Source: an uncultured Pelagibacteraceae bacterium (lineage in GTDB: Bacteria > Pseudomonadota > Alphaproteobacteria > Pelagibacterales > Pelagibacteraceae). From it: a DNA stretch of 59,798 nt. Below the pieces are notes generated by a model. That model made no database searches and had not been told where the DNA came from. It was given only the letters and a program-made list of their open reading frames with translations. Below are positions 1 to 59,798 of the stretch, piece after piece (the first letter of the stretch is position 1; the number at the start of each line of letters is the position of its first letter). Position numbers and translations under genes: made by a program. The stretch spans positions 1 through 59,798 of the forward strand of contig CAJQRF010000017.1 in assembly GCA_905612235.1 (NCBI GenBank), given 5' to 3'.

Positions 1-261
1 CATTTTTCAAAAGCAATTTATCGTTCAATTGAAGAGGGAATTTTTATTGCAAGATCTGCTAATAAGGGAATTTCAGCATATATAAATCCCAATGGTCAAG
101 TAATAAAATCTCTTCATACGGGAGAGTCTGGAAATATTGAGATGAATTTTCCATATTTTGCTGAGTCTACTCTTTTTTCAAATTATGGAAATAAAATATT
201 CGCTTTAATAATTTTATTGTATATATTTCTTATTTTAATTTTTAAAAAATTTAAAATTTAA
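1..261 (+). CDS. lnt: Apolipoprotein N-acyltransferase, C-terminal part (5' truncated)
   Basis: The first 261 bases are open in frame 1 and give about 86 residues, entering before the window. The segment [13 protein letters not shown] followed by [17 protein letters not shown] resembles the end of the nitrilase-like domain of Lnt, where an HF..A..R...E.G...R..N.G pattern is usual. It ends in a hydrophobic membrane helix (about residues 66-80) and a lysine-rich tail. Lnt adds the third acyl chain to lipoproteins in the inner membrane. The catalytic residues lie outside the window. Its TAA shares one base with the metK ATG, so the two are probably co-transcribed. Confidence 0.8.
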
Positions 262-1424
262 TGACTAAAAAATCGTATTTTTTTACTAGCGAATCTGTTT
301 CTGAGGGCCATCCAGATAAAGTATGTGATCGTATTTCAGACATGGTCGTAGACACCTATATAGGAAAAGAACCTTTATCTAGAGTTGCGTGTGAAACATT
401 AACAACAACAAACAAAGTTGTTTTGGCAGGAGAAACAAGAGGTCCTGAAATTAAAAAAGAAGATTTAATTCAAAAAGTTCGTGGATGTATTAAGGATATT
501 GGGTATGAGCAAAAAGGATTTCACTGGAAAAATTGTAGTATTGATGTTCACTTACATTCACAATCTGCGGATATTGCAATGGGCGTTGATTCAAAAGATA
601 ATAAAGATGAAGGAGCTGGTGACCAAGGGATAATGTTTGGTTATGCATGTAATGAGACCGAAGTATTAATGCCAGCACCCATTTATTATTCACATAAAAT
701 TTTAGAATTAATGGCTGCAGATCGAAAAAGTGGTATAGCTGATAAATTAGAACCAGATTCAAAAAGTCAAGTAACAATGCAATATGAAAACGGGAAACCA
801 GTAAAAGTTACTTCAGTAGTTATCTCTACGCAACACTCTCCTGATGTGAATCAGGCGCAAGTTAAAGAAATTGTTAGACCATATTTAGAGCAATCTATCC
901 CTAAAAATTTATTAGCAGAATTAAAAGATGAAGAATTTTATGTAAATCCAACAGGTCAATTTATTATCGGAGGACCTGATGGAGATTCAGGTTTAACAGG
1001 TAGAAAAATAATTGTTGATACTTATGGTGGAGCAGCGCCGCACGGTGGTGGAGCATTTTCTGGAAAAGATCCAAGTAAAGTTGATAGATCTGCAGCGTAT
1101 GCTGCAAGATATGTTGCTAAAAATATTGTTGCTTCTAAAATTGCTGACAAATGTTTAATTCAACTTGCTTATGCTATTGGTGTTTCAAAACCACTATCTA
1201 TCTATGTTGATCTTTTTGATGACGATGAAGAAAAATCAAAATATGTAGAAAAGTTAATAAATGAAAATTTTGACTTAAGCCCAAGAGGCATTAGAGAAAT
1301 GCTATCATTAACTAGACCAATATATGAGCGTACAGCAGCTTATGGTCACTTTGGCAGAAAACCAGGATCGGATGGCTCATTTTCTTGGGAAAAAACAGAT
1401 AAAACAGCAGTTTTTAAAAAGTAA
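261..1424 (+). CDS. metK: S-adenosylmethionine synthetase
   Basis: This 387-residue protein has the usual MetK length (about 380-400). It makes SAM from methionine and ATP in the cytosol. Visible signatures are GHPDK near the N-terminus, GAGDQG (about residue 118) and the glycine-rich GGGAFSGKD motif (about residue 262), which hold the ATP, Mg and triphosphate ligands. The start overlaps the lnt stop by one base and no Shine-Dalgarno (SD) sequence is obvious, which suggests coupled translation. A strong intrinsic terminator follows at 1482-1507. SAM made here is the ligand of the riboswitch before metX (55592-55645) and the source of the S-adenosylhomocysteine removed by ahcY. Confidence 0.97.
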
Positions 1425-1481
1425 ACCTTGAAAAAGTCATAAATATAAATTAAATAATTGCTAAGTTACTTGGATAATTCA

Positions 1482-1507
1482 AAATGGGCTTTAGCCCATT
1501 TTTTTTT
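1482..1507 (+). terminator. Intrinsic terminator between metK and nusA
   Basis: A perfect stem AAATGGGC / GCCCATTT with loop TTTA (1482-1501) runs into nine T residues (1499-1507). It ends metK transcription. Only 20 bp separate the T-run from the nusA ATG, so it may also act as an attenuator for the nusA operon. Confidence 0.85.
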
Positions 1508-1527
1508 AGAGGAAACTAAATATAATT

Positions 1528-3075
1528 ATGCTAAATCAAAGATCCGATAAAGTTGAGCTTCTAAGAATAGCCGAAGCAGTAGCTATGGAAAAATCTATTG
1601 ATAAAGAGATTATTTTAAGTTCAATGGAATCAGCAATACAAAAAGCAGCAAAAACAAAATTTGGCACAGAAAACGATATAAGAGCTAAAATCGATAGAGA
1701 AAGTGGAGATATAAGTCTTCACAAGGTATTAACTATTGTCGAAACACCAGAAAATTTTAATACTGAAATTTCTTTAGAAAATGCTCAAAAAAAAGAAAAA
1801 AAAGATGATATTAAAATGGGTGATGAAATATACGAATTGTTACCACCTGTAGATTTTGGAAGAATTGCTGCTCAAACAGCTAGACAAGTGATAACACAGA
1901 GTGTTCGTGCAGCAGAAAGAGAAAGACAATATAATGACTTTATTGATAAAAAAGGTGAAATTTTAAGTGGTATTGTAAAAAGATTAGAGTACGGAAACGT
2001 AATAATAGATCTAAATAGATCTGAAGCTATTATCAGAAAAGAAGAACAAATACCTAGAGAAATTCTAAAAACTGGAGATAGAATTAAAGCATATTGTTAC
2101 GATGTCATTAGAGAAAACAAAGGACAACAAATTTTTTTATCGAGAGCCCACACAAAGTTTATGGAAAAATTATTTTTCCAGGAGGTTCCAGAAATTTATG
2201 ATAGTATAATTGAAATAAAGTCTTCAGCCAGAGATCCAGGAAGTAGAGCTAAACTATGTGTATCTTCAAAAGATTCTTCAATTGATCCGGTTGGTGCGTG
2301 TGTTGGTATGAGAGGAAGTAGAGTTCAATCTGTAGTTAATGAACTTAGTGGAGAAAAAATAGATATAGTTCATTGGTCTGAGGATGTAGCTTCCTTAGTT
2401 GTGAGTGCTTTAGCTCCAGCAGAAATTCAAAAAGTAGTAATTGACGACCAAAATAAAAGAATTGAAGTTATACTTACTGAAGAGAATCTTAGTAAAGCCA
2501 TAGGAAGAAGAGGTCAAAATGTTAGACTTGCATCAAAATTAATTAATTTTGAAATCGATATATTAACGGAAAAAGAAGAATCTGATAAAAGACAATCGGA
2601 ATTCACAAACAAAACTGAAATTTTTGTCAGAAGTCTAGAAGTTGATGAAACCCTAGGGCAGCTTCTAGTTGCTGAAGGATTTTCATCAATTGAAGAAATT
2701 GATCAATCGTCATTAGAGGATATTTTGAAAATAGAAGGAATTGATGAAAACACTGCCAAAGAACTTAAAGAGAGAACAAAAGAGTATTTAGTTAAAGAAA
2801 AAGAAGATATTCAAAAAAAACTAAAAGACCTAGGTGTTAGTGATGATTTAATAAATCAAAAAGGACTTACACCAGGTATGCTATTAACTCTTGGAGCAAA
2901 AAAAATTAAAACTCTTAATGATTTTGCAGAGTTATCTAGTGATGAGTTAGTTGGAGGTTATGATGAAAAAAAAGGTGTTAGATTTAAAATTGATGGATAT
3001 CTAGAAGAGTTTGCTTTAACAAAAAATGAAGCTGACGAATTAATAATAAATGCAAGAAATATAGCATTTAAGTAA
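1528..3075 (+). CDS. nusA: Transcription termination/antitermination factor NusA
   Basis: NusA binds RNA polymerase and nascent RNA and modulates pausing, intrinsic termination and antitermination. The 515-residue protein shows the family order: N-terminal polymerase-binding domain (1-125), S1 domain (about 135-200), two KH domains (about 205-345, including KAIGRRGQNVRLA) and two C-terminal helix-hairpin-helix repeats (about 365-515) as in other proteobacteria. A GAGGAA element lies 13 nt before the ATG, farther than ideal. It is first in nusA-infB-rbfA-rpsO-pnp. The usual upstream neighbour rimP is absent, and a terminator sits directly before the gene. Confidence 0.97.
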   Translation: MLNQRSDKVELLRIAEAVAMEKSIDKEIILSSMESAIQKAAKTKFGTENDIRAKIDRESGDISLHKVLTIVETPENFNTEISLENAQKKEKKDDIKMGDEIYELLPPVDFGRIAAQTARQVITQSVRAAERERQYNDFIDKKGEILSGIVKRLEYGNVIIDLNRSEAIIRKEEQIPREILKTGDRIKAYCYDVIRENKGQQIFLSRAHTKFMEKLFFQEVPEIYDSIIEIKSSARDPGSRAKLCVSSKDSSIDPVGACVGMRGSRVQSVVNELSGEKIDIVHWSEDVASLVVSALAPAEIQKVVIDDQNKRIEVILTEENLSKAIGRRGQNVRLASKLINFEIDILTEKEESDKRQSEFTNKTEIFVRSLEVDETLGQLLVAEGFSSIEEIDQSSLEDILKIEGIDENTAKELKERTKEYLVKEKEDIQKKLKDLGVSDDLINQKGLTPGMLLTLGAKKIKTLNDFAELSSDELVGGYDEKKGVRFKIDGYLEEFALTKNEADELIINARNIAFK

Positions 3076-3090
3076 AGGACATGACTTTTT

Positions 3091-5325
3091 ATGGAAGAAA
3101 AAAAAATAAAGAAAAAAAAACTGATTTTAAGTGCTTCAGTAAGCAGACCTCTTAATGTTTCCCGTTATCCAAAAAGTAGTGGGAAAACATCTGTTGTAAT
3201 AGAGAAGAAACCACAAAGAAGATGGGGAGAAAAAAAATTTCAGACTAGAGAAAATACTTCAAACAATACGAAAATAAACAATAATACTAATACTTCAAAA
3301 CCAACAATAAATAGAAATTTTGATATTAGAAAAATGGCTGAAGAAAGAGCCACAAAAAGATTTAAAACAATAAAAGAAGATATTATCCAACAAAAAAAAG
3401 ACCAGATTAAGAAAGAAAAAGGATTCACATCAAAGAGAGAAAATAAATTAACACTAGCCAAAGCTTTAGAACAGGATGATTTTGATGGAAAAGAAAGAAG
3501 TTTAGCTTCTGTGAAGCGAGCTAGACTTAAAGAAAAGAAAAATTTTGATTTAGAAAAAACGAAAATAGGTACAAAAAAAATTGTTCATGAAGTCAATATT
3601 CCAAATAAAATTAGTATTCAAGAATTATCAAATAGAATGGCGATGCAAGCAAGTGTAATTATAAAACATCTTTTAAACATGGGGGTTGTTGCAACCATAA
3701 ATCACACCATAGATGCAGATACCGCCGAATATTTGGTTAAAGAATTCGGTAACACTCCTATTAGAGAGACCAAACCAGATTTAAGTATTGTCAAAGAAAA
3801 AAAACAAGATAGTAAAAATTTAAAAATAAGACCTCCTATCGTAACAGTCATGGGTCATGTTGATCATGGAAAAACTTCATTATTAGATGCTTTGCGAGAA
3901 ACAAACGTTGTCGCTGGCGAACATGGTGGAATAACGCAGCACATAGGTGCTTACAAAGTAAAAACAGAAAAGGGAAAAAATATTACATTTATTGATACAC
4001 CAGGTCATGCAGCATTTACAGAAATGCGTGCAAGAGGATCTAAAGTTACAGACATTGTAGTCCTTGTCGTTGCGGCTGATGATGGTGTTAAACCACAAAC
4101 TATAGAAGCAATTAAACATGCAAAAGCTGCTAAAGTTCCTATTATAGTTGCAATTAACAAATGTGACTTGCCCGCGGCAAATCCACAGAAAATTAAGAAT
4201 GAACTTTTACAGTATGAATTGATAGCAGAAGAATTAAGTGGAGACACATTGTTTACAGAAGTTTCTGCAACTACTAAAAAAAATTTAGGTAAATTAAAAG
4301 AAAATATTATTTTGCAATCAGATCTACTTGATATTAAGGCGGATTTTGAAAAGTATGCTTCGGGAGTCATTTTGGAATCTAGAATTGATAAGGGAAAAGG
4401 ACCAGTTTCAACAGTTTTAGTGATGAATGGTAGTTTAAAAAAAGGAAATTTTTTTGTGAGTGGTAATACATGGGGAAAAATAAGAGCCATGATAAATGAT
4501 GAGGGAAAAAATATTGAATCAGCACCGCCCTCTACCCCAGTAGAAATTTTAGGCATGAATAATTCCGCATTTGCAGGAGATGACTTTGTGGTAGTTGATT
4601 CAGAAGATAAAGCAAAAGAAATAAATAAATATAGAATTGAAGATAATAAATTGAAAAAAGGAGCGCTTATATCAGTAAATAAAGAATCTGCATTTAGTGA
4701 TGCAACAACGCCAGAAGAACTAGCTATAATTATAAAATCTGATGTTCATGGTTCTAGTGAAGCAATAAAAACTGCTATTGAAAAAATAAAACATCCAGAG
4801 GTAAATCCAAAAATAATATTATCAAACATTGGAGTTGTTACAGAAACAGACGTGACGCTAGCAAAGACTTCAAATGCACTTGTAATAGGATTTAACGTAA
4901 GACCTAACAAAGAAGCAAAAAAATTGGCAGAAACTTACAAAATTACAATAAAATACTTTAATATAATTTATGAAGTATTAGATTTTGTAACTAATACATT
5001 ATCTGGTTTGCTAAAACCAGAAATTAAAGAAGAAGTTGTTGGTTCTGCGGAGGTACAAACAATCTTCAAAGTTTCTAAAATTGGTAAAGTAGCTGGCTCA
5101 AAAGTTGTTGATGGTGAGATAATAAATAATCTAAATGCAAGGTTGATAAGAGATGGAAATGTACTATATACAGGTTCTATTGATAGTATTTTTAGAGAAA
5201 AAAATGCCGCTAAACAGGTCGGTGTAGGTCTTGAATGTGGTATAACCTTGAAAGATTTTGCAGATTTTAAAGAAAAAGATGTTATTGAGGTTTACAAGAC
5301 TATAGAAACAGAAAGAAGAATTTAA
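3091..5325 (+). CDS. infB: Translation initiation factor IF-2
   Basis: IF-2 is the GTPase that places fMet-tRNA on the 30S subunit and promotes subunit joining. The 744-residue protein has a short, lysine- and asparagine-rich N-terminal region (1-165), an IF2_N domain (about 165-225), then the G domain with GHVDHGKT (255-262), DTPGH (302-306) and NKCD (356-359), and C-terminal beta-barrel domains to the end. It is shorter than the E. coli form (890 residues) because the N-terminal region is reduced. An AAAGGA element lies 13 nt before the ATG. The gap to nusA is 15 bp, so the ylxR gene often found here is missing. Confidence 0.97.
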   Translation: MEEKKIKKKKLILSASVSRPLNVSRYPKSSGKTSVVIEKKPQRRWGEKKFQTRENTSNNTKINNNTNTSKPTINRNFDIRKMAEERATKRFKTIKEDIIQQKKDQIKKEKGFTSKRENKLTLAKALEQDDFDGKERSLASVKRARLKEKKNFDLEKTKIGTKKIVHEVNIPNKISIQELSNRMAMQASVIIKHLLNMGVVATINHTIDADTAEYLVKEFGNTPIRETKPDLSIVKEKKQDSKNLKIRPPIVTVMGHVDHGKTSLLDALRETNVVAGEHGGITQHIGAYKVKTEKGKNITFIDTPGHAAFTEMRARGSKVTDIVVLVVAADDGVKPQTIEAIKHAKAAKVPIIVAINKCDLPAANPQKIKNELLQYELIAEELSGDTLFTEVSATTKKNLGKLKENIILQSDLLDIKADFEKYASGVILESRIDKGKGPVSTVLVMNGSLKKGNFFVSGNTWGKIRAMINDEGKNIESAPPSTPVEILGMNNSAFAGDDFVVVDSEDKAKEINKYRIEDNKLKKGALISVNKESAFSDATTPEELAIIIKSDVHGSSEAIKTAIEKIKHPEVNPKIILSNIGVVTETDVTLAKTSNALVIGFNVRPNKEAKKLAETYKITIKYFNIIYEVLDFVTNTLSGLLKPEIKEEVVGSAEVQTIFKVSKIGKVAGSKVVDGEIINNLNARLIRDGNVLYTGSIDSIFREKNAAKQVGVGLECGITLKDFADFKEKDVIEVYKTIETERRI

Positions 5326-5327
5326 TA

Positions 5328-5696
5328 ATGATAAGACAAACAAGCAATACTCCATTTTCACAAAGACAATTACGAGTTGGTGAAATGATTAAACAGTCTT
5401 TAGGACAAATTTTTTTAAGAGATGAAGCTAAAGTTCCAAGCTTAGAAACAAAAAATATAACAGTTACAGAAGTTAGAATGAGCCCAGATTTAAAGAATGC
5501 AAGAGCATATGTAATTCCCTTAGGAGGAAAGGATAAAGAAAAAGCAGTTAATGTTTTAACTCAATTTTCATATCTTATTAGAAAAGCGTTATCTAAAAAA
5601 ATTGAAATGAAATTTTTACCAAGAGTTTCATTTGTTAGTGATGAATCATTTGATTATGCCGAAAAAATTGAAAAATTAATATTAAAAAATAAATAA
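5328..5696 (+). CDS. rbfA: Ribosome-binding factor A
   Basis: This 122-residue protein matches the RbfA family in length and pattern: SQRQLRVGEMIKQSL at the N-terminus, VTEVRMSPDLKNARAYV in the middle and LPRVSFVSDESFDYAEKIEKL at the end. RbfA helps mature the 5' end of 16S rRNA and aids 30S assembly, notably in the cold. It starts 2 bp after infB and ends 2 bp before rpsO, so the genes are co-transcribed. The pseudouridine synthase gene truB, usually found between rbfA and rpsO, is absent. Confidence 0.95.
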   Translation: MIRQTSNTPFSQRQLRVGEMIKQSLGQIFLRDEAKVPSLETKNITVTEVRMSPDLKNARAYVIPLGGKDKEKAVNVLTQFSYLIRKALSKKIEMKFLPRVSFVSDESFDYAEKIEKLILKNK

Positions 5697-5698
5697 CT

Positions 5699-5959
5699 AT
5701 GAAAAAAGTAGAAAACACGATTATAAACTCATTAAAAAAAAATGAAAAAGATGTTGGATCATCAGAAGTTCAAATCGGTTTTTTAAGTGGAAAAATTAAC
5801 AATTTAACTGAACATTTTAAAAAAAATAAGAATGACAAACATTCAACAAGAGGATTAATGAGAGCGGTGAACCAAAGAAAAAGATTATTAGAATATCTTA
5901 AAAAAAATAATTTTGAATCTTATAAAAACATATTAATAAAATTAAACTTGAGAAAATAG
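5699..5959 (+). CDS. rpsO: 30S ribosomal protein S15
   Basis: The 86-residue product has the S15 length (about 89) and its conserved pattern: GSSEVQIGFLSGKINNLTEHFKKN, then DKHSTRGLM and a closing RKRLLEYLKKNN segment. S15 is a primary 16S rRNA binder of the central 30S domain. Its stop codon is followed directly by the pnp ATG with no gap. The rpsO-pnp pairing is near-universal, and in E. coli both gene products control their own expression; no leader structure for that could be recognised here. Confidence 0.96.
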   Translation: MKKVENTIINSLKKNEKDVGSSEVQIGFLSGKINNLTEHFKKNKNDKHSTRGLMRAVNQRKRLLEYLKKNNFESYKNILIKLNLRK

Positions 5960-8035
5960 ATGTTTAAAGTATTTAAAGAAGAAATAGATTTAGGTGGAAA
6001 AAAACTAATTTTAGAAACTGGAAAAATTGCTCGTCAGGCTGATGGAGCTATAATTGCTACTCTAGGTGAAACAGTTGTTATTTCAACAGTGGTAGGAAGA
6101 AAAAAAGTTAATCCTGATACAGATTATTTTCCATTGCAAGTTAACTATCAAGAAAAATATTATGCAGCTGGAAAAATACCAGGTGGTTATTTTAAAAGAG
6201 AAGCAAGACCAACTGAAGCAGAAACTTTAACATCTAGATTAATTGACAGACCTATAAGACCTTTATTTCCAGAAAGTTTTAGAAATGAAGTGCAAATTTT
6301 GCCAACAGTCCTTTCTTATGACAACGAGAATGAAGCTGACATATTATCAATAATTGCATCCTCAGCTGCTTTAGCAATTTCCGGATTGCCTTTCCAAGGA
6401 CCTATAGCCGCTTCTAGAGTAGGTTATATTAATGATGAATATATTTTGAACCCTTCAAAAGAGCAACTAATAGATTCTAAATTAGACTTAGTGGTAGCTG
6501 GAACAAAAGATGCTGTATTAATGGTTGAGTCAGAAACTTCTGGCATGACAGAAAAACAGATGCTGGCCGCAGTTAAATTTGGACATGAAAAATTTGTACC
6601 AGTTATTAAAGCAATAGAGTCACTTGCTAAAAAATGCTCAAAGGAAGCATGGGTAGTAGAAGAAAAAGATTATACAGATTTAAAAGCAAAAATTTCTAAA
6701 GAATTAACAAAAGATCTAGAAAAAGCATTTTCTGAAAAAGATAAGCAAAAAAGATCTGAAATGATCAATCTTGCAACAGAAAAATGCAAATCTTTATTTG
6801 AAGGTGATGAAACCTATTCAGATTTAGAAGTTTCACTACAATTAAAGCATTTAGAAAAAGATATAGTTAGAGGTAGAATACTAAAAACTAAAAAAAGAAT
6901 TGATGGTAGAGGTTTGTCTGATGTTAGAGATATTAAATGTGAAGTAGGAGTCTTACCTAGAACACATGGATCAGCTTTATTTACTAGAGGAGAAACACAA
7001 GCATTGGTAGTCACAACTTTAGGAACGTCAGATGATGAACAAAGAATTGAAAGTTTAGAAGGCCAAAAACGAGTTAGATTTATGTTGCACTATAATTTTC
7101 CACCATTCTCTGTTGGTGAAACAGGCAGAATTGGAACGGGAAGAAGAGAAGTAGGTCATGGGAAGTTAGCATGGAGAGCAATAAATTCTTCATTACCTGA
7201 TAAAGAAAAATTTCCTTACACTATAAGAGTGGTTTCAGAAATCACAGAATCAAATGGATCGTCATCTATGGCTACAGTATGTGGAGCATCTTTAGCACTT
7301 ATGGATGCCGCTGTTCCAATCAGTGAGCCAGTGGCGGGAATAGCAATGGGTTTAATAAAAGAAAAAGATGAGTTTTCAGTATTATCAGACATTCTAGGAG
7401 ATGAAGATCATCTAGGGGATATGGATTTTAAAGTTGCAGGTACTAAAGATGGAATTACTTCACTGCAAATGGATATAAAAATTACTGGAATTACTTTTGA
7501 AATTATGGAGCAAGCACTCAACCAAGCAAAAGAAGGAAGAGCTCATATATTAGGAGAAATGAATAAAACTATTAAATCATCAAGAAAAGAATTTTCTAAA
7601 CATACTCCAAAAATAGAAACTGTTATGGTTGATAAAAAAGATATAGCAGCCGTTATAGGAAAAGGCGGGGCTACAATAAGAGAAATTGTAGAATTGTCTG
7701 GAGCAAAAGTAGACGTTAAAGACACAGGCGAAGTTACGATCTCAGCACCAGATGAAGAATCAAGAAATAAAGCAATGGAAATGGTAAAAAGTATTGTTGC
7801 TAAACCTGAAATGGGAAAAATTTACAAAGGTAAAGTGGTAAAAATAATGGAGTTTGGTGCTTTTGTTAATTTTTTAGGAAAACAAGATGGTTTAGTTCAT
7901 ATTTCACAACTAGCAGCTAAGAGAGTAGAAAAAGTTGGAGACGTCGTAAAAGAAGGTGACGAAGTTTCCGTTAAAGTTGTGGGTTTTGATAGAGGTAAAG
8001 TAAAACTTTCAATGAAGGATGCTGTTTCTAAGTAA
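5960..8035 (+). CDS. pnp: Polyribonucleotide nucleotidyltransferase (PNPase)
   Basis: PNPase degrades RNA 3' to 5' with phosphate and is a core part of bacterial mRNA decay. The 691-residue protein has two RNase PH domains (about 10-230 and 300-545) separated by a helical linker, a KH domain (about 555-610, with [14 protein letters not shown]) and a C-terminal S1 domain (about 620-690). The length is standard (about 700). It begins immediately after rpsO. Its 3' end overlaps the convergent fabI by 8 bp through the shared sequence CTAAGTAA, so no separate terminator space exists. Confidence 0.97.
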
Positions 8036-8813
8036 TATTTTTAGGGTTAGGCATTCCAACTTTATTATATCCAGCATCTACGTAATGAATTTCACCAGTT
8101 ACAGCTGCAGCTAAATCACTTAATAAATATAAAGCTGAGCCACCAACATCATTTATATCTACATTTCTTTTTAATAAAGAATGATCTGCATTCCATTTAT
8201 ATAAAAATTTAGCATCCCCAATAGCAGAAGCTGCTAGAGTTTTAATTGGACCTGCACTTATTGCATTAATTCTAATATTTTTTTCACCTAAATCTCTTGC
8301 TAAATATTTAACACTTGTTTCTAGTGCAGATTTACAAACACCCATAACATTATAATTTGGAATAACTTTTGTAGACTCGTATGTAAGAGTTAACATACTA
8401 CCACCGCTATTCATTATTTTAGATGCTTCTTTAGCAACTTCTGTAAAAGAAAAACATGATATTAACATACTCTTTAAAAAGTTTTCTCTTGTAGTGCTTA
8501 AATATTCTCCTGATAATTCTGATTTATCTGAATATGCTATTGCATGAACAACAAAATCTATTTTACTCCATTTAGCTTCAATAACTTTAAATAGCTTGAT
8601 TACCTCTTCTTTATTTTCAACATTACAACTAAGAGTAAAATCAGAATTCAAAGATTTAGCTAGCGGAATAACTCTTTTTTTTAAAGCATCACCTAGATAA
8701 GTAAAAGCTAACTCTGCCCCGTGCTCAGCCAATTTTTTAGAAATTCCCCATGCAATGGATCTATCATTAGCCACCCCCATTATCAGTCCTTTTTTACCTT
8801 TTAATAGAGACAT
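8028..8813 (-). CDS. fabI: Enoyl-[acyl-carrier-protein] reductase (NADH)
   Basis: FabI performs the last reduction of each fatty-acid elongation cycle. The 261-residue protein is a short-chain dehydrogenase type with the FabI-specific N-terminus [16 protein letters not shown] in place of the usual TGxxxGxG motif. The catalytic Tyr-x6-Lys pair is visible as YNVMGVCK (about residue 156), and [13 protein letters not shown] follows as in other FabI enzymes. It is the last gene of fabA-fabB-fabI, starting 4 bp after fabB. Its stop is embedded in the end of the convergent pnp gene. Confidence 0.95.
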
Positions 8814-8817
8814 ATTT

Positions 8818-10035
8818 CTAATTCAGCTTTTCAAATACAAGTGTTGCATTAGTTCCGCCAAAACCAAAACTATTAGACATCACGCTGTTTAATTCTTTAT
8901 TTTTTTCAACTTTTGTTACAATTGGAAAATCTTTTGCTTTTTCATCCATATTTTCAATATGCGCCGATGCAGATATAAATTTATTTTTCATCATTAATAA
9001 ACAATATATTACCTCTTGAACAGAAGTTGCTCCCAAGGAATGACCTGTTAATGATTTTGTGGAACTAATTTTAGGAACATTATCTTTAAATACACTTTTT
9101 ATAGCCTCTAACTCTTTTACATCGCCAACTGGTGTAGATGTTCCATGACTATTTATATAATCAATTTTATTTTTAGTGTTTTTTAAAGCCATATTCATAC
9201 ATCTCGCAGCTCCTTCTCCTGAAGGTGCAACCATATCATATCCATCAGATGTTGCTCCATATCCTGTTAGTTCTGCATAAATTTTTGCACCTCTTGCTTT
9301 AGCATGCTCAAATTCTTCTAGAACAATAGTTCCAGCACCACCAGCAATAATAAATCCATCTCTATCTTTGTCATAAGGTCTTGAAGCTTTTTCAGGTGTA
9401 TCATTGTATTTTGAAGATAGTGCAGTCATAGCATCAAACATTCCGGACATACCCCAATTTAATTCCTCACCTCCTCCAGCAAATATTACGTCTTGCTTTC
9501 CATACTGAATTAATTCCATGCCGTTTCCTATACAATGGCCACTTGTAGCACAAGCTGAACTTATTGAGTAATTAATACCTCTAATTTTAAATGGCACAGC
9601 TAGAGTAGCAGAATTTGTACTCGACATTGTTCTCGGGACAATACAAGGACCCATTTTTTTTGGCCCTGATTCTCTCGTGGCATCGACAGCCAAAACTACA
9701 TTTTTGATTGAAGGTCCTCCAGATCCCATAATTATTCCAGTCATTTCATTGCTAATACTTTTTTCTTCTAATCCAGAATCTTTTACAGCTTCTTTCATAG
9801 CTATAAAATTATAAGCAGATCCATCACCCATGAATCTCATTTGTTTTCTCTCAATGTGATCAGATAAATTTAAATTTTTTATCGACCCCACAACCTGACT
9901 TCGAAAATTATATTTTTTATGATCTTCAGAAAAAACAATTCCTGATTTTGTGTTTAACAAAGAATCTAATACTTCAACTTGGTTATTTCCAATACAAGAA
10001 ACTATTCCTATGCCAGTTATTACTACCCTTCTCAT
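8818..10035 (-). CDS. fabB: 3-oxoacyl-[acyl-carrier-protein] synthase I
   Basis: This condensing enzyme elongates acyl-ACP and is needed with FabA for unsaturated fatty acids. The 405-residue sequence carries the Cys-His-His triad: Cys in [12 protein letters not shown] (about 163), His in [11 protein letters not shown] (about 298) and His in [12 protein letters not shown] (about 333). Pairing with fabA supports FabB rather than FabF. The start overlaps the fabA stop by one base, indicating coupled translation. The order fabA-fabB-fabI is common in alphaproteobacteria. Confidence 0.94.
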
Positions 10036-10538
10036 TATTTAAATAATCCTACTTTTAAATTTTCTGCTTGGTATATTGCTTTATTATCAGAGTATAATGT
10101 TCCATCAGCTAATCCTACAACAGCTCCTTCTTTTTTTAAAATTCTTTTTATATTTACTTCATATTTTGCAATTTTAGCAGTTGTAAGAACTTCGCCAGTA
10201 AATTTAACAGAATTTACACCAAGAGCCCTACCTTTCCCTGGCTCCCCCTTCCATCCTAAATAGAAACCAACTAACTGCCACATTGCGTCTAATCCAAGAC
10301 AACCAGGCATAACCGGATCTTCTTTAAAGTGACAATTAAAAAACCACATTTTTTCCTTTATATCAAATTCTGCTTCAATTAATCCCTTATTAAATTTGCC
10401 ATTATTTTCTTGTACGTTAGTAATTCTATGGAACATAAGCATAGGAGGTGACGGCAATTTTGCATTACCTGGTCCAAATAAATTGCCATTAGCACAGTCA
10501 ATTAACTCCTCATAATTAAAGCTATTTTTTTTTATCAT
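10035..10538 (-). CDS. fabA: 3-hydroxydecanoyl-[acyl-carrier-protein] dehydratase/isomerase
   Basis: FabA dehydrates 3-hydroxyacyl-ACP and isomerises the C10 product, which starts anaerobic unsaturated fatty-acid synthesis. The 167-residue protein shows the hot-dog fold active site: His in [11 protein letters not shown] (about residue 70) and Asp in [10 protein letters not shown] (about 83). It is first in fabA-fabB-fabI and divergent from irr. The 97-bp shared spacer holds an Irr-type palindrome (10586-10602) that overlaps a TATAAT reading on the fabA strand, so iron status could affect this operon too; that link is inferred only. Confidence 0.94.
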
Positions 10539-10585
10539 ATAGTTAAACTAATACTTGATTTAATAAGTTTATTACATATATTTAG

Positions 10586-10602
10586 TTTAGAACAATTATA
10601 AA
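10586..10602 (+). promoter_or_regulatory. Irr/Fur-family operator (ICE-like box) upstream of irr
   Basis: TTTAGAA-CAA-TTATAAA is a 17-bp near-palindrome with one mismatch to the Irr iron-control-element pattern TTTAGAAnnnTTCTAAA, as I recall it. Its right half is also a TATAAA -10 element reading toward irr, and the opposite strand reads TATAAT toward fabA. A 22-bp stretch including it (10584-10605) matches 11121-11142, upstream of the rubrerythrin gene, at 19 positions, and both lie 29-30 bp from the start codon. Confidence 0.65.
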
Positions 10603-10635
10603 TTAGAAAAGACGTAAAATAGCTAAAATACTACT

Positions 10636-11070
10636 ATGATCAGTGACTTAAAACCCTATGTAGAAAGACTCAGATCTTCTGGTCTTAGACCAACAAAGCA
10701 AAGACTTTCAATATGCAAAGTGCTTTTTGACAGAAAAGCAACATTTCATTTTACCATTGATCAATTAAAAAAAAAAATTGAAAAAAGTAGAAAAAGTAAA
10801 ATTTCTTTAGCTACTGTTTATAATACGGTGCACGCTTTTAAAAATAATGGTTACTTAAAAGAAATCTCTTTACGAGGTAACAAAACATTTTTTGATACGA
10901 ACGTTACAAGTCATTATCATTTTTATGATTATGAAACAGGCGAGTTAATGGATATAAAAAATGAAGAAATTATTGTTAATAAATTACCGCTTGCTCCAAA
11001 AGGAAAAAAAATTAAAGATGTAGAAATTATAGTAAGAGTTGCGAACAATAATCATAATCAAAAAAAATAA
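10636..11070 (+). CDS. irr: Fur-family iron response regulator, Irr type
   Basis: The 144-residue protein has an N-terminal winged helix (LRSSGLRPTKQRLSICKVLF, then SLATVYNTVHAF) and a short metal- or haem-binding dimer domain. The stretch KTFFDTNVTSHYHFYD matches the Irr subgroup, in which a His-x-His site binds haem in rhizobial Irr. In alphaproteobacteria Irr represses or activates iron and haem genes when haem is low. An Irr-type palindrome overlaps its own -10 region, which suggests autoregulation, and a second copy precedes the downstream rubrerythrin gene. A Fur or PerR-like peroxide role cannot be excluded from sequence alone. Confidence 0.85.
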   Translation: MISDLKPYVERLRSSGLRPTKQRLSICKVLFDRKATFHFTIDQLKKKIEKSRKSKISLATVYNTVHAFKNNGYLKEISLRGNKTFFDTNVTSHYHFYDYETGELMDIKNEEIIVNKLPLAPKGKKIKDVEIIVRVANNNHNQKK

Positions 11071-11099
11071 CTATAATTTAAAATTTTTTTTTTTAAAAC

Positions 11100-11139
11100 G
11101 ATTCTAAAGTATTGACTTACAGTTTAGAATCATTATAAG
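11100..11139 (+). promoter_or_regulatory. Promoter and Irr-type operator of the rubrerythrin operon
   Basis: TTGACT (11112-11117) and TATAAG (11134-11139) are spaced by 16 bp. The box TTTAGAA-TCA-TTATAAG (11123-11139) covers the -10 and resembles the irr operator. A perfect 9-bp inverted repeat GATTCTAAA (11100-11108) / TTTAGAATC (11123-11131) flanks the -35 element, giving three half-sites in all. A repressor bound here would block polymerase. Confidence 0.7.
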
Positions 11140-11158
11140 TTATATTTACTAACATAAT

Positions 11159-11164
11159 AGGAGG
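11159..11164 (+). promoter_or_regulatory. Unusually strong Shine-Dalgarno of the rubrerythrin gene
   Basis: The sequence AGGAGG (preceded by AT) ends about 7 nt before the ATG at 11172. It is the most perfect SD seen in the window, where most genes have weak or no SD, and suggests high-level translation of rubrerythrin. Confidence 0.7.
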
Positions 11165-11171
11165 AAACAAA

Positions 11172-11585
11172 ATGGCACTAAAAGGAAGCAAAACTGAAAA
11201 TAATTTAAAAGAAGCATTTGCTGGCGAAAGTCAAGCAAACCGTAGATATCTTTATTTTGCACAAAAAGCAGATGTGGAAGGGTATAATGATGTTGCTTCA
11301 GTGTTCAGATCAACAGCCGAAGGAGAAACTGGGCATGCTCACGGTCATTTAGAGTTTTTAGAAGAGGTTGGAGATCCAGCTACTGGAAAGCCAATAGGAG
11401 AAACTAAAGATAATCTAGCGTCAGCGGTTGCGGGTGAAACACATGAGTACACTGATATGTACCCAGGTATGGCAAAAACAGCAAGAAAAGAAGGTTTTGA
11501 AGAAATAGCAGACTGGTTTGAAACATTAGCGAAAGCTGAAAAATCTCACGCAGGCAAATTTCAAAAAACATTAGACTCAATCTAA
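11172..11585 (+). CDS. rbr: Rubrerythrin (diiron domain only)
   Basis: Rubrerythrins reduce hydrogen peroxide at a ferritin-like diiron centre. The 137-residue protein shows repeated E..H-type ligand motifs: FAGESQANRRYLYFAQKA, AEGETGHAHGHLEFL, AGETHEYTDMYPGMA and LAKAEKSHAGKF. It contains no cysteine and ends right after the four-helix domain, so the C-terminal rubredoxin [Fe(SCys)4] domain of classical rubrerythrin (about 190 residues) is missing. Electrons must come from another protein; the Fe-S protein encoded next is the obvious candidate. The promoter carries Irr-type boxes and the SD is near perfect, suggesting strong, iron-controlled expression. Confidence 0.92.
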   Translation: MALKGSKTENNLKEAFAGESQANRRYLYFAQKADVEGYNDVASVFRSTAEGETGHAHGHLEFLEEVGDPATGKPIGETKDNLASAVAGETHEYTDMYPGMAKTARKEGFEEIADWFETLAKAEKSHAGKFQKTLDSI

Positions 11586-11596
11586 AAAGTAAAATA

Positions 11597-11623
11597 TTTT
11601 GGTGGGGTAAATCTCCACCAAAA
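11597..11623 (+). other. Hairpin in the rubrerythrin to Fe-S gene spacer
   Basis: TTTTGGTGGGG (11597-11607) pairs with CTCCACCAAAA (11613-11623) around loop TAAAT, an 11-bp stem with one G-T pair. It is followed by A residues, not T residues, so it is not a standard terminator on this strand. It lies 12 nt before the next ATG and may stabilise the rubrerythrin mRNA or reduce translation of the gene behind it. Confidence 0.6.
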
Positions 11624-11634
11624 AAAAATTTAAA

Positions 11635-12966
11635 ATGAATAAAGAAGGTAGTACGGAAGCGCCTAAGCGACATCCGGTAAATTTTAATCATCCAGATTTT
11701 ATAAATCAAAAAAAATTGGATGATGAAATGAGAAGAGTCTTTGATATTTGTCATGGCTGCAGAAGATGTTTTAATCTTTGTGATAGTTTCCCAAAACTTT
11801 TTGACATGATTGATGAGTCAAAAAATGAGGATGTAGAGAGTTTATCAAGTGATCAATTTTCACCAGTTGTAGATTCTTGCACACTTTGCGACATGTGTTT
11901 TATGACAAAATGCCCTTATGTACCACCTCATGAATTTGATTTAGATTTTCCACATTTAATGCTCAGATACAGAACATTACAAAAAAAACAAAATAAACTT
12001 CCATTAATTACAGCACAATTAGCTCGAATAGATAGAAATGCCAAAATTGGAGTTATGTTTTCAGGATTTATCAACTGGATTTTAAATACTAAAAATACCT
12101 TTTTTAGGAAAATATTAGAATTGATAGTTGGTATAGATAAAAGAGTTAAACTTCCATTGTATAATTCTGAAACTTTTACTAATTACTTTAAAAAAAATAA
12201 TAAACTTATAAAAATAGGTAGACCAATCAACGATAGAAAAGTAGTTATTTATTCAACATGTTTTGTAAATTTTAATAAAAAAGATACAGGAATAGCTGCG
12301 CTAAAGGTTTTAAAAAAAAATGGAGTAGAGGTACAAGAAACTTACCCTGGGTGTTGTGGAATGCCTTTTTTAGAGCAAGCAGATTTACCAAAAGTAGTTG
12401 AGCAAGCAAAAAAAGTATCAAAAGATCTATTAGCTTGGGTAGATAAGGGTTATCAAGTGATTACTCTTACAGCCAGCTGTGGACTGATGTTAAAGTTCGA
12501 ATGGCCATTATTATTGCCAGAGAATAAAGATATTAAAAAGTTATCAAAAAACGTCAGTGATATTGATGAATATATAGTTGATATTTCAAATAAAGAAGGT
12601 TTAGCAGAAGGTCTTCATGAAATTGATGGTGGAGTGACAGTTCATAACGCATGTCATGCTAGAGCTCAGAATATGGGTATTAAAGCTAGAGACATGCTTA
12701 AATTAATTCCAAATATTAAAATTGATGTAGTTGAAAGATGTGCTGGCCACGGTGGAACTTTTGGTGTCATGAAAGAAACTCACAATCTAGCATTGAAAGT
12801 TGGAAGACCCACAGCAAGACAGATTAAAAGTAAAAATAATAAATACATGGCTTCAGATTGCCCACTAGCAGGAAAACATTTAAAACAATTGGAGCAGGAC
12901 ACAAAGATTTCTAACGATGAGGCATTACACCCTATAGAATTATTAGCAAAGTCATATAAATTATGA
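11635..12966 (+). CDS. Fe-S oxidoreductase with two 4Fe-4S motifs and CCG domains (GlpC/heterodisulfide-reductase-like)
   Basis: The 443-residue protein has two ferredoxin-type clusters near the N-terminus: Cys 39, 42, 45, 49 and Cys 82, 85, 88, 93. The second has four residues between the last two cysteines instead of the usual three. Two CCG-type domains follow: YSTCF ... PGCCGMPF (about 207-245) and NACHARAQ ... RCAGHGGTFG (about 338-377); in the second the CCG is CAG. Such proteins (GlpC, HdrB and glycolate oxidase Fe-S subunits) pass electrons to membrane or partner enzymes. Position directly after a rubrerythrin without rubredoxin suggests it supplies that enzyme. The exact acceptor is unknown. 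It overlaps the next gene by ATGA. Confidence 0.85.
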   Translation: MNKEGSTEAPKRHPVNFNHPDFINQKKLDDEMRRVFDICHGCRRCFNLCDSFPKLFDMIDESKNEDVESLSSDQFSPVVDSCTLCDMCFMTKCPYVPPHEFDLDFPHLMLRYRTLQKKQNKLPLITAQLARIDRNAKIGVMFSGFINWILNTKNTFFRKILELIVGIDKRVKLPLYNSETFTNYFKKNNKLIKIGRPINDRKVVIYSTCFVNFNKKDTGIAALKVLKKNGVEVQETYPGCCGMPFLEQADLPKVVEQAKKVSKDLLAWVDKGYQVITLTASCGLMLKFEWPLLLPENKDIKKLSKNVSDIDEYIVDISNKEGLAEGLHEIDGGVTVHNACHARAQNMGIKARDMLKLIPNIKIDVVERCAGHGGTFGVMKETHNLALKVGRPTARQIKSKNNKYMASDCPLAGKHLKQLEQDTKISNDEALHPIELLAKSYKL

Positions 12967-13562
12967 TCATGACTAAAGAAAATAAATTTATTGAGAAAAA
13001 TGATTTAATTGCGTTTGAAGTGTATGCAAAAAATAGAAAAAACATTAGAAAAGAATTAGTGGAGTTTAAAAAGAATAGACGAGTATCAATAGGACCATAT
13101 GCAACTTTTTATTTTGAGAGTTTTGAAACAATGCTAGCTCAAGTGCAAGAGATGTTGCATATAGAAAAAGGTGGAGATGAACAATTAAAAGATGAATTAA
13201 ACGCATACAATCCTTTAGTCCCCAAAGGCAAAGAGCTTGTTGCAACTCTAATGTTTGAAATTGACGACCCTATTTTAAGATCTAACTTTTTAGGTAAAGT
13301 AGGTGGAATAGAAAAAACTGTTTGTATTGAAATTGGTAAAGAAAAAATTAAAGCAGTTTCGGAAAAGGATGTTGATAGAACCTCAGCAGAAGGAAAAGCA
13401 TCATCAGTACAATTTTTACATTTTAACTTTTCTGAAGAGCAAATTAAAAAATTTAAAGATTCAAGTAATTTAATTATAATTAAAATTGATCATAATTTGT
13501 ACAGTCATTCTACAAAGATTTTAAAAGATACAAGAAGCTCATTAGTAAGAGATTTTATTTAA
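12963..13562 (+). CDS. DUF3501 family protein of unknown function
   Basis: The 199-residue soluble protein matches, from memory, the DUF3501 family that accompanies rubrerythrin and the CCG Fe-S protein in many proteobacteria. Visible features are a basic KNRRVSIGPYATFYFESFETMLAQVQEML segment (positions about 38-66) and a central LVPKGKELVATLMFEIDDP region. There are no signal peptide, membrane helices or obvious metal-ligand motif, and only one cysteine. The ATG overlaps the TGA of the Fe-S gene, so translation is probably coupled; an ATG two codons later (12969) is an alternative start. Its job is unknown; context implies peroxide or iron stress. The 3' end overlaps the convergent SH3-protein gene by 8 bp. 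Confidence 0.8.
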   Translation: MIMTKENKFIEKNDLIAFEVYAKNRKNIRKELVEFKKNRRVSIGPYATFYFESFETMLAQVQEMLHIEKGGDEQLKDELNAYNPLVPKGKELVATLMFEIDDPILRSNFLGKVGGIEKTVCIEIGKEKIKAVSEKDVDRTSAEGKASSVQFLHFNFSEEQIKKFKDSSNLIIIKIDHNLYSHSTKILKDTRSSLVRDFI

Positions 13563-14022
13563 TTTTCCCCCACAGAGTATTTTTTAAAATCCATCCTTTG
13601 TAGTCCTCTGAAATAATCTTACACCAATTTTTTCGACATTTTTTTATAAGGATTAATCTACCATTCTCAAGTTTTGCTATGGGTTTTGAAAAAATGGTAG
13701 ATTTTTTATAAAGAATAGAGTTTTTTTTTATATTTATAGCAGATTTTTTTTTTGATAATTGAGAAACATGTATCCATCCAGAATTATTTTCAAAATCTTT
13801 TATTTTTCTCCAATTTTCTAATTTATCTATGATTACAACAGGTAAATATTTTTTTTTATAAACTAATTTAATAGGATATTCAAATGATGGCCCTTGTCTT
13901 AAATTTACTTCATTATTTTTTAATGTTAAAAAATTATCGCTAGCAAAAGCATTTGTTTGAAAAAACAAATTTAGAAATAAATAAATTAAAAAAATAAGAT
14001 AATTTTTATTTTCTTTTTCCAT
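13555..14022 (-). CDS. Exported protein with bacterial SH3 domains
   Basis: The 155-residue product starts with a charged stretch and a hydrophobic helix (about residues 9-22) ending in a plausible signal-peptidase site after NAFA, so it is probably periplasmic. The mature part shows an SH3b pattern: VNLRQGPSFEYPI (about 40-52), ENWRKIKDFENNSGWIHVSQL (about 69-89), then a second half ending in CRKNWCKIISEDYKGWILKNTLWG. Bacterial SH3 domains often bind peptidoglycan. Two cysteines five residues apart could form a disulfide. It overlaps the upstream thiF/moeB-like gene by 17 bp and the convergent DUF3501 gene by 8 bp. Its specific role is unknown. Confidence 0.8.
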   Translation of the reverse strand: MEKENKNYLIFLIYLFLNLFFQTNAFASDNFLTLKNNEVNLRQGPSFEYPIKLVYKKKYLPVVIIDKLENWRKIKDFENNSGWIHVSQLSKKKSAINIKKNSILYKKSTIFSKPIAKLENGRLILIKKCRKNWCKIISEDYKGWILKNTLWGKIK

Positions 14023-14767
14023 TACAATAACAGTCAGATCGTTTATTAAGTTTTACTTTTCTAAATGTAAGTTTTAATCCATCAATAATTAAAATATGTC
14101 CACAAAGTGAGTCACCAATCTCAAGAATTTCTTTTATTACCTCATTTGCTTGAATAGTTCCAATTATTCCTCCCATTGTACCTATAACACCATCATATTC
14201 ACAATTATCGACATCAGGATTTAAAGGGACATCTGGGATAAAACATCTCAAGCAGGGTGATTTTTTTCTACGAAAATTAAAAGTATAAACTTGACCATCA
14301 AACTTACTTATAGCTCCAGAAATTAAAATTTTTTTATTTTTTAAGCAGTAGTCATTTATTAGAAAACGGGTGCTAAAATTATCACTACCATCCACTATTA
14401 AGCTAAAGTTTTTAGCAATTTGATTTATATTTTTTTTTGATAAATTTTTATAAAATGGCTTAAAATTTAAATCAGGATTTATTTCTTTTAATTTTTTTAT
14501 GATTGTTGATGACTTCTTCTTTTTTATATCTTTGGTTGTGAAAGCTATTTGTCGAGTAAGATTAGATATGTCAATATGATCTTTATCAACAATTCCAATC
14601 GTTCCAACTCCTAAAGCAGCTAAATATATTGCTATTGGTGATCCTAAACCTCCAGCACCAACAATCAAAACACTAGATTTTAAGATTTTTTTTTGTCCAA
14701 TAAAACCAACTTTTTTTAAAATTAATTGTCTTGAATATCTGTCTATTTGCTTTTTAGAAAATTTCAT
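14006..14767 (-). CDS. E1-like adenylyltransferase (ThiF/MoeB/HesA family)
   Basis: These enzymes adenylate the C-terminal glycine of small sulfur carriers such as ThiS or MoaD. The 253-residue protein begins with the family RYSRQLIL motif, has the nucleotide-binding loop GAGGLGSP (about 37-44), DxDxxxxSNLxRQ as DKDHIDISNLTRQ (about 61-73) and the zinc-binding CLRC (about 174-177) and CYC near the end. NCEYDGVIG (about 190) carries a candidate catalytic cysteine. ThiF and MoeB cannot be separated by sequence here, and no sulfur-carrier gene is adjacent. It sits between dut and the SH3 gene in the same-strand run from ubiE. Confidence 0.88.
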   Translation of the reverse strand: MKFSKKQIDRYSRQLILKKVGFIGQKKILKSSVLIVGAGGLGSPIAIYLAALGVGTIGIVDKDHIDISNLTRQIAFTTKDIKKKKSSTIIKKLKEINPDLNFKPFYKNLSKKNINQIAKNFSLIVDGSDNFSTRFLINDYCLKNKKILISGAISKFDGQVYTFNFRRKKSPCLRCFIPDVPLNPDVDNCEYDGVIGTMGGIIGTIQANEVIKEILEIGDSLCGHILIIDGLKLTFRKVKLNKRSDCYCNGKRK

Positions 14768-14776
14768 TCAAAATTA

Positions 14777-15214
14777 TTATTTACCTGTTGATCCAAATCC
14801 TTTTTTTCCTCTTAAAGTATTAGGTAAACTTTCCGCTTCTTCTAAATCCATTTTATGGATAGGTACGAGAACCATTTGAGCAACTCTATCTTTATTATTA
14901 ATAACAAACTCCTTAGAACCATGATTAAAAAGTATTATTTTAATTTCACCTCTGTAATCACTATCAATTGTCCCTGGTGTATTTAAAACAGATATATTAT
15001 TTTTTGCAGCCAGACCTGATCTAGGTCTTATTTGTATTTCGTATTCTTCAGAAAAAGCAACCGAAAGTCCAGTGGGGACTAAGCATGAGCTTTTTGGCAG
15101 TAATTTAATTGGTTGATCTATAAAAGCCATTAAATCTAAGCCAGAAGCGCCTGCTGTTTTGTACGAAGGCGTTTCTACGTCTGGATCTATTTTTTTAATT
15201 AATACTTTTACCAT
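14777..15214 (-). CDS. dut: Deoxyuridine 5'-triphosphate nucleotidohydrolase
   Basis: dUTPase hydrolyses dUTP to dUMP, supplying thymidylate synthesis and keeping uracil out of DNA. The 145-residue length is typical of the homotrimeric enzyme. All family motifs are visible: AGASGLDL (motif 1), RPRSGLAAKN (2), GTIDSDYRGEIK with the catalytic Asp (3), NKDRVAQMV (4) and the C-terminal KGFGSTGK arm (5). The coaBC-dut gap is 6 bp; pairing with coaBC is common in bacteria. Confidence 0.96.
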   Translation of the reverse strand: MVKVLIKKIDPDVETPSYKTAGASGLDLMAFIDQPIKLLPKSSCLVPTGLSVAFSEEYEIQIRPRSGLAAKNNISVLNTPGTIDSDYRGEIKIILFNHGSKEFVINNKDRVAQMVLVPIHKMDLEEAESLPNTLRGKKGFGSTGK

Positions 15215-15220
15215 TAAATT

Positions 15221-16426
15221 TTAATTTAACTGGTTGATAACCCTATCAATAATTTCATCTGCGATTGCTGATTTTTTTTTCTTAGAAAGATTTTCATTTT
15301 TAATTTTTGTATCCTTATAAAAAATTTCAACTTCGTTAAAATCTGAATCAAAGCCAATAGATTTTTTAGAAACATCATTTGCAATAATCCAATCACAATT
15401 TTTTTCTATTAATTTTACTTCTGCATTTTCTTTTAGATCATCTGTTTCTGCAGCAAATCCAATTACAAGTTTCGGTCTTAGTGAATTATGATTTGAAACA
15501 TAGTGTAAAATATCAACATTTTTTTCTAAAGTTAAATTTAAAAAATCTTCCTTTTTTATCTTTTTTTCTTTTTTTTCTTTAATTTTAAAGTCTGATACAG
15601 CTGCAGAAAATATAGCAACATCAACCGGCAAGTTATCTTGTACAGCTTCAAACATTTGCTTTGCAGTTTCCACTTTTATTAAATTCACGTTTTTGTTTAT
15701 TTCTAAATTACTGGGTCCAGATATAAGTGTAGTTTCAAAACCTTTTTTGGACAAAGATTTTGCTATTTCGAATCCTTGTTTGCCACTTGATCTATTGCTT
15801 ATAAATCTAACAGGGTCAATATATTCATGCGTAGGTCCAGCTGTAATTAAAACTTTAAATTTTTTATTTGTTTTTAAATTTGAAAAATAATTCTCAATTT
15901 CAGTAATTATTTTATTTGGCTCTGTCATTTTTCCTTCACCATATTCTCCACACGCCATATCACCAATTTCTGGTCCAATTATTTTATAATTAAAACTTTT
16001 TAGCTTACTAAGATTTTCTTTAGTTGACGAATGTTCCCACATCCTAACATTCATAGCTGGTGTTAAAAAAATATCTTTGTCTGAAGCGAGGATTACGGTT
16101 GAGGCTAAGTCATTGGCTGATCCATTGCTTAATTTTGAAATAGTGTTAGCTGTTATTGGCGCAACAAGAATTACATCAGCCCATCTAGAAAGTGAAATAT
16201 GATTCATTTCTGCTTCATTTTCAGCACTAAATAAGTCATCATACACTTTATCTTGAGAGAGAGATGCAATAGATAATGGTGTAACAAATTCTTTTGCACT
16301 TTCTGTTAAAATTGTTTTAACCTCAGCACCTTTTTTTTTCAATAGTCTGATTAATTCTAAACTTTTATATGCTGAAATTCCCCCGCAAATAATAAGAAGT
16401 ATTTTTTTTTCTATTAAATTGTTCAT
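15221..16426 (-). CDS. coaBC: Phosphopantothenoylcysteine decarboxylase / phosphopantothenate-cysteine ligase
   Basis: This bifunctional enzyme performs the second and third steps of coenzyme A synthesis from pantothenate. The 401-residue protein has an N-terminal flavin-dependent decarboxylase domain (about 1-185) with the PAMNVRMW segment and the active-site cysteine in MACGEYGEGKM (about 158), then a C-terminal ligase domain starting at VLITAGPTHEYIDPVRFISN (about 190) with the SSGKQGFEIA nucleotide region. The length is standard. It lies 10 bp downstream of ubiB and just before dut on the same strand. Confidence 0.95.
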   Translation of the reverse strand: MNNLIEKKILLIICGGISAYKSLELIRLLKKKGAEVKTILTESAKEFVTPLSIASLSQDKVYDDLFSAENEAEMNHISLSRWADVILVAPITANTISKLSNGSANDLASTVILASDKDIFLTPAMNVRMWEHSSTKENLSKLKSFNYKIIGPEIGDMACGEYGEGKMTEPNKIITEIENYFSNLKTNKKFKVLITAGPTHEYIDPVRFISNRSSGKQGFEIAKSLSKKGFETTLISGPSNLEINKNVNLIKVETAKQMFEAVQDNLPVDVAIFSAAVSDFKIKEKKEKKIKKEDFLNLTLEKNVDILHYVSNHNSLRPKLVIGFAAETDDLKENAEVKLIEKNCDWIIANDVSKKSIGFDSDFNEVEIFYKDTKIKNENLSKKKKSAIADEIIDRVINQLN

Positions 16427-16436
16427 ATACTTAATA

Positions 16437-18002
16437 TTAGAATACTATGAGCACAAAAATTACAAGTATTAAAACTCCACCTATCATTTTATTTCTTATT
16501 AACTCTAGTTTTAATTCTTCTTCTCTTAAACTATTATTTTTTAACATGTTAGGATTGAACTTGCCTTCAGCTATTAAAGACATTACATCATTTGCTTTAT
16601 CCATAATAATAGGTAGTTCTGGTAACCTTTTAAGAACCTCAGAAGCTTCACCAACCACTTCTTCAATTTTATTTACCGGATTTTTAATTTTTTTTAACCA
16701 ATCTTCTAGTATTGGTCTTGAAACATTCCAAATATTTGTATCAGGATCTAATTTTCTAGCAACACCTTCAACAACCACCATAGTCTTTTGTAAAAGCAAC
16801 AATTGTATCTGAGTTTCCATATTAAATTTTTCTGTAATTTCAAATAGTTGGCTTAATAATTTACTGCCTGATATATCTTTAACAGATTGGCCAAAAATAG
16901 GCTCCCCTATAGAACGTAGAGCTTGAGCAAATTCATCTCTTGAAATTGTTTTTGGAACCAATCCTGCCAGAAAATGTATCTCAGCAACTTTTTTATAATC
17001 TCTTTTAATAAAACCATAAAGAATTTCTGCTAAATATTTTTTATTTGTTTTACTTAATCTTCCCATTATTCCAAAATCTACAGGTGATATAAGACCATCT
17101 TTTGTCACAAATAGATTTCCTTGGTGCATATCAGCATGAAAAAAACCATCTCTAACTGCATGCCTAAGAAAATGTTGAATTAAATCTTTGGCAATTTTAT
17201 TGACATCAATATTCATTGATTTAAGTTTCTCAACTTCTCTAATTGAAATACCGTCAATTCTATCTAAACAGAGAATTTTTTTACTTGTTTGATTCCAATA
17301 AATTTTTGGAACTTTAAAACCAATATCATTTTTTGTGTTCTCATAAAGTTCAGTTGCAGCGGCAGCTTCAAATCTAAGATCCATTTCTAAATTTGTAATT
17401 TCACGAAGTAGTTGCACCACTTCAACTAGTTTTAATCTCTTAGTCTTTTTTACAAAACTTTTAATTATGTATGCTAACAGCATTAATGCGTCTAATTCGT
17501 CATTAAAGATTTTTTCAATATTTGGTCTTAATATTTTAATTGCCACATCTTTGTTTTGTCCATTAACATTAATATTAGCAAAGTGAACTTGCGCAATGGA
17601 AGCTGCCGCTACTGGCTCTGATATATTTGAAATTTGTTCAAAATTTTCTTTTCCCAATTCTCTTCTTAATATATTTTTTGCAACAAATAAGTCAAAGGCA
17701 GGCAACTTGTCTTGTAAACCTTCCAATTCATCCGCCGTTTTAGTCCCAATAATATCTGGTCTAGTAGCTAAAAACTGTCCCAATTTAATAAAAGTAGTTC
17801 CCATTCCTTGAAGTGCATCTCGTAAATTTCCTTCTGGAACTGAGTAATTTTTGTCTTTTTTGTTTTTAAAACTAAACCCTATTAAGAAAAAAAAAGCTTT
17901 TATAATAAAAGGAGGTGTGTGGATTTTGTAAATTGAATTAATTACCCCAGAGGTTGATAGCTTCCTTGCTATTTTAAACAACATAAAAAATTTTTTAAAC
18001 AT
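16437..18002 (-). CDS. ubiB: Ubiquinone biosynthesis accessory ATPase/kinase-like protein
   Basis: UbiB is an atypical (ABC1/ADCK) kinase-like protein required for ubiquinone production at the membrane. The KxGQ signature is present as FIKLGQFLATRPD, followed by the Ala-rich VAAASIAQVHFA loop, a VAIKILRP lysine, the HADMHQGNLFV catalytic loop and SPVDFGIMGRL. A C-terminal hydrophobic helix anchors it. I chose the ATG at 18002 (521 residues): it has a good GGAAAG SD six bases before it and follows the ubiE stop by one base. An upstream ATG at 18044 would put its first residues inside ubiE. Confidence 0.93.
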   Translation of the reverse strand: MFKKFFMLFKIARKLSTSGVINSIYKIHTPPFIIKAFFFLIGFSFKNKKDKNYSVPEGNLRDALQGMGTTFIKLGQFLATRPDIIGTKTADELEGLQDKLPAFDLFVAKNILRRELGKENFEQISNISEPVAAASIAQVHFANINVNGQNKDVAIKILRPNIEKIFNDELDALMLLAYIIKSFVKKTKRLKLVEVVQLLREITNLEMDLRFEAAAATELYENTKNDIGFKVPKIYWNQTSKKILCLDRIDGISIREVEKLKSMNIDVNKIAKDLIQHFLRHAVRDGFFHADMHQGNLFVTKDGLISPVDFGIMGRLSKTNKKYLAEILYGFIKRDYKKVAEIHFLAGLVPKTISRDEFAQALRSIGEPIFGQSVKDISGSKLLSQLFEITEKFNMETQIQLLLLQKTMVVVEGVARKLDPDTNIWNVSRPILEDWLKKIKNPVNKIEEVVGEASEVLKRLPELPIIMDKANDVMSLIAEGKFNPNMLKNNSLREEELKLELIRNKMIGGVLILVIFVLIVF

Positions 18003-18003
18003 T

Positions 18004-18708
18004 CTAAACTTTCCAAGCAGAATGTATTGCGGCAATTCCACCATTTAAATTTTTAAAGGTAACATTTTTAAAATTCTGTTTTTCAATTATTTTTAAAAAA
18101 TCTTCTTGGTTATAAAATTTTTCAATACTACTGACTAAATACTCGTATGGTTCAGATTTACCTACAATTATTTTTCCTATCGTAGGTAAAGATTTTGAAT
18201 AAAGCTTATAAAATTGATTTAAAAGATCATTTTGAACTTTTGAAAATTCTAGACATAAAAATCTACCACCAGGTTTTAAAACCCTATAAGCTTCATGGAG
18301 TGCTTTATTTATATTACTAAAATTTCTAATCCCAAAACTAATAGTATAATAGTCAAAATAATTATCTTTAAAGGGAAGTTTTTCTCCATCATTGCAAAAC
18401 CATTTCATGCTACTAGATCTATAATTTTTTTTTTTACTAATATTAAGCATTCCTTGATTCTCATCTACACAATATGCAAAACTTTCAAATTGAACTTTTT
18501 TTAAAAATAATTTTGCTATATCACCTGTTCCAGAAGCAACATCAATAAGTTTAGTGTTTCTTTGGGGGTTTAAAGAATCAATAAACTTTTTTTTCCATAT
18601 TCGATGGACGCCTAAAGACATTAAATCGTTCATAATATCGTATTTATCGAAAACATCTTTAAATACTTTTGTTACAAATCTTTCGTTATTTGTATGATAG
18701 GATTTCAT
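18004..18708 (-). CDS. ubiE: Demethylmenaquinone/2-octaprenyl-benzoquinol C-methyltransferase
   Basis: UbiE is the SAM-dependent C-methyltransferase of ubiquinone synthesis. The 234-residue protein shows the N-terminal VFDKYDIMNDLMSLGVHRIWK pattern, the SAM loop LIDVASGTGDIA (about 54-65), CNDGEKLPFKDNYFD, the GIRNF motif and RVLKPGGRFLCLEFSK. It is first in ubiE-ubiB-coaBC-dut and divergent from mutM, with 49 bp between them. A mutM-ubiE-ubiB grouping is usual in alphaproteobacteria. Confidence 0.95.
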   Translation of the reverse strand: MKSYHTNNERFVTKVFKDVFDKYDIMNDLMSLGVHRIWKKKFIDSLNPQRNTKLIDVASGTGDIAKLFLKKVQFESFAYCVDENQGMLNISKKKNYRSSSMKWFCNDGEKLPFKDNYFDYYTISFGIRNFSNINKALHEAYRVLKPGGRFLCLEFSKVQNDLLNQFYKLYSKSLPTIGKIIVGKSEPYEYLVSSIEKFYNQEDFLKIIEKQNFKNVTFKNLNGGIAAIHSAWKV

Positions 18709-18757
18709 TTAAATTAATAGATCATATGTTAAGTTTTTTCACAATATATAATTTGTC

Positions 18758-19621
18758 ATGCCAGAACTTCCAGAAGTAGAAATTATCAAAAGATCTTTAT
18801 TAAAAATGGTGATTAAAGCAAAAATAATTGATATTAAAATTAATAATAAAAATTTACGCTATAAAATACCTAATAATTTTTCTTCCTCTTTAATAGGCGA
18901 AAAAATATTAAAAATCAAAAGAAGGTCTAAATACTTAATTTTTTGTTTTAAAAAAAAAATACTTTTAGTTCATCTTGGAATGAGTGGAAAAATATTTATT
19001 ATAAGAAAAAATTATAGCACATCATTTAAAAAAACTTTTTATCATAATATAAATATACTAGAAAAACATAACCATATATATTTTAAGTTAAATAATGGAT
19101 TTTATATAATATATAATGATGTTAGAAGATTTGGCTTTTTAAAATTATATAAAAATACTAAAATAAAACAAATTCCATTCTTATCAAAACTTGGTATAGA
19201 GCCGTTTAACAAGAAATTTAATCAAAAATACTTTCAAAAATTTATATCAGACAGAAAAAAAAATATAAAAAATTTATTATTAGATCAGACTTTTGTCAGT
19301 GGACTTGGAAATATTTATGCAAATGAAGTTTTGTTTGAATCAAAAATTAGTCCTTTAAGAGGTTGCAAAAATTTAAGCAAAAATGAAATTCGAATAATAA
19401 TAAAAAATATTAAGAAAATTTTAAAGTTATCAATTTCTAAAGGTGGATCATCCATCAAGGATTTTAAAGATACGAAAGGAATAAGTGGCAAATTTCAACA
19501 GTTCTTTAAGGTATACGGAAGACAAAATAAAAATTGTTCACGTGTAACGTGTAATAACAAAATTAAAAAAATAAAAATATCTAATAGATCTTCATATTAT
19601 TGTAGTGAGTGTCAAAGTTAA
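18758..19621 (+). CDS. mutM: Formamidopyrimidine-DNA glycosylase
   Basis: MutM excises 8-oxoguanine and other oxidised purines. The 287-residue protein begins MPELPEVE, giving the catalytic Pro2 and Glu3 and fixing the start. HLGMSGK is conserved, and DQTFVSGLGNIYANEVLF is the helix-two-turn-helix DNA-binding segment. The C-terminal zinc finger has CSRVTC and YYCSECQS cysteine pairs. The protein is unusually rich in Lys, Asn and Ile, as expected from the AT bias. It ends 47 bp before rpsT. Confidence 0.96.
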   Translation: MPELPEVEIIKRSLLKMVIKAKIIDIKINNKNLRYKIPNNFSSSLIGEKILKIKRRSKYLIFCFKKKILLVHLGMSGKIFIIRKNYSTSFKKTFYHNINILEKHNHIYFKLNNGFYIIYNDVRRFGFLKLYKNTKIKQIPFLSKLGIEPFNKKFNQKYFQKFISDRKKNIKNLLLDQTFVSGLGNIYANEVLFESKISPLRGCKNLSKNEIRIIIKNIKKILKLSISKGGSSIKDFKDTKGISGKFQQFFKVYGRQNKNCSRVTCNNKIKKIKISNRSSYYCSECQS

Positions 19622-19627
19622 ATTGTA

Positions 19628-19658
19628 TTGACCGAGATAAAGCAAAAAGATATATAAT
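19628..19658 (+). promoter_or_regulatory. Promoter of rpsT
   Basis: TTGACC (19628-19633) is followed by TATATA at 17 bp (19651-19656), overlapping TATAAT (19653-19658). Transcription would begin about 19663-19666, only a few bases before the rpsT ATG at 19669, so the mRNA would have almost no leader. Confidence 0.6.
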
Positions 19659-19668
19659 CACAATCTTA

Positions 19669-19941
19669 ATGCCAAATACAAAATCAGCGATAAGACGCGT
19701 AAATAAAACACAAAAGCAAACTTTCAAAAATAAATTGAGAAAGAGTAAATATAAATCTGTAGTAAAAAAAATGCAAGATTACATTGACTCAGGAAAATTG
19801 AGCGAAGCTAAAAAATTTTTACCAAAATTCCACTCACAATTGATGAAGGTTGCAAAAACTGGGGTAATTAACAAAAAAACAGCTTCAAGAAAAATTTCTA
19901 GACTTACTAAAAAAATAGTTAGTATAAAAAAAAAAATATAG
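19669..19941 (+). CDS. rpsT: 30S ribosomal protein S20
   Basis: S20 is a small basic protein that binds 16S rRNA at the base of the 30S body. Starting at the ATG at 19669 gives a 90-residue protein beginning PNTKSAIRRVNKTQKQT after Met, the standard S20 start and length. An in-frame upstream ATG at 19609 exists but lies inside mutM and would add 20 unrelated residues. There is no SD, and a promoter lies directly upstream, so the mRNA may be nearly leaderless. It is next to dnaA, an arrangement seen in several alphaproteobacteria. Confidence 0.95.
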   Translation: MPNTKSAIRRVNKTQKQTFKNKLRKSKYKSVVKKMQDYIDSGKLSEAKKFLPKFHSQLMKVAKTGVINKKTASRKISRLTKKIVSIKKKI

Positions 19942-20168
19942 TCAATTAGCAGTTGATTAATCCAAAATTCAATTTTTAAACCAACTAAATAAAGATTTTT
20001 TTTTTATATAAAATCAACATGTAGTTGTAGTTAAAGTAGTCACAGTTGTATTATAAAAAAAAAAATTATTTTTTTTGACACAACCTAAAAAAATTTTCTT
20101 AATACAACTAAAAAACATTGCAAGCTGACAAAAAAAAAAATAGAACTGTCTAATCCAAAAAAAATTTT
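19942..20168 (+). promoter_or_regulatory. AT-rich dnaA upstream region with short repeats
   Basis: This 227-bp spacer holds long A and T runs, a TTGACA (20075-20080) with a CTTAAT at 17 bp as a possible dnaA promoter, and three related 8-mers: TAGTTGTA at 20022-20029, CAGTTGTA at 20043-20050 and TACAACTA (the reverse complement) at 20103-20110. No clear DnaA box (TTATCCACA type) was seen, so an origin cannot be claimed. Confidence 0.5.
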
Positions 20169-21557
20169 ATGAATAAAGTTCTGTTAAACAAAAATGTTGA
20201 AGTATCTTTAGCAAAAGAAGAGAACCTTCTTAATTGGAATCAGTTACTTGATAAATTTAAACAAAATTTTGGAAATGATATTTATGAAAGTTGGATCAAA
20301 AATTTAAGTTTTAAAAAAGAATTTAATCATTATGTTGTTTTGTCCGCGCCCACAAGATTTGTGAGAGACTGGATAGTTTCAAGATATGCAGATAAAATTC
20401 TTGATGTTATAAAAACATTTAAAAAAAGCATTGAAAGAATAGAATTTACAATTGAAGGTAATCAGGACCAACCAGAAAAATCTGAATTTCCTAATAGAAA
20501 GCACATAATACCTATCGAAAATTCGTTATCAAATTACAGTAGATTTAATCCAAATAACAGATTTGATAATTTTATGGTAGGAGAAAGTAATGAACTTGCT
20601 TATACGGCTGCAAGGAAAGTATGTGGTCAATCTTCACACTACAACCCACTGTTTATTTATAGCTCTGTTGGTATGGGAAAGACACATCTACTAAATGCAA
20701 TAGGTTTAGAAATTGATAGCAGCAAAAAAGTAATGTTTATTTCAGCCGAAAGGTTTATGTACCATTTTATAAGATCAATAAAGAGCAATGAAATGGTTAA
20801 ATTTAAAGATTTTTTTAGAATGGCAAATGTTTTTATAATTGATGATATTCAGTTTGTAAGTGGCAAAGAAGCTATGCAAGAAGAGTTTTTTCATACATTT
20901 AATGCTTTGATAGAAAGAGGTTCTCAAGTGGTAATATCGTCAAGCAAACCACCATCTGGGCTTGATAGAACACAGGAGAGAATAAAATCGAGAATGTCAG
21001 GTGGACTAGTGATTGATATCCAACCTCCTGATACGGATTTAAAAATTAAAATTCTAAAAAATAAATTTGAAGAAATTAAGATAAATTTTAAAGAAAATTA
21101 TAATTTGGATCATGATGTTTTTGAATTCCTAGCTTTTGAAATTACGTCGAGCATTAGAGAGTTGGTGGGTGCCTTAAATAGAATTTTAGCTTTTAGCAAA
21201 GCTAATACAAAATCACCAACAATTTATGAATGTAAAAAAATTTTAAAAGATTTTATTAACTCCAATAGTAAATCTATTACTGTAGAGTCTATTCAAAATT
21301 TAGTTGCTACTTATTTTAACCTTAATCTTCAAGAAATGCTTTCACCAAGAAGATCCAGATCTCTAGCTAGGCCAAGACAAATAGCAATGTATTTAGCAAA
21401 GCAACATACTACAAATTCATTACCAGAGATTGGCCGGAAATTCTCCAATAGAGATCATACAACAGTGATTCATGCTGTTAAAAAAATAGACGAATTGATT
21501 AAAAATGATAATGGAATTAGGCAAAATGTAATGGAGTTAAAAAAGAAATTTCTTTAA
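20169..21557 (+). CDS. dnaA: Chromosomal replication initiator protein DnaA
   Basis: DnaA binds and opens the origin and loads the helicase. The 462-residue protein has the N-terminal DnaB-interacting domain I (about 18-90, NWNQLLDKFKQNFGNDIYESWI), a short linker, the AAA+ domain with Walker A SSVGMGKTHLLNA (about 160-172) and Walker B FIIDDIQF, and the C-terminal DNA-binding domain with the signature RDHTTVIHAVKKI (about 436-448). The linker is short compared with the E. coli protein. dnaN follows after 8 bp. Confidence 0.97.
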   Translation: MNKVLLNKNVEVSLAKEENLLNWNQLLDKFKQNFGNDIYESWIKNLSFKKEFNHYVVLSAPTRFVRDWIVSRYADKILDVIKTFKKSIERIEFTIEGNQDQPEKSEFPNRKHIIPIENSLSNYSRFNPNNRFDNFMVGESNELAYTAARKVCGQSSHYNPLFIYSSVGMGKTHLLNAIGLEIDSSKKVMFISAERFMYHFIRSIKSNEMVKFKDFFRMANVFIIDDIQFVSGKEAMQEEFFHTFNALIERGSQVVISSSKPPSGLDRTQERIKSRMSGGLVIDIQPPDTDLKIKILKNKFEEIKINFKENYNLDHDVFEFLAFEITSSIRELVGALNRILAFSKANTKSPTIYECKKILKDFINSNSKSITVESIQNLVATYFNLNLQEMLSPRRSRSLARPRQIAMYLAKQHTTNSLPEIGRKFSNRDHTTVIHAVKKIDELIKNDNGIRQNVMELKKKFL

Positions 21558-21565
21558 AGTTTAAG

Positions 21566-22681
21566 ATGGAATTTACAATAAACAGAGATATTTTTTTAAA
21601 AGCATTGGGTCGTGCGAATGGAATTATAGAAAGAAAAACAACGTTTCCCATTTTGTCAAACGTATTAATAGAAGCCAAAGATTCAAAGATAAAAATTACA
21701 GCAACAGATCTAGATATAATTTATTTTGAAGAAGTTCTGCCGGAAGAATTAAAAAAAGAAGGTTCAACTACTACTTCAGGTAGTATACTTTATGATATAT
21801 TAAGAAAGCTTAAATCAAATGCAAAAGTTGAATTATCTCTTCAAAATTTGAACAAAATAAAATTAGTTTCAGAAAATTCAAAATTTAATCTACTATGCTT
21901 ACCACCAGATAATTTTCCTTTGTCTGAGGAAAATATTAATCAAGAAAATTTTGAAGTTCCTACTCAAAAACTACTAAAACTTTTAAATAAAACAAAAATT
22001 TCTATTTCCAATGATGAAACTAGACATTATTTAAATGGAATTTATCTTCATAAAACAAAATTAGAAAACAAATCATTTTTATGTGGAGTTGCAACTGATA
22101 GTCATAGACTTTCATCCAGCAGTCTTGAAATTGATCCTAGTATTAATATTGAACCTATTATTTTACCAAGAAAAACTATTTTTCAATTAATTTCTTTATT
22201 AGAAGAAAATGCTAGTGTAATCAAAATATCAAATAATAAGTCAAAAATTAAATTTGAAATGAATAAAAGTGTATTAATTTCCAAAGTGATTGATGGAAGA
22301 TTTCCTGATTATACTAAAGTTATACCAAAAGGTAATGATAAAATTTTACAAATAAAATTAGACGATTTTAAAAATTCTATTGATAGAGTCACTACTGTTT
22401 CTTCTGATAAAAAGGAAGGGTTAAAAATGATCATAACAAAAGACACAGTCCAATTATCAGTTAATAATCCAAGTAGCGGCGAAGGTAGTGAGAATATAGA
22501 TGGAAAATTTAATTCGAATGACTTAAACATAAGTTTTAACAGCAGGTATTTGACTGATATTGTTTCTCAAATTGAGAATGAATTTGTTATTATAAATTTA
22601 AAAGATGCGGGTTCCCCTGTATTGATCAATGATATTTCGGATAAAAATAGTTTTCATGTTGTTATGCCAATGAAAATTTGA
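21566..22681 (+). CDS. dnaN: DNA polymerase III beta subunit (sliding clamp)
   Basis: The beta clamp tethers polymerases to DNA and coordinates repair enzymes. The 371-residue length is typical of the three-domain clamp monomer. Visible markers are FPILSNVLIEAKD in domain 1, LPRKTIFQLISLL in domain 2, DGRFPDYTKVIP entering domain 3 and the C-terminal VVMPMKI peptide that contributes to the protein-binding pocket. It follows dnaA closely. recF, which usually lies between dnaN and gyrB, is absent. Confidence 0.96.
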   Translation: MEFTINRDIFLKALGRANGIIERKTTFPILSNVLIEAKDSKIKITATDLDIIYFEEVLPEELKKEGSTTTSGSILYDILRKLKSNAKVELSLQNLNKIKLVSENSKFNLLCLPPDNFPLSEENINQENFEVPTQKLLKLLNKTKISISNDETRHYLNGIYLHKTKLENKSFLCGVATDSHRLSSSSLEIDPSINIEPIILPRKTIFQLISLLEENASVIKISNNKSKIKFEMNKSVLISKVIDGRFPDYTKVIPKGNDKILQIKLDDFKNSIDRVTTVSSDKKEGLKMIITKDTVQLSVNNPSSGEGSENIDGKFNSNDLNISFNSRYLTDIVSQIENEFVIINLKDAGSPVLINDISDKNSFHVVMPMKI

Positions 22682-22693
22682 CTTTTTTTGTTT

Positions 22694-22722
22694 AAATATA
22701 AAAATAGATTATTTTTATATTT
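22694..22722. repeat. Perfect AT-only inverted repeat between dnaN and gyrB
   Basis: AAATATAAAAATA (22694-22706) and TATTTTTATATTT (22710-22722) are perfect 13-bp inverted arms around GAT. It begins 12 bp after the dnaN stop. It could work as a weak terminator or processing hairpin, or be a protein site. There is no G or C in the stem, so RNA hairpin stability would be low. Confidence 0.6.
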
Positions 22723-22809
22723 TTCATTAAGTTACCATTCAATACCAACGATAATTTGAGCAATACATTTGTTGAAGATGTAATTAATTAAAAAAAAGTG
22801 TTAAAATAA

Positions 22810-24906
<2,097 letters not shown>

Positions 24907-24913
24907 TTTTCGA

Positions 24914-26200
24914 ATGAAATTTTCGGAAGTTTTTACATCAAAGGACAGTATACAATTAGATAAAAAAACTTTAGTTATTCTTCGTTGGCTAGCTCTAACA
25001 GGACAATTTCTGACGATAAGCTTTGTTTATTTTATTCTTAATTTTAAAATATACTTTTTTTACTGCTCACTAATTATTTTTGTTGGAGCTCTAACTAATT
25101 TTTATTTACAATTTAAAGTTAAAGTTAATCAACTAAATAGTTCAACTTCCACAATTTTTTTATTTTACGATGTTTTCCAATTAGCTTTTCTTCTGTATTT
25201 GAATGGAGGAATTACAAATCCATTCGTAATTTTGTTAGTTGTGCCAGCGATAGTAGCATCAACTTTTTTGACTTTAAAAAACACAATCAATTTATCTATT
25301 ACAACAATAATTATTCTTATTATTTTAACAATTAATCACTATCCCTTACCACATTCAGGTGAATTACATTTTCATGTTCCAAATTATTATTTATTTGCGA
25401 TACCAATTTCAATAATAATAGGTCTAATTTTTTTAACATACTTTGGAGCCAGATTTGGAATAGAATCTAGAAAACGGAGTGAAGCACTAAATAAACTAGA
25501 ATTAATTCTAGCGAAAGAACATGAATTGGAATCTATAGGTTTGCAAGCTGCCGCGGCTGCACACTCTTTAGGAACACCACTATCTACAATCACTGTAGTT
25601 TCTAGGGAACTGCAAAAAGAAATAGGAAAAGATCCTAAATACTCAAAAGATATCGACTTATTAATATCGCAAACAAAGAGATGCTCTGATATCTTAAAAA
25701 ATCTCTCTCAAGATCAACTTAAAGAGGATAGTTTTTTAACTGACATTAAAATTGAAGATTTATTAAATGAAATTATCAGATCGTTTTCTGAAATTTCTAA
25801 TAAAAAGTTAATATTAGATAATAAAAATAACAAAAGTAATCCTAAAATCGAAAAAACATTAGAGATAACATACGGATTAAGAAATTTTATTGGGAACGCA
25901 GTTAAGTATAGTAATTCATTAGTTAAAATAACTTTAGAAAGCAATGATGCTATTACCAAAGTTCAGATATCAGATGATGGACCTGGATTTAATGAAGATA
26001 TTATTGATGTATTAGGTGAACCTTATATAAGATCTAAAGATAAAATGATTAATTCTAAATCTGGATTGGGTTTAGGAACATTTATAGGAAAAACACTTTT
26101 AGAAAGAATGAAAGCCAAAGTAGTTTTTGGCAAAAGCCCAACAACTAATGGCGCAATGGTAACTGTAAGCTGGCAAACTAGCAGCTTAGTTTCTATTTAG
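24914..26200 (+). CDS. regB: Redox sensor histidine kinase, RegB/PrrB/ActS family
   Basis: RegB senses quinone redox state and phosphorylates RegA, controlling energy and carbon genes in alphaproteobacteria. The 428-residue protein has about six membrane helices (about 20-180), the quinone-site motif GGITNPF (98-104), an H-box AAAAHSLGTPLSTI with His217, and Cys257 exactly 40 residues later, the spacing of the redox-active Cys265 after His225 in Rhodobacter capsulatus RegB. The ATPase domain shows GDGPGFN-like DDGPGFN and GLGLGTFI. It starts 7 bp after gyrB. The partner regA is 3.3 kb away, beyond a polyamine cluster. The 3' end overlaps the convergent ureohydrolase gene by 8 bp. Confidence 0.93.
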   Translation: MKFSEVFTSKDSIQLDKKTLVILRWLALTGQFLTISFVYFILNFKIYFFYCSLIIFVGALTNFYLQFKVKVNQLNSSTSTIFLFYDVFQLAFLLYLNGGITNPFVILLVVPAIVASTFLTLKNTINLSITTIIILIILTINHYPLPHSGELHFHVPNYYLFAIPISIIIGLIFLTYFGARFGIESRKRSEALNKLELILAKEHELESIGLQAAAAAHSLGTPLSTITVVSRELQKEIGKDPKYSKDIDLLISQTKRCSDILKNLSQDQLKEDSFLTDIKIEDLLNEIIRSFSEISNKKLILDNKNNKSNPKIEKTLEITYGLRNFIGNAVKYSNSLVKITLESNDAITKVQISDDGPGFNEDIIDVLGEPYIRSKDKMINSKSGLGLGTFIGKTLLERMKAKVVFGKSPTTNGAMVTVSWQTSSLVSI

Positions 26201-27080
26201 TTTTTTTAAATTCAAAAGAATATGCAATTATTTTATATGCAAGCTTGGCTACCAAAAAATTATAAGAATTAAATCCTTTAATCGGAGATAATTCATTAAT
26301 ATCAGCTCCAACAATATTAGAGTTTTTTGCTGCAATTTTAATTATATTTAAAGTCTCATCCCATAATAAACCTCCTGGTTCTGGAGTGCCTGTTGCAGGC
26401 ATAATACTTGAGTCTAGTCCATCAACATCGAAAGTTAAATATACAGTTTTGTTTTTAATTAATTTCTTAAATTTATTTAAATTCCAATTTAATTTATCTT
26501 TTGCCCAAAAAATATTTATTCTAGAAGAATTTTTTTTTAAATATGGGACTTCACTTCTAGAAATATTCCTTATTCCAAATGAAATAACAGATACATTTTT
26601 ATGATCTAAACATCTTTTAATTGCAGAAGCATGGGAAAATTTTTGGCCATTATAGCTTTCTCTCAAATCTGCATGTGCATCAAAATGCAATAAACATAAT
26701 TTTTTATATCTATTAACAAATGGAGCAATACATCCTGGAGTTATCGAGTGTTCACCACCAAATGTAATTGGAAAAAGTTTTTTATTTAAAATTTCCTCAT
26801 TTACACTGGACATTTTTTTTAGGGCTTTTTCAATATTTTTTTCAATTTTAAATGGTTTTAAAGTTTTTATTCCAATTTTCTTATAAGGCTCACAATTTAA
26901 TTCTTCATCATATAATTCAACTTGATATGAAGCTTTGATTATTTCTTTTGGACCATTTTTAGTACCACCACCGTAACTTACAGTTTTTTCTAGACCAAAA
27001 GGAACAACAACTACTTTTTCTTTAAAAGTAAATTTATTATCAATTCCAAGAAAGCCTTTTTTATTTGGTAAATATTTCAC
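26193..27080 (-). CDS. speB: Agmatinase-like ureohydrolase
   Basis: Ureohydrolases release urea from agmatine, arginine or related guanidino compounds using two manganese ions. The metal ligands are visible: GGEHS, HFDAHADLR, SHAS and TFDVDGLDSSIMPATGTPEPGG, the last being typical of agmatinases. I prefer a GTG start at 27080, two bases after the preceding gene's stop, giving 295 residues; a TTG at 27128 would overlap the upstream gene by 46 bp. The cluster with ornithine decarboxylase and a deoxyhypusine-synthase-like enzyme points to polyamines. Arginine or guanidinobutyrate as substrate remain possible. Confidence 0.85.
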   Translation of the reverse strand: MKYLPNKKGFLGIDNKFTFKEKVVVVPFGLEKTVSYGGGTKNGPKEIIKASYQVELYDEELNCEPYKKIGIKTLKPFKIEKNIEKALKKMSSVNEEILNKKLFPITFGGEHSITPGCIAPFVNRYKKLCLLHFDAHADLRESYNGQKFSHASAIKRCLDHKNVSVISFGIRNISRSEVPYLKKNSSRINIFWAKDKLNWNLNKFKKLIKNKTVYLTFDVDGLDSSIMPATGTPEPGGLLWDETLNIIKIAAKNSNIVGADINELSPIKGFNSYNFLVAKLAYKIIAYSFEFKKTK

Positions 27081-27082
27081 TT

Positions 27083-28129
27083 TTAACCAAATATATTTGA
27101 AAAATTTTTGAGTTTTCTTTGCTCCCAATGCTTACGATGGTAAGCATCACTAGCTATTAGTGGAAGAACACTAGTTGCTTCAGCAAAAACCATTTGTTCT
27201 TTTGAAACATCAACCTTACCCCATGAGCTTGCTTCTTTGAGCGTTGAGCTGCTACAAGCACCATCTCTGGTGTCAGCAACAGTAATTTGCACTGCGTATT
27301 TATGCATATCTACTTTTTTGCCTAAAAGTTCTGCACAAACTACAGTATCCTGCACAAAGTTTTTTGGCACACCACCACCAATCATAAGAAGTCCTGAAGA
27401 TTTAGACTTTATTTTTATTTCAGTTAATTCTCTGAATTCTCTAATTGAATCTATAGTTAAACATTTTTTAGGATTTTTTTCTTGATGCATAACCAGCCCA
27501 AATCCAGCACTAGAATCTGTAAAAGCGGGACAAAAAATTGGGACGTTGTTATCGTGGGCAGTTTCAATCAATGAGCCTTTCTTTTTTGAATTAGTTTTTA
27601 AATATTTTCCCATTTCTTTTATAAATTCTCTAGATGTATAAGGTCTAGGTTCTAGCAAATCTGCTATATCACAAATAGTTTTATCGCAAGCCTGAAGTTC
27701 CTCTTCATCGATGTAAGTGTCATATATGCGATCTATATAGTTTTCTCTTAATTGAGAATCATCTTGAAACTGCGATCCTTGGTAATGTCTAAACCCTAAT
27801 GCTTCAAAAAAATCCATATCAATAATTGAAGCTCCAGTAGCGACTACCACGTCTATCATTTTGTATTTTATCATATCAGAGTATATCTTCATACAACCTG
27901 CCGCTGATGTTGATCCTGCAAGTGTTAAAAAAGTTGTGCAATTTTTATCAGATAACATTTCATTAAAAATAGCAGAAGCTCTAGCAGTGTCCCTTGATGT
28001 AAAAGACATTTTGTCCATTGAGTCAATTATTTTCCTAGAGTCAAACGATGTTATATCAATATGTTCTACAGGTTTTTTTAAAAAGGTCTTTTTGTTATGA
28101 CCTAAATTAGAATTTTTTGGATTATTCAT
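27083..28129 (-). CDS. Deoxyhypusine synthase-like enzyme (probable polyamine aminobutyl transferase)
   Basis: The 348-residue protein belongs to the deoxyhypusine synthase family. The NAD-binding GGGVPKNF (251-258) and the catalytic lysine in EASSWGKVDV (Lys305, matching Lys329 of the human enzyme) are present, as are TLAGSTSAAGC near residue 70 and VVATGASIIDMDF near residue 95. Eukaryotes and archaea use this enzyme to modify eIF5A, a protein bacteria lack, and some bacterial members make homospermidine. With ornithine decarboxylase upstream and a ureohydrolase downstream, transfer of an aminobutyl group between polyamines is the best guess. It lies directly behind the decarboxylase gene with no gap. 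The product is not determined by the sequence. Confidence 0.85.
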   Translation of the reverse strand: MNNPKNSNLGHNKKTFLKKPVEHIDITSFDSRKIIDSMDKMSFTSRDTARASAIFNEMLSDKNCTTFLTLAGSTSAAGCMKIYSDMIKYKMIDVVVATGASIIDMDFFEALGFRHYQGSQFQDDSQLRENYIDRIYDTYIDEEELQACDKTICDIADLLEPRPYTSREFIKEMGKYLKTNSKKKGSLIETAHDNNVPIFCPAFTDSSAGFGLVMHQEKNPKKCLTIDSIREFRELTEIKIKSKSSGLLMIGGGVPKNFVQDTVVCAELLGKKVDMHKYAVQITVADTRDGACSSSTLKEASSWGKVDVSKEQMVFAEATSVLPLIASDAYHRKHWEQRKLKNFSNIFG

Positions 28130-29308
28130 TTAAGCAACTAGGTAACTAGAAGTACTATCTTTTTCATACATGGACATTATAGGTTTATCATGAACTTCAA
28201 AAATTTTATCAGAATAAAATCCGTTAAACTTAGTTCTAAAAGTTAGCGCATATGCACCAAGCTGTCCAACTTCTATGTAATCACCTTCCTTTAAATTATT
28301 CGGCAAGACAAAAGGGCCTTTCATAAAATCTGCACTGTCACAAGTGGGTCCGTATAAACTAAAAGAAGTTAATTTTTTAGAAGTCATTCTACCATTAGAT
28401 ATCATTCTTGTAGGAAGAACAAAGTTTAATACTCCTGCATCAAATAAACTTCCATAAGTTCCATCATTAATATAAATTTTTTGTTTTTTTCTAAGAACCA
28501 CTTTAACTATTGACGATCCACTTTCAGCAACAAGAGCTCTACCAGGTTCACATAATAATTCAGGTTTATTTTCTAATTTTAAGTTATCAAAAGCTTTTTT
28601 AATTTCACTCATATAATTTTCTAATGGTTGAGGGTTTAAATCTGGATAAATGGATGGAAATCCTCCGCCCACATTTATAATATCTGGAATTATTTTAGTT
28701 TTTTTAATTATATTTCCAACTTCACGAATTCCTTTAGAGTATGAAATAGGATGCATGCATTGAGATCCTACATGAAAACTTAAACCAACTTTTTTAGCAT
28801 GAGCTTTGGCAAGTCTTAACAAACCCAAGGCTTCACCAGGGAGTGCACCGAATTTTTGTGATAAATCAATTTCCGCATGTTCATTTGAAATTGAAATTCT
28901 AATATAAAGAGTTAAATCTTTAGCACCTTTTGTAGCTTCAATAATTTTTTGAAGCTCTTCTTTTGTATCTAATGCAAAGTCACGAATATTATAATTATTA
29001 TAAGCTTCCTCAATATGCTCACGGCTTTTTACTGTATTCATATAGTAAGGCCTTGCTTTTGGAAGCATTCTTTTAATAAGCTTAATCTCGTTAATCGAAG
29101 CTACATCGAATCGACTAATTCCGTTTTCAGAAATACACCTAATAACTTTCTCATTAGGATTAGTTTTTACAGCGTATAATATATTTCCAGGAAAACTGTT
29201 TCTAAACCAGCCACATGCTGATTTTATCGAATCAGGTCTTATGCAATAAATTGGTTCTACTGGTCTAATAGTGTTAACTAGCTCGTCAACAGAATTAAAT
29301 TTTTGCAT
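28130..29308 (-). CDS. Ornithine (or ornithine/lysine) decarboxylase, alanine racemase fold
   Basis: This PLP enzyme makes putrescine from ornithine. The 392-residue protein has the PLP lysine in YAVKTNP (Lys48 from this start), the HVGSQ motif, GGGFPS, EPGRALVAE (phosphate/PLP site) and GPTCDSAD, whose Cys-Asp pair is the catalytic tip found in eukaryotic-type ornithine decarboxylases. The ATG at 29308 is preceded by AGGA at 8 nt, so I chose it over a TTG at 29335. It is first in a three-gene polyamine operon and divergent from regA. Lysine activity cannot be excluded. Confidence 0.88.
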   Translation of the reverse strand: MQKFNSVDELVNTIRPVEPIYCIRPDSIKSACGWFRNSFPGNILYAVKTNPNEKVIRCISENGISRFDVASINEIKLIKRMLPKARPYYMNTVKSREHIEEAYNNYNIRDFALDTKEELQKIIEATKGAKDLTLYIRISISNEHAEIDLSQKFGALPGEALGLLRLAKAHAKKVGLSFHVGSQCMHPISYSKGIREVGNIIKKTKIIPDIINVGGGFPSIYPDLNPQPLENYMSEIKKAFDNLKLENKPELLCEPGRALVAESGSSIVKVVLRKKQKIYINDGTYGSLFDAGVLNFVLPTRMISNGRMTSKKLTSFSLYGPTCDSADFMKGPFVLPNNLKEGDYIEVGQLGAYALTFRTKFNGFYSDKIFEVHDKPIMSMYEKDSTSSYLVA

Positions 29309-29398
29309 CTCATGTATCCTTTTTTTGTTACACAAAAAATTTATAAAAAATGCTCTTAAACTTTTTTTATAGAAATAGTGAGTAATGTAAAGAAAAAA

Positions 29399-29414
29399 TT
29401 TTCAATGTTGAAAA
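29399..29414. repeat. Inverted repeat in the ornithine decarboxylase/regA divergent spacer
   Basis: TTTTCAA and TTGAAAA are perfect 7-bp arms around TG. It lies in the 159-bp divergent spacer and just before a TTGACC (29423-29428), a possible -35 for regA. It may be an operator for either gene. Confidence 0.35.
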
Positions 29415-29467
29415 CTTATTTTTTGACCCTATATACTATTAATAGTTAAATTTTATAATTTAAAAAA

Positions 29468-30037
29468 ATGAGAACAGAAGAAGAAAAAAAAATGCAAAAA
29501 ATCACCGATTTCCCTGATAAAACGCTATTAATTATTGATGATGATAACCCTTTGAGAGATAGATTGGCCAGGGCAATGGAAAAAAAAGGCTTTAAAGTTG
29601 TTCAGGCTGACAGCGTCAAAACGGGTATAATCCAGGCTCAAAATGTACCCCCAGCGTTTGCAGTGGTTGATTTACGTCTTGGTGATGGCAGTGGATTAGA
29701 AGTGGTAAAAGAGATTCATAGACTAAAAAAAGATAGCAGGGTCGTGATGCTTACTGGATATGGAAACATACCTACCACAGTAGCAGCAGTTAAAGCTGGA
29801 GCCATTGATTACATACCTAAACCTGCTGACGCAGATGATGTAGAGAATGCCCTGTTAGCTTCTCCAGAGTCCAAAGCTATTCCACCAGAAAATCCAATGT
29901 CAGCTGATAGAGTTAAATGGGAACACATTCATCGTGTCTTTGAATTATGTAATAGAAATGTTTCTGAAACAGCACGTAGACTCAAAATGCACAGAAGAAC
30001 CCTGCAAAGAATTCTTTCAAAAAGATCTCCTAAGTAA
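29468..30037 (+). CDS. regA: Redox response regulator RegA/PrrA/ActR
   Basis: RegA is the DNA-binding partner of RegB. The 189-residue protein has a receiver domain with the acidic pocket IIDDD (22-26), the phospho-acceptor Asp68 in VVDLRLGDGSG, the Thr in MLTGYG and Lys in YIPKPAD, a short proline-containing linker and a C-terminal Fis-type helix-turn-helix (VSETARRLKMHRRTLQRIL, about 166-184). Length and layout match the RegA family. A second ATG at residue 9 is a possible start. It is separated from regB by the polyamine operon on the other strand. The senC/prrC gene often found with regA is absent. It overlaps bioY by 8 bp at the 3' end. Confidence 0.93.
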   Translation: MRTEEEKKMQKITDFPDKTLLIIDDDNPLRDRLARAMEKKGFKVVQADSVKTGIIQAQNVPPAFAVVDLRLGDGSGLEVVKEIHRLKKDSRVVMLTGYGNIPTTVAAVKAGAIDYIPKPADADDVENALLASPESKAIPPENPMSADRVKWEHIHRVFELCNRNVSETARRLKMHRRTLQRILSKRSPK

Positions 30038-30602
30038 TTTTTATTAATTTTTTTATTTTTAATAAAGTTGGTATTAAGAGTAACAACAGTAAAATTTTAA
30101 ATAACTCTGCTAGTAAAAATGGCTGAGCACCAAATTTAAATATTGGTTTATCCCATCCAATTAATATACCCAACCAAATTAAACCAAAAAAATAAATAGT
30201 ACTTACAGAAAAAATTAATTTTAAAAAAGAATTTATTAATCCTTTGTCATATTTAAAAAAACCAGAAAAATAGACGGCAACTAAAAATCCAATCAAATAA
30301 CCCATTGTTGGTCCAATAAAGTAAATTATGCCAATTCCTTTCTCTGGAGAATTTGCAAATACAGGTAAACCAATTATTCCTTCGAATAAATAGAGCGCTA
30401 CAGTAGCTAGGCCCATTCGATATCCTAGAGTAATGCCAATGAGCAATATTACAAAAGTTTGCATTGTCATTGGAACTGGATAAAAAGGAATTTTTACTTT
30501 AGCAGAGATTGTAATAATAATCGATCCAATTATTGTTATTAATACTAACTTAACAATATTTTCTATTTTAGATTTTTTATCTATAGCTTCCATCTGATTC
30601 AC
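30030..30602 (-). CDS. bioY: Biotin transporter substrate-binding subunit BioY
   Basis: BioY is the membrane S-component of biotin uptake. The 190-residue protein is strongly hydrophobic with about six membrane helices and carries the family segments VKIPFYPVPMTMQTFVILL (about 38-56) and GLATVALYLFEGIIGLPVFA (about 64-83), then GPTMGYLIGFLVA. No bioM/bioN or other ECF partner gene is adjacent; the neighbouring ABC ATPase is of the exporter type. Biotin uptake fits the vitamin requirements reported for SAR11. BioY can in some bacteria work without its ATPase. Confidence 0.9.
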   Translation of the reverse strand: MNQMEAIDKKSKIENIVKLVLITIIGSIIITISAKVKIPFYPVPMTMQTFVILLIGITLGYRMGLATVALYLFEGIIGLPVFANSPEKGIGIIYFIGPTMGYLIGFLVAVYFSGFFKYDKGLINSFLKLIFSVSTIYFFGLIWLGILIGWDKPIFKFGAQPFLLAELFKILLLLLLIPTLLKIKKLIKIT

Positions 30603-30625
30603 AATACAACTTTTATTAAATAAAT

Positions 30626-31555
30626 CTAGCTTTTTGTAAGATCAATAAAGACATCTTCCAAATTTCCTTCATTGGTTGAAATATCATATATTTCCATATC
30701 AGCCTCTTTTACTTTATTTATTATTTCGTCAATTTTATGTTTATTTTTTTCATAAGATACGATTATTTCGTTTTCTGAATTATATGTAAATTTAATTCCT
30801 TTTAGATTATTTGAATTAATCTTATTTATTTTTTGAACTTTAAAAGTGATTTTTTTAGTTTTTATGTTATGTAATAAATTTTTTGTTGTATCTAACTTAA
30901 TTAAATTACCTTTATTTATAATTGCAATTTTGTTGCACATTTTTTCAGCTTCGTGCATCAAATGTGTAGTCAAAATTATTGTTACTCCTTGTCTATTAAG
31001 TTCTTTTACATTATTCCATAAGTTTTGGCGTAGTTGAACATCAACACCTGCAGTTGGTTCATCTAGCACTAGAATAGGTGGTCTATGTACCATTGCTTTA
31101 GCAATTAATAATCTTCTCTTCATTCCACCAGAAAGGCTTCTCGCATAAGAATTTGCTTGTTTTTCTAAAGAGACCATCTTTAATATTGTATCTGTTATTC
31201 TGTCTGCTTTTTTTATTCCATACAAACCAGCTTGTAGTTCCAAAAGTTTTCTTGGACTAAAGAAAGCATCAAGATTTACTTCTTGTGGTACAATTCCTAT
31301 AGAAGACCTAACTTGTCTTGAATTTTTATCTAAATCATAACCCCAAACATTAACACTGCCAGAATCTTTGGTTACAGTTCCAGCAAGAATATTTAAAATA
31401 GTAGTTTTTCCAGCACCATTTGGGCCAAGAAGTCCAAAAATTTCACCAACTTTCACTTCTAAGTTTAAATTATTTAATGCTTTAACCTCTTGAGGTGAAT
31501 TTTTTGAATAAATTTTAGTTAATTTTTCAACTTTTATTGCGTTTTTTATATCCAT
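30626..31555 (-). CDS. ABC-2 type exporter ATP-binding protein (YadG/CcmA/NodI-like)
   Basis: The 309-residue protein is a single ABC ATPase: Walker A GPNGAGKTT (about 40-48), Q-loop IGIVPQEVNLD, signature LSGGMKRRLL, Walker B ILVLDEPTAGVD and H-loop LTTHLMHEAE. The layout, including the roughly 90-residue C-terminal extension ending in NLEDVFIDLT, is that of drug or polysaccharide ABC-2 exporters such as YadG. No permease gene is adjacent, which is odd because the partner normally follows. It precedes bioY by 23 bp, so the two may share a transcript, but the family does not suggest a biotin role. Confidence 0.85.
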   Translation of the reverse strand: MDIKNAIKVEKLTKIYSKNSPQEVKALNNLNLEVKVGEIFGLLGPNGAGKTTILNILAGTVTKDSGSVNVWGYDLDKNSRQVRSSIGIVPQEVNLDAFFSPRKLLELQAGLYGIKKADRITDTILKMVSLEKQANSYARSLSGGMKRRLLIAKAMVHRPPILVLDEPTAGVDVQLRQNLWNNVKELNRQGVTIILTTHLMHEAEKMCNKIAIINKGNLIKLDTTKNLLHNIKTKKITFKVQKINKINSNNLKGIKFTYNSENEIIVSYEKNKHKIDEIINKVKEADMEIYDISTNEGNLEDVFIDLTKS

Positions 31556-31612
31556 AAATTATTTAACTTTTATATATACATAACAATAATTAAAATAGGT
31601 TAATATTATTCT

Positions 31613-34387
31613 ATGAATTCAATAAAAAAAACTGATCATTTTTACCTTATAGACGGATCGGGATATATTTTCAGAGCATATTATGCTTTACCACCGCTTT
31701 CGAGAAAAAGTGATGGCCTACCTACAGGTGCGGTTAGTGGGTTTTGTTCAATGCTATTTAAACTATTAGAAGATTCGAGGTCTGACGATTCAATCTATAG
31801 ACCAACCCACTTTGCAGTAATATTTGATTCTGCTAGAAAAACTTTTAGAAATAATATTTATAGCGAATATAAAGCGAATAGATCAGAGGCTCCTGAAGAT
31901 TTAGTCCCACAGTTTGAATATATTAGAAAATCAGTTAAAGCATTTAATTTACCATCTATAGAACTAATTAATTATGAAGCAGATGATTTAATAGCGACTT
32001 ATTCAAAACAAATTATAGAAAAGGGAGCTAAAGTAACTGTAATTTCATCTGATAAAGATTTGATGCAATTAGTTTCAGACAGAGTCAGATTATACGATCC
32101 AATGAAAAGCAAAGTATTGGGAGAAAAAGAAGTTATAGAAAAATTTGGGGTTAAACCTAATCAGGTTGTGGATGTTCAATCATTAGCTGGAGATTCATCC
32201 GACAACGTCCCAGGCGTTCCTGGCATAGGCATAAAGACGGCTTCAGAACTTATAAATAAATATAAAACTTTAGATGTTTTGTTAAAAAAAGCTGATGAAA
32301 TTCCACAAAAAAGAAGAAGAGAAACTTTGCTAGAAAATAAAGATAAAGCTATTTTGAGCAGAAAGTTAGTTACACTCAAGGATGATGTTCCAGTCAAAGA
32401 TGATTTAAGCAGTTTTATATTGAAAGCAGTACAAAAAGAAAAACTTTATGATTTTTTAAGAGACATGGAGTTTAATAAATTATTAAGTAGAGTTATAAGC
32501 TTTTACGGAGAATCAGATAAAAAAAATAATAAAGTAGAAAAAAAAAATATACAAAAAGAAAAAATTGATACAAAAATTTATGAGAGTATCACCTGTGAAA
32601 AAGATTTAGAGAAATGGTTAAATATCTTAAATGAACAGTCTGTAATTGCAGTTGATACTGAAACCTCATCTTTGAACCCATTAGAGGCAGATCTTGTCGG
32701 CATCTCATTTAGTTATTCATCTAATAAAGCTTGTTATATACCATTAGCATATAAAAAAATTAAAGGTCTAAAAAAAGAATTCGTAATAAAAAAAATTAAA
32801 CCAATATTAGAAGATTTTAGTATAAAAAAAGTTGGTCAAAATATTAAGTTTGATTTTATTGTACTTGAGCAAAATGGAATTACAATTAACTGTATCGAGG
32901 ATACAATGTTAATTTCTTATACACTAGATGCTGGCACTAATAGACATAATTTAGATACATTATCTGAGATTCATTTAAACCACAAAACAATCTCTTATAA
33001 AGATTTAGTTGGTAGTGGAAAAAATAAACTAAATTTTTATGATGTAGAATTAGAAAAAGCTACTGAATATGCAGCAGAAGATGCGGACGTTACATTAAGA
33101 CTTTATAATCATTTGATACAGAGACTTGACGAAGAAAAATTAAATAAAATTTATGAGATTTTTGAAAAACCGATGGTACCAATACTTGCAAAATTAGAAT
33201 TTAATGGCATCAAAGTCGACGATCTTTATTTAAAAAAACTCTCCAAAAATTTTGAAGGTAAGTTAAAAAAAATAGAAAAAGAAGTTTATAAAATAGCTGG
33301 CAAAGAGTTTAATATTGCTTCTCCAAAACAACTTGGGGAAATCATTTATAATGAGCTTAAGATTGCTAAATTAAAAAAAACAAAGAAAGGTAGTCTAGCA
33401 ACTAATGCAAATATACTTGAAGATCTTGCTCTTACAGGACATAAATTTCCAAAATTAATACTTGAATGGAGGCAAGTGTCAAAATTAAAAAATACTTATT
33501 CAGATGCGTTGCAGGATCATATAAATAAAAAAACGAAGAGAGTTCACACTTCATTTTTGCTGGCAGCTACTAATACAGGTAGGTTAGCTTCTAGCAATCC
33601 AAATTTACAAAATATTCCTATTAAATCAGAAGAAGGAAGAGAAATAAGAAAAGCTTTTATCGCTGATAAAAAAAATATTTTGATTTCTGCTGATTATAAC
33701 CAAATAGAAATGAGAATTTTAGCTGATATAGCTGATGTAAAAGAATTAAAAAAAGCATTTAAAAATAATGAGGACATCCATAGCTTAACTGCAAGTCAGG
33801 TATTTAATGTATCAATCGATAAAGTTAACGACGATCTTCGAAGAAAAGCTAAGACAATTAATTTTGGTATTATTTATGGCATTACCCAATACGGCTTAGC
33901 TAAGCAAATATCCGTATCAAATCAAGAAGCTTTAGATTTTATTAATTCATATTTTAAAAAATTTCCTGAAATAAAAGATTATATGAATTCAACAATGCAA
34001 ACTTGCAGAAAGTTAGGTTACGTCACTAATATTTTTGGCAGAAGAATTCATCTCAGGGGTATTAATGATAAAAATTTTAGCATTAGAAGTTTTCAAGAAA
34101 GAGCAGCAATAAATGCACCAATTCAAGGTTCGGCAGCGGACATTATTAGATTGGCTATGATAAAAATAGATAAACTGATTAAAGAGGACAATAATAAATT
34201 AAAAGCAAAAATGTTACTGCAAATACATGACGAACTTATTTTTGAATGCCTAGAGGAAGATAAAGCTTATATAAAAAAAACAGTCAAAGATGCAATGATG
34301 TCAGTTTCAAGCTCAGAACATCATATGTTTTCAATCCCACTGGTTGTTAATGTAAATTCAGGATACAACTGGGATGAAGCACATTAA
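31613..34387 (+). CDS. polA: DNA polymerase I
   Basis: Pol I fills gaps and removes RNA primers. The 924-residue length equals E. coli Pol I (928). The N-terminal 5'-3' nuclease domain (about 1-295) has EADDLIA (122-128), SSDKDLMQL and AGDSSDNVPGVPGIG. The 3'-5' exonuclease domain (about 320-510) keeps catalytic residues in AVDTET (Asp348, Glu350), so proofreading seems intact, unlike some bacterial PolA. The polymerase domain has SADYNQIEMRI (motif A), RRKAKTINFGIIYG (motif B) and QIHDELIFE (motif C). It is divergent from the ABC ATPase gene and is a stand-alone unit before chvI. Confidence 0.96.
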   Translation: MNSIKKTDHFYLIDGSGYIFRAYYALPPLSRKSDGLPTGAVSGFCSMLFKLLEDSRSDDSIYRPTHFAVIFDSARKTFRNNIYSEYKANRSEAPEDLVPQFEYIRKSVKAFNLPSIELINYEADDLIATYSKQIIEKGAKVTVISSDKDLMQLVSDRVRLYDPMKSKVLGEKEVIEKFGVKPNQVVDVQSLAGDSSDNVPGVPGIGIKTASELINKYKTLDVLLKKADEIPQKRRRETLLENKDKAILSRKLVTLKDDVPVKDDLSSFILKAVQKEKLYDFLRDMEFNKLLSRVISFYGESDKKNNKVEKKNIQKEKIDTKIYESITCEKDLEKWLNILNEQSVIAVDTETSSLNPLEADLVGISFSYSSNKACYIPLAYKKIKGLKKEFVIKKIKPILEDFSIKKVGQNIKFDFIVLEQNGITINCIEDTMLISYTLDAGTNRHNLDTLSEIHLNHKTISYKDLVGSGKNKLNFYDVELEKATEYAAEDADVTLRLYNHLIQRLDEEKLNKIYEIFEKPMVPILAKLEFNGIKVDDLYLKKLSKNFEGKLKKIEKEVYKIAGKEFNIASPKQLGEIIYNELKIAKLKKTKKGSLATNANILEDLALTGHKFPKLILEWRQVSKLKNTYSDALQDHINKKTKRVHTSFLLAATNTGRLASSNPNLQNIPIKSEEGREIRKAFIADKKNILISADYNQIEMRILADIADVKELKKAFKNNEDIHSLTASQVFNVSIDKVNDDLRRKAKTINFGIIYGITQYGLAKQISVSNQEALDFINSYFKKFPEIKDYMNSTMQTCRKLGYVTNIFGRRIHLRGINDKNFSIRSFQERAAINAPIQGSAADIIRLAMIKIDKLIKEDNNKLKAKMLLQIHDELIFECLEEDKAYIKKTVKDAMMSVSSSEHHMFSIPLVVNVNSGYNWDEAH

Positions 34388-34408
34388 TATTGCTTATACT
34401 TGCCCAAT

Positions 34409-34436
34409 TTGTGACAATTTAGTATTTTTATATAAG
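34409..34436 (+). promoter_or_regulatory. Predicted promoter of chvI-chvG
   Basis: TTGTGA (34409-34414) and TATAAG (34431-34436) are 16 bp apart, the same spacing and -10 as in the rubrerythrin promoter. Transcription would start about 34443, giving a leader of around 8 nt before the ATG at 34451. Confidence 0.5.
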
Positions 34437-34450
34437 ACATATTTTAAATT

Positions 34451-35149
34451 ATGACTCATACAATTGCTTTAGTAGATGATGATCGAAATATACTTACTAG
34501 TATAAGTATGGCGTTAGAAAATGAAGGTTTTATCGTTCAAACTTATATTGATGCTGAAAATGCATTAGTTGGTATAAGTAGAAATCCCCCAGATTTAGCA
34601 GTCATAGATATTAAAATGCCCAGGATGGACGGTGAAGAATTACTTAAAAGATTAAGAAAAAAAACTACAATTCCAATATTATTTTTAACCTCCAAAGACG
34701 ATGAAGTAGATGAATTGTTAGGCTTAAAGCTTGGGGCAGATGATTTCATAAAAAAATCAGGAGGATTTTCAATGAAGGTTTTAATTGAAAGAATAAGAGT
34801 GCAACTAAGAAAAAAAACAGACAATATAGATGATTCAAAAAGTTTAATTAAACATGGAAAACTTGTGCTAGATCCTTCCCAGCTAGAGTGCGCTTGGAAT
34901 GGACAACCCCTCCCAGAAAAGCTTACTACAACGGAATTTCTAATTGTTAAAGAGTTAGCGAAAAGACCTGGCGTAATCAAAGAGAGGGCCCAGCTAATGG
35001 ACATAGCTTATAAGGATAATAACGATATAGAAGATAGAACTATAGATAGCCACGTCAAAAGAATAAGAAAAAAATTTAAAAAAGTGGACCAAAATTTTTC
35101 AGCAATTGAAACAAGGTATGGAAGCGGATATAGGTGGAACATTAGTTAA
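34451..35149 (+). CDS. chvI: OmpR-family response regulator ChvI
   Basis: ChvI, with ChvG, controls envelope, acid and metabolic genes in alphaproteobacteria. The 232-residue protein has a receiver domain with LVDDD (7-11), phospho-acceptor Asp53 in VIDIKMP, and FLTSKDDE. The OmpR-type winged-helix domain (about 130-232) has LTTTEFLIVKELAKRPGVI, ERAQLMD and DRTIDSHVKRIRKKF. The short insert KKSGGFSMKVLIERI is typical of ChvI relatives. Its stop overlaps the chvG ATG by one base. It may have been annotated as OmpR in related genomes; ahcY downstream favours ChvI. Confidence 0.88.
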   Translation: MTHTIALVDDDRNILTSISMALENEGFIVQTYIDAENALVGISRNPPDLAVIDIKMPRMDGEELLKRLRKKTTIPILFLTSKDDEVDELLGLKLGADDFIKKSGGFSMKVLIERIRVQLRKKTDNIDDSKSLIKHGKLVLDPSQLECAWNGQPLPEKLTTTEFLIVKELAKRPGVIKERAQLMDIAYKDNNDIEDRTIDSHVKRIRKKFKKVDQNFSAIETRYGSGYRWNIS

Positions 35150-36696
35150 TGAAATCTAATTTTTTTAGCTCTAGCTCTATCCTAAAAAAATTTTTAGTTT
35201 TTAATTTAATTGTTTTTTTAGTATTAGGTATTTTTACTTATTTGTACCTTGATGCTATAAAACCAAGTTTAGTTAAAAATCGATCTAACCACCATGCAAA
35301 AATTATAAATAACACAACCGATCACATTAATAGATTAAAAATTATATTCACAAAAGAAAATGCTACAAAATTTTTATTAGATGCAAGATTTTTATTTCAA
35401 AATTTAGATCGTGTTCAACTGTATGATTTAAACCTAAATTTGCTAGCTGATACAGATACTTTAGATTTATCGCCAGATATTTTTGTAAAAAACGAAGGAG
35501 TTCGAGAGACATCAATAGATAAGTATGGAGAAAATTCAGATATTATTGAGAGTCCTAAAGCTAATAAAACATTAACTTTTAATACCAAAAACTATGTACG
35601 AGCGTATTCTTCGCAAAAAAATATTGAAAATAAATTAGTGATGAGTGAAACAATTAATAATAATTTTTATGTCATCACAATAAATTCAGTTAAGTTAAAA
35701 GAAAATTACAAAGGCTATATTGTTGTTTCAGAAATGGCCAACGATATTTTAGTAGCTGTTGAGGAAAGAAAAAATTTTATATTGAGAACAGTTTTGTCAG
35801 TAGCACTAGTAATTTTAATTTTTTCTGTTTTTTTAAATAAATATATTTTAAAACCAATAAGATCTTTAGTTCTTTATACCAGAGCGATTAAGGAAAAAGA
35901 TGTCAAAATAGACAAACATGAAAAATATTTTCTTAGAAAAGATGAGGTTGGTCAACTCTCAAGATCATTAAATGAAATGACAACGGATCTTTATAAGAGA
36001 ATAAATGTTGCAGAAACTTTCTCATCAGATTTAGCGCATGAAATAAGAAACCCCTTAACATCTTTGAAGGGTGCGTCAGAAGTTTTAGAAAATACACAGG
36101 ATAATGAAAAAAGAAAAAAACTAATTAGGGTTATTAGTCATGACGTGGAACGCATTGAGAGATTAATAACAGATTATTCACAAATGTTAAAAGATGAAGC
36201 ATCTCTATCTAGAGCAAAAATGTCAAAAATTAACCTTTCTAGAGTAATAGATTCGGTTGTTGAAGATTTTAATAGTGACTTATTAAACTCAAATAAAAAT
36301 ATTAAAATAAATATAAATAATTTAAATTATAATGGACCAAAATTAAATGTTTTAGGAGTTGAAAGTAAACTTGAGCAAATAATTGCAAATCTTTTAGATA
36401 ACGCAATATCTTTTAGTCCATCTAATAGCCAAATATCCGTTATATGTGGAATTAAAAATAAAGATGTACAATTGATAATCGAAGATGAAGGACCTGGATT
36501 TAATGAAAATAATATAGATAAAATTTTTAATAGATTTTACAGTAATAGACCTGAAAAATTTGGAGAACATTCGGGTTTAGGACTAAATATTGTTAAAAAT
36601 ATCATAGAGCTTCATGGAGGTTCAATTTTAGCCTCAAATCATATGGGGTCTAAAAAAGGTGCAAAAATTGAAGTTCTCTTACCTATTTATAAATAA
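35149..36696 (+). CDS. chvG: Sensor histidine kinase ChvG
   Basis: ChvG is the membrane sensor that phosphorylates ChvI. The 515-residue protein has two membrane helices (about 12-33 and 212-230) around a periplasmic domain of about 180 residues, a HAMP linker (about 231-290), the H-box LAHEIRNPLTSLKG with His297, the N-box NLLDNAISFSP, G1 EDEGPGF and G2 GEHSGLGLNIV. Translation is coupled to chvI. In many alphaproteobacteria hprK and PTS genes follow and then ahcY; here ahcY follows directly. Confidence 0.9.
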   Translation: MKSNFFSSSSILKKFLVFNLIVFLVLGIFTYLYLDAIKPSLVKNRSNHHAKIINNTTDHINRLKIIFTKENATKFLLDARFLFQNLDRVQLYDLNLNLLADTDTLDLSPDIFVKNEGVRETSIDKYGENSDIIESPKANKTLTFNTKNYVRAYSSQKNIENKLVMSETINNNFYVITINSVKLKENYKGYIVVSEMANDILVAVEERKNFILRTVLSVALVILIFSVFLNKYILKPIRSLVLYTRAIKEKDVKIDKHEKYFLRKDEVGQLSRSLNEMTTDLYKRINVAETFSSDLAHEIRNPLTSLKGASEVLENTQDNEKRKKLIRVISHDVERIERLITDYSQMLKDEASLSRAKMSKINLSRVIDSVVEDFNSDLLNSNKNIKININNLNYNGPKLNVLGVESKLEQIIANLLDNAISFSPSNSQISVICGIKNKDVQLIIEDEGPGFNENNIDKIFNRFYSNRPEKFGEHSGLGLNIVKNIIELHGGSILASNHMGSKKGAKIEVLLPIYK

Positions 36697-36744
36697 TTAT
36701 AATAAATCAATAAGTTGATAATTTTATATTAACTTGTTAAATAG

Positions 36745-38043
36745 ATGCAAATTATGTCAGAAGATTTTAAAGTTAAAGATATCAAACTAGCAAATTTTGG
36801 ACGCAAAGAAATTTCAATTGCTGAATCAGAAATGCCAGGCTTAATGGCGTTGCGAAGAGAATATAAAGGAAAAAATCCTCTCAAAGGAGCAAGAATTCTT
36901 GGATGTTTGCACATGACAATTCAAACCGCCGTATTAATTGAAACTTTGGTTGATCTAGGCTCAGATGTTAGATGGTCATCATGTAATATCTTTTCAACTC
37001 AAGACCATGCTGCTGCTGCAATAGCAAAAGCAGGTATACCAGTTTATGCATGGAAAGGCGAAACTGAAGAAGAATATTGGTGGTGTATTAAGCAAACAAT
37101 AGAAGCTAAAAAAGGATGGACACCAAATATGTTGTTAGATGACGGTGGTGACCTAACAGCCTTGATGCACAAAGAATATAAAAATCTTTTAAAAGACGTT
37201 AAAGGAGTTTCCGAAGAAACAACAACAGGCGTTATGGCTTTAAAAAAAATGCAGGATGAAAAAAAACTTTTAATTCCTGCTTTTAATGTAAATGATTCTG
37301 TAACAAAATCTAAATTTGACAATTTGTATGGATGTAGAGAAAGTTTAGTTGATGGAATAAAAAGAGCAACAGACGTTATGATGTCTGGCAAAACAGCTAT
37401 TGTTGCAGGATTTGGAGATGTAGGAAAAGGAAGCGCAGCATCACTTAGACAAGCGGGTGCTAGGGTAATGGTGACAGAGGCGGATCCGATTTGCGCATTG
37501 CAAGCAGCTATGGAAGGTTATGAAGTGGTGTTAATGGATGAAGCAATAGGAACAGCTGACATAGTGGTTACTGCCACTGGCAACAAAGATATTGTTACCG
37601 CTGACCATATGAGAAAAATGAAAGACCGTTCAATTTTATGTAACATTGGACATTTTGATAATGAAATTCAAGTTGATGCTTTAAAAAACTATAAGTGGGA
37701 TGAAATTAAACCTCAAGTTCATGAAATAGAGTTTCCAGATAAAAAAAGAATTTTGCTACTAGCCGAAGGTAGATTAGTAAATTTAGGATGTGCAACAGGT
37801 CATCCAAGTTTTGTTATGAGCGCGTCTTTTACTAATCAGACTATCGCACAGATAGAACTGTGGAATAATTATGAAAAATATGAAAATAAAGTTTATGTTT
37901 TACCAAAACATTTAGATGAAAAGGTTGCGATACTTCATTTAGATAAAGTGGGCGCAAAACTAACTAAGCTTTCAAAAGATCAAGCTGACTATATTAGAGT
38001 TGACGTAAAAGGCCCATTCAAACCAGATACTTATCGCTACTAA
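36745..38043 (+). CDS. ahcY: Adenosylhomocysteinase
   Basis: AhcY hydrolyses S-adenosylhomocysteine to homocysteine and adenosine using NAD, keeping methyltransferases from being inhibited. The 432-residue protein has [11 protein letters not shown], the [18 protein letters not shown] segment, DDGGDLT, the NAD fold [20 protein letters not shown] (about 215-234) and the family C-terminus ending DTYRY (PDxYRY rule). Length is standard. Starts at 36745 (ATG) or 36754 (ATG, three codons later) are both possible; neither has an SD. It follows chvG as in other alphaproteobacteria. Confidence 0.96.
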
Positions 38044-38057
38044 AAATTAGTAGTTAA

Positions 38058-38513
38058 ATGAAATTAGTTTCAATCAAAGAAACAAATAATTTTTCAAAGA
38101 AAATTTCTAATATTTTAAAAAAAGGAGATATTATTTTTCTTTATGGTGAAATTGGTGTTGGCAAAACAACTTTTGTCAGATTTTTAATAAACAATCTTCA
38201 AGAAGCAAGTGGTGTAAAAAAAAGCGAAGTTTTAAGTCCAACATTTAACATAGTTTATGATTATGACGTTAAAAAAGTTAAAATACTTCATTATGACCTC
38301 TATAGATTGAAAAATTATAATGATATTCTAGAGTTAGGTATGTTTGAAACATCAGAAAATCATATTAAAATTGTAGAATGGCCAGAGTTAATAAAATTTA
38401 AACCAAAAGACAGAATAGATATTAAATTCAAATATGCAAAAAATGGAGATTCACGAAAAGTTGAAATTTTTGGTTTAGGAAAATACAAATATTATAAATT
38501 GAATGAAATTTAA
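38058..38513 (+). CDS. tsaE: tRNA threonylcarbamoyladenosine biosynthesis ATPase TsaE
   Basis: TsaE is the small ATPase needed with TsaB and TsaD to make t6A37 in ANN-decoding tRNAs. The 151-residue protein has Walker A GEIGVGKTTFVRFLI (about 32-46), the SPTFNIVYDYD segment and LHYDLYRLKN ... ELGMFE, both typical of TsaE, followed by the IVEWPE motif. The family is about 150-160 residues. It overlaps the next gene by 11 bp, indicating co-translation. TsaE next to an AmgK-like kinase is a recurrent alphaproteobacterial arrangement. Confidence 0.93.
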   Translation: MKLVSIKETNNFSKKISNILKKGDIIFLYGEIGVGKTTFVRFLINNLQEASGVKKSEVLSPTFNIVYDYDVKKVKILHYDLYRLKNYNDILELGMFETSENHIKIVEWPELIKFKPKDRIDIKFKYAKNGDSRKVEIFGLGKYKYYKLNEI

Positions 38514-39468
38514 ATTAATTCCAATCACAGGAGATGCTTCTTTTAGAAAATTTTATAGAATTATTTTAAACAAAGAAAGTAAAATTATAATAAATGCAAC
38601 AAAAGATAAGTATAAAAATTTAATTTCTTATTTGGCTGTCAATAAATTTTTAAGGAAAAATAATATATTAGCACCTAAACTTTTCCATTTAAATTATCAT
38701 AAAGGAATAATGATTATTGAAGATTTTGGTGATGTAACATTTTATAAGGAATTATTAAAAAAGAAAAATAAATTATTTACTTACAAAAAAATTGTTGATT
38801 TGCTTTTAAAAATTCAAAAAATTAAAAGACCTAAAAGAATAAAAAGTTTTGAAAATAAAACTCATATAATCAAAAATTATTCTAATAAATTGTTACTTGA
38901 AGAATCCAACTTATTTTTTGATTGGTATTTACCTTTGTTTATAAGTAAAAAGAAAACATTAATCATAAAAAAAAAAGCGAATAAAATTTTGTTAAAAATT
39001 TATAGTCAATTAAGTTCTTCAAATTATTGTTTTGTACACAGAGATTATCATGTACAAAATCTAATGAAGGTAAATAAAAAAATTGGTATAATTGATAGCC
39101 AGGATGCTTTAATTGGACATCCAGCTTACGATCTTGTTTCTTTGATTGATGATGTGAGAATCAAAACTTCCAAAAAGTTAAAAAATGATATTTATAACTA
39201 TTATTTAAAAAAAAGAAAAAAGCATCATAAAATCAATGATAAAAAATTTTTAGAAGATTTTGTAATACTTTCTGTCCAGAGAAGTTTAAAAATACTAGGA
39301 ATTTTTTCTAGGCTTTTTGTTAGAGACAAAAAAAAGAGATATTTAAAATTAATACCATATACATGGCATCTGCTTGACAAAAGAATGAATTATAAAGTTT
39401 TTAATGAATTAAAAAAAATTATAAACACTCATGTTCCTAAAAGTTTAAAGAAAAAAGTTATTTATTAA
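38503..39468 (+). CDS. amgK: Sugar kinase-like phosphotransferase (AmgK/APH family)
   Basis: The 321-residue protein is an aminoglycoside-phosphotransferase-fold kinase: GDASFRKFYRI at the start, IMIIEDFGD (about 69-77), the catalytic loop HRDYHVQN (179-186, Asp181) and the metal-binding IIDSQDA (about 196-202). AmgK phosphorylates anomeric MurNAc or GlcNAc in peptidoglycan recycling and normally pairs with the uridylyltransferase MurU. The TsaE neighbour supports AmgK, but murU does not follow; priA does, overlapping by one base. Without murU nearby the true substrate is uncertain. Confidence 0.75.
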   Translation: MKFKLIPITGDASFRKFYRIILNKESKIIINATKDKYKNLISYLAVNKFLRKNNILAPKLFHLNYHKGIMIIEDFGDVTFYKELLKKKNKLFTYKKIVDLLLKIQKIKRPKRIKSFENKTHIIKNYSNKLLLEESNLFFDWYLPLFISKKKTLIIKKKANKILLKIYSQLSSSNYCFVHRDYHVQNLMKVNKKIGIIDSQDALIGHPAYDLVSLIDDVRIKTSKKLKNDIYNYYLKKRKKHHKINDKKFLEDFVILSVQRSLKILGIFSRLFVRDKKKRYLKLIPYTWHLLDKRMNYKVFNELKKIINTHVPKSLKKKVIY

Positions 39469-41429
39469 TGAAAATTGCAGTATTATTTCCAAAAATTTTT
39501 GACTTTCCATTTACATACAAAAGTGAAATTGCAGAAATATTAAAACCTGGAGATTTTGTTAAAGCTCCATTTGGAACAAGTGAAATTACTGGTGTAGTTT
39601 GGCCTCATCACCAAAAAACTCAAAAAAAATTTAAAATAAAAAAAATTTCGAGAAAACTCAACGTAACAAAATTAAATACAAGTATGATAAATTTTATTAG
39701 TTGGTTTTCAAAATATAACCTCGTCCCTTTAGGCATGACTCTCAAAATGTGTTTATTGAATAAGGAGGTAGTTGAAAAAGATTTTAAAGAAGAATTTAAA
39801 AAATATAGAATAAAAAGTATTAAGAACAAGTTTTTGTTAAATAATGAACAAAAAAAATCTCTAGCTTTTATTAGAAGTGTTGGTCAAAATTATAGTGTTA
39901 CTGTTCTTGAGGGAATAACAGGATCAGGAAAAACTCTAGTTTATTTTAAAAGAATTAAAGATCTCATAGAAAAAAATTTTCAAGCATTAATTCTTCTCCC
40001 TGAGATTGCTTTAACAAGTCAGTTTAGTCAAAAATTTAAAGAATATTTTGGTGTACCTCCTGCAATTTGGCATTCAAAAACTTCTAAAAAAGATAAGTCA
40101 ATCATTTGGAAAGGCGCAAAAGAAGGAAATATTAAAATAGTTATCGGAGCAAGATCATCACTTTTTTTGCCTTTTAAAAATTTAGGAATAATTATAGTTG
40201 ATGAAGAACATGATGCATCCTACAAGCAAGACGAAGGCGTTTCATACAATGCAAGAGACATGGCTATTACCAGAGCTTCATTAGAAAATATTCCTATTAA
40301 TTTAGTAACTTCTATACCTTCAATAGAAACTTATAATAATATTATAAATAAAAAATATAATATAACTAAATTAAGTAAAAGATATAAAGAAGCACTTTTA
40401 CCAAGTGTTGAAATTATAAATTTACATTCAGAGATTTTAGATAAAAATTGCTGGATAGCAAAAACAACTATCAACAAGGTAAATATCTATTTAAAAAAAG
40501 GAGATCAAATATTATTTTTTTTGAATAGAAGAGGTTATGCGCCATTTGTAATTTGTAAAAAATGTGGATACAAATTTAACTGTCCAAACTGTGCTGTAAA
40601 TCTAAATTTTCATAAAAAAATAAATAAACTACTCTGTCATTACTGTGGTCATAAATCTTCATTATCAAGAGATTGTAAGGATAATAAAAAATGTGATTAT
40701 ATTTTTTGTGGACCAGGTATAGAAAGAATTTTTGCAGAGTTAAAAAAAATATATCCAAATAAAAAAATAGAAATTTTTTCTAGTGATACTTTAAAAAAAA
40801 GTGAGTCAACTAGTGAATTACTAAATAAAGTTGAAAAAAACAAAATTGATATATTAGTGGGAACTCAATTGCTGTCAAAAGGTTTTCATTTCCCAAAACT
40901 AAATTGTATTGTAGTTGTTGATAGTGATTTTACATCCCATGGATACGACCTTAGGTCTGCAGAAAAAAATGTACAACTTTATCATCAGTTAAGTGGAAGA
41001 GCTGGTAGAGAGGGCAAGATATCTTCGATTTTTTTTCAAACTTACACTCCTGATGATGAAATTCTTTTAAATATATCTAAAAATAATCCACATTTATTTT
41101 TAAAAAAAGAATTGTCCTTGAGGAAAGAAAAAAAACTTCCACCATTCTATAGACTTATATCTCTAATAATTTCTGGAAAAAGTGAAGAGATGATAATGAA
41201 GTTTGCAATAAATATAAAATCTAAAATTCCCCCAATAAAGGAAGTTAATATTTTGGGACCTGTTTTAGCACCAATAACCAAAATAAGAAAAAAATTTAGA
41301 TGCAGAATTTTAATAAAACATCCAAAAAATTTATTTATGCAAAAATATTTATCTGAATCGTTAAATAAAATAAAAATTATACCTGGAATAAAACTAGAGG
41401 TTGATGTTGACCCGATTAATTTCAGTTAA
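39468..41429 (+). CDS. priA: Primosomal protein N' (replication restart helicase)
   Basis: PriA restarts stalled forks by recognising branched DNA and loading the helicase. The 653-residue protein has the N-terminal 3'-DNA-binding domain, Walker A EGITGSGKTLVYF (about 145-157), the DEEH box in IIVDEEHDASYKQDEG, the zinc-binding cysteines in CKKCGYKFNCPNCAVN (about 364-379) and CHYCGHK ... CDYIFCGPG, and helicase motifs VGTQLLSKGFHFPKL and QLSGRAGREG. It is shorter than E. coli PriA (732), mainly in the N-terminal part. priA before atpH is seen in several alphaproteobacteria. Confidence 0.95.
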   Translation: MKIAVLFPKIFDFPFTYKSEIAEILKPGDFVKAPFGTSEITGVVWPHHQKTQKKFKIKKISRKLNVTKLNTSMINFISWFSKYNLVPLGMTLKMCLLNKEVVEKDFKEEFKKYRIKSIKNKFLLNNEQKKSLAFIRSVGQNYSVTVLEGITGSGKTLVYFKRIKDLIEKNFQALILLPEIALTSQFSQKFKEYFGVPPAIWHSKTSKKDKSIIWKGAKEGNIKIVIGARSSLFLPFKNLGIIIVDEEHDASYKQDEGVSYNARDMAITRASLENIPINLVTSIPSIETYNNIINKKYNITKLSKRYKEALLPSVEIINLHSEILDKNCWIAKTTINKVNIYLKKGDQILFFLNRRGYAPFVICKKCGYKFNCPNCAVNLNFHKKINKLLCHYCGHKSSLSRDCKDNKKCDYIFCGPGIERIFAELKKIYPNKKIEIFSSDTLKKSESTSELLNKVEKNKIDILVGTQLLSKGFHFPKLNCIVVVDSDFTSHGYDLRSAEKNVQLYHQLSGRAGREGKISSIFFQTYTPDDEILLNISKNNPHLFLKKELSLRKEKKLPPFYRLISLIISGKSEEMIMKFAINIKSKIPPIKEVNILGPVLAPITKIRKKFRCRILIKHPKNLFMQKYLSESLNKIKIIPGIKLEVDVDPINFS

Positions 41430-41528
41430 ATATTGAATTTATTGGGTTAAAGAGACAAAAAGATACAATATAAAAAGTTGAATTTATCAAAATAATCTCA
41501 TACAAAACAAGTCTTTTAGGAGCAAAAA

Positions 41529-42086
41529 TTGAGTTCAAAATCAACATTTTCAAATCACACAGCAAGAAGCTATGCGCTAGCTCTTTATGAAGTTTCTAAG
41601 GAGGCATCAATGTTAGAAAAGGTCGAAAATGAAATGAACGATCTTAACCAAATATTGAATAAAAGCCCTGATTTTAAAAAAGTTATATTAAGCCCAACGA
41701 TAACAAAAGAAGATAAAAAAAAAGTTTTGCTTAAAATAGCTGAACAAAATAATTTTTCTTCAACTTCTAATAAATTTTTAGGCTTTGTAACCAGCAAAAA
41801 TAGATTATTTTTTATAGAAAAAATTATTGAAAGTTTTTTAAATATAACTTCAAGTAATAAGGGTGAATTAAAAGCAAAATTAATAACTTCAAAAGAGTTA
41901 ACGTCAACAGAACAAAATAAAATTCAAGATGAGCTTTCCAAAGAATTTAAATCTTCACTTAATATAGATTATAAATTTGATCCTAGCTTGATAGCTGGTT
42001 TAATTATTCAAATTGGAAGTGTAATGGTTGACACTTCAATTAAAAGTAAATTAAAAAAAATGCAAACAAAAATGGTAGAGGTATAA
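41529..42086 (+). CDS. atpH: ATP synthase F1 delta subunit
   Basis: The delta subunit joins F1 to the peripheral stalk. The 185-residue protein has the [14 protein letters not shown] start and the conserved C-terminal [22 protein letters not shown] segment. The start is TTG at 41529, supported by an AGGAG six bases upstream; no ATG fits. It is the first gene of atpHAGDC, with 99 bp before it that contain a possible weak promoter (TTGGGT 41442-41447, TACAAT 41464-41469). As in most alphaproteobacteria, the F0 genes are elsewhere. Confidence 0.95.
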
Positions 42087-42087
42087 T

Positions 42088-43623
42088 ATGCAAATAAATC
42101 CTTCTGAAGTAACAAAAATTCTAAAAGAACAAATTAAAAAATTTGGAGATAAGGCAGAAATATCTGAAGTTGGTCAAGTGCTATCCGTTGGAGATGGTAT
42201 TGCAAGAATATATGGTTTAGATAATGTGCAGGCTGGTGAGATGGTCGAATTTTCAGACGGATCTAAAGGTATGGCTTTAAATTTAGAAAGCGATAATGTT
42301 GGTGTAGTTATTTTTGGAGACGACAGATCAATAAAAGAAGGAGATAATGTTAAAAGAACAGGATCGATCGTTGATACACCAGTTGGAAAAGAACTATTAG
42401 GTAGAGTTGTAGATGGTTTAGGCAGCCCAATCGATGGAAAAGGATCCTTAGATAAAGGAATAAAAAGAACTAGAGTGGAAGTTAAGGCGCCAGGTATCAT
42501 ACCAAGAAAATCTGTTAGTCAGCCAATGCAAACAGGATTAAAATCTATTGATAGTTTGGTGCCAATTGGAAGAGGTCAACGTGAATTAATTATTGGTGAT
42601 AGACAAACTGGAAAAACTGCAGTTGCCATTGATGCAATTATAAATCAAAAAAAAATAAATGATTCAGATGATGAAAAACAAAAACTTTATTGTATTTATG
42701 TAGCTATAGGTCAAAAAAGATCAACAGTAAGACAAATTCAAAAAACTTTAGAGGAAGCTGGGGCCATGGAATATACAACAATTGTTGCTGCTACAGCATC
42801 AGATGCTGCCCCACTTCAATTTTTAGCTCCTTATACTGGTTGCGCGATGGGTGAATATTTTAGAGATAATGGAATGCATGCATTAATTATATATGATGAT
42901 TTATCTAAGCAAGCTGTAGCATATAGACAGATGTCACTTTTATTGAGAAGACCTCCAGGAAGAGAAGCTTATCCTGGCGACGTGTTTTATTTACACAGTA
43001 GATTACTTGAAAGAGCAGCAAAACTTAGCGATGAACATGGTGGGGGATCTTTAACAGCTCTTCCAATTATTGAAACACAAGGTGGAGATGTTTCCGCTTT
43101 TATTCCAACAAATGTTATTTCAATTACTGATGGTCAAATATTTCTTGAAACAGAATTATTTAATCAAGGGATTAGGCCAGCCATTAATGTGGGGCTTTCC
43201 GTGTCTAGAGTTGGTTCATCTGCGCAAACTAAAGCAATGAAAAAAGTTTCTGGATCAATGAAACTAGAGCTCGCTCAATATAGGGAAATGGCTGCATTTG
43301 CCCAATTTGGCTCAGATTTAGACGCATCTACACAAAAACTTTTAAACAGGGGTTCAAAATTAACAGAACTTTTAAAGCAAAAACAATACTCACCGATGAC
43401 AGTCGCAGAACAGGTAATTTCTGTTTTTTGTGGGGTAAAGGGTTATTTGGATGATGTAGACCTTAAGGATATTAGCAGTTTTGAGTCTCAAATAATTGAG
43501 AAATGCAAGTCTGAAAAGCCAGAAATTTTAGAATCTATTTTAAGTTCAGGAAAACTTGAAGAAGATATTGAGAAACAATTAGTAGAAGTTATAACACAAC
43601 TTAAGAAAAATTTTAATTCATAA
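42088..43623 (+). CDS. atpA: ATP synthase F1 alpha subunit
   Basis: The alpha subunit forms the F1 hexamer with beta and binds a regulatory nucleotide. The 511-residue protein has Walker [16 protein letters not shown] (about 170-184), the [21 protein letters not shown] segment, [12 protein letters not shown] and the [16 protein letters not shown] stretch containing the arginine finger. Length and motifs are standard. It begins one base after atpH and ends 3 bp before atpG. Confidence 0.98.
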
Positions 43624-43626
43624 ATT

Positions 43627-45922
<2,296 letters not shown>

Positions 45923-45923
<1 letters not shown>

Positions 45924-46315
45924 TGAGTGAGCAATTTAAAGTTGAAATAATTAATCCAGAAAAATCTTTTCTTTTAAAAGAAAATGTTACAGAAGTCGTA
46001 ATACCTGCTTTTGAAGGTGAAATGGGTATATTAAAAGATCATATTTCGATTATTTCTTTTTTAAAGCCTGGTGTTATAAAAGTTTTTTCCAAATCAGATG
46101 AAGAAAATTACTACGTTGAAGATGGCATTGTTGAATTTAAAAATAATAACCTTTCAATTTTAACAAGTTCAATTTTTAATGTTAAAGATTTAGATAGTAC
46201 AAAGATTGATGAAATGCTTAAAAAAGCAGAGAATGATTCAAATAATAGCAAAATTGATGACCAAAATAAATATTTAATTGATCAAAAAATTGATACTTTA
46301 AAAACTCTCAACTAA
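45923..46315 (+). CDS. atpC: ATP synthase F1 epsilon subunit
   Basis: Epsilon inhibits ATP hydrolysis and belongs to the central stalk. The 130-residue protein has the beta-sandwich start FKVEIINPEKSFLLKENVTEVVIPAFEGEMGILKDH, with the PAFEGEMGIL signature near residue 28-37, and a helical C-terminal part that is rich in Lys, Asn and Asp. It is last in atpHAGDC. Its 3' end overlaps the convergent rppH by 18 bp, leaving no room for a terminator between them. Confidence 0.93.
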
Positions 46316-46780
46316 TAATTCTTTTACTTTTTGTTTAACTTTTTTGTAAATATTTACCTTAAAATCTACAACATTATCTGTAATTTTATCTAGTTCTATC
46401 CATTTCCACTCTAAAAACTCAGGGTGCTTAGTTTTTATATTAATTTCATTATCATTTCCTAAAAATTTCATAACGAACCATTTTTGCTTTTGGCCTCTAT
46501 ACTTGCCATTCCAAATTTTTCCCAAAAGATTTTTAGGAAGATTATACTCAAACCAACCATCAAACTCTTTTACTAATTTGATTGATTTGATTCCAGTTTC
46601 TTCCATTAGCTCTCTTTTAGCTGCTTCAAAAAAAATTTCGTTTTTTTCAACTCCACCCTGAGGCATTTGCCAAAAATTGTTTGGGTTGTCAATTCTTTTG
46701 CCAACAAAAATATTATTTTTATGATTTAATAAAATTATTCCAACACCAATTCTTAATGGCAAAAGACTTTTTTTTTCCAT
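46298..46780 (-). CDS. rppH: RNA pyrophosphohydrolase (Nudix)
   Basis: RppH removes pyrophosphate from the 5' end of mRNA and triggers decay. The 160-residue protein has the R-x-GVGIILLNHKNNIFVGKR start, NNFWQMPQGGVE and a full Nudix box GGVEKNEIFFEAAKRELMEETGI (about 42-64, GX5EX7REUXEEXGU). The alphaproteobacterial neighbour ctpA is upstream by 7 bp, as in other genomes of the class. It is last in the minus-strand run beginning at rplU. Confidence 0.93.
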   Translation of the reverse strand: MEKKSLLPLRIGVGIILLNHKNNIFVGKRIDNPNNFWQMPQGGVEKNEIFFEAAKRELMEETGIKSIKLVKEFDGWFEYNLPKNLLGKIWNGKYRGQKQKWFVMKFLGNDNEINIKTKHPEFLEWKWIELDKITDNVVDFKVNIYKKVKQKVKELLVESF

Positions 46781-46787
46781 TAAATTT

Positions 46788-47942
46788 TTAACCTACTAAA
46801 AGTTTGATTGCGTAATTTAACTGATTGTCAGTTTCTGTATTAATTGAAAATTCATCACCCTTTTCTTCAACTTTAATATCTGGAACAATCCCAATGTCAG
46901 AAATTGATTTTCCAGATGGTAAATAATATTTAGATATTGTAAGTCTAATGGCACCCTTATTTTTAAGAGGTATAATTGATTGAACAGACCCTTTTCCAAA
47001 GGTAGTTTCTCCAAGCAATACAGCTCTTTTTTGGTCTTTAAGAGCTCCAGCAACAATTTCAGAAGCAGATGCTGAGCCATTATTAATCAATACTATTAAG
47101 GGCTTACCGCTAATTTGATCACCTTTTTTTGCAAAAAATTTTCTATTTTCCCTTTTTTTTCTTCCTTTAGTTGAAACAATTTCACCATCATTTAGAAAGA
47201 AATCAGAAATTTTTATAGCTTGTGATAAAAGTCCGCCAGGGTTATTTCTTAAATCAAGAATATAGCCCACTACTTTTTTACTTTTTCTTATTTTTGAAAT
47301 TTCTTGTTTTAATTGCTTGCTGCTGTTTTCATTAAATGATCGCAATCTAAGATATCCGATTTTATTATCAACTAGTTTTGAAACCACTGATTTAACTTCA
47401 ATTACTTCTCTTGTAATTTTAAAGATCTTAGCTTTTTTTAGATTTTTTCTTCTAATAGTTAACTCTATAGAAGTCCCAACTAAACCTCGCATTAGATTAA
47501 CAGCCTCAAAAAGACTTTTACCTCTTACCTGTTCTCCATTTATTTTAACAATATAATCTCCAGCTTTTATACCTGCTCTTGCTGCAGGCGTTTCATCTAT
47601 AGGAGTTATAACTTTAACAACACCAGCTTCCATACTGACCTCTATTCCCAAACCTCCGAATTCACCACTTGTTTCCGTTTGAGAATCTTCAAAATCTTTT
47701 TGATTCATGTAAGATGAATATGGATCCAAGGATTGAAGAAGACCATTAATTGCTGAGTCCATTGCTTCAGATTGGTCGATTTCTTCCACATAATCATTTT
47801 GAATTTTTTCTAAAACTTCGCTAAAAAGATCAATTTTTTCATAAAATTTATCAACATCTTGTGCATTAGCTTTATCAGAAAAATTTACAAAAATTATTGT
47901 AAAAAAAATCAAAATATACTTGAAGTATTTTTTACTACTCAT
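46788..47942 (-). CDS. ctpA: Carboxy-terminal processing protease (S41 family)
   Basis: CtpA-type proteases trim or degrade periplasmic proteins. The 384-residue protein has a signal peptide (hydrophobic 8-22, likely cleavage after NAQ or nearby), a PDZ domain (about 90-175, FGGLGIEVSME ... GIKAGDYIVKINGE) and the catalytic S41 domain with the serine in NNGSASASEIVAGAL (about 293) and the lysine in TFGKGSVQ (about 318). LRNNPGGLL is also conserved. The start overlaps the rsfS stop by ATGA, so translation is coupled. Confidence 0.95.
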   Translation of the reverse strand: MSSKKYFKYILIFFTIIFVNFSDKANAQDVDKFYEKIDLFSEVLEKIQNDYVEEIDQSEAMDSAINGLLQSLDPYSSYMNQKDFEDSQTETSGEFGGLGIEVSMEAGVVKVITPIDETPAARAGIKAGDYIVKINGEQVRGKSLFEAVNLMRGLVGTSIELTIRRKNLKKAKIFKITREVIEVKSVVSKLVDNKIGYLRLRSFNENSSKQLKQEISKIRKSKKVVGYILDLRNNPGGLLSQAIKISDFFLNDGEIVSTKGRKKRENRKFFAKKGDQISGKPLIVLINNGSASASEIVAGALKDQKRAVLLGETTFGKGSVQSIIPLKNKGAIRLTISKYYLPSGKSISDIGIVPDIKVEEKGDEFSINTETDNQLNYAIKLLVG

Positions 47943-48295
47943 ATTGCCAGTCTTTCTTTTGGAATTAATTCAGACCACATTTTTTCTAAGTCATAAAATT
48001 TTCTTTTTTCTGGATGAAAAATATGGATTATAATATCCATTGCATCAATTAACTTCCATTCAGTACTATCTCTTCCTTCTAGATGACAGTTACTAATTCC
48101 TTTTTTTTTTAACTCGCTAATTAATATTTCGGATAAGGCTTGTATATGTCTTGATGAACTACCACTTGCCACTATCATAAAGTCTGCTATTGAAGTTTTA
48201 TTTTGTAGATTTATTGATTTTATTTCCATTGCCTTATTATCATTTAAGATTTTTTCTATTTCGTTTTTAAGTTGATTAATTTTTTTTATTTGCAT
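47939..48295 (-). CDS. rsfS: Ribosomal silencing factor RsfS
   Basis: RsfS binds L14 on the 50S subunit and prevents subunit joining under starvation. The 118-residue protein has the family segment KAMEIKSINLQNKTSIADFMIVASGSSSRHIQAL (about 20-53), the GRDSTEWKLIDAMDIIIHIF motif (about 79-98) and REFYDLE-like KRKFYDLEKMW. Length is standard (about 110-120). The gene follows nadD with an 11-bp gap, a common pairing in bacteria. Confidence 0.95.
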   Translation of the reverse strand: MQIKKINQLKNEIEKILNDNKAMEIKSINLQNKTSIADFMIVASGSSSRHIQALSEILISELKKKGISNCHLEGRDSTEWKLIDAMDIIIHIFHPEKRKFYDLEKMWSELIPKERLAI

Positions 48296-48306
48296 TAAAA
48301 TTTATT

Positions 48307-48843
48307 TTACCAAAATTTTCTAATTAAAGAAGATGAAATATTTATTTTTTTTGATTTTATGTAAATTAATTCGTTTTTTTTAAGAGTTTTGGGCACTATA
48401 TATTCATTTTTTTTGTTTAAATAATTATTCCTAGGAAAAACTACTATTTTTGCAAGTTTATTTAATTTTTTCCAATTTTTCCATTTATGCAGTTTTTCTA
48501 AATTATCAGCACCTATTAAAAAATATATCTTTAGTTTTTTGTTTTTTTTTTTTATAAATGTCAAAACATCAAACGTACTGCCCGACTTAATTTTATTATC
48601 TAAACATAAAACAAAGATTTTTTTTTCTTTTCGCGTTATATTTTTAGATAATTTAATTCGTGCTTTTAATTTTAAATATGGTTTTTTTTTAAATGGGTTT
48701 TTTTTTGTCACTAGCCATATTAATTTATTTAGCTTAAGTTTTTTTAATGCAACTTTTGATATATGAATATGACCTACATGAGGTGGATCAAATGTGCCAC
48801 CTAAAATTCCAATTCTGGCGTCTTTTTTAAATAACTGGTACAA
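48307..48843 (-). CDS. nadD: Nicotinate-mononucleotide adenylyltransferase
   Basis: NadD adenylates nicotinate mononucleotide, the penultimate step of NAD synthesis. The 178-residue protein has the nucleotide-binding GILGGTFDPPHVGHIHI (about 13-29) and, near the end, INISSSLIRK, the equivalent of the ISSTxIR motif. FLIGADNLEKLHKWKNW (about 120-136) is also typical. It is somewhat shorter than most NadD (about 190-210). It sits between proA and rsfS, 3 bp from proA. Confidence 0.93.
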   Translation of the reverse strand: MYQLFKKDARIGILGGTFDPPHVGHIHISKVALKKLKLNKLIWLVTKKNPFKKKPYLKLKARIKLSKNITRKEKKIFVLCLDNKIKSGSTFDVLTFIKKKNKKLKIYFLIGADNLEKLHKWKNWKKLNKLAKIVVFPRNNYLNKKNEYIVPKTLKKNELIYIKSKKINISSSLIRKFW

Positions 48844-48846
48844 AAA

Positions 48847-50109
48847 TTATTTCCTTATTTGCCCTTTTCCTTTTAAAATATATTTGTAAGTCGTCAGCTG
48901 ATTTAGTCCTATTGGCCCACGAGGATGCAATTTACTTGTTGAAATACCAACTTCAGCACCAAAACCAAATTCCCCTCCATCAGCAAATTGTGTAGAAGCA
49001 TTATGTATTGCTATTGAACTATTTACGTTCAACAGAAAATTTTTCGCATTTTTTTTATTTTTTGTTACAATGGTGTCCGTATGATATGAGCCGTATTTAT
49101 TAATATGATCAATAGCCCCATTCACGCCGTTAACAATTTTTACAGAAATAGTTGGTGAAAGATATTCGGTGCTCCAATCTTTATTTTTTGCTACTTTCAT
49201 TCTTCCAGAAGTAAATTTCTTTATTTCTTTCCCCCCAACAATTTTGCATCCCAACTTTTCTAGCTGACTTAAAATAGGTTTACAATGAGTTTTTAAACAA
49301 ATTTTATCAATTAATAATGTTTCGGCGGCACCACAAATGCTCACGTTTCTCATCTTTGAATTTTGAACAACTTTAATTGACATATTTAAATCAGCATAAC
49401 GATCTATATATACATGACACAGCCCCTCATAATGCCCAATAGTTGAAATTACGGATTGTTTCAAAACTTTTTTTATTAAACTTTTGCCACCCCTCGGAAT
49501 GATAACATCTATATAATTTTTCATATTTGATAAGAGATAATCCACGTTTTTCTTATCTCTATTTTCAATAAATTGAACACAGTTTACATCGCATTTTTCC
49601 TTTTGAAGTGCTTTTTTAAAAAGTTTTGCTAATATTTTGTTAGAATGAAACGCTTCTGACCCTCCACGTAAAATTACTGCATTACCAGTCTTAAAACATA
49701 AAGCTGAAACATCAGAGGTAACATTTGGTCTACTTTCATAAATAACTCCAATTACACCTATTGGTATAGATATTCTTTTTATAATTAAACCGTTAGGCCT
49801 TTTCCATTGAGATAATGTTTTACCTAGTGGATTTTTAAATTTTGCTATTTGGTTTATTGAACTTACCATCTGATCAATTTTTTTTTTATTTAATGTAAGT
49901 CTATCGATCATACTATTTTTAATTTTTTTTGACTTCGCTGCTGCTATATCTTCTTTATTAGAATTTAAAATTAATTTGGTATTTAATGTTAAATATTTAC
50001 TAAATTGTTTTAAAACTGAGTTTTTCTTATTAATATTTAATTTAGATAAACACATAGAGGCGATTTTTGCTTTTTCCCCTATTTTTTTCATATATATATT
50101 TGAAGCCAT
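48847..50109 (-). CDS. proA: Gamma-glutamyl phosphate reductase
   Basis: ProA reduces gamma-glutamyl phosphate to glutamate semialdehyde in proline synthesis. The 420-residue protein has PIGVIGVIYESRPNVTSD, LRGGSEAFHSN, IPRGGKSLI and the catalytic cysteine in RNVSICGAAETLLID (about 260). The C-terminal GGEFGFGAEVGISTSKLHPRGP is diagnostic. A second ATG seven codons in is a possible start. It is 2 bp behind proB. Confidence 0.96.
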   Translation of the reverse strand: MASNIYMKKIGEKAKIASMCLSKLNINKKNSVLKQFSKYLTLNTKLILNSNKEDIAAAKSKKIKNSMIDRLTLNKKKIDQMVSSINQIAKFKNPLGKTLSQWKRPNGLIIKRISIPIGVIGVIYESRPNVTSDVSALCFKTGNAVILRGGSEAFHSNKILAKLFKKALQKEKCDVNCVQFIENRDKKNVDYLLSNMKNYIDVIIPRGGKSLIKKVLKQSVISTIGHYEGLCHVYIDRYADLNMSIKVVQNSKMRNVSICGAAETLLIDKICLKTHCKPILSQLEKLGCKIVGGKEIKKFTSGRMKVAKNKDWSTEYLSPTISVKIVNGVNGAIDHINKYGSYHTDTIVTKNKKNAKNFLLNVNSSIAIHNASTQFADGGEFGFGAEVGISTSKLHPRGPIGLNQLTTYKYILKGKGQIRK

Positions 50110-50111
50110 AT

Positions 50112-52194
<2,083 letters not shown>

Positions 52195-52230
52195 TCAACA
52201 ATAATAAAATTAACTTGGAGTTTTGTGAAA

Positions 52231-52485
52231 CTAGCTAGGGATAACAGATACGTTTGTTCTGTTTAGTTTTGATTTTTTAAATTGAATTTTCCCTTTTATC
52301 AATGAGAATAATGTATGATCTCTTCCCATACCAACATGTTCACCAGGATGAATTTTTGTACCCCGTTGTCTAACAATAATATTTCCAGGTAAAACTAGTT
52401 GGCCTCCATATTTTTTAACTCCTAGACGTCGCCCAGCACTATCACGTCCGTTTCTTGAAGATCCACCTGCTTTTTTTGTTGCCAT
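52231..52485 (-). CDS. rpmA: 50S ribosomal protein L27
   Basis: L27 reaches the peptidyl-transferase centre with its N-terminal tail. The 84-residue protein has the standard [20 protein letters not shown] start (residues 1-20), LGVKKYGGQ and [24 protein letters not shown]. There is no N-terminal extension of the kind that is cleaved in Firmicutes. It follows rplU by 25 bp in the rplU-rpmA-obgE cluster. Confidence 0.97.
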
Positions 52486-52510
52486 AGTTTAATTTCCTAT
52501 TTTAATAATA

Positions 52511-53023
52511 TCACTTTTTTTTAGTTGTTAAAGGTTTCTTTTTGCCTTGATCATCTTTTAATTTTTTTACTGTTTTTTTTATCTTTTGTTTTCGTTCTAA
52601 TTCAAAATTTTTAGCTTCAAGAATTTGTTTTTCTCTTGCTTTTTCTCCTTTTACTATTTCTTTTGATAATTTTTTTTGAGGTTCCGCTTGAGCGATTAAT
52701 TTTCCATCTTTTGAAAATATTTTTGTTATTCTAATTAAGGTTATTGGTTGTCTATGGCCGTATTTTTTTCTTGAATTTTTTCTTCTTCTTTTTTTGAAAA
52801 CTAAAACAGTTCTATTTCTTGTGTTTTTTAAAATAGTAGCTTCAACTTTGGCACCTTCGATATTGGGATTTCCTATTTCAGTTGTTTTGTTATCATTTAA
52901 AAAAAGTACGTTTTTGAATTCTACAGTTTTACCTTCTTCATCTGTGAGTCTTTCAATTTTAAGTATTTCACTTGCTGAAACCTTATATTGTTTACCACCT
53001 GTTTGTATAATTGCGAAAGACAT
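52511..53023 (-). CDS. rplU: 50S ribosomal protein L21 with C-terminal extension
   Basis: L21 binds 23S rRNA and is encoded with L27 almost everywhere. I start it at the ATG at 53023, giving MSFAIIQTGGKQYKVS, the family N-terminus; the in-frame ATG at 53068 would lie on the far side of the promoter. The 170-residue product has the L21 core up to about residue 105 (KKRRRKNSRKKYGHRQPITLIRI) and then about 65 lysine- and glutamate-rich residues. The E. coli protein has 103 residues. Extended L21 proteins occur in alphaproteobacteria. A consensus promoter lies at 53054-53081. Confidence 0.95.
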   Translation of the reverse strand: MSFAIIQTGGKQYKVSASEILKIERLTDEEGKTVEFKNVLFLNDNKTTEIGNPNIEGAKVEATILKNTRNRTVLVFKKRRRKNSRKKYGHRQPITLIRITKIFSKDGKLIAQAEPQKKLSKEIVKGEKAREKQILEAKNFELERKQKIKKTVKKLKDDQGKKKPLTTKKK

Positions 53024-53053
53024 TGATTTAATTTCATTTTCTAAAACATGGGC

Positions 53054-53081
53054 AATATAGCTCTCCACCTTGTCATGTCAA
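53054..53081 (-). promoter_or_regulatory. Promoter of the rplU-rpmA-obgE operon
   Basis: Reading on the minus strand, TTGACA (53076-53081) and TATATT (53054-53059) are 16 bp apart. This is the best consensus promoter in the window. The start site would be about 53047, giving a leader of about 24 nt before the rplU ATG and excluding the upstream ATG at 53068. Confidence 0.75.
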
Positions 53082-53094
53082 GTTTTAACATTAA

Positions 53095-53856
53095 TCAAAA
53101 CTGGTCTTTTAAATCTCTAACTTTTCTAAAAACTTTAAAATCCTCTTGGTTTTCCATGTTTAGGTTAGTTTGCAGCTCAATTTGATCACATCTAAGGAAG
53201 ATGTTTAGTTTTAGTTCATCTTCTAGGTTGGTTGGTACGGTTGGCAAATTTTTTGATCTTAATTCTTTTACTTTTTTAAAATATTTTTTTAAATTAATAT
53301 TACTAGTGTCATATTTCATACAAAATTTTGCATTTTTGTAAGTATATTCGTGACCGCAATAAATTTTAGTTTCCTTAGGAAGGTTTTTTATTTTTTTTAA
53401 AGATGTTAGCATCTGGCCGTGAGTGCCTTCAAAAATTTTACCGCAACCCAACGAAAACAAAGTATCTCCAGTAAAAGCAACTTTGTCTTTTTCAAAAAAA
53501 AAACATATATGTCCTGATGTGTGTCCAGGAATATGTAAAATTTTTACTTTTAATTTACCAAAATTCCATTTTTCATTATTTTCTAATGTAATATCAATAT
53601 TTGGAATACGGTGTTTATCTCCAATAAAACCAACTACTTTAGCGTTATATAGTTTTTTTAATTCAGAATTTCCACCCACATGATCAAAGTGATGATGTGT
53701 ATTTAAAATATAATTTAATTTTAATTTTTTTCTCTCTAAATAGTTAATAATAGGTTGAGCTTCTGATGGATCAACAACCCCTATTTTTTTTTCATTAGTA
53801 TTTTCCAGCATGTATGCATAATTATCCGTCAGGCATGGAATTGGCGTTATTTTCAT
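53095..53856 (-). CDS. gloB: Hydroxyacylglutathione hydrolase (glyoxalase II)
   Basis: GloB hydrolyses S-lactoylglutathione in methylglyoxal detoxification. The 253-residue metallo-beta-lactamase-fold protein has the zinc motif THHHFDHVGG (about 53-62), GHTSGH (about 114-119), FTGDTLFSLGCGKIFEG (about 132-148) and CGHEYT (about 170), and the C-terminal LRCD segment of glyoxalase II. Length is typical. It is 6 bp downstream of metW, so it probably belongs to the SAM-controlled metX-metW transcript, an unexpected partner. Confidence 0.93.
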   Translation of the reverse strand: MKITPIPCLTDNYAYMLENTNEKKIGVVDPSEAQPIINYLERKKLKLNYILNTHHHFDHVGGNSELKKLYNAKVVGFIGDKHRIPNIDITLENNEKWNFGKLKVKILHIPGHTSGHICFFFEKDKVAFTGDTLFSLGCGKIFEGTHGQMLTSLKKIKNLPKETKIYCGHEYTYKNAKFCMKYDTSNINLKKYFKKVKELRSKNLPTVPTNLEDELKLNIFLRCDQIELQTNLNMENQEDFKVFRKVRDLKDQF

Positions 53857-53862
53857 TTTTAA

Positions 53863-54456
53863 TTATTGTATAAGAAATATTCCTAGCTGTGAATAAATAT
53901 TTTTATATTTTATATTTTTATTTGTAATTTCAGAAATTTTTTCATTTGTTAAACACATAGACTTATCAATTTTTATATTTTGACGATTACAAAAGTCTAC
54001 AAAATCTTGAATTGTACACATATGTAAATTTGGAGTATTATACCATTCGTAAGGTATATTTTTAGTTATTGGCATAGTTCCTTTAAATAATAAATGAAGT
54101 CGTATTTTCCAATATCCAAAATTAGGAATAGAAACAATTGTTTGTTTTCCTATTCTTAGTAATTGATTTAAAACTTCCTCAGGATTAAGAAAAGCTTGAA
54201 GCGTTTGACTCAACACTACATAATCAAATGATTTCTTAGGAAATTGGATTAATTCTTTTTCGGCATCTCCTTCAATTACTGATAAACCTTTTGAAATACA
54301 TTTTTGCACAAGGTCTTTTTTTGGCTCTAATCCTCTGACATCATTTTTTTGATTTTTCTTAAGGTATTCCATAAGAGTGCCATCACCACAACCTACATCT
54401 AGTACTCTTTTATTATTTTCAATAATATTAGAAATGACTTTAAATTCCTTTTTCAT
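53863..54456 (-). CDS. metW: Methionine biosynthesis protein MetW
   Basis: MetW is a class I SAM-methyltransferase-fold protein that pairs with MetX in proteobacteria and is thought to support homoserine acylation; its exact action is unsettled. The 197-residue protein has VLDVGCGDGTLMEYL (about 19-33), the FDYVVLSQTLQAF segment, VSIPNFGYWKIRLHLLFKGTMP and YEWYNTPNLHMCTIQDF, which are diagnostic for MetW. It overlaps metX by 17 bp and is therefore translationally coupled to it. Confidence 0.94.
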   Translation of the reverse strand: MKKEFKVISNIIENNKRVLDVGCGDGTLMEYLKKNQKNDVRGLEPKKDLVQKCISKGLSVIEGDAEKELIQFPKKSFDYVVLSQTLQAFLNPEEVLNQLLRIGKQTIVSIPNFGYWKIRLHLLFKGTMPITKNIPYEWYNTPNLHMCTIQDFVDFCNRQNIKIDKSMCLTNEKISEITNKNIKYKNIYSQLGIFLIQ

Positions 54457-55555
54457 TATTTACCTCGTCATAAGTTGATTTAATAAAATCACTTAAAGTT
54501 TTTAGAAACTTTGGCACATTTAATAAAAATGAGTCATGCCCTTTGTCAGAGTTTATTTCAACAAAACCTACATTTGCACCACAAGCATTCAAAGCTATTA
54601 CTATTTCTTTGTTTTCACTTGTGGGATAAAGCCAGTCAGATGAAAATGAAATTACACAAAACTTAGACTTAGTATTTTTAAAGGCTAAAGATAAGTTGCC
54701 ATTAAACTGTTTTTCTAAATCAAAATAGTCCATTGCTCTCGTGATATATAAGTAACTATTTGCATCAAATCTATCTACAAAATTTTCACCTTGGTAACGT
54801 AAGTAACTCTCTATTTGAAAATCTGCATCAAAACTAAATTTTAAACTTCCTTTATCCTGAAGTTTTCTTCCAAATTTTTCTTGTAGTCCTGCTTTAGACA
54901 GATAAGTAATATGAGCAGCCATTCTTGCTACGGCTAAACCTTTGTCAGGTGTTAAACTTTCATTTTTCCAATTTGGATCTGCCATGATTGCTTGCCTACC
55001 CAATTCATTCAAGGCAATATTTTGAGCTGAATGACTTGCACTACAAGCTATTGGTATTGCGGAATGAGCCATATTTGGAAATAAAGATACAAATTGTAAT
55101 ACCTGCATCCCACCCATTGATCCACCCACCACAGCTAATAATTTTTTAATACCTAAGTGATCTAATAAAAATTTTTGCGAACTAACAATATCTTTTATTG
55201 TTATTATAGGGAAAGTAGTACGAAATATTTTATCTGTTTCAGGATTAATTTCTTTTGGTCCAAAGCTGCCCATACAACCTCCCAAAACATTTGCACATAT
55301 TACAAAGTATTTGTTTGTATCAATCGCTTTTCCTGGACCAACAGCAAATGCCCACCAACCTTCTCTTTTAGTAATTGGATTTATATTTGTTACAAATTGA
55401 TCGCCTGTTAAAGCATGAAATACTAGGATCGCATTACTTTTTTTTTCATTTAAAGTTCCATAAGTTTCGTAAGCCAATGGAAAACCTTTAATTATTTTAC
55501 CACAATCAAGAGCTAGTGACTGGTTGATAATAAATTTTTTTATATCAGTATTCAT
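54440..55555 (-). CDS. metX: Homoserine O-acyltransferase MetX
   Basis: MetX acylates homoserine (acetyl or succinyl donor; not distinguishable here) for methionine synthesis. The alpha/beta-hydrolase has LAYETYGTLNE, HALTGDQF, the nucleophile Ser146 in VVGGSMGGMQ and the C-terminal NSDKGHDSFLL carrying the catalytic His. I use the ATG at 55555 (371 residues); the in-frame TTG at 55564 lies in the terminator T-run. No SD is present. A SAM-II riboswitch and terminator occupy the leader, so high SAM should switch it off. Confidence 0.95.
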   Translation of the reverse strand: MNTDIKKFIINQSLALDCGKIIKGFPLAYETYGTLNEKKSNAILVFHALTGDQFVTNINPITKREGWWAFAVGPGKAIDTNKYFVICANVLGGCMGSFGPKEINPETDKIFRTTFPIITIKDIVSSQKFLLDHLGIKKLLAVVGGSMGGMQVLQFVSLFPNMAHSAIPIACSASHSAQNIALNELGRQAIMADPNWKNESLTPDKGLAVARMAAHITYLSKAGLQEKFGRKLQDKGSLKFSFDADFQIESYLRYQGENFVDRFDANSYLYITRAMDYFDLEKQFNGNLSLAFKNTKSKFCVISFSSDWLYPTSENKEIVIALNACGANVGFVEINSDKGHDSFLLNVPKFLKTLSDFIKSTYDEVNNEKGI

Positions 55556-55562
55556 ATCTAAC

Positions 55563-55587
55563 AAAAAAAAACCCAGCTAAGCTGGGC
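55563..55587 (-). terminator. Intrinsic terminator in the metX leader
   Basis: On the minus strand CCCAGC-TTA-GCTGGG (55572-55586) is followed by nine T residues (55563-55571). It lies just after the SAM-II aptamer and seven bases before the metX ATG, the arrangement of a transcription-attenuation riboswitch. Confidence 0.85.
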
Positions 55588-55591
55588 AAAA

Positions 55592-55645
55592 ACCTTTTTT
55601 AGCTGTTTTTTTTTAAGCGCTCGCAATTAAGTTAAATCAGCGCTG
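55592..55645 (-). promoter_or_regulatory. SAM-II riboswitch (metA motif) controlling metX
   Basis: On the minus strand the leader contains the blocks GCGCTGATTTAAC, ATTGC, AGCGC and AGCTAAAAAAGG in the right order. These are the conserved parts of the SAM-II pseudoknot, including the P1 stem (CAGCGCT pairing with AGCGCT at 55614-55619). SAM-II elements precede metX or metA in alphaproteobacteria, and a marine metagenome metX copy was used for the crystal structure. A TTGACA/TACAAA promoter (55651-55679) would start the RNA at about 55644, right at the aptamer. Confidence 0.92.
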
Positions 55646-55650
55646 TTTTC

Positions 55651-55679
55651 TTTGTACTAAAAAGTAGATCTTTTGTCAA
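55651..55679 (-). promoter_or_regulatory. Predicted promoter of the metX transcript
   Basis: Reading on the minus strand, TTGACA (55674-55679) and TACAAA (55651-55656) are separated by 17 bp. The expected start is about 55644, which coincides with the first base of the SAM-II aptamer. Confidence 0.7.
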
Positions 55680-55715
55680 TTTTGCTTGTATTTATTTTGC
55701 CACAAAGCTTTGTAT

Positions 55716-55735
55716 ATAGTATTTACCAATACTAT
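55716..55735. repeat. Inverted repeat upstream of hisC
   Basis: ATAGTATT (55716-55723) and AATACTAT (55728-55735) are perfect arms around TACC, 19 bp before the hisC ATG in the metX/hisC divergent spacer. It may be an operator or a 5' hairpin. Confidence 0.45.
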
Positions 55736-55754
55736 TTATATATTAATAAAAACT

Positions 55755-56834
55755 ATGATTTTACCAAAACTAAAAAATATAACTGTGGAGAGATATGTTG
55801 AAGGTTTATCAAAATTTAAAAAAATTGAAAATCCAATAAAATTATCTGCTAATGAGTCTGCTTTAGGAGCAAGTCCAAAAGCTATAAATTCATTCGAGAA
55901 ACAAAAAGATAAAATTTTTAACTATCCAGAGTCTAATTCTAACTTATTAAGAGATTCAATATCTAAAAAATTTAATATAGATCCAGATAAAATTATTTGC
56001 GGCTCAGGATCAGACCAAATATTTGATTTTATTTGTAAAATATTTTTAGAAAGAGGTGATGAAGTGATTGTAACAGAGTTTGGATTTATTATGCATAGAA
56101 TTTATGCCTCTCTTCATGGAGCCAAGGTTTTATTAGCTAAGGAAAAAAATTTCAAAGCATCTGTTGATGAAATATTAAAAAACGTTACTGATAAAACAAA
56201 AATTGTATTTATAGCAAATCCGAATAATCCTACAGGCACTTACTTGTCAAAGGATGAAATGTTTAATCTAAGGAAAAAATTAAGAAGCAATATACTTTTA
56301 GTTGTTGATGATGCATATTTTGAATTTATAGATAAAGATGATTTCAGCTCTGGTTTAGATATTTTTAAAGATAAAGCAAATGTATTAATTACAAGAACAT
56401 TTTCTAAAATTTATGGACTTGCTGGTTTGAGACTAGGATGGGGATATTCATCTAAACAAATTATAGATGCAATGTATAAAATTAAACCTCCTTTCAATGT
56501 CAATAGAGCGGCTCTTGCTGCGGGCGCTGAAGCTATTAAAGATAATGAATGGACAAAAAGAGCAATTGACCATAATAAACTATGGTCTGAAAAAATATTT
56601 ACTATTTTAGAAGAAAATAAAATTGTATCAAATAAACCTACAGCAAATTTTTTTTTGATGAATTTTGATAAAACAAAAATTAATTCAGATGAAGTTTTTG
56701 AAAAATTAGCAAAAGAACGTTTAATTTTGAGAAAAATGGAACAATACAAAATACCTAACTCATTAAGATTAACTATTGGAACTGGAGAAGCGAATCAACA
56801 TTTTATAAAATCTATTCAAGAAATTTGTAAATAA
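55755..56834 (+). CDS. hisC: Histidinol-phosphate/aromatic aminotransferase
   Basis: This fold-I PLP aminotransferase acts on histidinol phosphate and, in this context, probably on aromatic keto acids or prephenate. Starting at the ATG at 55755 gives 359 residues; an in-frame ATG at 55686 adds residues with no family match. Motifs are LSANESALGASP (substrate arm), GSGSDQIFDF, ANPNNPTGT (about 155-163), DDAYFEF, and the PLP lysine in TRTFSKIYGLAGLRLGW (Lys218). Together with tyrC and opposite metX-metW it forms a known alphaproteobacterial arrangement, which suggests use in tyrosine and phenylalanine synthesis. Whether it is also the only HisC is not known. Confidence 0.88.
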   Translation: MILPKLKNITVERYVEGLSKFKKIENPIKLSANESALGASPKAINSFEKQKDKIFNYPESNSNLLRDSISKKFNIDPDKIICGSGSDQIFDFICKIFLERGDEVIVTEFGFIMHRIYASLHGAKVLLAKEKNFKASVDEILKNVTDKTKIVFIANPNNPTGTYLSKDEMFNLRKKLRSNILLVVDDAYFEFIDKDDFSSGLDIFKDKANVLITRTFSKIYGLAGLRLGWGYSSKQIIDAMYKIKPPFNVNRAALAAGAEAIKDNEWTKRAIDHNKLWSEKIFTILEENKIVSNKPTANFFLMNFDKTKINSDEVFEKLAKERLILRKMEQYKIPNSLRLTIGTGEANQHFIKSIQEICK

Positions 56835-57733
56835 TGTTCAAAAAAGTATGTATAATTGGGTGTGGTTTAATTGGATCTTCATTAGCAAGAGCAATTAAAA
56901 AAAATAGATTAGCGGATAAAATAGTTTCTTCCAATAGGTCCGAAAAATTAAATAAAAAAGTAATAGAATTAAAAATAGTAGACGAATCAGATTCAGATAC
57001 AAAAAAAATAGCGAAAATGTCAGATTTAGTTGTGATAGCTACTCCTCTTAGCAGTTATGAAGATGTAATTTTAAAAATTAAAGATTCTTTAAAAAGTGGA
57101 GCAATACTTACTGATGTTGGGTCAGTCAAAGAAAATGTAATTAATTTAGTGGAAAAAAATATACCAAAAAATGTTTCTTGGATTCCATCTCACCCGATAG
57201 CTGGAACAGAAGAAAGTGGTCCAGAATCAGGATTTTCTGAATTATTTAAAAATAGATGGTGTATTTTAACCCCAAGTAAAAAAGCTAAAGAAAAAGATAT
57301 TAAATTACTTAAAACTTTTTGGGAAAAACTAGGAAGTAAGGTGGATATTATGAAAGCAAAACAACATGATTATATTTTATCCGTTACAAGTCATCTTCCA
57401 CATTTAATAGCATATAACATTGTAAAAACATCACTTGATATTCAAGACAAAAAAAAATCTTCTATTGTCAAATATAGTGCAGGTGGATTAAGAGATTTCA
57501 CAAGAATTGCAGCATCAAATCCAATTATGTGGAGAGATATTTTTATACAAAATAAAAAAAATACTTCAGAATTAATTGATAAATTTATTAAAAGTTTAGA
57601 AGATCTTAAAAAAGCTATTGAAAGTGAAGATGGAAAAAAATTGGAAAAAATTTTTATTAATACAAAAAAAATTAGGAAAGATATTATTGAGGCTGGCCAA
57701 GATGTTAAAAAACCCGATTTTGGAAGAAAGTAA
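56834..57733 (+). CDS. tyrC: Prephenate/arogenate (cyclohexadienyl) dehydrogenase
   Basis: This enzyme oxidatively decarboxylates prephenate or arogenate toward tyrosine. The 299-residue protein has the NAD-binding start CIIGCGLIGSSLARAI (about 6-21), VVIATPLSSYEDVI, TDVGSVKENV, the SHPIAGTEESGPESG motif (about 118-132) with the catalytic His, and SVTSHLPHLIAYNIV. The first base of its ATG is shared with the hisC stop. It ends 3 bp from the convergent plsC. Substrate preference cannot be read off the sequence. Confidence 0.92.
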   Translation: MFKKVCIIGCGLIGSSLARAIKKNRLADKIVSSNRSEKLNKKVIELKIVDESDSDTKKIAKMSDLVVIATPLSSYEDVILKIKDSLKSGAILTDVGSVKENVINLVEKNIPKNVSWIPSHPIAGTEESGPESGFSELFKNRWCILTPSKKAKEKDIKLLKTFWEKLGSKVDIMKAKQHDYILSVTSHLPHLIAYNIVKTSLDIQDKKKSSIVKYSAGGLRDFTRIAASNPIMWRDIFIQNKKNTSELIDKFIKSLEDLKKAIESEDGKKLEKIFINTKKIRKDIIEAGQDVKKPDFGRK

Positions 57734-57736
57734 TAG

Positions 57737-58444
57737 TTAAGAAATTTTATTTATTTCTTCATAGATTTTACTTTCTAAATTTGCAGTAAATTCATTCCTA
57801 CTAAGGCCCGGTTTAATTGGTTCAAGTAAAGATATTGTTATTTGTCCAGGATATTTTGTTATTCCTTTTTTTGGCCATACGTTTCCAGAATTTAATGCAA
57901 TTGGAACACATGAAATATTTAATGCTTCATATATTCTTCCAACACCTTTTTTAAAAGGGACCTTTTCATCAGTTTTTACTCTTGTTCCTTGGGGAAATAT
58001 TAAAAGGGGCCTGTTATTATTTTTAATAGTAGCAGCAACTTTATCAAAAAAACTAAGGTTATCTTTTGTGGTTGTGTCTCTTACTATCTCTATAGATTTT
58101 ATTTTTTTTAAATAAAGTCCAAATAATGGAATTTTTAGAAGTTCTTTTTTTAAAATAAAAACTGGGTAATCAAGTACAGCTTGCAAAGCAAAAGTTTCAA
58201 ACATTGATTGATGAGCGGAAGCCACAAAGTATTTTTCTTCTTTAGGAATATTATGTATTCCCTTAATTTTAACTTCGGTATTTAAAAAAAATCTTACAAT
58301 AAAAATTACATAATGACCTAAAAATTTACCAAATAGCAAAGTAAACTTAGTAGGCAAAAGTAGAGCAGGTAAAGCAATTAAGAATACAATAATTATTCCT
58401 GTATATAAAAAAAAGTTAAATAAAAGTGATCTTAAAAGTATCAT
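57737..58444 (-). CDS. plsC: 1-acyl-sn-glycerol-3-phosphate acyltransferase
   Basis: PlsC makes phosphatidic acid in the inner membrane. The 235-residue protein has an N-terminal hydrophobic region (about 5-55), the catalytic HQSMFE (HX4E in place of the more common HX4D, about 77-82), ILKKELLKIPLFG, and FPQGTRVKTDE (about 150-160), the EGTR-type phosphate-binding motif. It lies 17 bp downstream of lysA and convergent with tyrC. The E variant of the HX4D box is also known from other bacterial homologues. Confidence 0.9.
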   Translation of the reverse strand: MILLRSLLFNFFLYTGIIIVFLIALPALLLPTKFTLLFGKFLGHYVIFIVRFFLNTEVKIKGIHNIPKEEKYFVASAHQSMFETFALQAVLDYPVFILKKELLKIPLFGLYLKKIKSIEIVRDTTTKDNLSFFDKVAATIKNNNRPLLIFPQGTRVKTDEKVPFKKGVGRIYEALNISCVPIALNSGNVWPKKGITKYPGQITISLLEPIKPGLSRNEFTANLESKIYEEINKIS

Positions 58445-58461
58445 ATAAATTAAATATTAAA

Positions 58462-59691
58462 TTAATTATTAATTAAATTTTCTAAACTTTGTCTTTTTTT
58501 AATTAATTTATGGCTTGAGCCATTTACCAAAATCTCAGCAACTATTGGTCGAGTATTATAATTTGATGTTAAAGACATGCCGTATGCTCCCACATTAGTT
58601 ATAGCGACATAGTCTCCCTCCCTCACTTTTGAGAAATTTTTTTGACTTAAAAATTTATCTGAGCTTTCACAAATTGGACCAACAAATTCTATGTTTCCAA
58701 TAATACTTTTGTTACTTTTTTTTAAGGGTATAATTTTGTGATGAGCGTTATATAAAGCTGGTCTCATTAAATCATTCATGCCCGCATCTAAAATGATATA
58801 ATTTTTGTTATTACTTTTTTTAATATAAATAATTTTTGAAACTAAAATAGAAGTGTTTGCAGCGATAAATCTCCCTGGTTCAAATATTATTTTAGCTTTT
58901 TTATCCTCTATAAATTTTTTTACAAATTTTCCATACTGGCTTAAATTTAGTTTTTTTTCTTTATTTGAATAAGAAATACCCATCCCTCCACCAAGATCAA
59001 TAAATTTAAAATTTATTTTAGTTTTGCTAATTACTTTATTTATAATAGTCAAAACTTTTTTAAATGGTTTAGTGCTAGTAATTTGGCTTCCTATATGAAC
59101 GCTAAGTCCCTCTAATTTTAAATTTTTCATTTTACTTATTTTTTTACAAAGGATAATAAAGTCATTTTGACTTAAGCCGAATTTATCTTCTTTGCCGCCT
59201 GTAGATATTTTTTTATTAGTTTTTCCAGTAACATCAGGGTTTAGTCTTATACCAACGGAAGTTATTTTAGATCTTTTCCCTGAAACTTTATTAATAAGAA
59301 TTGCCTCATTCTCTGATTCCATATTTATAAGCAGAACTCTTTTTTTAATTGCGAGTTCAATTTCTTCAGTAGTTTTTCCAACACCAGAAAAAACTATTTT
59401 GTTGGGGTTTATACCTGCTCTTAGTGCTTTTAGTAGTTCACCTGCTGACACAACATCAGCACCTGACCCCATTTTCTTTAACTCTTTAAGAAGGCTCAGA
59501 TTAGAATTAGATTTTACTGAAAAACACACCAAAGGTTTGGTGCCTTTAAAAGCAGAGCTAAAATTATAAAAATTACTTTTTAACTGTGAAAGGGAATAAC
59601 AATAAAAAGGGGTTTTATATTTTTTAGCAAGAGATAGTGCTGAAATATTTTCAACACAAAGGTTGTTTTTCCTAAGTTTGATATAATCCAT
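58462..59691 (-). CDS. lysA: Diaminopimelate decarboxylase
   Basis: LysA makes lysine from meso-diaminopimelate, using PLP. The 409-residue protein has the PLP lysine in CFSVKSNSNL (Lys60), GSGADVVSAGEL, HIGSQIT, DLGGGMGISY, EPGRFIAANTSI, and the C-terminal GPICESSDKF ... VGAYGMSL pair that binds substrate and PLP. Length is standard (about 410-420). A small lipoprotein gene precedes it by one base, a common alphaproteobacterial pair. It is related in fold to the ornithine decarboxylase at 28130-29308 but carries the LysA-specific CESSD and GAYG motifs. Confidence 0.95.
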   Translation of the reverse strand: MDYIKLRKNNLCVENISALSLAKKYKTPFYCYSLSQLKSNFYNFSSAFKGTKPLVCFSVKSNSNLSLLKELKKMGSGADVVSAGELLKALRAGINPNKIVFSGVGKTTEEIELAIKKRVLLINMESENEAILINKVSGKRSKITSVGIRLNPDVTGKTNKKISTGGKEDKFGLSQNDFIILCKKISKMKNLKLEGLSVHIGSQITSTKPFKKVLTIINKVISKTKINFKFIDLGGGMGISYSNKEKKLNLSQYGKFVKKFIEDKKAKIIFEPGRFIAANTSILVSKIIYIKKSNNKNYIILDAGMNDLMRPALYNAHHKIIPLKKSNKSIIGNIEFVGPICESSDKFLSQKNFSKVREGDYVAITNVGAYGMSLTSNYNTRPIVAEILVNGSSHKLIKKRQSLENLINN

Positions 59692-59692
59692 T

Positions 59693-59798
59693 TTAAACTA
59701 AGTTTATTATTCTATTATAGTTATTCTGAGATTTGTACTCAGGATCACTTTTTATTCCACATGAAAAACAAAATAAGCACATTACAATAACTAAAATT
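59693..59798 (-). CDS. Small lipoprotein, LptM-like (5' truncated by the window edge)
   Basis: On the minus strand the last 106 bases are open to a TAA at 59693-59695, one base before the lysA ATG. The reading is a hydrophobic run (LVIVMCLFCFS) followed by a lipobox cysteine in SCGIKSDPEY and a 20-residue Asn- and Ile-rich tail. Small lipoproteins with CGxKGP-like sequences, called LptM or YifL, stand next to lysA or dapF in proteobacteria and help mature the LPS transport complex. The KGP part is KSD here, so the match is weak. The start codon is outside the window. Confidence 0.6.
   Translation of the reverse strand, partial: ILVIVMCLFCFSCGIKSDPEYKSQNNYNRIINLV

Follow-up and report, generated by a model that had tools for sequence, protein, structure and literature searches.

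A SAM-II riboswitch before metX in SAR11 as a probable transcription attenuator, and the native setting of the crystallised metX SAM-II RNA

The metX leader on the minus strand of a 59,798-nucleotide stretch of Pelagibacteraceae DNA, here called the window, is best read as a SAM-II riboswitch that would act as an OFF switch of metX(W) by transcription attenuation, a reading to which we give a probability of roughly five in six. The leader contains a complete SAM pocket and a terminator, both are conserved and suitably positioned, and the complementarity between aptamer and terminator exceeds a stem-preserving null. Taken alone, the locus is an ordinary and probably functional SAM-II attenuator of an already known kind. 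It is of interest mainly because it leads to the genomic surroundings of the SAM-II RNA that has been studied most, the metX RNA of crystal structure 2QWY.

Promoter, aptamer and terminator are packed into positions 55563-55679 of the minus strand, and direct reading bears out both the coordinates and the anatomy proposed in an earlier, sequence-only reading of this DNA. The -35 element TTGACA (55674-55679), found in the same place in most relatives, is separated by a 17-nt spacer from the -10 element TACAAA (55651-55656), which matches the consensus at four of six positions and is conserved among relatives as TAGTA[CA]AA; a simple promoter scanner did not return it because the element ends in A. 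The RNA is expected to start at about 55645/55644, the first base of P1, as had been supposed. The SAM-II aptamer, with P1 AGCGC/GCGCU and the pseudoknot P2, occupies approximately 55591-55645 and was recognised by sub-threshold Rfam matches, a covariance model and alignment to the crystal RNA. Behind it stands an intrinsic terminator hairpin, GCCCAGC-UUA-GCUGGGU (55571-55587), in which a 7-bp stem of GCCCAGC (55587-55581) and GCUGGGU (55577-55571) encloses the loop UUA, and its tract of nine U residues (55563-55571) ends seven bases before the metX ATG (55555-55553). The CCCAGC/GCTGGG hairpin, the nine T and the seven-base distance are as first described. An intrinsic terminator thus separates the aptamer from the start codon, which is the arrangement of an attenuator. 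A terminator scan returned three candidates in 3.1 kb, this one included, against 0.9 +/- 0.9 in shuffles, and a chance origin of the hairpin is excluded because the order aptamer, terminator, ATG is conserved across relatives. The downstream gene (54440-55555, minus strand) had been named metX, and this is confirmed by NCBIfam PRK00175, homoserine O-acetyltransferase, which scores 496.8 bits (cut-off 331); its end is overlapped by metW (53863-54456, minus strand; TIGR02081, 240.2 bits). On the plus strand, a histidinol-phosphate aminotransferase-like gene (55686-56834) diverges from the metX promoter region.

Sequence comparison identifies the aptamer as SAM-II, and for the window copy we infer SAM binding. 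It is identical to the crystallised 52-nt SAM-II RNA at 39 of 52 bases, and at all 12 residues of the SAM pocket (G8, U11, U12, U20, U21, G22, C23, G42, C43, U44, A45 and A46), which upholds the class assigned from the sequence alone. We take this 52-nt RNA to be that of 2QWY, its residue numbers agreeing with those of the paper that describes the pocket. Its sequence was used for alignment as printed in PMC8494917, and the base triples of the pocket were taken from PMC3764141. Direct reading of the window gives P2 as AACUU/AGGUU and P1 as AGCGC/GCGCU, and the aptamer sits 5' of methionine genes, metX and then metW. No Rfam family reached its gathering threshold in the window. In a permissive search, the best matches were RF01726 (SAM-II long loops; 33.4 bits, cut-off 44) and RF00521 (metA/SAM_alpha; 21.9 bits, cut-off 36), such that the covariance search suggested earlier puts the SAM-II families first and yet leaves RF00521 below its cut-off. 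These scores are no argument against SAM-II, because the genomic copy identical to the crystal RNA, examined as a control, likewise falls short of the RF00521 cut-off of 36, at 34.1 bits, and the cut-off is therefore little informative for SAR11; a typical alphaproteobacterial member scores 87.7 bits. As an observation in its own right, the gathering cut-offs of RF00521 and RF01726 miss the SAR11 metX SAM-II RNAs tested, the native crystallised RNA included. The remaining sub-threshold matches, such as JA04 and the PyrG leader, appear to be chance matches to the terminator and U tract. A covariance model, R1, built from 23 SAR11 metX aptamers, scores the window at 74.7 bits (E 1.2e-15), which is not independent evidence because the window is one of these 23; of 397 genomes in the family, the model detects SAM-II in 374.

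The proposed mechanism rests on a single aptamer strand with two possible partners. RNA polymerase would begin the transcript on the aptamer. At low SAM, the 3' strand of the aptamer, CAGCUAA...GGU, would be free to pair with the emerging GCC...UUAGCUG, and this antiterminator would keep the terminator open, allowing metX to be transcribed. At high SAM, the same strand would be locked by SAM in the P2 pseudoknot, the terminator GCCCAGC-UUA-GCUGGG-U9 would form, and transcription would stop seven bases before the metX ATG. The model predicts that the window copy binds SAM, that its transcript is terminated, and which way the switch works.

The strand in question, CAGCUAA (55599-55605), is the SAM-binding strand of P2 and the proposed 5' strand of the antiterminator. 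Extended by one base, as CAGCUAA(A), it matches without exception the complement of (U)UUAGCUG, which comprises the loop and 3' arm of the terminator; within this, UUAGCUG (55574-55580) is the proposed 3' strand, supported by comparison with stem-preserving shuffles. Folding adds an inner helix between GG(G)U and the GCC side, which in the window joins GGU (55592-55594), the end of P2, to GCC (55587-55585). Together, CAGCUAA/UUAGCUG and GGU/GCC make 10 bp in the window and have counterparts across genera, and the putative antiterminator accordingly shares bases with both aptamer and terminator, with the modelled folds near balance in the window. That one aptamer strand serves both pseudoknot and antiterminator had been foreseen, and this part of the earlier proposal stands; the exact pairing put forward, AGCU with AGCU of the terminator 5' arm, does not, being 4 bp long and not conserved. 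Relatives vary there (AGCU, AGUU, GGCU), and the 10-bp pairing replaces it.

This complementarity was compared with a null in which the order of the terminator stem pairs and the loop letters were permuted while composition and pairing were kept. All 29 distinct metX leaders, drawn from five genera, beat these shuffles (p 0.001-0.05, median 0.003), leaders within a genus not being independent, and the suggestion of a terminator-based OFF switch gains support from them. Among other SAR11 SAM-II leaders, 5' of bhmT and other genes, 22 of 23 beat the same null (median p 0.004). The terminator of this second group, ACCACCG...GGUGGU, is unrelated in sequence, and its loop region CGCUUUAGC complements GCUAAAGCG. 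Here two pairs are changed on both sides from G-C to A-U (columns 9/34 and 11/32), the covarying cells stemming from three sequences only, and 94.7% of cells are paired in this register as against 22.6-49.8% in slid registers. The terminator helix of the second group has no pairs with changes on both sides. In the metX leaders, the antiterminator pairing hardly covaries, since the invariant SAM pocket forms its aptamer side. Covariation had also been named as a check on P1 and the terminator; P1 is invariant within SAR11 metX, and between the terminator arms covariation is weak, consisting of wobble-type changes only, all on the 5' arm.

Ensemble folding covered pseudoknot-free structures. With the outer helix enforced, the window antiterminator is computed at -10.0 kcal/mol versus -10.8 for the terminator; the g4 means are -12.6 and -10.5 kcal/mol, respectively. 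For apo RNA ending at the terminator GGG, the antiterminator is preferred in 57 of 59 metX leaders. The window's P(terminator) is 0.21 at this end point; lengthening the RNA by a single U raises it to 0.87, a value that 6% of shuffles equal or undercut. In these models, the two folds of the window are nearly balanced and the balance is clear-cut in relatives only, and kinetics would decide in the window. When the aptamer strand is kept in P2, P(terminator) becomes 1.0, by construction, since the antiterminator is forbidden in that 'SAM' ensemble. The near balance of the apo fold would also suit a terminator that is a constitutive attenuator or part of a small RNA and is not switched by SAM, for which the Sinorhizobium meliloti metA leader, with a terminator but no predictable antiterminator behind its SAM-II aptamer (PMC9373788), offers a parallel. 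We consider this very improbable, in that the complementarity of the SAM strand to the terminator occurs in two unrelated terminator designs, beats stem-preserving shuffles, and covaries in one of the two.

Comparison of the spacer across related SAR11 genomes, which the sequence-only reading had recommended, reveals a terminator conserved in five genera. In g1, the genus of the window, and in g6, g8, g2 and g4, all complete metX leaders read keep the order aptamer, terminator, ATG and carry [GA]CCC[AG]G[CU]..UAGCUGGG with a U tract before the ATG; one g1 match (L119), ending at a contig end, was left out of this reading. In most g4 leaders, the U tract lies 2-4 bases from the ATG. Genus g3 retains the metX aptamer, and the GC terminator is absent from all 77 of its leaders that were classified for the tree; the terminator is thus something that the lineage can do without. 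On sequence evidence, g3 has lost the metX GC terminator and uses a different downstream element. A CUC-N-CAAUUC-like sequence lies behind the aptamer in 106 of 107 g3 leaders (L012-L118) and complements GAAUUG-C-GAG of the aptamer loop and P1. A run of at least seven U directly follows P2 in 98 of the 107, and in most of the examples shown the minimum-energy fold is a long hairpin that dismantles the aptamer. As a tentative idea, and one that we would not bet on, the SAM-bound pseudoknot itself might end transcription in g3 together with the U run. A quick MetX tree, in which support values are quick ones only and one aberrant row (L121) has a very long branch, places a single change between the GC-terminator and g3 platforms, with support 74. 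Within one bacterial family, the expression platform thus changes while the aptamer stays nearly constant. A search for MetX in viral contigs gave no match. SAM-II 5' of metX (SAR11_0217) has been described in Candidatus Pelagibacter ubique (Meyer 2009, PMC2704228), which has the same aptamer class and gene as the window. In contrast to the window, g3 leaders, among them those of two records that bear the name Ca. P. ubique (L033 and L058), lack this GC terminator and have U7-9 with CUC-N-CAAUUC.

The sequence-only reading had treated a SAM-II riboswitch with a terminator as out of the ordinary, and this does not hold. A promoter-aptamer-terminator layout was described for many SAM-II RNAs together with the class itself (Corbino 2005, PMC1273637), and the S. 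meliloti metZ SAM-II is a class precedent for use of a terminator. RF00521 is present in 183 of 385 alphaproteobacterial genomes, and among 90 sampled non-SAR11 loci a terminator follows SAM-II in 82, as judged by our own search for hairpins over roughly 150 nt, some few of which are weak. The window shares with RF00521 members the P1 hairpin, the pseudoknot, the SAM pocket, the methionine gene, the promoter just 5' of P1 and the terminator before the ORF; it differs in its A/U-rich P2 and loops and in its score below the family cut-off. Complementarity between aptamer and terminator is weaker outside SAR11 (mean z -1.15, p under 0.05 in 19 of 82) and appears to involve the P2 strand GGUCGG and the terminator 5' arm, whereas the window would use its GCUAA strand and the terminator loop.

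The window leads from here to the crystal RNA. When 169 g4 genomes were searched with a query of 51 of the 52 bases, two (L320 and L327) contained it without mismatch, the 52nd base being identical as well, and 44 contained it with no more than three mismatches. In all 30 loci read (L298-L327), the crystal-type aptamer is followed directly by G(A)AUG-CCCAGUUUAGCUGGGC-U9-10 and then by the conserved metX start, with GACG in place of GAUG in L305. The terminator begins within 1-3 nt of the crystal-type RNA, and the metX start lies about 30 nt on. The 2QWY RNA, from the Sargasso Sea, thus shares with the window its gene, its pocket and, in two SAR11 genomes, its terminator; it differs in a P2 that ends in GGG and in an in-frame AUG that precedes the terminator. 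Because the same terminator and metX start stand behind its native copies, the 2QWY RNA in its SAR11 setting probably also controls transcription by attenuation, with the design seen in the window, and its presumed SD, AAGGG, would form the inner antiterminator strand. This RNA has repeatedly been presented as one that hides a Shine-Dalgarno sequence; the literature calls it translational (PMC6061858, PMC10907184, PMC12434664), and studies by crystallography, NMR, FRET and simulation have read the 52 nt as a translation switch. The textbook SAM-II example probably needs re-reading. That the native terminator can pair with the strand bound by SAM makes this a testable correction of the translation-switch view. 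The terminator behind the crystal RNA may have been noticed by others before.

Transferred to the window, the literature view would have SAM mask a ribosome-binding sequence, AAAAAAGG, where P2 ends, leaving the terminator secondary or constitutive, and it can draw on S. meliloti metA, where translation 74 nt further on, beyond a terminator, depends on the SD of the riboswitch (PMC9373788). The window offers no SD inside P2 at the usual distance from the start. Its AGG lies about 38 nt 5' of the ATG with the terminator in between, the closest GG 5' of the terminator being 55594-55593, and the 35 nt or so before the metX ATG contain no SD core, in line with the earlier statement that none lies between terminator and ATG. 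A 4-nt SD core precedes only eight of the 49 crudely called genes of the window. In the g4 loci, the AUG behind the 'SD' is spaced from AAGGGG by only about one base. In 28 of the 30 loci this AUG is in frame, but L305 has ACG in its place and in L308 the frame differs. Translational control in place of attenuation is accordingly improbable. Dual control, in which SAM would act by attenuation and also alter how well the read-through RNA is translated or how stable it is, overlaps with the attenuation reading and does not exclude it. This has its precedent in the S. meliloti SAM-II (PMC9373788), and we regard it as unlikely for the window, where no sequence feature of the locus demands it. For the 2QWY RNA, by analogy with S. 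meliloti metA, an added effect on translation may exist.

Other SAM-II loci of the family were observed alongside the metX leaders. The genome of the window contains, on another contig (C26:7525-7582, L002), a tandem SAM-II/SAM-V before bhmT with its own terminator, the loop of which complements GCUAAAGCG. Like the window it has SAM-II followed by a terminator; unlike the window it has a second, SAM-V aptamer and a different terminator sequence. In genus g5 (L163 and L167), the aptamer lies 5' of a MetW-like gene, and a weak A/U-rich or short hairpin with a U tract replaces the GC-rich terminator. At two further loci (L139 and L172), SAM-II followed by a terminator lies 5' of a peroxiredoxin-like gene, an unusual target.
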